This document shows, one piece after another, positions 1-35,039 of a DNA stretch of 35,039 nt. The position numbers and the translations under genes are program-made. Source of the DNA: an uncultured Lentisphaerota bacterium (GTDB lineage Bacteria; Verrucomicrobiota; Kiritimatiellia; CAIQIC01); contig CAIQIC010000192.1 of the NCBI GenBank assembly GCA_903871765.1, forward strand, positions 1 through 35,039. Direction: 5' to 3'. How positions within the stretch are numbered: the first letter of the stretch is position 1; each line of letters begins with the position of its first letter. Below the pieces are notes generated by a model. It saw only the letters and a program-made list of their open reading frames with translations, had not been told where the DNA came from and made no database searches.

Positions 1-94
1 CGCCACCACTTCTATTCGAGGGTAGAGATCAAATAAAGTGGTTTATGGATGTACGAAATTATTAACCCTTTGGAAAGCTAACATACCCCTGCCA

Positions 95-2461
95 TCACGT
101 GACCGGTTCCAGCGCCCGGATCACTTCGTCGGCGATGCTGGACCGTGTTTCGCCCTGCTGGTCTTTTTCCTTCAGCTTCCATCCGTCGCGCAGTTGCTTG
201 AGCTCCGGAAGCACGCTGAGGGCCGCGGCACCGTAGTTCTTCATTTCCTTGAGGACCTCCCTGGTCTTGCTGCCCCAGCCGTTCTGGGTGCGGATGTATT
301 CCATCATCGCGGGGAGGCCCTCGGGGATTTTATTTTTAGCCAGGAACCGGATGGCTTGGAGCCGGATGTCTTGGGCAAACATCTCCCCGCTGGGAGCGGT
401 GTCGCGGGCGACGCGGACCAGGTCCGGCGTCAGGGTCTTGAGTTCGTCGGTGGTCAGCGTCTTCATGAAGGATGCCGTGCCGAACGTGCCCAGGCCGTCA
501 TCCAAGGCCAGCAGGCGGCGGATGGCCGGGAACAGAAGCTGACGATCGACGCCCTCCACGGAGCCGGCAATGAGACCGTTGGCGCGCGGCATCTGGTCAA
601 TGAACTGGTCTCGCAGCAGGGCATAGCCGACATACTTGCTTTCGATCCCGCGTGGATCGTCCGGCTGCGTGCGCGCGACCATCTGCAGGAGCTGCGGCAC
701 GGCCTTGTGCGCCGGCGCGCCGACGCACCCGAGGGCCTGGGCTGCCTGGATGCGCAGCCACATGTCCCTGGCGGAGAGCTGGCGGATGAGTTCGTCCGTC
801 GCGGCAGCGCCGCGCCCGTCCAGTTCCTGCAGTGCGGCGCAGGCGCCGTATTGCGTTTGCAGATCGCCCGTTTGCAACAACGCGACCATCTGCGGGACCA
901 CATCATCCGGTTTCTGCGCGAGCGCCCGGGCCGCGCGATACCGCACGGTCGGGGACCAACTGGTAAGGCCTGTCAGCAGCGCGGCGATGCTCTTGTCATT
1001 GTCGCAGTCGCGGTCATGCCCATAGCGATAGCTCCGGCCGCACTCGAGGACGTTCTTCAGTTCCTTGCCGGTCAGCCGGTTCGCGGAGCTGACCCCTTGG
1101 CCCGTGATGTTGAGCTTCTGTAATGGCAGGGCATAGTGCAGGACAAACAGCCCCGTCATGTCCCAGTTGTAGTTGTCCCGCTGGATGGTGAAGAAGCTGC
1201 CATCCCAGCGCCGGGCGAGGTCATAATACCAGCGCAGTTCCTTCAGATAAGCGGCGACGGCGTCCGGGCCCGCGCGGTTGGCACCCAGGGCGCCCCACAG
1301 GAAACTGAAGTAGTTGCCGGTGTGGCCGTTCTCCTTCTCCTCGTAGGCGGCGGTGGCCATGCGCGAGAAGAACTGCGCGGCAGCCGCGTTGCCCAGAAGA
1401 TCGAAGGTTACAGCGGGGGAACCGCTCTTGCCGTTATCATCGTGCAGCATCGTGTAGGGCGGGTGATCGCCGTAGGGGATGGAACCCTTCGTGGCGTAAA
1501 AGCCGAAAAATTTCGCCGACGTGGCTACGGCCTGCTGCACCACGGGATCGGTCACGCCGCATTTTTGGCCCAGCACCAGCGACAGCCAGCAGATCAGTCC
1601 GGCTTGGTTGATGGCGCCATAGCCGCCCAAGGTGCCATTGTTCCCGTCCACCCGCATCCCATGCCCCCAGGTGCCGGTCACCCCCTGTCCGGTAGCAATC
1701 TTCGTCGTATATTCGCGGATAGCCGGCAGCACGTACTCGTCTTTTGTGGCCAGATAGTATTCCGTCAGAAACAGGTTGGCATAACCCCAGCCCCAGGCAA
1801 ACATGCCCTCCTTCAGCTCCAGTTTGAAGTCCGCCGGACCCACTTTGTGGGCATACGCCTTGACGGTCTCCAGATATTCCGGATTGCCGCTGGCCAGCAG
1901 CGCCAGGGCGTTGATGTGGCCCGGAATGTCGTTGCCGAGCCCACGCTTGACGATGGCGCGACAGCCTTCCACCACGATTTTTTTCGCTTTCTCACAACGG
2001 TACGGCGAAGTGTCGCTGTAGCTGCCCATGACCCGCAACGGGAGCGTGACTTCGCTCCGGTCGCCAGCGCGCCAACGGAGCAGGTTGAGTTTCCCCTTGT
2101 TCCTTGTTTTTTCGGCTTCGGTGATGGCCTCGCCCAGGGTCCGGCGCGCGTCGCTGGTGAATGGCTTGCTGTTCACGCCCAGAATCACATCATCCACCGC
2201 CAGCATGCCCTCGGCTGGCGATCCCTTCTCAACCGCGCTCACCAGAATCTGCCGCGACTCGGAGGTGTCGAAGCCGCGACAAAACACCCCGCCTTTGACA
2301 CCCGTGGGGCCCAGGTTCCAATACTGCAGACCGTCCTTCTTGCCGTTCTGGGTCAAGTCCGGCACGGGCGTCGGCGCTGCCTTGGCCGCCGCCTGCGCCG
2401 GGGTCACCCGCATCCAACACAGGGCCACAATTCCCAACAACACAGCGGATTTTCTGGTCAT
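95..2461 (-). CDS. Secreted PDZ / alpha-toroid / HEAT-repeat protein (DUF6288-like)
   Basis: 788 residues. A signal peptide covers about residues 1-25 (hydrophobic run, then AQAAA). A PDZ-like domain lies at about 40-145, with a VFCRGF strand, a GSPAEG turn and a DDVILGVN strand. A long helical toroid-like region follows at about 150-480, rich in paired-helix and Gly-Trp-Gly segments. HEAT-type repeats at about 490-780 are recognisable by RYRAARALAQ and WLRIQAAQALG units. The order resembles DUF6288 proteins of planctomycetes and verrucomicrobia, whose function is not established. A role in binding or processing extracellular polymer is inference from the neighbouring glycosidases. No catalytic motif was recognised. 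The gene lies 152 nt downstream of the glycosidase-like gene on the same strand. The stop is TGA at 95-97. The bases before it (1-94) show no gene. Confidence 0.8.
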   Translation of the reverse strand: MTRKSAVLLGIVALCWMRVTPAQAAAKAAPTPVPDLTQNGKKDGLQYWNLGPTGVKGGVFCRGFDTSESRQILVSAVEKGSPAEGMLAVDDVILGVNSKPFTSDARRTLGEAITEAEKTRNKGKLNLLRWRAGDRSEVTLPLRVMGSYSDTSPYRCEKAKKIVVEGCRAIVKRGLGNDIPGHINALALLASGNPEYLETVKAYAHKVGPADFKLELKEGMFAWGWGYANLFLTEYYLATKDEYVLPAIREYTTKIATGQGVTGTWGHGMRVDGNNGTLGGYGAINQAGLICWLSLVLGQKCGVTDPVVQQAVATSAKFFGFYATKGSIPYGDHPPYTMLHDDNGKSGSPAVTFDLLGNAAAAQFFSRMATAAYEEKENGHTGNYFSFLWGALGANRAGPDAVAAYLKELRWYYDLARRWDGSFFTIQRDNYNWDMTGLFVLHYALPLQKLNITGQGVSSANRLTGKELKNVLECGRSYRYGHDRDCDNDKSIAALLTGLTSWSPTVRYRAARALAQKPDDVVPQMVALLQTGDLQTQYGACAALQELDGRGAAATDELIRQLSARDMWLRIQAAQALGCVGAPAHKAVPQLLQMVARTQPDDPRGIESKYVGYALLRDQFIDQMPRANGLIAGSVEGVDRQLLFPAIRRLLALDDGLGTFGTASFMKTLTTDELKTLTPDLVRVARDTAPSGEMFAQDIRLQAIRFLAKNKIPEGLPAMMEYIRTQNGWGSKTREVLKEMKNYGAAALSVLPELKQLRDGWKLKEKDQQGETRSSIADEVIRALEPVT

Positions 2462-2517
2462 TTGTTCTCCTGGTTACTGGCCTTCTCAAAATAGACTGGA
2501 TGGTACCGCCTGCCGTA

Positions 2518-2557
2518 GAAGCGACGTCCCGTCGCTTCCGAACACGGCCAGAGGCCG
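2518..2557. repeat. Pair of intergenic hairpins (palindromic element)
   Basis: Two perfect stems sit next to each other in the 152-nt gap between the two minus-strand genes. The first is GAAGCGACG / CGTCGCTTC with a 3-nt loop (2518-2538). The second is CGGCC / GGCCG with a 3-nt loop (2545-2557). There is no T-tract on either side, so an intrinsic terminator is unlikely. The compact design resembles the palindromic intergenic elements elsewhere in this window. Effects on mRNA stability or dispersal as a repeat are inference. Confidence 0.6.
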
Positions 2558-2613
2558 CGTCCTCGCGTTTGGCTTATTCAATGGAACGTAATGCAAAAAA
2601 CAGCTCATGAGTT

Positions 2614-4737
2614 TCATTCTTCTTTTGCCGGACCGACGGGGAACGTGACGGTGCCGCCTTGCTGCGGATCCATCGGTTTGGTGCTGCCGTCCGGCGCATG
2701 GACCAGCACCGCCCGGCAATTCGCGCCCAGGGGTTTGAGCGCCAGCGTGGCGGTCTTGCCATCCGCGGCAACTTCCAGCGTCATGAAGAGCGGGCCGAAG
2801 GGCGTGGCCACGCCATTCAGCTTCGTGACCATGCCGGGCCCAAGCCACTGGGACGGCAGGCCTTCGAGCAGATGCAACTCGTCGCCGCGGTCGAGTTCGA
2901 GGAGGTGCGTGGCCAGCCGGATGAACTCGGCGGAGGCCCAGTTGTGCGGCATGTCGCCGACCTCGTGTCCGCCCTTGCCGACGGGCCGTTGCTCCTCCCG
3001 CCAGACACGCGTGGGGCAGGCGTGATTCGCATAATCATAGAGCACCTGGGCGGCTTCCCGCCCCTGCCCCTGCCAGAGCGCCGCGTGGCCGTAGAAACTG
3101 GCCGCATACGTCCAAAGGCCCTCCGCATCCCAGCCCGTTCCGAAAACCAGGCCCTGCTGTTTGGTCGCGCGCAACATGGCGAGATTGTCCTGCACCAGCG
3201 CATCGTCCTTGGCAAAGATCTGGCCGGGATAGACCGCATGCAAAAACGCCCATTGGCCCCGCTGCGGCAATTCCTTCTTTCCGGCAGCCCCCATGATCGT
3301 CGGCAGATAGCGGTTGCCATGCGGATCCGTGGCCATGTCGCGTTCAGCCGTTTTGCGGAAGGTCGCCATGAAATCGTCGTATTCCTTGCCCCATTGCGCC
3401 GCCTGTTCCTTTTTATCCAGCCATGCGGCTGCGCCGATGGCCGCCTTCAACCCAGCCAGATTCCAGTACACGTTAGAATACTCCGGGTGGTTGCCGCCGA
3501 TACCGCCATCGGGGAAGCCGGCAGGCATCAATCCGTCATCCAGTTCGGGCGGGTCAGTCCGCGACCGTTCGCGCAGGTGCCGGATCGCGGCGACCGTGCG
3601 CTCCAGCTTGGGCCAGACCGCTTCCAACCAGGCCTTGTCCTGGGTCAACAGGGCGTGGCGCGTGACCGTCCACAGGACAATACCGTTTTCCTTCCAGTAG
3701 CGGCCAATGATTTCGAAGCTGCCATCCGGTTTCTGATGGCTCAGCAGGTATTCGATCCCGGCGCGCGCGTCCTTGGCGCGGCCCACCAGGGCAGCGCTTT
3801 CCAGCAGGAACGCGCCGTCCACCACCCACAGCCCGCGATAGCACGTCGGTCCCACGTGGAAGGCCGGCTGTCCATTTTTGATTTCGCGGGCCTGCCAGAT
3901 GTTGCGGACGCAGGATTCCAGCATGCCCTGGATACCGGGGTCGGGTACTCGAAGAGTATCGAAGGGCAGGCCCGCCGTCTCCCACCAAGTGCGGGCGGCC
4001 TCGCGTTGTTTCACGGCCTCATCCATTCCCGCCAGGTTGGCCACCGGTTTGACATGGCGGCTGATGAAAAAGGCGGCCTGGTGCGACTGACCTGGCTGCA
4101 ATTTCCTGGACGCGAGTTCGATGGTAAACACCTTGTTGGAGGTGGGACCGGCCGTGACCACGGGTTCGGAGACCATGACGACCGTCTGCGTACCGATGGC
4201 CACGCACCCTTGCACCGTATCGAAGGCGACCGGGTCAACGCTCTGAATGCGAAGCACGGGCTGGCACGTGGCCTCGGCCGGCCCGGCGTTTTTCATCAGC
4301 ACCAGCAACACGGCTACCCGTGCCGGCGGCGTTGGCATATTTACCTGCTGGGCGCCATACGCCGGGATCACAAAGGTTTGTTCCAGGACTTCAACCCCGC
4401 CGGCGCTCCGCTTCCACGTCTGGACGATGGGCACGCGCGGCGAGAGCGTCGCCTGTCGCTGCCAGGCAACCCCGCCGGCCATGTCCGGCTGGATGCAGAT
4501 GCCGAAGTCCCGGAAGCCGTGCTGACGGCCGTAATCGAACAACAACTGACCTTCCTTGCCCACCAGCGTTTTATCGGGGTCGTCGGGCAGACAAATGGCG
4601 GTCTGCCACCAGAGCGGCGCATAACGGAAGTCCACGGCTGCCATGCTTTGTGTAGCGGCCGGCTGCGCGCCAACGGTGCTGCCGCCCGCCAGCAGCAGCG
4701 CCAACAACGCCAACACGGGCAGTAGTATTCGTTTCAT
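2614..4737 (-). CDS. Secreted six-hairpin glycosidase-like protein
   Basis: 707 residues. The signal peptide is unambiguous (MKRILLPVLALLALLLAGG, cleavage near GAQPA). The N-terminal part, about 35-230, is beta-rich and resembles the beta-sandwich that precedes the barrel in GH78, GH95 and related enzymes. From about 245 to 620 the protein is helical with the pattern of an (alpha/alpha)6 toroid: RNIWQAREI, a YRGLWVVDGAF segment typical of the active-site face of six-hairpin glycosidases, repeated GY/GW turns, and a late WTYAASFYGHA helix. A C-terminal beta domain follows (about 625-707). The exact GH family and substrate cannot be assigned by eye; a rhamnosidase-like or fucosidase-like exo-enzyme is plausible. 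It is followed on the same strand by the PDZ/HEAT gene and may be cotranscribed with it. Confidence 0.72.
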   Translation of the reverse strand: MKRILLPVLALLALLLAGGSTVGAQPAATQSMAAVDFRYAPLWWQTAICLPDDPDKTLVGKEGQLLFDYGRQHGFRDFGICIQPDMAGGVAWQRQATLSPRVPIVQTWKRSAGGVEVLEQTFVIPAYGAQQVNMPTPPARVAVLLVLMKNAGPAEATCQPVLRIQSVDPVAFDTVQGCVAIGTQTVVMVSEPVVTAGPTSNKVFTIELASRKLQPGQSHQAAFFISRHVKPVANLAGMDEAVKQREAARTWWETAGLPFDTLRVPDPGIQGMLESCVRNIWQAREIKNGQPAFHVGPTCYRGLWVVDGAFLLESAALVGRAKDARAGIEYLLSHQKPDGSFEIIGRYWKENGIVLWTVTRHALLTQDKAWLEAVWPKLERTVAAIRHLRERSRTDPPELDDGLMPAGFPDGGIGGNHPEYSNVYWNLAGLKAAIGAAAWLDKKEQAAQWGKEYDDFMATFRKTAERDMATDPHGNRYLPTIMGAAGKKELPQRGQWAFLHAVYPGQIFAKDDALVQDNLAMLRATKQQGLVFGTGWDAEGLWTYAASFYGHAALWQGQGREAAQVLYDYANHACPTRVWREEQRPVGKGGHEVGDMPHNWASAEFIRLATHLLELDRGDELHLLEGLPSQWLGPGMVTKLNGVATPFGPLFMTLEVAADGKTATLALKPLGANCRAVLVHAPDGSTKPMDPQQGGTVTFPVGPAKEE

Positions 4738-5121
4738 CAGGCACCACTCGATGGACGGAACTTTTGATCAACATCCGCCTTCTGCTTTTCTCAGTTGTTA
4801 CCTCTAGCGCAACGGGCGGTGAGGAGCAAGAGGGAAACCAACCACGGCCCCCCCCATGCCGCTCCCCTGCCAAAGCACACCGTCTCGTGCAACGAATTAT
4901 TTTGTTATAACCCGCAAGTATCGTTGCCGAGTTCATCGGCGTTGCGCTGTTCCTCGTGCCAGCCTTATGGCGGGGTTTTCTGGCTGTGGCCACCGGCTTG
5001 ATGGTCTTCGCCGACATGGCACGGAAAGCGGAAACAGAAGGCTGCTGATAGACAAAGACAGATTTTTCCCGCGGATATCACGAGGGGCATCGGGGTCAGC
5101 ACCGACCCCCAGCGGGCTCGG
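4738..5121. other. 384-nt intergenic region without a gene
   Basis: This lies between the GH29 stop and the start of the six-hairpin gene, both on the minus strand. I see no credible gene; the frames that stay open lack a start with a ribosome binding site or a recognisable product. It holds an AT-rich patch at about 4890-4912 that contains TATAAC read on the minus strand, but no good -35 at the right distance. There is also one hairpin near the GH29 stop, listed separately. The promoter of the downstream gene is probably here but cannot be placed. Confidence 0.6.
5092..5109 (-). terminator. Hairpin just after the GH29 stop, possible terminator
   Basis: GGGGTC / GACCCC forms a 6-bp GC stem with a 6-nt loop, 12 nt past the stop codon of the GH29 gene. 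No T-run follows on the minus strand, so this could equally be a 3-prime mRNA-stabilising hairpin or a factor-dependent stop. Confidence 0.35.
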
Positions 5122-6840
5122 TTACGGGGCCGGCTGGAGCGTCACGGCGCGCAGGTTGATGGGCGCCCAACCGTCGGCCACGGGTTTGACGATCAACTCG
5201 TACGGCTGCGCTTTGTCCAGCGTCACCGTGCCGCACTCCACCACCTGGAACTTCCCGTAATCGCCGGTCTGCGGCACCGTTACATCCAAGCTCTGACCGG
5301 CCACCTCGATGACCACGCGACTTGTGGCGCCCACGGTGGCCAGCGGCGCGCGAACGGTGAATTTGCCAGGCTGGTTGACCTTGAAGGTCCAGCGCACCGT
5401 CGCCGACGGGTTCATCCAGAAGCCCAGGTTGTCCTGGCCTTCCTTGGACTCGACCTGCGGCTCGTTGCCGGTTTTCGCCTCGGCCACGGGCAACGTCACC
5501 GTGCCGTCCGCGTTCTGAGCCAGCGGCTTTTCGATCCCCGTCAACTCGCCGGCGACGTTCAATTCCACCACCGAACAGATCTGGTCCGGCGCGTTGCCGG
5601 CCAGATGCACGGTCAGGCCGTCTTCCCCGCCGGTCACCTCGAGCTTGCGGCTGTGATCCGCCAGGAGGCGGCCTTGCTTCACCTGGACCTGCATCGGAAC
5701 ATTCAGCACACCGTCGGCAGGCCAGTTGAACACGTGCAGGTAGAGCTTGCCGGGCTGGCAGGTGATGCGACCCCAGGCCGGCGCCTTCTTAAGTGGACCC
5801 GCGGTCGCACCATAAATCGCGGCGCCATTCACCGCGAGCCACGCACCGATCTCCTTCAGGCGATCAACTTCCGGCTGGGGGATCACTCCCTCCGCCGTCG
5901 GTCCCACGTTCAGCAGATAATTTCCGCCCTTGCTGGCGATGTCCACCAGGTTGCGCAGCAGCGTTTCGGTGGACTTGAAGTTGTTGTCATACGACTTGTA
6001 GCCCCAGGTGTCGTTGATCGTCATGCACGTTTCCCAGTCGCGCCCAGGGTAGCCGCTGGCGGGGATCGATTGCTCGGGCGTCTCCGTGTCGCCCGCATAG
6101 CCGCCGCCCAGCCGATTGTTGCTGATGATTTGGGGCTGCAGTTTCATCAAGTCATGCAGTTTATCCACGTCCTCCTTGCTGATGTTGCCCGGGGTGTCCC
6201 ACCACAACACCGCCACGGGCCCGTAGTTGCTCAGGATCTCCTTCACCTGCGGGATCGCAATCTTGTTCACGTACCCGGACAGATCGCCCTCCTGCGCCTG
6301 GTCCCACCGCTCGCCGTAGATGCCGCCGCCCGGATGCCCCCAGTCCTGGAACTGCGAGTAGTAGAAGCCCAGCTTGATGTGCTCCTTGCGGCACGCCGCC
6401 GCCAATTCCTTGAGCGGATCGCGCTTGAAGGGGGTGGCGTCGTAGATGTTATAGGGGCTGGCCTGCGAGTGAAACATCGCGAAACCGTCGTGGTGTTTCG
6501 AGGTGATCACAATGTACTTCATCCCCGCATCCTTGGCGATGCGCACCCATTCGCCGGCGTTGAACTTGACGGGGTTGAACTGCGCGGCAAAGCCGGCATA
6601 GTCGGCCGAGGGGATTTTGCCGGTGTTCATGATCCACTCGCCGATCCCCCCGATCTGTTGCCCTTGCCACGTGCCGGCCGGGACCGCATACAGGCCCCAG
6701 TGAATGAACATCCCGAACTTCGCCTCGTGCCACCATTTCATCCGCGCTTGGCGCTGCCCGGCCGTCTCCTCCGCGGCACGGACCACCGCCCCACCGGCCA
6801 CCGCCACCGCCAACAATACCGCCATCGTCCACGTCTTCAT
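5122..6840 (-). CDS. Alpha-L-fucosidase, GH29, secreted
   Basis: Hydrolyses terminal alpha-L-fucosyl residues with retention. 572 residues from the ATG at 6840. This start is preferred over one 13 codons upstream because an AAGGA sits at a normal distance before it and it opens a clean signal peptide (MKTWTMAVLLAVAVAGG). GH29 hallmarks appear in order: WWHEAKFGMFIHWGLYAVP, TSKHHDGFAMFHS, LGFYYSQFQDWG, the VLWWD segment carrying the expected nucleophile (D215 in this numbering), the INDTWGY signature, and GGNYLLNVGPTAEG. The last 180 residues or so are beta-rich and include a carbohydrate-binding-like domain near the C-terminus. The general acid/base cannot be placed by eye. The gene lies 88 nt downstream of the HU gene on the same strand and may be read from its promoter. 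Confidence 0.95.
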   Translation of the reverse strand: MKTWTMAVLLAVAVAGGAVVRAAEETAGQRQARMKWWHEAKFGMFIHWGLYAVPAGTWQGQQIGGIGEWIMNTGKIPSADYAGFAAQFNPVKFNAGEWVRIAKDAGMKYIVITSKHHDGFAMFHSQASPYNIYDATPFKRDPLKELAAACRKEHIKLGFYYSQFQDWGHPGGGIYGERWDQAQEGDLSGYVNKIAIPQVKEILSNYGPVAVLWWDTPGNISKEDVDKLHDLMKLQPQIISNNRLGGGYAGDTETPEQSIPASGYPGRDWETCMTINDTWGYKSYDNNFKSTETLLRNLVDIASKGGNYLLNVGPTAEGVIPQPEVDRLKEIGAWLAVNGAAIYGATAGPLKKAPAWGRITCQPGKLYLHVFNWPADGVLNVPMQVQVKQGRLLADHSRKLEVTGGEDGLTVHLAGNAPDQICSVVELNVAGELTGIEKPLAQNADGTVTLPVAEAKTGNEPQVESKEGQDNLGFWMNPSATVRWTFKVNQPGKFTVRAPLATVGATSRVVIEVAGQSLDVTVPQTGDYGKFQVVECGTVTLDKAQPYELIVKPVADGWAPINLRAVTLQPAP

Positions 6841-6928
6841 ACGGATCCTTTCCCTTCGCCCAGCTTCGGCCTTCTCCACGCAGCGGTTCCGCAGCGCCCG
6901 GCGCGCCAGCCGCCCGCCCCGGAGCGGG

Positions 6929-7216
6929 TCACGTCCCGGCCATCATCTTCTTCAGGATTTTGCCGGATTTGAATTTGACGATCTTCCGTGCCGGAATGGG
7001 AACGACCTGGGTGGGCACGCGCGGATTGCGGCCAATCTTGGCCTTGCGCAGGCGGACCTCAAATACGCCGAAGTTGCGAAACTCCACATTATTCCCGCCG
7101 GCCAGGGCGGCGGCGATGTAATCCAGCGTTTTCTGGATCACCTTGAAGACCTCCGGCTGCACCAGGCCGGTTTCTTTGGCAATCCGGACCACCAAATCCC
7201 GTTTCGTCAAGTTCAT
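6929..7216 (-). CDS. HU/IHF-family DNA-binding protein
   Basis: 95 residues, full length for the family. It binds and bends DNA as a dimer. N-terminal helices (MNLTKRDLVVRIAKETGL, then VIQKTLDYIAAAL) precede the beta-arm signature: RNFGVFEVRLRKAKIGRNP, with the conserved GRNP at the start of the DNA-clamping arm, then VPIPARKIVKFKSGK. The last 10 residues are basic. The start is fixed by AGGAGG a few bases upstream of the ATG. A strong promoter lies upstream (7286-7313). HU genes are usually near housekeeping genes; here it sits upstream of a fucosidase gene, 88 nt away. It could be the general nucleoid protein or a local paralogue; one copy in one window cannot decide. Confidence 0.93.
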   Translation of the reverse strand: MNLTKRDLVVRIAKETGLVQPEVFKVIQKTLDYIAAALAGGNNVEFRNFGVFEVRLRKAKIGRNPRVPTQVVPIPARKIVKFKSGKILKKMMAGT

Positions 7217-7260
7217 GGCAACCTCCTGTTATAAGACCGCGACGATCAAGGCTATCGGCC

Positions 7261-7277
7261 TCCGGCAACCCGCCGGA
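7261..7277 (-). other. 5-prime leader hairpin of the HU mRNA
   Basis: TCCGGC / GCCGGA forms a perfect 6-bp stem with a 5-nt loop, just downstream of the predicted transcription start and about 44 nt before the HU start codon. It could stabilise the message or modulate translation. No known riboswitch fold is recognised. Confidence 0.45.
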
Positions 7278-7285
7278 CTGGTTGC

Positions 7286-7313
7286 ATAATAGAATTTCCT
7301 GTCCGGCAGTCAA
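7286..7313 (-). promoter_or_regulatory. Sigma70-type promoter for the HU gene
   Basis: On the minus strand, TTGACT (7313-7308) and TATTAT (7291-7286) are separated by 16 nt. Each matches the consensus at five of six positions. The expected start is near 7279, giving a leader of about 60 nt. This is the best housekeeping-type promoter in the window. The rest of the 300-nt gap to the divergent esterase gene (7217-7516) holds no gene; a weak AGGAAAA/TTTTCCT stem (7433-7467) lies in the esterase leader. Confidence 0.65.
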
Positions 7314-7516
7314 GCAGAACGACAGCAGAAGGATCAGGACAACCTTGGCGGCTTGAGCATTTTGCTTGCTTGGCGGCGTGATTTCATGCCATAGCCTGAT
7401 CGCTGCATATTCAATGAGGAAATCAAGAAGGTAGGAAAAGAAACCTCCCAACCCTTCCTGTTTTCCTGAGTTCCACATGCAAAAAAAACCACGCAATCCC
7501 CGGAGACGCCAACTTT

Positions 7517-10500
7517 ATGAACACGACCTTGACCGCCCCATCGTCCAACCATCCCGGCTTTATCACCGGACTCCTCGTCACTTTCGCCGCGATGGTGGCC
7601 GGTTCCGCCCTCAGCGCCTCGGCGGCCAGCATCGTCAACGTGAACTACACCGGCGACACACACGCCTCCATGCAGGGGATCTGGTCCTTCGACGCCGTCG
7701 CCCGCGGCAGCGCCAGCCGGGTGGCGCCGGTGGCGTATGTCGGGAACACCTGGAACGACTTCCAGACCGCCGGCGCAACCGGCACCAACCTGCTGGATTC
7801 CCTGGGTGCGCCCACCGGAGTGGGCCTCACGACGACGATGGTCGCCGGACCCTGGGCCGATTGGACCGGTCTGGGTAAGGCACGGATGTTGATTTCCGGC
7901 CTGCTGACCGGGTCCACAAATTATCAACCGATCCTCACGCTCACCGGCCTCAAGGTCAATCACACCTATGACCTTTACCTCGCCAGTGACCACAGCGACA
8001 TGAACCGGCCGCAGACTTTCCGGGTCGGGACGATGGAACAGCATATTGCGAACGGCCCCACCGCGGAGGATTGGATTGAAGGCAAAAACTATGTGCACTT
8101 TGCCGGTCTCCGGATCAACGACAGCGGAACCCTGACGGTGGAAGGGAAGACTTCGTCCGGCAGCGAGTTGATCGTGAACGGTTTTCAGTTGGTGGACAAC
8201 GACGCCCCGACGCCCAAAAGTCCAGCCATGGACATCATGACCTTCCATTTTGGCACGCTGGGCGCCGCCGCCATTTCCGGGACCAACATCACCCTGAATG
8301 TGCTGTGGGGCACAGCGGTGACCAGCCTTGCGCCCACCTACACGCTGTTCCCCCTGGCCAGCGCCATGCCGCCCTCGGGCAGCACCAACGACTTCACCAG
8401 CCCGGTCATTTATACCGTCACCGCCGAGGATTCCTCGACCAAGGCCTATCGCGTGGTGGTCAACATCCTGCCCAAAAGCGCGGCCAAGGACGTACTGGCC
8501 TGCCACTTCGAGCCCTTGGGCGCGGCGATTATTTACGGAACCAACATCATCATGTCCGTGCCGGCAAGCCAGCCGCTGACGACGCTCGCGCCCACCTTCA
8601 CGCTTTCACCCTTCGCCGCCCTCCGCCCGGCTGCGGGCAGCACCCACGACTTCACCGGCCCGGTCAACTACACCGTCACCGCGCAGGATGGCTCCACCAA
8701 GGCCTATCGGGTGACGGTGCGTCCGTACACGGCCTGGAAATATTCCGCTTCCTTGTTCATCCTGACCACGCCGGATGGGGCGCATCTGTCGGACTCTGCG
8801 TCCGAGACGAACTTCCCGATCCTGGTGCGGCTGAACAACAATAATTTTAACTTCAGCCAGGCCCAGCCGGCGGGCGAGGATCTGCGCTTCTCGACCGCCG
8901 CCGGCGCCAAGCTGTCGCATCAGATTGAACAGTGGGATGCCGCCCGCGGCACGGCCAGCATCTGGGTGAAAATCCCGGTGATCGCCGGCAACGCCCGGCA
9001 GGAAATCAAGATGTATTGGGGCCAGGCCGGCGCCGCCAGCGAATCCATCGTCTCGAATGTCTTCAGCGCCGCCAACGGCTATGTGAGCGTGCTGCACATG
9101 AACGAGCCCCTGCAGGATGAACTCGGCACGGTCATTCCCGTCAATTCCGGCACGACCCCGGCCCCCGGCATGATCGGTCAGGGCCGGCATTTTGCCTCGG
9201 GGTCGTGGGTTAATTGCGGCGACAGCATCACGAACTACCCCTACGGCGGCAGCCCCTTCACATCCGAAGCCTGGTTTTGCGCGGAACAAGGCGGGGCCGA
9301 GATCCTCTGCTGGGGGCGGTATGCCACCCGCTACAACGGCAACACCGGGGATGGCAATCTGGTGGACATAGCTTTTGGATCCCCCGCCAGTCTGGGCTGG
9401 AGTTCCGACGGCCCCGGCGGCGCCATCGCGGCCACCACGCCGGCCCTGGGGCAGTGGTATCACGTGGCGGTCACCTATGCCAACGGGCTCAGCCGAATCT
9501 TCGTGAACGGCCGGCTCGACGGCGACCGCCAAGGCGGCCCTTCGGCCATGTCCCTGTTCACCAACATCTATATGCGCATGGGCGGTTCGCGGAACTATGC
9601 CGGTGACGTGGACGAGGTGCGGGTCTCCCGGGTGGCGCGCTCGCCGGACTGGCTGCGGCTGGAATATCAGAACCAGCAACCGCTGCAAACCCTGGTGGGG
9701 CCCCCGCAGCAGCCGGGTACCGGTTTCTCAGTCACCCCCTCCGCGGTGAAGATGAACGAGGGCGCGGTGGCCAGGCTGGTCGGGCGGGCGGGCGGCGCCC
9801 AGAAAATCTACTGGACCTGCAAGCGGAACGGACAGGAATCCGTGATCGCGGTAGACCAGTTCACCTTGGATTTTGCCGCCGGCCGTGTGGTGGGCGACCA
9901 GTCGTTCGTGCTGCAGTTCAAAGCCATTTACCCCACGAGCGCGCAAACGCAGGACATCCCCGTCACGATCAAGGAAACGATTCCTGACCCGGCCTTCACG
10001 CTATCGGCGCCGGTCGCCTGGGATGGACGGCAGACGATCACGGTGACGCCGCGCGTCTCGAACAGGAGCGCCTTGCAGGCGGCCGGGGCGACCAATTTGA
10101 ATTACCATTGGAGCGTGGCGGGCATCGCCGTGACCAAGCAGATCACACCCGGGATGCTCACCCTGCTGCGTTCCCAAGGCAGCGGTCCGATGACCGTGAC
10201 GCTGGTCCTCGACAATGGCGGGGCCTTGGTCACCAATACCGCCACTATCGCTGTCAAGGAACCGGCGACGGATCCCTGGGTGGTACGGCAGCCCGAGGCC
10301 GACGAAAAACCGATGCACGGCCAATTTTACGCCCGAGACAACACCGGGTTCGGCACCGTGTATTACAACGGCACCCTGAGCAACGCGCCCAACACGGTCT
10401 TCTTGAACCTCTATGCGGATGGGGTGCTCTACACCAACCTCAGCCAAACCGTGTCCGGTAGCGCGTATGCCTTCAGCGCCCGGCTGGCGTCGGGCCTGGT

Positions 10501-11683
10501 GAAGTACAGCGTGCAGTTCGGCTCCGTGCGCGGCGGCGTGACGAACGTGTTCGACACGGTGACCAACCTGGTATGCGGCGATGCTTATCTGATTGACGGG
10601 CAATCCAACGCGGTGGCGGACAACAACAACCCGCCGTACGCCGCGTACACCAGCGACTGGATCCGCAGTTATGGCAACATGACGGGGGGCACGAACAGCG
10701 GCTGGGGCAACGCCGTGGTGTCCACCGCGCACGGCGATGCCTATCGCATCGGCTATTGGGGCATGGTCCTGGCCAGCAACCTGGTGGCTAGTTGCAACAT
10801 CCCCATCTGCATCATCAATGGCGCCGTCGGCGGCACGCGGGTTGACCAGCACCAGCGGAATGAGAGCAACCCCGAGGATGGGGACACGATCTACGGACGG
10901 ATACTGACGCGCGTGAAGGGGGCCCGGCTGACCCATGGCATCCGTGGCGTCCTGTGGCACCAGGGGGAGAACAACAGCGGCGCAGCGGCGCCCACCGGCG
11001 ACTGGGATTACAAATCGTATCAGCAATACTTCGTGGATATGTCGGCGGCCTGGAAACAAGATTACCCCAACCTCCTGCACTACTACGTCTACCAGGTCTG
11101 GCCGTTGCCCTGCGGCATGGGACCCAAAGGCGACCAGGTGCGTGAAGCGCAACGGACCCTGCCGCGGTTTTATTCCAACATGCGCATCATGTCCACCGTC
11201 GGCATGGCCACCCGCCCGGAATGGGCGCGCGGCCTCTGTCATTTCGATTGGGACGGCTATGTGATGTTCGCGGATTTGATGGCCCCGCTGGTGAAGCGGG
11301 ACAATTACGGTTTCATCCCGACCTCGGTCATCACGGCGCCGGATTTGAAGAAAGCCTACTTTACCAGCGCGCGTCAGGATGAAATTGCCCTGGAGTTCGG
11401 CCAGGCGATGGAGGCTCCGGGGAAAACCAACGCCACGGCTAATTTCTATCTGGATCTTGTCCCGAATCTGGTCACCGCGATCAGCGTGCGGGACAACGTG
11501 GTCAAACTGCAACTGCTGGGGCCCGCGACGGCCCAAACGATCGCTTACTTGGCGGACCGGGACTGGGACGGCAACCAGGCGCATCTGCTCCGGGGCGCCA
11601 ACAGGATCGCCGCACTCACGTTCTGCGAGGTCCCGATCCTCCGCGCCGCGGGGGCCCAGCCCGCGGGTGAGAAGCAGCGCTAA
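7517..11683 (+). CDS. Multidomain secreted SGNH (SASA/CE6-like) carbohydrate esterase
   Basis: 1388 residues. A signal peptide spans about 1-37. An N-terminal beta domain (about 40-225) is followed by two tandem Ig/cadherin-like repeats (about 235-405). A DUF2341 domain follows (about 415-530, FPILVRLNN and RFSTAAGAKL). A LamG/concanavalin-like domain lies at about 540-735 (GQWYHVAVTY, RIFVNGRLDG, GDVDEVRVSR). Ig-like segments reach about 1000. The C-terminal catalytic domain resembles sialate O-acetylesterase/CE6 SGNH hydrolases: GQSN with likely nucleophile S1030, NGAVGGT, WHQGENN at 1147-1153, and a CHFDWDGY segment near 1241-1248 that may carry the catalytic Asp/His. Likely role: removal of acetyl esters from polysaccharide while the lectin domains hold the polymer. 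A GGAG lies 11 nt before the ATG. The gene is divergent from HU and its stop overlaps that of the convergent next gene. Confidence 0.85.
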   Translation: MNTTLTAPSSNHPGFITGLLVTFAAMVAGSALSASAASIVNVNYTGDTHASMQGIWSFDAVARGSASRVAPVAYVGNTWNDFQTAGATGTNLLDSLGAPTGVGLTTTMVAGPWADWTGLGKARMLISGLLTGSTNYQPILTLTGLKVNHTYDLYLASDHSDMNRPQTFRVGTMEQHIANGPTAEDWIEGKNYVHFAGLRINDSGTLTVEGKTSSGSELIVNGFQLVDNDAPTPKSPAMDIMTFHFGTLGAAAISGTNITLNVLWGTAVTSLAPTYTLFPLASAMPPSGSTNDFTSPVIYTVTAEDSSTKAYRVVVNILPKSAAKDVLACHFEPLGAAIIYGTNIIMSVPASQPLTTLAPTFTLSPFAALRPAAGSTHDFTGPVNYTVTAQDGSTKAYRVTVRPYTAWKYSASLFILTTPDGAHLSDSASETNFPILVRLNNNNFNFSQAQPAGEDLRFSTAAGAKLSHQIEQWDAARGTASIWVKIPVIAGNARQEIKMYWGQAGAASESIVSNVFSAANGYVSVLHMNEPLQDELGTVIPVNSGTTPAPGMIGQGRHFASGSWVNCGDSITNYPYGGSPFTSEAWFCAEQGGAEILCWGRYATRYNGNTGDGNLVDIAFGSPASLGWSSDGPGGAIAATTPALGQWYHVAVTYANGLSRIFVNGRLDGDRQGGPSAMSLFTNIYMRMGGSRNYAGDVDEVRVSRVARSPDWLRLEYQNQQPLQTLVGPPQQPGTGFSVTPSAVKMNEGAVARLVGRAGGAQKIYWTCKRNGQESVIAVDQFTLDFAAGRVVGDQSFVLQFKAIYPTSAQTQDIPVTIKETIPDPAFTLSAPVAWDGRQTITVTPRVSNRSALQAAGATNLNYHWSVAGIAVTKQITPGMLTLLRSQGSGPMTVTLVLDNGGALVTNTATIAVKEPATDPWVVRQPEADEKPMHGQFYARDNTGFGTVYYNGTLSNAPNTVFLNLYADGVLYTNLSQTVSGSAYAFSARLASGLVKYSVQFGSVRGGVTNVFDTVTNLVCGDAYLIDGQSNAVADNNNPPYAAYTSDWIRSYGNMTGGTNSGWGNAVVSTAHGDAYRIGYWGMVLASNLVASCNIPICIINGAVGGTRVDQHQRNESNPEDGDTIYGRILTRVKGARLTHGIRGVLWHQGENNSGAAAPTGDWDYKSYQQYFVDMSAAWKQDYPNLLHYYVYQVWPLPCGMGPKGDQVREAQRTLPRFYSNMRIMSTVGMATRPEWARGLCHFDWDGYVMFADLMAPLVKRDNYGFIPTSVITAPDLKKAYFTSARQDEIALEFGQAMEAPGKTNATANFYLDLVPNLVTAISVRDNVVKLQLLGPATAQTIAYLADRDWDGNQAHLLRGANRIAALTFCEVPILRAAGAQPAGEKQR
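8218..8724 (+). repeat. Tandem repeat of two Ig-like domains inside the esterase
   Basis: Two consecutive units of about 84 residues each (8218-8472 and 8473-8724) share the same order of motifs: FHFGTLGAA versus CHFEPLGAA, SLAPTYTL versus TLAPTFTL, GSTNDFT versus GSTHDFT, YTVTAEDSSTKAYRV versus YTVTAQDGSTKAYRV. This is a clear internal duplication of a beta-sandwich module of the kind used as a spacer or glycan-binding unit in secreted enzymes. Confidence 0.85.
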
Positions 11684-13008
11684 GGCGTCGCGGGCTGGCG
11701 CGCGGCGGCGGGGCCGTCGGCCAGCAGTTCCGGATAGCGCGCCAAGGTGTCGTACATATACAGCGCCGATCCGAAGTGGCAACTGAACCAGATTTCGTCG
11801 CCCCAGGTCGGACCAACGAGATTGGCCCCGTCATCGCGCATCCAATACGTGACCAGCGCGCAGGCTTGGATGGCGCGCTGCTTGAAAGCCGCCTCGCCGG
11901 TGGCCGCATGGAAATCCGCCAGGAGCGCCGCCCAGTGCAGCGTGTGGACGCCCATGGTGGCGAAACAAACCTTCTGTTCCCGCAGCCCTTCGGCCGGCGC
12001 CCAGTCCTTGTTTTTCTCTACGAACTCCCGGGCAATCCAGTCGTGCAGTTTGCAGGCCAGCGGCAGATACTCCGGGTGGTCCGCGCGGTGTGCGATCAGC
12101 CAGCGGGCGGTGTCAATGCAGTCCCAATTGGTTCGATTCTCCCGGCCATGCTCCGGCGTGACGTCTTCATAGAAGCCATTCCAGCGCATGTTCGTCACCG
12201 GGCCTTCGAGGATCCAGCGCAGCGCCTTGTCCCGGGCTCCACGCCAGCGTTTACCGTCGGGCTTGTCCAGTTCCTCGAACAACATGACCGCGTAGATCGC
12301 CGACGAGGTGTAGGCCTCACGCACGGCGCCGGTCTTGGGGTTGACGCGAAACGGCCAGTTGCCTTCCGGCAACTGCGTTTTGGCCAGGGTGGCAGCCACG
12401 GTCTCGGCCGCCTGGCGATAGCACGCGTCGCCCGTCGCCCCGGCCAGTTCCAGCATGGCCAGCGCCATGATGGCCGGCTTGTCGGTCATGATCGCATCGC
12501 CATCCACGTTGCCACCCCCCTGCCCCTTGTGCACAGTGCTGTAGAAAAGAGATCCGAACATGCAATCGGCCGGCGTGCGCCGCGCGAGATTCCAGTCTGC
12601 CAGTTGCCGGGCCCGGGCCAGGCCTTCCGGGTCGCCCGCATAGCGCCACTGGGCCAGGAACGCGCGGATAAACAGCGCATGATGGAAGGCCGGATAGACG
12701 GTGTCGGCATTGAGCGGATGACCGACACCCAGCTTGCGTTCGGGGTTGGCCAGGGCGTAATTCACATAGCCCGGCACGGGCTGGCCGGTTTCATCCTGGT
12801 AGGCGTTGCCGCTGGACCAGCCGTGATCGAGATCCTGCAACACGAACCGATAGGATCGGGCCAGGTACTGGGGATAAGGCATGCGGGGCACCAGCAGCCC
12901 GTCCTGGTCCCGCAGGTACGACATCGCCCCTGTAACGCCCACGGGCCAAGCCATAGCGGCGATGAAGAGCCACCTGGCGATCAAGCCGCCCCAGCGTATC
13001 CTTTTCAT
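11680..13008 (-). CDS. Secreted alpha/alpha-toroid protein, glycosidase- or lyase-like
   Basis: 442 residues from the ATG at 13008, chosen because it opens a signal peptide (MKRIRWGGLIARWLFIAAMAW, cleavage near TGA); an in-frame start 13 codons upstream gives a less typical leader. The mature part is almost wholly helical with repeated aromatic-rich helix pairs: HHALFIRAFLAQWRYAGD, MALAMLELAGATGD, AIYAVMLFEEL, WDCIDTARWLIAHR, MGVHTLHWAALLADFH, WFSCHFGSALYMYDTLARYPEL. This is the pattern of (alpha/alpha) toroid enzymes such as GH88/GH105-type or pectate-lyase-like proteins, but I cannot assign a family or catalytic residues. It is last in the minus-strand block 20379-11680 and separated from the fusion gene by a strong palindrome. 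Its TAG stop overlaps the TAA of the convergent esterase gene. Confidence 0.7.
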   Translation of the reverse strand: MKRIRWGGLIARWLFIAAMAWPVGVTGAMSYLRDQDGLLVPRMPYPQYLARSYRFVLQDLDHGWSSGNAYQDETGQPVPGYVNYALANPERKLGVGHPLNADTVYPAFHHALFIRAFLAQWRYAGDPEGLARARQLADWNLARRTPADCMFGSLFYSTVHKGQGGGNVDGDAIMTDKPAIMALAMLELAGATGDACYRQAAETVAATLAKTQLPEGNWPFRVNPKTGAVREAYTSSAIYAVMLFEELDKPDGKRWRGARDKALRWILEGPVTNMRWNGFYEDVTPEHGRENRTNWDCIDTARWLIAHRADHPEYLPLACKLHDWIAREFVEKNKDWAPAEGLREQKVCFATMGVHTLHWAALLADFHAATGEAAFKQRAIQACALVTYWMRDDGANLVGPTWGDEIWFSCHFGSALYMYDTLARYPELLADGPAAARQPATP

Positions 13009-13082
13009 ACCCGATTTTACCATGCCATCTACCTGGTCTGTAAGCATTTATGAAGCACGACGTTTCCTGTCGGTAAAAACAC

Positions 13083-13122
13083 TATAACAAAAAAATATCC
13101 GGCCGGATGGTTTTTTGTTATA
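13083..13122 (-). terminator. 40-bp near-perfect palindrome, bidirectional intrinsic terminator candidate
   Basis: Two 20-nt arms meet with no spacer and match at 18 of 20 positions. The core is ATCCGGCCGGAT, flanked by a 7-A run on one side and a 6-T run on the other, with TATAAC/GTTATA at the outer ends. Read on the minus strand it is A-tract, GC stem, T-tract, beginning 24 nt after the stop of the three-barrel gene. That fits an intrinsic terminator working in either direction. Because it also lies about 75 nt upstream of the next start codon, a dimeric-regulator operator is an alternative. Confidence 0.65.
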
Positions 13123-13146
13123 CCCAGTTGAAGATGAGTTGTACCG

Positions 13147-16100
13147 TCAATGGTGTTCCAGACAGAGGACCGCGGCCATGGCGGCTGGTGATTGCGCTGG
13201 CAATTTAACGGTAAGTCGCTCGCCATCCTGCGCCATCACCAGCAATTCATCACGCTTGGCCAGGAAGTAGGCCTTCGTCACTTGGTCCTTCACGCCCTGC
13301 AGTTCGAATTTCCCGCCCGGATACTTGAAGAAGTGCAGGTACAGCCGTCCCGGCTTGGTGGTGCAACGCCAGTCGGCCATGGATTTGAACACGGGACGGC
13401 CTCGCTGGTCTTTCTTCACTGGATCGAAACAGCCGAGTTCGTCGCCGAACGGGGTGCGGCCAGCGCCGTAGATGGCCTCGCCGTTGACTTTGAGCCAGAC
13501 GCCAACCTGGCGGAGAATATCCTGGCTGGGTTGCGGAATGAAACCGTCGCCGTCGGGGCCAACGTTCAACAGATAGTTGCCGCCTTTGCTGACGATGTCC
13601 ACGAGCTTGAAGCAGATGTCGGCAGGCGTCTTCCACCGGTGATCATCTTTCTTGTAGCCCCAGGTGTCGTTGATCGTGGCCGCGGTTTCCCACGCGCCGG
13701 GGGTGACGGCGCCGGGGATTTCGTTGTCGCCGCGCGACTCGTAATCTTGCAGGCCGCCGGGTCCGAGGCGGCTGTTGATGAGCGTGTCGGGCTGGAGGGC
13801 GCGGACCACCTCCACCAGTTGCCGGCAGCGCGCGGGCGTCATCAACGTCGGCACATCGAACCAGATCAGGCCGATGGGGCCGTAGTTGGTGAGAAGTTCT
13901 TTCACTTGCGGCATGGACTTGTCGCGGAAGTATTGGTCGAAGTCTTTCTGGGGGTTCGGCGGAAAATCCCAGTCATTATTCGCGCCGTTCGGTTCGTGCC
14001 AGTCGGTGGCTTGCGAGTAGTAGAAACAGAGCTTCAGGCCGCGTTGGGCGCAGGCGGCTTGCAGTTCCTTGAACGGGTCGCGTTTCCACGGCGTAGCATC
14101 ATAACAATTGTACTTGCTCACCTCCGAGTGATAAAGCGCAAAGCCGTCGTGGTGTTTGCAGTCGAAGACGACGTACTTCATGCCGGCATCGACGGCGAGC
14201 TGCGCCCACTCATCGGCGTTGAACCGGGCCGGGTTGAACTGCCGGGCGAGTTCTTCGTACTCCTTCACCGGAATTCGGGCGTCGTGCATGATCCATTCGC
14301 CGATATTGGGAAACTTCCGGCCTTCCCACTCGCCGGCCGGAATGGAGTAAAGGCCCCAGTTGATGAAAAAACCGTACTTGGCCTCGTGAAACCACTGCAA
14401 GCGCGCCGCGCGTTTTGCTTCATCCTGCTGCGACGGCTCCAGCGCCTCCGGCAGCTTCGCGCCGGGCGGGTAAAGCTGGAACTCCTCGATGGTCGGGACT
14501 TCGTTCGCCTCGAGAATGTTCAACCGGAAATACCGCGCCTGCACCGCCGCGAAATCATAGACACGCCGACCCGCGATGGCCATGCCGGTGACCACGGGCT
14601 GCCACGTGTCACCATCCTTGTATTCAATGGCGAACCGCTGCGTCCGCGGATACTGAATCTCCATCACCACCGCGCGGCCGATCGGTGTTTCCTTGCCAAG
14701 GTCAATCTCGATCCAGCCGCTGCGGGATTCTGGTTGGGCGCCCCAACGTGTTGCTTCGTCGCCGTCGAACGCTTTGTCGGCCTCGTAACCGGGTCCCCAG
14801 ACGCTGGAGGCTTTTGCCGGTGGACCGGTGGGTGTGGGAAGCGGTTTGCCGTTGAAGAAATGGGTAAGGATGGCAATGTTGCGGTCGTTGCCCTGGAAGG
14901 ACTCGATGGGCTGGTGCAGGTAGGTCTCGATGGGCAACGGTAGCGAGTCGGGATTTGGCTTGCTGAAACCATAGATGCCGAAGTCGGCATTGGCGGTGCT
15001 GGTGCAGACCTTGCGCGCGTCGTGCTGGTCGCCCCAGCCAACCACGCAAAGCACCTGCCGTGTCTGCGGACCGAACATGGACGCGATGGCGCGCAGCGCT
15101 TCCGGGTTGCCGCTCTCGTCCATCATCCAGTCCACTTCCTTGAGCATCCGTGAGCCGGCGATGGTGCGATCGTGAACATTGTTGCACGAGAGCCAGATGA
15201 CACAATTGGGTTTCACACGCTTGGCGGTGGAACGTATGCGCTCCCAGCAGCGGTCCATCGCCTTGCGTTCGTAGGCAAGCTTCGCTTCCGGCGTGAGTTT
15301 GTCCTCGCCTGGGAACGGCTGGCCGGTGAGTTTCTCGAACAACTGTTTTTCGGCTGGCAGCCATTTGCCGTTGCGTGCCGCGTCGCTCGGATTCCAGACC
15401 CAGTCCACCATGAACCCGTCCATGCCGCTCTTGATCAGGGCCTCCTCGATGGCGGTGGCGAGGTAGTCCAGGTATTCGTCGGTGAAAGGCAGGTGGTACG
15501 CGCTCGGAATGCCGTAGCTGAGGTCGGGATGCTCGCTGCCCCAGCGCGTGTTCGCGCCGATGCAGAAATAGCCCATGACCTTCATCCCTTGCGCATGGCC
15601 GAGCTTCACGACCTGGGGCAGGAAGTCCCTTTTCAGGCCGGGCTGCGCGGGAACCTTGCCGTCCTTGTACCAGGCGTAGCCGTTGCACGAGACGGCGAAC
15701 GTCTGGATGACGTTCGCCCCGAGAGCAGCGTACCACGCGACATGCTTGACCGGGTCGGCGTCGGCCCAAAGTCCCGGCTTGGCAAATCCATTCGGCCCGC
15801 CCGGTCCCCAGTTGAAGTCCACGCAGAAGGCGCGAATCGGTTCCGCCGGCGCCGGCAGGGACACCTCTGAACGGATCATCTCGCCAACTTTGCGGAGCGT
15901 GGCGACATCGATGTCGCGCAGCTTGCCCTGGTAATCGGGGCCGACATCGATGGAGAAGATATTGCCGTATTTCACGGCACCCAGATAGTCCTGGTAAAGT
16001 TTTCCGGCCGGGAAGCAGAGGTTGTCGTGCGTTGGCAACGAGTAGAACCACTGCGCCCCGCCCTGGTGATCCGGTAAGATCGGATAGGTAAACTCGCCCA

Positions 16101-16791
16101 CGAGATACGGCGGGGGAACGTGGCCGGGCTGTCCCATCTCGCCGGCCCGCAGGTCGCCGGCTCCGCCGCCGTTGAAGCCGACGAAACAGCCGGGCTGGAA
16201 GCTTTTCACCCACGCCGTGATGTCCTGGCGCTCCAAGCCGCCGTTGCCTTGGGCGCAGTCCATCCAGAAAAACTCGATGGGACCGTACGCGGAGCAGAGT
16301 TCCTTGAGTTGGGCTTTCTGCATCGCCGGCGTGTATCCCCCCGGATGGTAATCCTTGTTGTCGTTGAACTCGCCCAATGAAAAATACAACGCCAGCTTGA
16401 TGCCATGCTTGTCGCAGGACTTTCGCAACTCCGCCAAGACATCCCGGCCCAGCGGCGCTTTCGTGACCTTGCGGTCGGTGGTCTGGGTGTCCCAGAGACA
16501 GAAGCCGTCGTGGTGCTTGGTCAGAAACAGGATGTAACCCATGCCGGCTTCCTTGGCCGTGCGCGCCCACTGGTCGGTATCCACGTCGGTGGCTTTGAAG
16601 AACGCCACGTCCTTCACGCCCGGCGTCCATTCCTTGCCGGAGAAGGTGCTGAAGCTCCAGCAAATGAACATGCCCCAGCGGAGGTTCTTGAGCTCCGCGG
16701 CGCGCCGGGCCATGTCCACCGGCTCGGCGGCGCGCAACGTGAGCGCGAGCGTGGCGAGGCTCGCGAGGCTAAGGATGCATGTGTGTTTCAT
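13147..16791 (-). CDS. Three-barrel fusion: GH29 - GHL-like - F5/8C - GH29
   Basis: 1214 residues from the ATG at 16791, which opens the signal peptide (MKHTCILSLASLATLALTLRA). Extending further upstream would run into the sulfatase gene. Domain 1 (about 25-315) is GH29-like: RWGMFICWSF, TKHHDGFCLWD, and WMD with putative nucleophile D178. Domain 2 (about 320-645) is another TIM-barrel-like region with FCVDFNWGPGG, MKVMGYFCIGANTRWG and GMDGFMVDWVWNP (D463), resembling uncharacterised hypothetical glycosidases. An F5/8 type C carbohydrate-binding domain follows (about 650-780: ASSVWGPGYEADKAFDGD, YFRLNILEAN). Domain 3 (about 790-1214) is a complete GH29: WFHEAKYGFFINWGLYSIP, CKHHDGFALYHS, LIWFD with D979, INDTWGY, GGNYLLNVGPDGDG. 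It would be secreted and act on fucosylated glycans. It lies 44 nt after the sulfatase gene. Domain 1 lacks the canonical NYLLNVGP loop, having NIFSIDVGPD instead. Confidence 0.9.
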   Translation of the reverse strand: MKHTCILSLASLATLALTLRAAEPVDMARRAAELKNLRWGMFICWSFSTFSGKEWTPGVKDVAFFKATDVDTDQWARTAKEAGMGYILFLTKHHDGFCLWDTQTTDRKVTKAPLGRDVLAELRKSCDKHGIKLALYFSLGEFNDNKDYHPGGYTPAMQKAQLKELCSAYGPIEFFWMDCAQGNGGLERQDITAWVKSFQPGCFVGFNGGGAGDLRAGEMGQPGHVPPPYLVGEFTYPILPDHQGGAQWFYSLPTHDNLCFPAGKLYQDYLGAVKYGNIFSIDVGPDYQGKLRDIDVATLRKVGEMIRSEVSLPAPAEPIRAFCVDFNWGPGGPNGFAKPGLWADADPVKHVAWYAALGANVIQTFAVSCNGYAWYKDGKVPAQPGLKRDFLPQVVKLGHAQGMKVMGYFCIGANTRWGSEHPDLSYGIPSAYHLPFTDEYLDYLATAIEEALIKSGMDGFMVDWVWNPSDAARNGKWLPAEKQLFEKLTGQPFPGEDKLTPEAKLAYERKAMDRCWERIRSTAKRVKPNCVIWLSCNNVHDRTIAGSRMLKEVDWMMDESGNPEALRAIASMFGPQTRQVLCVVGWGDQHDARKVCTSTANADFGIYGFSKPNPDSLPLPIETYLHQPIESFQGNDRNIAILTHFFNGKPLPTPTGPPAKASSVWGPGYEADKAFDGDEATRWGAQPESRSGWIEIDLGKETPIGRAVVMEIQYPRTQRFAIEYKDGDTWQPVVTGMAIAGRRVYDFAAVQARYFRLNILEANEVPTIEEFQLYPPGAKLPEALEPSQQDEAKRAARLQWFHEAKYGFFINWGLYSIPAGEWEGRKFPNIGEWIMHDARIPVKEYEELARQFNPARFNADEWAQLAVDAGMKYVVFDCKHHDGFALYHSEVSKYNCYDATPWKRDPFKELQAACAQRGLKLCFYYSQATDWHEPNGANNDWDFPPNPQKDFDQYFRDKSMPQVKELLTNYGPIGLIWFDVPTLMTPARCRQLVEVVRALQPDTLINSRLGPGGLQDYESRGDNEIPGAVTPGAWETAATINDTWGYKKDDHRWKTPADICFKLVDIVSKGGNYLLNVGPDGDGFIPQPSQDILRQVGVWLKVNGEAIYGAGRTPFGDELGCFDPVKKDQRGRPVFKSMADWRCTTKPGRLYLHFFKYPGGKFELQGVKDQVTKAYFLAKRDELLVMAQDGERLTVKLPAQSPAAMAAVLCLEHH

Positions 16792-16835
16792 GATTGGCCT
16801 TCGGTTGGGGTTGTGTTCTTTTTCAGACGGTCGGA

Positions 16836-18422
16836 TCATGGGCTCGGGGCCACTTTTTTCCCGGCGGACAGCGGGCGCCGCGGCGTGAGGGGATTGGGGC
16901 CGCGCGCCCAGGCGAGGGCGAGGTGGGTCAGCAACTCGGTCTTCATCTGCTCGCGCACGCCGGCATAACGCTCGTCGGCGTACAGGTTCTGCCACTCGTG
17001 GGGATCGTCCTGCAAGTTATACAATTCGCCTTTCACCAACCCGGCTTGCGCCGCGGGGCCGTCCAGCCGGCCGGGCACAAACAGGATCAGCTTCCAATCC
17101 GGTTTGCGCCACATGTACGCCGGCGCCAGCCGCGGGCCGCCCCCCTGAAACTCGCTGAAGCTGCCCGCGCGCCGCCGTTCACCCAACAGATCCAAGCCGG
17201 GCAGCCCCGGGGGCACGAGCTGGCCCGCCGCCTGCGCCAGCGTCGGAACCAGGTCAATGAGCCCCGCCGGCCGTTCGTCCAGCGTGCCGCGCTTGGCCTG
17301 GGGGATCACCGTACCGGCCAGCAGGAGGGGGACGCGGACGCTGCTTTCATAGAGGCAGTATTTGCTGAAGCGGAAGTTGCGCTCGCCCAGCATCTCGCCG
17401 TGATCGGAGGTGAACACGATCAGGGCGTTGTCGAGCCGGCCCAGCTTCTGCAGCTTGTCCAGCACCTGGCCGAAATAGGCGTCCAGCCACGAACAATTGG
17501 CGTAATACCGCAAGGTAGTGCGGCGACGCTCCAGCGGCGTCATCTTTTCCCACGCGGCGCGCCACTCCCGGTAGCGCGTGCCGGCCGACGGGTCGGCTTC
17601 GTAGGCGGTTAGGTGCGTGTCCGGCTCATCATGCCAAGGCGGCTGGGCAATATCCGGGATGGTGTTGATGTCGTACAGATCCTCAAACTCCTTGGGCACG
17701 TTGAAACCGGCATGCGGCTTGATAAAGGAGAGATACAAAAACAGCGGGCGCTTCGGATCGACGCCCTGATTGAGGAACTTCAAGCACTGTTCAGCAAACC
17801 AGCCGTCGCGGTGATTGCGCGCGGGCACCTTGGAGACGCAACCGATGTAACCCAGGATGCCCTCTTCGCCGGGACCAAAGGACTTGACCTCGTCGTTGTA
17901 TTCCTTAAGTCCTTGGGGATTCTCCTCGCTCATCGTAATGGCGCCGGCTTCGTAGTTGACGCTCTTGCGCGGCTCGTCGATGGCGCGGATCTCAAAGCCG
18001 CGCGTCGTCGGAATAGGCTGACGCCAGTGTGTCTTGCCGAAGCCGGCGGTCTGATAGCCGGCCCGCCGCAGGATCTCCGGCAGCGGCGTCGCCGGCAGTT
18101 GATCGTCCGACAGGCTGTCGCCATTGGTGAGTACCTTCATCTGGGACGGGTACAGCCCGAGCATCAGCGCATAGCGGCTGGGGACGCACATCGGCGCCTG
18201 GCACACCGCCTGGCGGAAAAGAATCCCCTGCCGGGCCAGCCGGTCGAGGTTCGGCGTCTTGATTGCCGGGTTGAGCACGCCGAGGGCATCCCAGCGTTGC
18301 TGATCGGTCATCAGGAAGATGATGTTCGGCGGCCGGGCCGCCGCCTGCGCCGACGCGCGCAGGCCGCCCAAAACGTTCGTTAGTGCAACGGCGGCAGCCA
18401 GGTAATAGAAATATCGTGTCAT
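16836..18422 (-). CDS. Sulfatase, family S1, Cys-type
   Basis: 528 residues from the ATG at 18422, which opens a signal peptide (MTRYFYYLAAAVALTNVLGG). It hydrolyses sulfate esters. The N-terminal metal-binding strand PPNIIFLMTDQQRWD is followed by the activation motif CVPSR, where C79 is the residue converted to formylglycine by a separate generating enzyme not present here. Further hallmarks are GYQTAGFGKTHW, FIKPHAGFNVP, and the IVFTSDHGEMLGE metal-binding segment. The C-terminal part has the usual DWKLILFVPG and LYNLQDDPHEWQNL subdomain. The sequence points to a polysaccharide sulfatase rather than a known small-molecule enzyme, but the sulfate position cannot be told. The next gene starts 44 nt downstream, so the two are almost certainly cotranscribed. 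Confidence 0.95.
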   Translation of the reverse strand: MTRYFYYLAAAVALTNVLGGLRASAQAAARPPNIIFLMTDQQRWDALGVLNPAIKTPNLDRLARQGILFRQAVCQAPMCVPSRYALMLGLYPSQMKVLTNGDSLSDDQLPATPLPEILRRAGYQTAGFGKTHWRQPIPTTRGFEIRAIDEPRKSVNYEAGAITMSEENPQGLKEYNDEVKSFGPGEEGILGYIGCVSKVPARNHRDGWFAEQCLKFLNQGVDPKRPLFLYLSFIKPHAGFNVPKEFEDLYDINTIPDIAQPPWHDEPDTHLTAYEADPSAGTRYREWRAAWEKMTPLERRRTTLRYYANCSWLDAYFGQVLDKLQKLGRLDNALIVFTSDHGEMLGERNFRFSKYCLYESSVRVPLLLAGTVIPQAKRGTLDERPAGLIDLVPTLAQAAGQLVPPGLPGLDLLGERRRAGSFSEFQGGGPRLAPAYMWRKPDWKLILFVPGRLDGPAAQAGLVKGELYNLQDDPHEWQNLYADERYAGVREQMKTELLTHLALAWARGPNPLTPRRPLSAGKKVAPSP

Positions 18423-18455
18423 GGCGTCTTCTCGATGAGGTTTTACAGAGTTAAC

Positions 18456-18534
18456 GGCCACGACGGAGCGTGGCCCTCCAAGAATACAGACATCAGCCTG
18501 TTAGAATAACTGGAGGGACGCGCTCCGTGCGTCC
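18456..18534. repeat. Inverted pair of GC-rich palindromic elements
   Basis: The gap between the GH9-like stop and the sulfatase start contains two facing copies of one element (18456-18480 and 18511-18534). CGGAGCGxxxCCCTCC on the left matches GGAGGGACGCGCTCCG on the right as its reverse complement at 13 of 16 positions. Each copy also folds alone: GGCCACG/CGTGGCC (18456-18475) and GGACGC/GCGTCC (18516-18534). This resembles repetitive extragenic palindrome pairs. No T-tract follows. Confidence 0.7.
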
Positions 18535-18597
18535 GCAGATCATGTTCATAAACCTCTCATGACTGCTGGTTCCCGTCAACTGCACGGTTCCGCGCGC

Positions 18598-20379
18598 TCA
18601 ATCCGCCACTGTCGCCGCGAGGGCCAGGGCCAGCCAGGCCGAATGCGGAATCCACTGCTCACACCAGCGCCAGCTCCATTCGCCCCGGCCGCCGTACGGC
18701 GCCGGCAGGAAGGCGATGTCCCGCTCGTCGTCCACGCCGGACGTGATCCCGTTGCAGATTCCGCCCGCCGGGTTGAGCGTGCCCGCCTCGTAATCCACCG
18801 GATTGTTCCGCCCCTGCCCCTGCACCATGCACATATCGAACGGATTCAAGCCCAGGATCCAGTTGAGCTGATTCGCCGCATACGTCCGCAGCTCCGCCGC
18901 CAGCTCCGGCGGGGCGAGCGGCCGGCCCAGCAGTGCCGCGGCGGCCAGGGACGCCAGCCGGGAGTTTTCGCCCGCCCACCAGTAGCCTGTCTCGTTGCGG
19001 TGCGGATAGAAAAATGTGCCGCGCTTACCGCCGTCAACATCCCTGGCGTACTGCCGGGCATAGCCAAAGGGGTTGGCCACTTCCCCGGTGATCTTCAGTT
19101 CAAACCGCAGGGAGGCGAGCACCGCCTGTGCGGCGGCGGCCTTGCGCCCGGCCTCGGTCTCGAACTGCAGATAGCGGACCAGCGCCACCACGGGCAGGCC
19201 GGCTTCGACAATATGGGCGAACGGCCGCGCCCCCTGGTCGTCCGACCGCCACCACCCCGCGTAGTGTTCGTCCTTGGTGATGCGTCGCGCCAGCGCTGCC
19301 GCGCGCGCCCGGGCGGCCTGCAGATACACCGTGTTCGTTGTGGCGCCGTACAATTCGGTGGCGGCGAGCAACGCGCAGTAATCGTCCAGGATGTTCTCCC
19401 GGTGGTCGTCGGCGTATTCCAGGTTGTGGACGCGCAGGTGCTCAAAGCCCTTCTCCGCCGCCGCGAGGTATTGCGCAGCCGTGAAATCGCCGTTCCGCTT
19501 GATGGTGCTGACGCGGGCCAGGGCCGCGATGGCCAGGCCGCCGCCTTCGCGGAACGCCGCCTGGATATCGCCATGCTTGACATGCTCCAGCCCCACGTAA
19601 CGGCAGATCTCCCGCTGCGCGGGATCGCCGGTGCAGCCGTCAAAGACCGAGATGTAAAAATAGCCGGCCGGATCCTGCATCCGCATCAGAAAATCGGCGC
19701 CGTACACGGCTTCCTCCCGCAACAGGGGCAGCAGGCCCTTCAAGCGTTGGGCCCTGGTCCGCGCCAACCGCTCCGCCGCCTCCAGAAACGACCAGACGCA
19801 AAAGGGCGTCTGCTGCGCAGGCAGGTAGTTGACCTCCGTGAGGCAGCTCAAATACTTCGACACGTCGCCGGAGGCGTCGTACCAACCGCCGTGGACGTCC
19901 ACGCGCGGCCGGCCGGGCTCGCCGAAGAAGGGCACGGCGCAATCGGCCTTGTCGTAAACGCCGGAACAACGCCGGACCCGGAAATAATAGATCAGGTCGG
20001 CGAGGCTGGCCTTTGGCAGCACGTGCTCGCCGAGCGTGAAACGCTCCGAGTACACATCCTGCACCTGGATCCGGTACGTGCCGGGCTGGACCAGCGCCGA
20101 AAAGTCGCCCTGGTGGTAGAACCGCCCCTGCCAGCCCGCCACCGCGCCGACCCGCTCCAGCGCCCCCGTAAAGACGGCGCGCCCGGCGTCGTCGAGCACC
20201 TGGAACTGCGCGAGGGCCACCTCGCCGGTGCTCTGCACCACAAAACGCTTGCTCCCCCGGACATCGTAGCCCAAGTGGTTGACCAGGATCTGGCAAGGCG
20301 CAGCGCCCAGGGCGACACAACACCCGGAGACCAAGCCCAGCATCGCAACGGCAGCCAAACGCACCCTGCTTCTCGTCAT
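18598..20379 (-). CDS. GH9-like glycoside hydrolase with N-terminal Ig-like domain
   Basis: 593 residues. The N-terminus (MTRSRVRLAAVAMLGLVSGC) is a signal sequence with a possible lipobox ending in Cys20, so it may be a lipoprotein; cleavage near ALGA is the alternative. An Ig-like domain at about 28-120 starts with ILVNHLGYDVRGSKRFVVQS, typical of the cellulase N-terminal domain. The (alpha/alpha)6 catalytic region carries VHGGWYDASGDVSKYLS, the variant of the GH9 DAGD motif with the catalytic Asp pair, a late WILGLNPFDMCMVQGQGRNNP motif, and a GEWSWRWCEQWIPHSAW segment holding candidate acid residues. The family contains endo-glucanases and exo-glycosidases; the substrate here is unknown. 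First gene of the minus-strand block, with the sulfatase 175 nt downstream. Confidence 0.88.
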   Translation of the reverse strand: MTRSRVRLAAVAMLGLVSGCCVALGAAPCQILVNHLGYDVRGSKRFVVQSTGEVALAQFQVLDDAGRAVFTGALERVGAVAGWQGRFYHQGDFSALVQPGTYRIQVQDVYSERFTLGEHVLPKASLADLIYYFRVRRCSGVYDKADCAVPFFGEPGRPRVDVHGGWYDASGDVSKYLSCLTEVNYLPAQQTPFCVWSFLEAAERLARTRAQRLKGLLPLLREEAVYGADFLMRMQDPAGYFYISVFDGCTGDPAQREICRYVGLEHVKHGDIQAAFREGGGLAIAALARVSTIKRNGDFTAAQYLAAAEKGFEHLRVHNLEYADDHRENILDDYCALLAATELYGATTNTVYLQAARARAAALARRITKDEHYAGWWRSDDQGARPFAHIVEAGLPVVALVRYLQFETEAGRKAAAAQAVLASLRFELKITGEVANPFGYARQYARDVDGGKRGTFFYPHRNETGYWWAGENSRLASLAAAALLGRPLAPPELAAELRTYAANQLNWILGLNPFDMCMVQGQGRNNPVDYEAGTLNPAGGICNGITSGVDDERDIAFLPAPYGGRGEWSWRWCEQWIPHSAWLALALAATVAD

Positions 20380-20994
20380 AACATGCTCTCTCGTCGCCCG
20401 GTCACTTCTCCGCGGGACAACCCGCGCGCCTATTTCGCGCCTAAACGCGAGCGCATGCTACCACAGAGCCCCCATCGCGTCAGCCGGCCATTTCACCGCC
20501 CGGCCTGACAGACAACCACGGCACTTGCGACTGGAACCGAGCAATAGATTGGAAAATAATGGTCTCGCGCAAAGCCGCCAAGTCGCCAAGAGGTATTTCG
20601 CATGTTCGCCCTCTGCATCTTCACGCGACGATTTGACAAGACCACCGCTTCTTCGGAGCGGAACGTGTCAACGTTCCAGCCGCGCCATCCGCCGTCGCCT
20701 GGATTTCTCCTGCTTTCTTTCGCGTGCCTTAGCGTGCTTCGCGGGCAATTTCTGCGCTACTGCTGGACTTCTCCATCACTTGGCAGGACAGAGAAGAAGC
20801 TCTGAAAGCGAAGAACATTGAGGAAACTGCCCGCGAAACACGCTAATCAACGCGAAGCGGAAGCGGCGAAAACCGCTCTTCATTTTTGCTGTCTTGCGCC
20901 CTGCCATAGCATCCGGCGACCGGCCACCCCGACTGTGTGGTCATTTTTTTCCGCCGACCGCTAAAAAACAAACAGCTTGCCCCTTATCGAAAGC
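20380..20994. other. 615-nt intergenic region at the left edge of the defence island
   Basis: Divergent gap between the GH9-like gene and the restriction genes. I see no real gene; the short open frames lack recognisable products. Near the GH9-like start there is a perfect hairpin, CGCGGG/CCCGCG with a 4-nt loop (20411-20426). At about 20567-20590 there is a GCAAAGCCGCCAAG-type tract of the kind dispersed in intergenic DNA of such genomes. An inverted repeat with 35-nt arms is listed separately. The restriction operon promoter begins at 20995. Confidence 0.6.
20718..20857. repeat. Inverted repeat with 35-nt arms at the island edge
   Basis: The left arm (20718-20752, core AGCGTGCTTCGCGGGCA) and the right arm (20823-20857, core TGCCCGCGAAACACGCT) are reverse complements at most positions, with a few mismatches concentrated at the outer third. 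About 70 nt separate them. No transposase is present, so this is either a dispersed palindromic repeat or a miniature element remnant. Confidence 0.65.
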
Positions 20995-21022
20995 TTGACG
21001 CCCCGCCCATCCCTGCAATAAT
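20995..21022 (+). promoter_or_regulatory. Sigma70-type promoter for the restriction-modification operon
   Basis: TTGACG (20995-21000) and AATAAT (21017-21022) are separated by 16 nt; each matches the consensus at five of six. The expected start falls near 21029. A GCCAT/ATGGC dyad with a 4-nt gap (21026-21039) overlaps that start and could be an operator. No controller gene is present. Confidence 0.6.
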
Positions 21023-21028
21023 CCCGCC

Positions 21029-21067
21029 ATGTTCATGGCAGTACAGGTGATGATGACGGAGCAATAA
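21029..21067 (+). CDS. Possible 12-codon leader peptide before the restriction gene
   Basis: ATG at 21029 opens a 12-codon frame (MFMAVQVMMTEQ) whose TAA stop at 21065-21067 overlaps the AAGGA ribosome binding site of the restriction gene (21066-21070). Its ATG lies where transcription is predicted to begin, so it could be read as a leaderless message and couple translation to the next gene. There is no ribosome binding site and no known homologue, so this is weakly supported. Confidence 0.25.
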   Translation: MFMAVQVMMTEQ

Positions 21068-21075
21068 GGAACGGA

Positions 21076-21729
21076 ATGAAGCCCACACTCACGGTTGCGA
21101 AAATTGTCCATGAGGCGAAAGACTTTGCGCTGTGCGAATCACGGCACCGCGAGCGCAGTTTATTCGGAGTGACGGATGGCAAGGCGGTCGGCACCTACTT
21201 GGAGCACAAGTTCCAAGACCATCTCCAGGCGAAATACACGTATGTGAAGGGTTCGTCGGCCAAGGGCATCGACTTCCCGAAGCTCGACCTCGACATCAAG
21301 GTCACCAGCATCCGGCAACCACAGTCTTCTTGCCCGTTCAAGTCCGCGCGGCAGAAGGTATATGGTCTTGGATACGCCCTGCTGGTGTTCGTCTATGACA
21401 AGAAGGACGACCGGAAAACCCGCACGGCGACGCTCGCTATCAACCACGTCGTGTTTGTCGAGGCCCGGCGCACGGCGGACTTCCAGACAACGACCGGCAT
21501 CCTTAAGATCTTGGATAACGCGGGCAACGCCGATGATCTCGTGGCCTTTATGTCGGAGCGTTTTCTCCCGCTGGAAGATATTCAGGCCCGCCAACTCGCC
21601 GAGGAAATCCTCAAAAACAGACCCGCGCTCGGATACCTCACGATCTCGAATGCTCTTCAGTGGCGGCTGCAGTATAGCCGCGTGATCGAGCAGGCGGGTA
21701 AAGTGGACGGCGTCAACCAGGTGGTCTGA
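21076..21729 (+). CDS. Type II restriction endonuclease, PD-(D/E)XK-like
   Basis: 217 residues. The ATG is set by AAGGA five bases upstream. It likely cuts unmethylated DNA at the site protected by the overlapping methyltransferase. A possible active site of the PD-(D/E)XK type is visible: a helix with YLEHKFQDHL (E43), then GIDFP (D66) and LDLDIKVTS, giving D73-I-K75. The following run (IRQPQSSCPFKSARQK, then YGLGYALLVFVYDKKDD) and the C-terminal YLTISNALQWRLQYSR look like a conserved restriction-enzyme family, but I cannot name the recognition sequence. Its TGA overlaps the methyltransferase ATG by one base, the classic arrangement of a two-gene restriction-modification unit with the nuclease first. 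GC content is intermediate between the carbohydrate genes and the next two genes. Confidence 0.82.
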   Translation: MKPTLTVAKIVHEAKDFALCESRHRERSLFGVTDGKAVGTYLEHKFQDHLQAKYTYVKGSSAKGIDFPKLDLDIKVTSIRQPQSSCPFKSARQKVYGLGYALLVFVYDKKDDRKTRTATLAINHVVFVEARRTADFQTTTGILKILDNAGNADDLVAFMSERFLPLEDIQARQLAEEILKNRPALGYLTISNALQWRLQYSRVIEQAGKVDGVNQVV

Positions 21730-23291
21730 TGATAGCAACCAACAAAATCGAGTTCGGGGACTTTCAGACGCCCTTGGAGCTCGCCCGTGAAATTGCCACC
21801 TTTCTGCGGGACAGCGGCGAGGCCCCCGATACGATTATCGAACCGACCTGCGGCCGGGGCAGTTTCGTTGAGGCGGCCATAGCGGCATTTCCGCGGGCCA
21901 AAGCCATCCTCGGATTCGATATCAATCCCATCTACGTGCAGGAGGTCGCAGACACGGTGCGCCGGCACGGCGGGCCGAAACTTCATTTTGAATGCCGTAA
22001 TTTCTTCCAGATCGATTGGGTAGAGTTCTTTGCAACTGTGACGGGAACTGTTTTGGTCATCGGCAATCCCCCGTGGGTGACGAATTCCGTCCTGGGCGCA
22101 ATGGGGAGCGACAATCTCCCCGAAAAGACGAATTTTCAAGGCCGCAACGGGTTTGCATCTAAGACGGGTAAGGCCAATTTCGACATCTCGGAGTGGATGC
22201 TCATCCGGCTTGCGGAAGCTTTGCATCGTCGTGCGGGCTGCGTGGCGATGCTCTGCAAGACCTCCACCGCGCGCAAGACACTGCGGCATGCGTGGCTGAA
22301 CCGGCTGAATATCGGACGCTGTTCGCTCCACACGATTGATGCCCAGACGCATTTTGGCGCAGCCGTTGACGCCTGCCTCCTCATCATGCATACGGGCATG
22401 CTGGAATCCGCCGCCACCGCCTGCGTCTATCGTAACCTCTCCTTCAACAACAAGGTGTCAACCCTCGGTCTGGCGGGCAAGGAATTGGTCGCCGACATCG
22501 ACGAATACATGCGGCTCCGGGATATTGACGGCATTCCGTACTACACCTGGCGCTCTGGCGTTAAGCATGATGCGGCGGGCGTCATGGAGTTCAAACGCGA
22601 CCATGAACACTTTACCAATGGACGGGACGAAGCCTGCCTGCTGGAGGCGACCTATCTCTATCCGCTCTTGAAGTCCTCGGACGTCGCCAATCGTCGCCTT
22701 ACCCCCGACCGGTATGTTCTGTTGACGCAGAAGAAGCCCTCGGACGACACCGCTCAGATTCGGACCGTGGCGCCGAAGACGTGGGCGTACCTGTCGGAAC
22801 ACGCCGCAGCCTTGGACCAGCGACGGAGCATCATCTACACCAAGCGCGCCCGGTTTTCGATTTTTGGCGTTGGCGATTACACCTTTGCGCCCTGGAAGGT
22901 GGCGGTATCCGGCCTGTATAAGAATTGCCATTTCGAGGTCATCGGCAAGCATCGCGGAAAGCCCACCGTGCTGGACGACACCTGCTACTTTGTTCCGTGC
23001 GCCTCTGAAGATGAAGCCCGTTTTATTTGCGAGCTGCTGAATTCGGACGTCAGCCAACGGTTCCTCCGGTCGCTCATTTTCTTCGACTCTAAACGGCCCA
23101 TCACGATCGATGTCCTGAACCGAATTGACTTCAAACGGCTGGCGGAACACGTAAACCGAACGGCCGAAGCCCGCCGCTTCCTCGTCCATGCGGCCGATTT
23201 GGAAGACAAACAGCCGCTGCTGGTCTTCGAGAAGAAGGCCGCGTATGGCGCCAAAACCGGCCTCAAACGACGCCGGTCGCGCCAGCACTGA
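21729..23291 (+). CDS. DNA adenine-N6 methyltransferase of the restriction system
   Basis: 520 residues. It transfers methyl from S-adenosylmethionine to adenine N6 in the target sequence, protecting host DNA. Motifs: FQTPLELA near the N-terminus (motif X position), IEPTCGRGSF (38-46, the AdoMet-binding motif I), GFDIN with D64 (motif II), and IGNPPW (NPPW at 113-116, catalytic motif IV). The order X-I-IV followed by a long C-terminal part of about 350 residues fits a gamma-class type II enzyme with its target recognition region at the C-terminus. Translation is probably coupled to the restriction gene, since the sequence TGATG shares one base between stop and start. No specificity subunit or controller gene is nearby. 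Confidence 0.9.
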   Translation: MIATNKIEFGDFQTPLELAREIATFLRDSGEAPDTIIEPTCGRGSFVEAAIAAFPRAKAILGFDINPIYVQEVADTVRRHGGPKLHFECRNFFQIDWVEFFATVTGTVLVIGNPPWVTNSVLGAMGSDNLPEKTNFQGRNGFASKTGKANFDISEWMLIRLAEALHRRAGCVAMLCKTSTARKTLRHAWLNRLNIGRCSLHTIDAQTHFGAAVDACLLIMHTGMLESAATACVYRNLSFNNKVSTLGLAGKELVADIDEYMRLRDIDGIPYYTWRSGVKHDAAGVMEFKRDHEHFTNGRDEACLLEATYLYPLLKSSDVANRRLTPDRYVLLTQKKPSDDTAQIRTVAPKTWAYLSEHAAALDQRRSIIYTKRARFSIFGVGDYTFAPWKVAVSGLYKNCHFEVIGKHRGKPTVLDDTCYFVPCASEDEARFICELLNSDVSQRFLRSLIFFDSKRPITIDVLNRIDFKRLAEHVNRTAEARRFLVHAADLEDKQPLLVFEKKAAYGAKTGLKRRRSRQH

Positions 23292-23692
23292 ATCCGGCTG
23301 GTTGCGCCGGGCGATTCTTGCCCCCAGCCATCCGATAGCGCAGCAAACCTAGCCGATTTCCAACACCCTCAGCTTCTTGATCTTTCCACGGTTTTCCCTC
23401 TTGCTGTCAGCCCAGCTTCCGGTATCATATTCCGCGTTGCGCATAAAATGTGGATCGGGGTTGGTTCGCGCACATGCAGCGGATGATGAGGGCGTGAAGA
23501 TGCGGCAGGATCTGGGACAGCAGGCAGCGTACACCGGCCGGGAGCCGAAGCCCGGTTTGAGGCATAGCAGCCCTCTGCCAATATTCCCATATGCCTCAGC
23601 TTTCCTCAAAAACCCCTTTTTTCGACATTTATTTGAGTCATATTAGCGCCGACGGGAATTTTCGCCGCAACATGTTTGAGGAATAATACCTG
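23292..23692. other. 401-nt intergenic region between the methyltransferase and nuclease-like genes
   Basis: No convincing gene is seen. A hairpin CCGGC/GCCGG with a 7-nt loop (23294-23310) starts right after the methyltransferase stop and may end that operon, though no T-tract follows. Base composition falls towards the right, where T-rich runs lie at about 23595-23640. The nuclease promoter probably lies there, but no good -35/-10 pair could be placed. A minus-strand open frame at 23349-23609 has no recognisable product. Confidence 0.55.
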
Positions 23693-24313
23693 TTGAACGA
23701 AGAAAGATTACAACTCATGTCAACAAATGTGAAGAATACATACCCAGAGCCGAAGGAAGCGCTTTATCGTATTCAACGCGCACTTGCTGGTCATGTGAGC
23801 TATCTCGCAGCATGTGAAACGAACAAGACATTTAGCGAATATATTCTTTATGAGCCAATCCTTCGCATCTTGATGATGCGCGGATTCTCCGTGCAGTGTG
23901 AATACATATGTCCTGGCATAGCCAAGAGAGGTCGTCGTGGCGACTACAAGAAACTCGATTTTGAGGCCAACAGGCGAAGGGTGAGATTTGCGATGGAGGT
24001 GAAATGGCCTCGGGATGGAAAGCGCGTCCTTGACGCGCGAAAGGATCACAAGAAGTTGGTTGCCTTCAAGAGACGGTACACGTCGGCGCAAACCTTTCTA
24101 TGCCTCTTTGGCAGATACGATCACTTGAAACGAATAGAAATAGTGCCTAATCAATTCGTCGAATATTTGGACCCAATTTATGCCCTCTTTCGACGTACAC
24201 AATTTGGATGCCGGATCTTCGAGTTAAAAACGCCCAACATCCGCCTGAGCTCGTACGGATCGTCCGTCACGCCGCCTACGGGGCAGGTGGCGCGCCGGCC
24301 GCCCGCCGGCTAG
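23693..24313 (+). CDS. Small PD-(D/E)XK nuclease-like protein
   Basis: 206 residues if read from the TTG at 23693, which has a GAGGA ten bases upstream; the ATG at 23717 (198 residues) has a weaker site. A restriction-nuclease-like core is visible: helix EYILYEPILRILMMRGF with E54, then GDYKKLDFEA with D89, then RFAMEVKWPR with E102-V-K104. The D, x12, E-x-K arrangement fits a PD-(D/E)XK active site. Basic runs (KRGRRGDYKK and RKDHKKLVAFKRR) could bind DNA. The known family is not recognised. One 60-nt block in this gene counts 40% GC, against 63% in a nearby fucosidase block. The last 20 or so codons turn abruptly GC-rich and run through an attC-like structure, ending at a TAG inside it. A helicase gene begins 24 nt later. 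Confidence 0.7.
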   Translation: MNEERLQLMSTNVKNTYPEPKEALYRIQRALAGHVSYLAACETNKTFSEYILYEPILRILMMRGFSVQCEYICPGIAKRGRRGDYKKLDFEANRRRVRFAMEVKWPRDGKRVLDARKDHKKLVAFKRRYTSAQTFLCLFGRYDHLKRIEIVPNQFVEYLDPIYALFRRTQFGCRIFELKTPNIRLSSYGSSVTPPTGQVARRPPAG

Positions 24314-24327
24314 GAGGGGCGTTGGGT
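24232..24327 (+). mobile_element. Integron attC-like recombination site
   Basis: The outer pair GCCCAAC (24232-24238, fits RYYYAAC) and GTTGGGT (24321-24327, fits GTTRRRY) are complementary with one G-T wobble. The inner pair CCTGAGC (24244-24250) and GCTAGG (24309-24314) is complementary except for one unpaired G, the place of the extrahelical base in attC sites. The two spacers are 5 and 6 nt. Three smaller GC hairpins (24255-24267, 24271-24291, 24294-24310) fill the centre. Total length is 96 nt. The predicted G/TT recombination point (24321/24322) lies 16 nt before the helicase ATG, the usual place for a cassette gene to begin. No integrase or second attC was seen. Confidence 0.55.
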
Positions 24328-24337
24328 CTGATGATAA

Positions 24338-25720
24338 ATGAATCTCTACCAATGGCAAAATGACGCCCTGAACGCTTGGATAAAGGCGGGCAGGCGCGGA
24401 ATCGTAGAAGCCGTCACAGGGACGGGCAAGACCATTGTGGGCATCGCGGCCATCGCGGAAGCATCCGCGCGTGACGGATACAGATTTCTTCATCCGCTTG
24501 TCGTGGTTCCTTCCACCGTGCTCATGAATCAGTGGCATGATCGCGCTGCCGCACTTTTGCCCGGCGTCAAGCTGGGACGTATCAGCAAGGATCACAAAGA
24601 CACCTTTGCGAATAGCGACATTTGCATTGGGATTATCAATTCCATCGTCAGATGCCTGCCCGATCTATTCGCTCACACCTCACGCAATCCGTCGAAGTTC
24701 ACAACCATGCTGGTCGCAGATGAATGCCACCACTATATTGACGCGCCTGTGTTTAGCAGGTTGATTCGCTACCCATTCCGATTCACCCTCGGGCTCTCAG
24801 CCACGATAAGACCAGCGATTCCATTCGAAGTGGACGGTCTCGGACGGATTATTTACGAGTATTCTTTCGACCAAGCGGGCAAGGACGGGCTGGTTCCGCC
24901 CTTCGACTTGGTCAACTGTTCAACGCATTTTACCTCTGCCGAGGAGCGGGAGTATCTGGATTTGACAGACATGATTAGCGACCAGTTCGAGAAGGTATTT
25001 GACCTGTTTCGGGATCAGTTGAGAAATGTTCCGGACGAATATCTTTTCAGAAAGCTCCGTCAATTGATGATGATTGACGACGAGACAGAAGACCCTAGCA
25101 TCAAACGCCTGTTTATTCTGTTGTTTAAGCGCGCGTCCCTTTGTTATCGAGCCACAAACAAGATGTCGTTAGCGCTGCAATTGATTCTCCTCATGCTTAA
25201 GCATGGGAAGAAAGTGCTAGTTTTCTTTGAACGGATCGAGTCAACCGAAGAGGTCGCTGACATCGCGCTGGACACAAGCCAGCGACTTCAGAAACAAGTC
25301 CTTAGCGCCGGAGTTTCATGGTGCAAGGTCTATCACAGCCAGCTTTCGGTCGCCGACAGGAAGCTGGTTCTGGAAGAATTCAAACAGCCAGGCCCGAAGG
25401 CGCTGCTCTCCTGTCGCAGTCTCGATGAGGGACTCGACATCCCGGAGATTGACTGCGCTATTCTCGCCGCCTCAACTCAATCGCGGCGTCAAAGAATTCA
25501 GCGTATCGGCCGTGTGCTGCGAAAAGGTGAAGGCAACAAGCGGTCCATCATAGTGACACTTTTCGTAAGAGGATCAGGTGACGAGAATGTTTGCGCCGAT
25601 GACGCAGAGGTTTTCGGAGGACCAGTAACGATTCATTCACAAAACGAGGGCGGATGCTTCAAGATAGTTGAGCAATTACTAATGCAGCAGGACCCAACCA
25701 GAGGGTCCAGCTTATCGTGA
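24338..25720 (+). CDS. SF2 DEAD/DEAH-type helicase (XPB/RadD-like)
   Basis: 460 residues. An ATP-driven nucleic-acid translocase of superfamily 2. Motifs in order: an N-terminal YQWQ segment in the Q-motif position, EAVTGTGKT (Walker A, K31), VVVPST (Ia), VADECHH (Walker B, DECH at 128-131), LSATIRP (III), VLVFFERI (IV), SLDEGLDIPE (V) and QRIQRIGRVLRKGEG (VI, QRIGRVLR 388-395). It is near-minimal for two RecA folds and has no extra nuclease domain. AGGAGGGG lies 18 nt before the ATG, farther than ideal; in-frame TAA at 24335 rules out an earlier start. Low GC like the gene before it (one 60-nt block counts 43%). Function is probably anti-phage DNA processing together with the nuclease-like protein, an inference from position only. 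Confidence 0.9.
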   Translation: MNLYQWQNDALNAWIKAGRRGIVEAVTGTGKTIVGIAAIAEASARDGYRFLHPLVVVPSTVLMNQWHDRAAALLPGVKLGRISKDHKDTFANSDICIGIINSIVRCLPDLFAHTSRNPSKFTTMLVADECHHYIDAPVFSRLIRYPFRFTLGLSATIRPAIPFEVDGLGRIIYEYSFDQAGKDGLVPPFDLVNCSTHFTSAEEREYLDLTDMISDQFEKVFDLFRDQLRNVPDEYLFRKLRQLMMIDDETEDPSIKRLFILLFKRASLCYRATNKMSLALQLILLMLKHGKKVLVFFERIESTEEVADIALDTSQRLQKQVLSAGVSWCKVYHSQLSVADRKLVLEEFKQPGPKALLSCRSLDEGLDIPEIDCAILAASTQSRRQRIQRIGRVLRKGEGNKRSIIVTLFVRGSGDENVCADDAEVFGGPVTIHSQNEGGCFKIVEQLLMQQDPTRGSSLS

Positions 25721-25797
25721 CGCATTGGCGGGTTCACGAACGCTGACCCTTAACGTTCGCAAAGTATGTCACATGACGAGCAATAGCCACGGCGCTT

Positions 25798-25932
25798 GCT
25801 ACTCTGGTCCTTCCTCCTGCTTCGCACCTTTGTGTTGCCGCTGCTCTGTCTTTGCGCCCGGCAAGATGCCGGACGCTGCGGGCTGCTCGTGCTTCGTAGC
25901 GAAGCTGGCGCTTCGCCACTTCGCAGAGTAGC
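25798..25932. repeat. Structured palindromic region at the right edge of the defence island
   Basis: The 249-nt gap between the convergent helicase and glycosidase stops holds no gene. Outer arms GCTACTCTG (25798-25806) and CAGAGTAGC (25924-25932) are perfect reverse complements about 117 nt apart. Inside are GCTTCG/CGAAGC and GCGAAGC/GCTTCGC stems with short loops and a CCGGCAAGATGCCGG hairpin. It may work as a two-way transcription stop, although T-tracts are lacking, or be a dispersed repeat. Confidence 0.55.
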
Positions 25933-25969
25933 AGAAGCCCGCGCTCCCCATTGCGTTAATGTCCCGTCT

Positions 25970-27568
25970 TCACTCCGCGCGGGCGGGCAGCGGGCCGGTC
26001 AGCCGGGAGAGCGCGGGCGCGGCGGCGATTTCCTTGCCGTCGGCCAGGATGCGGAGGCCTTTGCCCAGATGATACCGCTCGCCGGTCCGGTCATAGAGCA
26101 CCGTGAGCGTGCGGCCGTGATAGCGCACGCGGTCCAGGCAGAACCAGTTCCACGCGCCGTCGGGCACGAGCGGATGGACCTCGACCGTCTCGTCCGCCCG
26201 CGGGCGCAAGCCGACGAGCCCCGAGATCACCAGGTCGCAGTAGGTCGAGTGGTTGTAGTCCTTGCCGCGCTCCCGGCCGCCCTTGCCCGCATCCCACGTG
26301 CCGTTATTCCAGGTTTTCAGCCGCGTCCGCGCGATCCAGTCGCCGTTCGTCGGATTCAGGTTCTCGTCGATCCACGGGACCACGCGGCCATCGTCGAGTT
26401 TCAGCCGATGCGACTTCGTGTAGATTTTCAGCAGCTCAACGTAATCCTTGGTGCTGATGAAATCCTGCGGGGGACCGTTCAGCAAATTCGCCAAGCCGGT
26501 CAGGGTGACCGCCGTCGCATAGGGCCAGCTCGGGCCGTTCCACTGGCACTCGTGGCCCTGGTAGGAAAGGGCGAACCCGGGATGACGCCGCTCCGCCGTG
26601 GTGGGGCCATAGGGCGCATAGAAGCCCTGCGGATCCATGAGCTGTTTCCAGGCGACCGCCAAGGAGGGGTCGGGCAGATTGAAATACCAAGGCGTGTAGC
26701 CGTATTCCTCGCGAACATCCGCTAGCTTCGTATGGGCGCCACGCGGCAGGACTTTGAAAAACGCCGCATCCGCGTCCCACAAGTTTGCCTGCACGAGTTT
26801 CTTGATCGTGGCCGCCCGGTCGCGGAAGGCGCGCGCGACCTCGGCTCGGCCGGCGAGTTCCGCCAAGTGCGCCAAGGCGAGCGCATCACCGAACTGATAG
26901 CTGTTGATCGTCACGCGGTAACCGCTGCCCCCGAGCGACATCTCGCCGCCGTCGCGGTCATCGCTCTGCCAATACAACCCATTAGCGTCGCGCTGCGTTT
27001 TCTCCCACGCCTCATAATTCGCGATAAGCTCCGGCAACAAGTCAACCGCGACCGCCTGGTCGCCGGTCACGCGGGTGCGCGCCCAGATCGCATCCGCGGC
27101 CCAGAAACTGTAGCGCCGCGGCTCGCCGCCGCCGCGGAACCAGAACCGTGCATAGTCGTCGAGGTATTTCGGGTCGTGCAGCCAGCGGCCCTCGTAGAAG
27201 TGATGCCCGGCAGCGCAGTTGATGGAGTTGTATTTGCCAGACCAGCTCACCTTCGGGAGGAACTCCGTGATAATGAAACCGACGGGCGTCTGCTTGATGT
27301 GCTTGCGATAGGTCCACCAGCGGAAGTAGTAGATCTCCTCGATGTCCTTGTCCGGGCAATCCAACAGGGGGATATTGGCTTTCAGAAAATCCCAAGCCGC
27401 GGCATTGGGGATATGCTGGCCGTACAATTCGTTGTCGTTCTGGTTGAAAGCCTCCACGTAGTGCCGGAAGACCTCGGCTGGGAGCACGGGCGTTTGCAGC
27501 GCCACCTCGGAAGCGTAGGCCGGCAGGGCAAGCCCCAGCAGCATGATCGCCAGCATGGTCGTTTTCAT
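25970..27568 (-). CDS. Secreted MGH1/GH63-like alpha/alpha-toroid glycosidase
   Basis: 532 residues from the ATG at 27568, fixed by AAGGAGGAG directly upstream and by the signal peptide it opens (MKTTMLAIMLLGLALPAYA). Helical toroid core: DIEEIYYFRWWTYRKHI, YYEGR-like EGRWLHD, YSFWAADAIWARTRVTGD, INSYQFGDALALAHLAELAGR, YGYTPWYFNLPD, QWNGPSWPYATAVTLTGLANLL, and a late YNHSTYCDLVISGLVGLRP. The GPSWP and TPWYF segments and overall order match the mannosylglycerate-hydrolase-like/GH63-type six-hairpin glycosidases. A C-terminal beta domain (from about 445) follows. Specificity cannot be told. It is the last gene of the minus-strand block, 61 nt after the deleted ADP-ribosylglycohydrolase gene. 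Confidence 0.85.
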   Translation of the reverse strand: MKTTMLAIMLLGLALPAYASEVALQTPVLPAEVFRHYVEAFNQNDNELYGQHIPNAAAWDFLKANIPLLDCPDKDIEEIYYFRWWTYRKHIKQTPVGFIITEFLPKVSWSGKYNSINCAAGHHFYEGRWLHDPKYLDDYARFWFRGGGEPRRYSFWAADAIWARTRVTGDQAVAVDLLPELIANYEAWEKTQRDANGLYWQSDDRDGGEMSLGGSGYRVTINSYQFGDALALAHLAELAGRAEVARAFRDRAATIKKLVQANLWDADAAFFKVLPRGAHTKLADVREEYGYTPWYFNLPDPSLAVAWKQLMDPQGFYAPYGPTTAERRHPGFALSYQGHECQWNGPSWPYATAVTLTGLANLLNGPPQDFISTKDYVELLKIYTKSHRLKLDDGRVVPWIDENLNPTNGDWIARTRLKTWNNGTWDAGKGGRERGKDYNHSTYCDLVISGLVGLRPRADETVEVHPLVPDGAWNWFCLDRVRYHGRTLTVLYDRTGERYHLGKGLRILADGKEIAAAPALSRLTGPLPARAE

Positions 27569-27629
27569 CAGCTCCTCCTTACGCATCTTGAGCCTCTTTG
27601 CGGCCAAACTTCTGTCTGATTTGTTCATC

Positions 27630-28130
27630 TCATCGCCTCAATTGGCCAGACACTGTCTGGCCCATCTGCTCTTTTTGGTCTCTTGAGATCGATTTGCTGT
27701 TGGCGATGGGGCCCGGCTGGGGCGGCTGGACCGGGATCACGAAGACCTCCTCGCCGCTGGCGTCTTTCTCGATCCTGCCGCCGCTGCGCACCACGGCCTT
27801 GCGCACCAACATCTCCGAAACCTCATATACCTTCGGCACGGTGTAGTCCGTATGGCTGTACTTGGCATTTAGATCCAACTTCTCAATGAAGCGGCTGGGG
27901 ATCTTGGAGGCGCCCAGCACGGCGAAGAACACGCCGCCGGCGTTGGCCGGGTTGCAGTCGCTGTCCTGGCCGCAGCCGACCCCGATCATCTGGCCGAGCC
28001 AGGCGCCTTGCATCTTGTCCCGGAACACGCGGAGCGGCAACTTTCGCACCGACTGCTCGGCTTGCGCCAGCAGAGCGAACGACGCCAACACCAAGCCCGC
28101 CAGCCAGATCATTCTCATTTGGTTTTTCAT
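27630..28130 (-). pseudogene. ADP-ribosylglycohydrolase-family remnant with large in-frame internal deletion
   Basis: 166 residues with a signal peptide (MKNQMRMIWLAGLVLASFALLAQA). The N-terminal part VFRDKMQGAWLGQMIGVG is the start of the PF03747 fold. It is joined directly to CGQDSDCNPANAGG, which in full-length relatives lies near the C-terminal end of the catalytic domain. The usual C-terminal part follows (RKAVVRSGGRIEKDASGEE, then VFVIPVQPP). Family members of this type are typically above 400 residues, so some 250 residues containing most of the helical core are absent, yet the frame is intact. One catalytic metal-binding segment (the QDSD motif) remains while the N-terminal one is lost. 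The product is probably inactive; a retained small domain is the alternative. It lies between a GH95-like and a GH63-like gene in one transcription unit. Confidence 0.8.
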
Positions 28131-28187
28131 AACTTGGACTCTCTTTTCAATGTCATCTGCATCAGTGTGACGCTGCCGATCGCCAGA

Positions 28188-30434
28188 TCACTGCGCAGCG
28201 ATGAAGAGCAGCCGCTCGCCGGCCTGCGTCTCGATTTCGACAAGGCCGCAGCCGTCCGGCTTGAGCGGCGCAGGGGCCGCGCGCGCGGAACGCTGCACGG
28301 CCGCCGCGGGCCAGGGGCTGACCATCCGCAGCCGGCCGCCTGTGGTGGAAGTCACCGCAACCTGCCGTACCGCGCCGCCGGCCTGCTCGGCCGAAACGAG
28401 GAAGCCGCCCACCGCGCGGAGGTTCTCGAAGCACGCCGACTTTTCTTTCGGCCAGGCCGGGAAGACGCGCACAATGCCATCCACGCTCTGGATGAGTAGT
28501 TCACCTACCGCCATGGTCGCAGCAAACTGCTCGGTGTAGTGGCCGTAGTTGTTGATAGAGTTGCCGAGACGGTTCAAGGTAATCGTGCCGTTGGGCCGCG
28601 AGCGGGCCGCCAGTTCGTCTTTGAGCCATTGCCAGCTGCCCGGCAGACTGAGCCGAGCGCGGGCCACGGCCAGCATGATCGCCGAGTTGTTGCCATTCCA
28701 TCGCAGTCCGTCAATCGTCCGCGTAAAGAGTTGCTTCTCCGCGTCACCGGAGAACCAAGTCACCTGTTCGCCGGGGAACACCGGCACAGCCGGCACCGCG
28801 AGGTTGTACTCGATCGGCGGAGCATCCTCGACATCCACCACGAGCGGTCGGTCGCCCTTGGTGGTCGGGTAATCGGGCAGCCGGTCCAGCTCCTTCTTGA
28901 GCCGTGCGACCAGTTTCGGATCGCGGCCCAGGATCGTCGCCGCCTCGATGGCCGCGCGGCAGGTGAAGCGGACGAAGGCGATATCGTACGCGCAATTGCG
29001 GTTCCGCTCCATGTTGGGCGTCCAATCCCAGTGCTCCGGCGAGACGCTCGGGGCCAGGATGACCTTGCCCGGCGAGTCGGCGCGGCACTGGTCCATGAAG
29101 TCGGCGTAGAACACCGCCACGTCGCGGAGCGCCGGCCACGCCACCTGCTCCAGGTAGTCGCGGTCGGGTTGGTACTGGTAATGCCACCAGAGATTTTGCA
29201 CGAGGAAGCCCGAGTTGCCGATGGTGTGCGCCCAGGGCGTGCAGGCATGGACTCGGTGGTTCTTGCTGCGGCACGCCTCGGAATCGGGCGGCTCGTAAGG
29301 ATAGAGGTTGTGCGGGAAGAAGGCCCCCCCGCAGTCATACGTTTTCCGCGCCAGCCACCGCGCCCGCGGCAGGTAATCGGTCACGAGTTGCTCGACGGGC
29401 TGGGCCAGTTCGACGTGGTTGGCGGCGAACGCGCCCTGAAAGGTCTGCTCGGTGTTGTAGTTGATCGTGTGGCCGCCGTGCCAGGCTGGCTCGTCGTCCA
29501 CCAGCCCGGCAAACAGCCCGACGGCCACCACGCCCGGCTTGCTCACGCACCGCAAGAAGTACAGGTTGCGATACCAGAGGGCGGTCAGGGCCGCATCGTC
29601 CAGCTTGACACCGCTCGCCGCCCAAAACGCGCGCCAGTTGTCCTCGTGCTTCTGGACCAGCGGTGCGGCGGTCGCCGCGGTCGCGCGGGCCAGGGCCACG
29701 GCAGCGCCCAGGGGATCCTGCGACTCCCGCGAGGTTACCACCGCGACGGCCTTGCGGTTGCCGGCGGACGCCAGGGCGACGGCAAAGGTCATGCCCGGCC
29801 AGTCCGGGTCGCCCGGAATCTGCCGCCTCAGCCAGGCAACGCCCTCACGCACGCCCTCTTCGGCGGCCGGCAGGTGCGGCGACGGGATGGGCTTCAGCGC
29901 GGCCTCCGCCGATGAGTTGATGAGAAAGACATTGCACTGGCTCAAAGCGCGGACCTCGGTCTGCGGCAGCTCTTGACCTTGTGGCCGCACGCGGGCGACC
30001 GCCCGGCGGAGATCGAGCACCGAACGGGCCGGCTCAACCGTTGCGCTCTTGAGAACCACTTGGGCACAGGCCCGCGGGCAGGGATACGGCTTGTTCCAAC
30101 TGGACCAGGAACCCTTGCTGCCGTTGGTTTTCCAGCCCTTGATGTCTATGGTCGTGAGCTCCGGGTCGCCCGCGGTGTCGATCCGCGCGTCCCATACGTC
30201 GTTCTTGGTGATCCGCAGGACCAGGCTGCCGCCGCTGGAGTACAGCAGCCCATTCAAGTCGCCATTGCCCAGGATGAGCGAGTTCTCGTGGATGCTATCG
30301 AGCCGATCCTGCGAGATGGCCGCGGCCTCCAAGGCGTCGGGAAAGGGACTCTCCGGCGAACCGGTCGCTGGTTCCACCCATGCGGGGGCGGCCGCCGCCA
30401 AGCTCAATAGCAATGTACTCCAACGACTTGTCAT
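28188..30434 (-). CDS. GH95-like glycosidase (alpha-L-fucosidase-type fold), secreted
   Basis: 748 residues from the ATG at 30434, which opens a signal peptide (MTSRWSTLLLSLAAAAPAW). The N-terminal beta domain carries the LILGNGDLNGLLYSSGG and LRITKNDVWD segments typical of GH95-type proteins. The (alpha/alpha)6 core contains GHTINYNTEQTFQGAFAANH at about residues 323-341, whose Asn-x-Asn corresponds to the substrate-binding asparagines of GH95 fucosidases, and later NNYGHYTEQFAATMAVGELLIQS. The C-terminal part VFPAWPKEKSACFENLRAVGGFLVSAE is the family's closing beta domain. Known members remove alpha-1,2-fucose or L-galactose with inversion; activity here is inference. It is followed 57 nt later by the deleted ADP-ribosylglycohydrolase gene. 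It is only distantly similar to its neighbour at 31601, so the two are not a recent duplication. Confidence 0.82.
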   Translation of the reverse strand: MTSRWSTLLLSLAAAAPAWVEPATGSPESPFPDALEAAAISQDRLDSIHENSLILGNGDLNGLLYSSGGSLVLRITKNDVWDARIDTAGDPELTTIDIKGWKTNGSKGSWSSWNKPYPCPRACAQVVLKSATVEPARSVLDLRRAVARVRPQGQELPQTEVRALSQCNVFLINSSAEAALKPIPSPHLPAAEEGVREGVAWLRRQIPGDPDWPGMTFAVALASAGNRKAVAVVTSRESQDPLGAAVALARATAATAAPLVQKHEDNWRAFWAASGVKLDDAALTALWYRNLYFLRCVSKPGVVAVGLFAGLVDDEPAWHGGHTINYNTEQTFQGAFAANHVELAQPVEQLVTDYLPRARWLARKTYDCGGAFFPHNLYPYEPPDSEACRSKNHRVHACTPWAHTIGNSGFLVQNLWWHYQYQPDRDYLEQVAWPALRDVAVFYADFMDQCRADSPGKVILAPSVSPEHWDWTPNMERNRNCAYDIAFVRFTCRAAIEAATILGRDPKLVARLKKELDRLPDYPTTKGDRPLVVDVEDAPPIEYNLAVPAVPVFPGEQVTWFSGDAEKQLFTRTIDGLRWNGNNSAIMLAVARARLSLPGSWQWLKDELAARSRPNGTITLNRLGNSINNYGHYTEQFAATMAVGELLIQSVDGIVRVFPAWPKEKSACFENLRAVGGFLVSAEQAGGAVRQVAVTSTTGGRLRMVSPWPAAAVQRSARAAPAPLKPDGCGLVEIETQAGERLLFIAAQ

Positions 30435-30483
30435 GGTCGGCTTTCGCCCCTTACGGCCCACCCGGCCCCGGCAGTTTGAACTC

Positions 30484-30525
30484 CCGCCAGTTCATGCCTG
30501 GCGGCTGCCGGACGGATTGTCCGGC
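30484..30525. repeat. Two adjacent 7-bp-stem hairpins between GH43-like and GH95-like genes
   Basis: CCGCCAG/CTGGCGG with a 7-nt loop (30484-30504) and GCCGGAC/GTCCGGC with a 5-nt loop (30507-30525) lie two bases apart, and GGCAG/CTGCC can extend the first stem. Both are perfect. There is no T-tract, so a processing or stability element inside the operon, or a dispersed palindromic pair, is more likely than a terminator. Confidence 0.6.
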
Positions 30526-30555
30526 TTGCACTGTCAGCCGGTCGTCTCATGTCTG

Positions 30556-31521
30556 CTACTTCTTCTCGGCGATGCTCTTGGGCACGGGTTGTTTGGCCAG
30601 GCCGACCTGAAACCGTTTGCCGACGTCGCAGGTGCCCTGGAAGTAAAACCAGTATTCATTACCCTCCCGGATGATGTCGCCATGGCTCAGGCTGCCTGCC
30701 GCAAACTTCGGGGTGTTGATCTTGATCCAGCCCTGGTCCGTGAACTTCGCGGCGAGATTCTGGGTTATGTAAGCTTTGTAGTATTCGCCCTTGGGCGACC
30801 ACCCGATGCAGCCGAACAGCGTATAGGTCGGGCCATCTTTGATCACGATGCTCCCTTCGCCGGTGGCGCCCGTATACACGGGCGTGGGCGACCAATCAAC
30901 CAGATTGGTTGAGGTGACGTAATAAATCGCGTCGCCGCCGGTGGTGAAGAAAAGATAGTAGCGTCCGTCTTCGCTGAAGATGAAGGGGTCATTGACCTTG
31001 CCCTGGCGGAGCACCGGATCGCCGAGGTGCTTGGTCCAGTGCCGCAAATCGGTGGACGTGGCATATCCGGTCGTTACACCCCGGCCGGCGCCGGCATAGT
31101 ACATGTAGTAGACGCCGTCTTTCAGGATCGGCTTGGCCGGAGCCTGCGGTCGCGCATCGTCCCATTCGCCCGGCTGGCCCTTGGGGATGGCCACGCCCTG
31201 ATAGGTCCACGTGAGGCCATCGGGCGACGTCGCGTAATCGATCCGGGGCTCGCCTTTGCCGCCACTGCCATCGTCTTGCCACGGGTTGGCGCTGGTGTAG
31301 TACATGTAATAGGTATCGCCGGCCTTGATCACGGAAGGGTCCTTGGCCCAATCGTCATCCGGATCGCAAAAGACCGGCGTCTCGATCGCCTGCCAGGCGG
31401 AGGTCGCGACCAGCGTCGCGGGCGATTCCGCCGGAGGCTCGGCGCCCCGACCGGGCAGCACGCCCAGCGCCATGGTCAGCACAGCACAACTGAAGAAAAT
31501 AGTAATGCAATCTGTTTTCAT
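30556..31521 (-). CDS. GH43/GH32-like five-bladed beta-propeller protein, secreted
   Basis: 321 residues from the ATG at 31521, which opens the signal peptide (MKTDCITIFFSCAVLTMALG); a GTG seven codons upstream is possible. The mature protein is a series of beta blades with repeated aromatic strands: WAKDPSVIKAGDTYYMYYTSANPW, RIDYATSPDGLTWTYQG, PILKDGVYYMYYAGAG, YATSTDLRHWTKHLGDPV, VNDPFIFSEDGRYYLFFTT, GSIVIKDGPTYTLFGC and IIREGNEYWFYFQGT. The KDPSV and NDPFIF segments sit where GH43/32 enzymes keep their catalytic acids. It could be an exo-glycosidase or a sugar-binding protein; specificity is unknown. It sits between the two GH95-like genes, 79 nt after one and 121 nt before the other. Confidence 0.8.
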   Translation of the reverse strand: MKTDCITIFFSCAVLTMALGVLPGRGAEPPAESPATLVATSAWQAIETPVFCDPDDDWAKDPSVIKAGDTYYMYYTSANPWQDDGSGGKGEPRIDYATSPDGLTWTYQGVAIPKGQPGEWDDARPQAPAKPILKDGVYYMYYAGAGRGVTTGYATSTDLRHWTKHLGDPVLRQGKVNDPFIFSEDGRYYLFFTTGGDAIYYVTSTNLVDWSPTPVYTGATGEGSIVIKDGPTYTLFGCIGWSPKGEYYKAYITQNLAAKFTDQGWIKINTPKFAAGSLSHGDIIREGNEYWFYFQGTCDVGKRFQVGLAKQPVPKSIAEKK

Positions 31522-31600
31522 ACCGCAGTCTTCTTTCCTCACTTCGAATCACGCATACCCTACCCTGACAAAGCGGTCTTATCGCTCGCGGCCCGGCATT

Positions 31601-33973
31601 CTACTTCTCATCCGGCAGACCTGCGCCTGCCGGACCCAGCACCATGGTCGCGCCGGTCGCGGTCTTCATCACGAACCGGTCGCCTTTCAGGGTTGCGGTT
31701 TTCTTGCCGTCGCGATAGACATCCACCGCCTTGCCCGGCCACGGATTGACCACGGTGCAGTCCCGCCCCTGCTCGCTGTGGATCTTCACGAACCGCACCG
31801 TGCCACCTTTGAGCGCGCTGGAGACCAGAAACGCACCCTCCGAGCGCAGATTCCAGAACCGCGCGTCCTTGTCCTTCGGCCACACCGGGAAGAGCCGGAG
31901 CACCTGCCGGTGGCTCATGCAGATCATCTCGTTGATGGTGTTCGGGCAGGTGCTGCACTGCTCCATGGTCTCCGGAAACCCGTTGGGCGTCTTGCGGCTG
32001 GTGGACCACAGGGTCCTGAGCTTCTCCAGGATGATGGTCGGATCGTACCCCACCCGCACCGCCGCCGGATAGTGACTGTTCTCGCCATTGTCATTGGACC
32101 AGGGCCGGCCCTTCGCGGAAATCGTGTTGCGCGCGATCTCGAGCAGTTTCGGATCGTCGTCGAGGCCGATCGCCCCGCTCGGATAGATGTGCTGCAGGCC
32201 CACGCTGTTGCCGTCAATCCATTCGGTCCCCTTCTCGCTGTAGCGGAACACGGTCGCCCCGTCTTTCTGAAACGTGGGGAATTTGCTCAGGTGCTTCAGG
32301 ATGTGCTGCCACTTCTCCCGCCGGCCCTGGTCTACCCCCAGCTCGGCGCTCATGTCCAGGGCCAGCGTGAACGTGTTGTACACCAGGCCCAGCGACAGGA
32401 GGGAATTGACGTCCGGCCCCGAGTTCTCCTGGATGGAATCGTTGTAGACCACATAGCGGCCTGGCGGAAGTTTGCTCGCCGGTATCTTGTCCGCCGGCAC
32501 GCCGTCAATGATCGCGACCGGCGGGAGGGTCGTGGAGTTCGTGGGGGCAAACCCCGTGGCGAGCGGATTGCTCTGGCCGCCGGAGTAGGGTTCAAACCGC
32601 AGGTAATCCTCCCAAAAATTCGCGACTTCGAGCACAAACGGATACACCTTCCGGGCGTAATCCAAGTCATACGTGTGATGCCAGCGCATGGCCATGTTCA
32701 CCAAGCAGTAGGGCGCGTTGCATTTCTGGCCGAGGAAGGTCTTGGGATGGCAGGTCTGGATCCCCTTGGCGCCGATGCCCACCGGGTAGTACACGCCCCG
32801 GATGTTCAGATCCTTCTGCGCATAGGCCTTGCCGCGTTCCATGAAAGCGAGAATCGGGGCATCAAAGGTGTTCGCCTGCTCGATGTGGTTGCACTTGTAG
32901 AGGGCGTAGTACTGCGACTGGAAGTCGAAGTTTAGATGGTAGTCGCCCGCCCAGCGGGGATCGTCATGCGTGACCCAGAGCGAGAAAAGCCCCGCGGGGA
33001 ATTCCTTGTCCCGCGTGCCACTGCCCATCATGTAATTGGACGCGTAATACGTCTTCTCCAGCAGGGGATCGCCGATCTCGACGAGCGACTTGGCCCAGAA
33101 CTCCCGCCACCACTGCGCATGCTGCGCCAGCAGCTTGTTCACGCCCGTGGCGTTCAAGGCCGCCGCCATTTTCTGGGCCGACGCCAGGGGGTCCGGCGCG
33201 TCAAACGAACTCTGCATCGCCACGGCGACCGTGACCGGCTGGCCCGGCTCCAGCTTGAACACGGGCGCCTGCGCGCCAAGCACCGCCAGGGCCGTGGCCG
33301 CGGAGGTAGGCTTGACCTGGTTCACCCACGTGGGGTCGTTGAAAAAAGCCTTTGTCGCCCACAGCAGCGCATCCTTCCGGCCGGTCTCCTCCTTGGAGCC
33401 GCGCCCCGGCGCCGCCCACAGCTTGGTTTCCACCTCCACCGGCGCGCCGGTCACGGCCAGCTCGATGAGTAGAAAGTCGTCCGTCGCCGCGACGCGGGAA
33501 CGCATCGTCACGCTGATGTCGCCCCGGGTGAACCGGGAGACCGCGACGGCCGGAAACAACTCCTGCTCGATCCGGTAGGTGGCGCCGGTGAGGGCCGGGA
33601 TATTGATTTCCAGACCGCCGAAGAGGCGCGGGCCACCCTGCCGGTGCCCGTCCTTCAGCCGCCAGAAATTGTTCTTGCTGATCCAGTACCGCTGGGCTTC
33701 GGGCGGGCCGCTGATCACCGCGCCCAGATCTCCGTTGCCCAGCAGGGGACCGTCAACCGTATCGCGGGAAGGAACTCTTCGCGGAGGTTGTTCCATGACG
33801 GTCTTGTATTGGGAAACGATGCGTTCAGCCTCGGCCTGCATGCGCTTTTCGTCCGGCGTTGGCCCAGGGCCGGTCAGAGTCGCCGCCGGCGCCGCGCCCT
33901 GCGCCTGCCTCAGCACCAGCAATCCGAGCAAAATACCGCCTAGCAGCCGTTGACCAGTTGTTCTCATTCGCAT
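31601..33973 (-). CDS. GH95-like glycosidase, first gene of the right-hand block
   Basis: 790 residues from the ATG at 33973; a second ATG two codons later (33967) is better spaced from the AAGGAGG site and equally likely. Signal peptide MRMRTTGQRLLGGILLGLLVLRQ, cleavage near AQGAA. The N-terminal domain has the GPLLGNGDLGAVISGPPEAQRYWISKNNFW order of GH95-type proteins. The toroid core contains DYHLNFDFQSQYYALYKCNH (about 344-363, position of the family's Asn-x-Asn), WIDGNSVGLQHIYPSGAIG, and a GENSHYPAAVRVGYD segment. The C-terminus has RLFPVWPKDKDARFWNLRSEGAFLVSS. The likely activity is release of fucose-like sugars, by inference. It opens a five-gene minus-strand run and is divergent from the stress protein gene across 208 nt. 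Confidence 0.85.
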   Translation of the reverse strand: MRMRTTGQRLLGGILLGLLVLRQAQGAAPAATLTGPGPTPDEKRMQAEAERIVSQYKTVMEQPPRRVPSRDTVDGPLLGNGDLGAVISGPPEAQRYWISKNNFWRLKDGHRQGGPRLFGGLEINIPALTGATYRIEQELFPAVAVSRFTRGDISVTMRSRVAATDDFLLIELAVTGAPVEVETKLWAAPGRGSKEETGRKDALLWATKAFFNDPTWVNQVKPTSAATALAVLGAQAPVFKLEPGQPVTVAVAMQSSFDAPDPLASAQKMAAALNATGVNKLLAQHAQWWREFWAKSLVEIGDPLLEKTYYASNYMMGSGTRDKEFPAGLFSLWVTHDDPRWAGDYHLNFDFQSQYYALYKCNHIEQANTFDAPILAFMERGKAYAQKDLNIRGVYYPVGIGAKGIQTCHPKTFLGQKCNAPYCLVNMAMRWHHTYDLDYARKVYPFVLEVANFWEDYLRFEPYSGGQSNPLATGFAPTNSTTLPPVAIIDGVPADKIPASKLPPGRYVVYNDSIQENSGPDVNSLLSLGLVYNTFTLALDMSAELGVDQGRREKWQHILKHLSKFPTFQKDGATVFRYSEKGTEWIDGNSVGLQHIYPSGAIGLDDDPKLLEIARNTISAKGRPWSNDNGENSHYPAAVRVGYDPTIILEKLRTLWSTSRKTPNGFPETMEQCSTCPNTINEMICMSHRQVLRLFPVWPKDKDARFWNLRSEGAFLVSSALKGGTVRFVKIHSEQGRDCTVVNPWPGKAVDVYRDGKKTATLKGDRFVMKTATGATMVLGPAGAGLPDEK

Positions 33974-34181
33974 GTGGCCTCCTTGGTGTACTTCAGCGTT
34001 GTACGCCCATCATCCAAGTATTAACGTTCAGCGGCGTAATTTCGTGTATTTTCGCGGTGCACCGATTACACATTCCGCTCCAGGAGAAACCAAAATGAGA
34101 ACTGCTGGTCCGGCTGCGGGCTGGACAGTCCGTGGTTTCGGGTGCATCATAGTGTTGGATTACGTAACATGGAGGGGCGCC

Positions 34182-35024
34182 ATGATTAAAAGCATTCTGG
34201 TCTGCACCGATGGTTCCGCGTATGGCGACACAGCCTGTGATTACGCGCTGTTTCTGACGGCGCGGCTCAAGGCCCGGCTGACCGGCCTGCATGTGCTGGA
34301 TTCCCGCATGCTGGAGGGGCCGATGCTGTCCGATCTCTCCGGCTGGGTCGGCGCACAGCCGTTCAGTACCCAGTTGCAGCAGTTTCGCGAGCTGATGGAA
34401 GAAAAAGGGGCGGCCGTTATGCGGGCGTTCAGCGAACGTGCTGCCCAGGCCGGCCAGGACGCGGAGACCCGGATCGCGATGGGACATCCGGCGCGCGTCA
34501 TCCTGACGGAGGAAGTGGGGACCGAACTCCTGGTCCTCGGCCAGCGGGGCGAGCACGCGGAACTGATCGGCGATCTGCTGGGCTCCAATGTGGAGCGCAT
34601 CGTCCGCCGCTCCTTCAAGCCCTGCCTCGTCACGCCCCCGGCGTTCCGGCCCATCACCAAAATCCTGGCCGCTTTCGACGGCAGCGGCCCGGCGAGCAAA
34701 GCGCTGCACGAGGCCATCGAATTGGCCGCCGCGCTCGCGGTGCCCCTGCTGCTCCTCACGGTCCGTATTCGCCAGGACGACCCGTCCGCGGAAGCCATCG
34801 CCGAGGAGGGCCTCAAGCTGGCCCGGGCGCACGCTTGTGCCGCCGCCACGCTGGTCGCCGCCGGACGGCCCTCGGCGACGATTTTCGAATCGGCCCGGCA
34901 GCAGGGTTGCGACCTGATCGTCGTCGGCGCCTACGGCCATAGCTTCATCCGCGAATGGATCATCGGCAGCACCACCGCGCACCTGATCCATCAAGCCGAC
35001 GTGCCGGTGATGCTGGTGCGGTGA
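34182..35024 (+). CDS. Tandem universal stress protein
   Basis: 280 residues, two Usp domains (about 1-148 and 152-280), cytoplasmic. The first starts MIKSILVCTDGSAYGDTACDYAL and ends with GQRGEHAELIGDLLGSNVER. The second starts KILAAFDGSGPASKALHEAI and has GAYGHSFIREWIIGSTTAH, matching the G-2x-G-9x-G-S/T ATP-binding pattern; in the first domain the pattern is also recognisable, so both halves may bind nucleotide. The start is chosen because GGAGG lies six bases upstream and it matches the family start. An in-frame ATG at 34095 also has AGGAG eight bases upstream and would add 29 residues. The gene is divergent from the glycosidase block and probably unrelated to sugar use. The stop lies 15 nt from the window end. 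Confidence 0.92.
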   Translation: MIKSILVCTDGSAYGDTACDYALFLTARLKARLTGLHVLDSRMLEGPMLSDLSGWVGAQPFSTQLQQFRELMEEKGAAVMRAFSERAAQAGQDAETRIAMGHPARVILTEEVGTELLVLGQRGEHAELIGDLLGSNVERIVRRSFKPCLVTPPAFRPITKILAAFDGSGPASKALHEAIELAAALAVPLLLLTVRIRQDDPSAEAIAEEGLKLARAHACAAATLVAAGRPSATIFESARQQGCDLIVVGAYGHSFIREWIIGSTTAHLIHQADVPVMLVR

Positions 35025-35039
35025 GCCATGTCGACGGTA

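What the first reader, a model, noticed from the sequence alone, without database searches (positions are those of the whole stretch)
24232..24327. Integron attC-like site between two putative defence genes
The sequence shows nested complementary boxes: GCCCAAC with GTTGGGT, and CCTGAGC with GCTAGG leaving one unpaired G, with 5- and 6-nt spacers and a hairpin-rich centre. These match the known R and L box rules of attC sites. The predicted cut lies 16 nt before the helicase ATG and the nuclease stop is inside the structure, as in many cassettes. If real, the nuclease-like and helicase genes are separate cassettes of an integron without a visible integrase.
Basis: partly seen in the sequence, partly recalled or inferred. 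Interest (0 to 1): 0.78.

Follow-up and report, generated by a model that had tools for sequence, protein, structure and literature searches.

The report
Integron attC sites flanking defence-like genes
The flagged sequence is very probably a genuine integron recombination site, and a second one lies at the end of the next gene, so a nuclease-like gene and a helicase gene sit here as separate movable cassettes away from the integrase that the same genome carries elsewhere; it is a new example of a known kind of element.

Summary
The finding holds. The boxes are at 24232-24327 as described. A covariance model built from 21 attC sites of class 1 cassettes, other bacteria and relatives, with the window left out, matches the site full length (27.8 bits, E 0.003 over 344 kb). 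A model from this genome's and relatives' attCs scores it 38.7 bits (E 1e-6), and the first site 22.2 bits (E 0.004). The outer box of the second site, ACCCAAC, is the exact complement of GTTGGGT at the start of the helicase cassette, as an excised circular cassette requires; most cassettes in this genome obey this rule (7 of 11 perfect against 1.2 in shuffles). The helicase is therefore a discrete 1434-bp cassette (24322-25755); the nuclease cassette ends at 24321, its start unproven. No integrase is in the window, but the genome has an IntI gene (373 bits) and about 30 attC candidates. The helicase resembles PbeA; a relative sits beside PglZ and BrxL of a BREX locus. It is an integrase-less cassette pair (CALIN) with probable, untested, defence cargo.

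The parts
24232..24327 (+). attC site 1 (the finding). R'' 24232-24238, L'' 24244-24250, L' 24309-24314, R' 24321-24327; predicted crossover between 24321 and 24322
   Evidence: 27.8 bits; 22.2 bits; bottom-strand fold
R'' 25692-25698, L'' 25704-25711, L' 25742-25748, R' 25755-25761; predicted crossover between 25755 and 25756
   Evidence: 19.2 bits; 38.7 bits, E 1e-6; z -2.6 for the bottom strand
24322..25755 (+). helicase cassette, 1434 bp, with both ends defined
   Evidence: R'' of site 2 is the exact complement of R' at the cassette start
23693..24321 (+). nuclease-like cassette; 3' end defined, 5' end only a candidate (G^TTGAAC at 23692)
   Evidence: GTTGAAC fits GTTRRRY but matches only 5 of 7 of the expected GTTGGGC; GC falls to 40-46% at 23550-23924
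23693..24313 (+). 206-aa ORF, nuclease-like only by a D...EVK motif seen by eye; a likely ATG start lies at 23717; stop inside attC 1
   Evidence: no family match; fold prediction failed, pLDDT 30
24338..25720 (+). 460-aa SF2 helicase, PbeA/XPB-like; stop inside attC 2

Best explanation
The window holds a two-cassette array without an adjacent integrase (a CALIN) inside a stretch of carbohydrate-enzyme genes. Each cassette carries one gene whose stop codon lies inside its own attC. The folded bottom strand of each attC would be bound by an IntI integrase, cut between G and TT, and joined to attI, another attC or a secondary GTT site, so that each gene can move on its own. The integrase can act in trans; this genome encodes one elsewhere. 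Shown by computation: both attC sites, both ends of the helicase cassette, an intI gene in the genome, and other cassette arrays. Inferred: that this IntI inserted these cassettes, that the sites still recombine, and that the cargo is anti-phage.
For: Two attC models that did not contain the window both match site 1 full length (27.8 bits; 22.2 bits), and the second gives site 2 at E 1e-6. Eight relatives without a full IntI gave a single hit of at least 27.8 bits in about 23 Mb. The sites are on the same strand 1.4 kb apart, and each contains the stop codon of the gene before it. The helicase cassette's own R'' and R' match 7/7; in this genome 7 of 11 cassettes do, against 1.2 expected. The genome has an IntI over the family cut-off and arrays of up to six attC sites. 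The helicase is absent from the other sampled genomes of its class and the region is lower in GC than its right flank, as expected of acquired DNA.
Against: Site 1 scores lower than most attC sites of this genome and has C in place of G as extrahelical base. The nuclease cassette has no exact 5' box. No empty site could be shown. No intI lies on this contig, and the intI on C446 is cut by the contig end. IntegronFinder's own model was not run.
Confidence: 0.92

Rival explanations
1. Site 1 is a chance GC-rich imperfect palindrome between two adjacent genes, or a terminator, and the helicase alone ends in an attC.
For: Folding energy is unremarkable for this GC content (z -1.6); chance matches to the boxes occur in coding DNA; the score with the clade model is modest (22.2 bits).
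Against: Full-length match to a model that had neither the window nor its genome. Its R' box GTTGGGT is exactly what site 2 requires at the start of the helicase cassette. There is no run of T for a terminator.
Confidence: 0.05
2. Nuclease and helicase work as one two-gene defence system, and the attC between them is incidental to function.
For: Same strand and close spacing. A relative of the nuclease N-terminus lies beside an argonaute operon and a helicase relative beside BREX genes.
Against: Helicase relatives have neither this nuclease nor an attC beside them. The sites make the two genes separately mobile, so the pairing is probably recent.
Confidence: 0.12
3. The pair is a dead relic of an integron whose platform was lost; the sites no longer recombine.
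For: No integrase on the contig; a second IntI in the genome is a 142-aa fragment; in-frame stops occur in several relatives' IntI genes; site 1 is weaker than most attCs of the genome.
Against: The stems of both sites and the 7/7 box match of the helicase cassette are intact, and the genome keeps one long IntI reading frame.
Confidence: 0.3

Closest known systems
CALIN: cluster of attC sites lacking an integron-integrase (PMC9024848)
   Same: Two same-strand attC sites, each ending a single-gene cassette, with no integrase within the 35-kb contig.
   Different: Only two cassettes, one with an unproven start; lies in an uncultured lineage.
Defence cassettes of chromosomal and mobile integrons (Darracq 2025, Getz 2025 and Kieffer, cited in PMC12444791; reviewed in PMC12409362)
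   Same: Single-gene cassettes with defence-type cargo.
   Different: Cargo here is a PbeA-like helicase and an unclassified nuclease-like ORF; no activity has been tested.
PbeA, helicase of a phosphorothioation-linked defence system (PADLOC) and TIGR04095 DNA phosphorothioation restriction enzyme
   Same: The helicase core aligns over most of the window protein (E 7e-56; E 6e-44).
   Different: The window protein lacks roughly the first 250 positions of the PbeA model, is far below the TIGR04095 cut-off (151 against 600 bits) and has no Dnd or Pbe partners beside it.

Membership tests
attC site | Outer boxes RYYYAAC and GTTRRRY, complementary | tested here: met
   Site 1 6/7 in place. Site 2 4/7 in place, but 7/7 with its own cassette start; its R' in place (GTTCGCA) departs from consensus
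attC site | Inner L boxes with an extrahelical base, at spacers of about 5-6 nt | tested here: met
   Spacers 5 and 6 nt and one bulge after three pairs in both sites; the bulge base of site 1 is atypical
attC site | Covariance-model match | tested here: met
   with models made here; IntegronFinder's model not available
attC site | Bottom-strand recombination by IntI | not testable with these tools
   Needs a conjugation or in vitro assay
CALIN | At least two attC sites close together | tested here: met
   24232-24327 and 25692-25761, same strand
CALIN | No integrase nearby | tested here: met
   Genome-wide IntI search has no hit on contig C192
Complete integron | intI and attI beside the array | tested here: not met
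   No IntI on this contig; attI was not searched for as such
PbeA | Full-length match and Pbe or Dnd partner genes | tested here: not met
   Only the helicase core matches; neighbours are glycoside hydrolases and genes of unknown function
PD-(D/E)XK nuclease | Profile or fold match | tested here: inconclusive
   No profile match; fold model unusable; a D...EVK motif seen by eye
Anti-phage defence | Protection from phage | not testable with these tools
   Only the contexts of relatives point to it

The most novel reading that the evidence does not exclude
In this uncultured lineage the integron scatters single cassettes and small arrays to many chromosomal places through secondary sites, and here that process has assembled, from two independently mobile cassettes, an undescribed nuclease-helicase defence pair.
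Probability: 0.12. Interest if true: 0.6.

Novelty: new member of a known kind. Interest (0 to 1): 0.4.

Why it matters
It places a rare defence-like helicase and an unclassified nuclease-like gene among the cargo of a chromosomal integron system in an uncultured lineage where such cassettes are little studied. It also shows a cheap test of cassette boundaries, the match between a cassette's own two outer boxes, which works even in a fragmented genome with no integrase in view. The nuclease-like gene, which has almost no known relatives, is a fair candidate for a new defence gene.

Tried and rejected
Chance hairpin: set aside after two covariance models and the second site. The box scan alone was too permissive: it gave 27.3 inside a protease gene on the IntI contig (L039 740-814), so that apparent 'attC next to intI' was not used. 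A search of the genome with the site's DNA found no family of repeats, so it is not a dispersed palindrome of the REP type. Rfam found nothing. Empty site: homologues of the flanking genes occur in G001-G005 but not together, and homology stops at the end of the upstream gene, so no empty site could be shown. Nuclease homologues: none in plasmids, phages or viral contigs and one 42-residue match in a genome of the same phylum. Single-sequence fold prediction of the nuclease failed. A long imperfect palindrome at about 25778-25958 was first considered as the helicase's attC and dropped when the models placed that site at 25692-25761.

Full report
What is there. It lies between a 206-aa ORF (23693-24313) and a 460-aa SF2 helicase gene (24338-25720). 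The ORF's stop codon is inside the site, and the predicted G^TT crossover is 16 nt before the helicase ATG. The consensus RYYYAAC/GTTRRRY and the crossover between G and TT are as published (PMC3518468).

Is it more than chance? Folding energy alone does not settle it: at 75% GC the bottom strand folds only 1.6 standard deviations below shuffles, although the best fold is the attC hairpin. A simple box-and-stem scan found no equal score in first-order (dinucleotide) simulations, but found one inside a protease gene, so it is not decisive either. I therefore built an attC covariance model from 21 sites: class 1 plasmid cassettes, Thiodictyon and Kovacikia plasmids, and arrays near IntI genes of relatives. 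The window and its genome were not in it. It matches the site over its full length with 27.8 bits, E 0.003 over 344 kb and E 0.035 over the whole 3.9-Mb genome. Eight relatives without an IntI over the cut-off (G003, G009, G013, G021, G028, G031, G046, G048) gave one hit at or above that score in about 23 Mb.

A second attC. The same model reported a weaker hit at 25692-25761, across the helicase stop. A second model was built from 26 attC sites of this genome's other contigs and of relatives, again without the window. Its base pairs covary strongly (0.516 against 0.146 in shuffles). It gives the second site 38.7 bits, E 1e-6, and the first site 22.2 bits, E 0.004. The second site has the canonical register: ACCCAAC, 5 nt, GGT-C-CAGC, loop, GCTGACC, 6 nt, GTT, with the usual G extrahelical on the bottom strand.

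Cassette logic. In a circular cassette the R'' box of the attC pairs with an R' box made of the attC's final G and the first six bases of the cassette; in an array these lie at the two ends of the cassette. For the helicase cassette, R'' ACCCAAC is the exact complement of GTTGGGT at its start. This genome's other arrays (contigs C138, C261, C312) follow the rule: counting the window pair, 7 of 11 pairs are perfect against 1.2 in permutations, and none of 20,000 permutations reached 7. None of 25 other R' boxes listed from the genome is GTTGGGT. In place, the last site matches only 4 of 7, as expected if the bases after the cut come from the target; the last site of the C312 array behaves the same way. 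So the helicase gene is a cassette of 1434 bp, 24322-25755. The nuclease-like cassette ends at 24321. Its start is not fixed: GTTGAAC at 23692 fits the consensus, and base composition drops near there, but it matches only 5 of the 7 expected positions.

The integrase. There is none in the window. The genome has an IntI on contig C446 (372.8 bits, over the family cut-off, cut by the contig end) and a 142-aa fragment on C292, with an attC candidate nearby. Of 56 genomes searched, this one included, 21 have an IntI over the cut-off. About 30 attC candidates lie on some 17 contigs of this genome, some in arrays of three to six, some single and well inside contigs. The window locus is thus one of several cassette loci away from the integrase. 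It fits the published definition of a CALIN, at least two attC sites without an integrase (PMC9024848), and such clusters can be mobilised in trans by a functional IntI (PMC12444791). In a draft genome some loci that look separate may be pieces of one array; the window is not, because it has 23 kb and 9 kb of other genes on its two sides.

The cargo. The helicase is related to PbeA and to the phosphorothioation restriction helicase, and to XPB/RAD25 among solved structures. It was found in no other of 288 genomes sampled from its class. The nearest relatives found are 47-49% identical. One stands downstream of PglZ and BrxL genes of a BREX locus. None has the nuclease-like gene or an attC beside it. 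The nuclease-like ORF shows a D...EVK motif but no family match and no usable fold model. A 42-residue relative of its N-terminus, 71% identical, sits in a short ORF beside a prokaryotic argonaute operon. Defence is the likely role, but that is inference.

Known or new. Defence genes in integron cassettes are known (Darracq 2025 and Getz 2025, cited in PMC12444791; reviewed in PMC12409362). Integrons are known from many phyla, Verrucomicrobiota among them (PMC8618304). Insertion of cassettes away from the integron, at attG sites, is known too (Loot 2024, cited in PMC12444791). This is therefore a new member of a known kind.

Limits. IntegronFinder's model was not available, and the models here have short calibrations. 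Recombination and phage protection are untested. The intI gene on C446 is incomplete in the assembly.

Noticed in passing
G000 contigs C138 (L097 8160-9988), C261 (L095 8910-12082), C312 (L096 7587-10635): Cassette arrays of five, six and four attC candidates in the same genome, with small genes of mostly unknown function; attC singles on C473, C5, C451, C508, C209, C189 and C208.
   Followed up: partly
L125 (G484:C19) 1-5336: A 47%-identical relative of the helicase is encoded downstream of PglZ and BrxL of a BREX locus, two small ORFs in between.
   Followed up: partly
L067 (G300:C1) 8800-12101: An 87-aa ORF whose first part is 71% identical to the nuclease-like protein lies beside a prokaryotic argonaute and a TIR/APAZ-type partner gene; the rest of the ORF diverges, possibly a truncated copy.
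   Followed up: partly
window 25778-25958: Long imperfect palindrome (about GAGCAATAGCC...CTACTCTG with CAGAGTAG...ATTGC) between the helicase cassette and the next gene; purpose unknown.
   Followed up: no
window 23550-23600: Inverted repeat TGAGGCATA/TATGCCTCA just upstream of the nuclease cassette, near the point where GC content falls.
   Followed up: no
G002:C16, G005:C41, G007:C10, G037:C1: IntI genes of relatives interrupted by in-frame stop codons, so several integrons of this group look inactivated.
   Followed up: no
G015 and G027: Genomes with clear attC hits but no IntI over the cut-off: cassette loci without a recognisable integrase.
   Followed up: no
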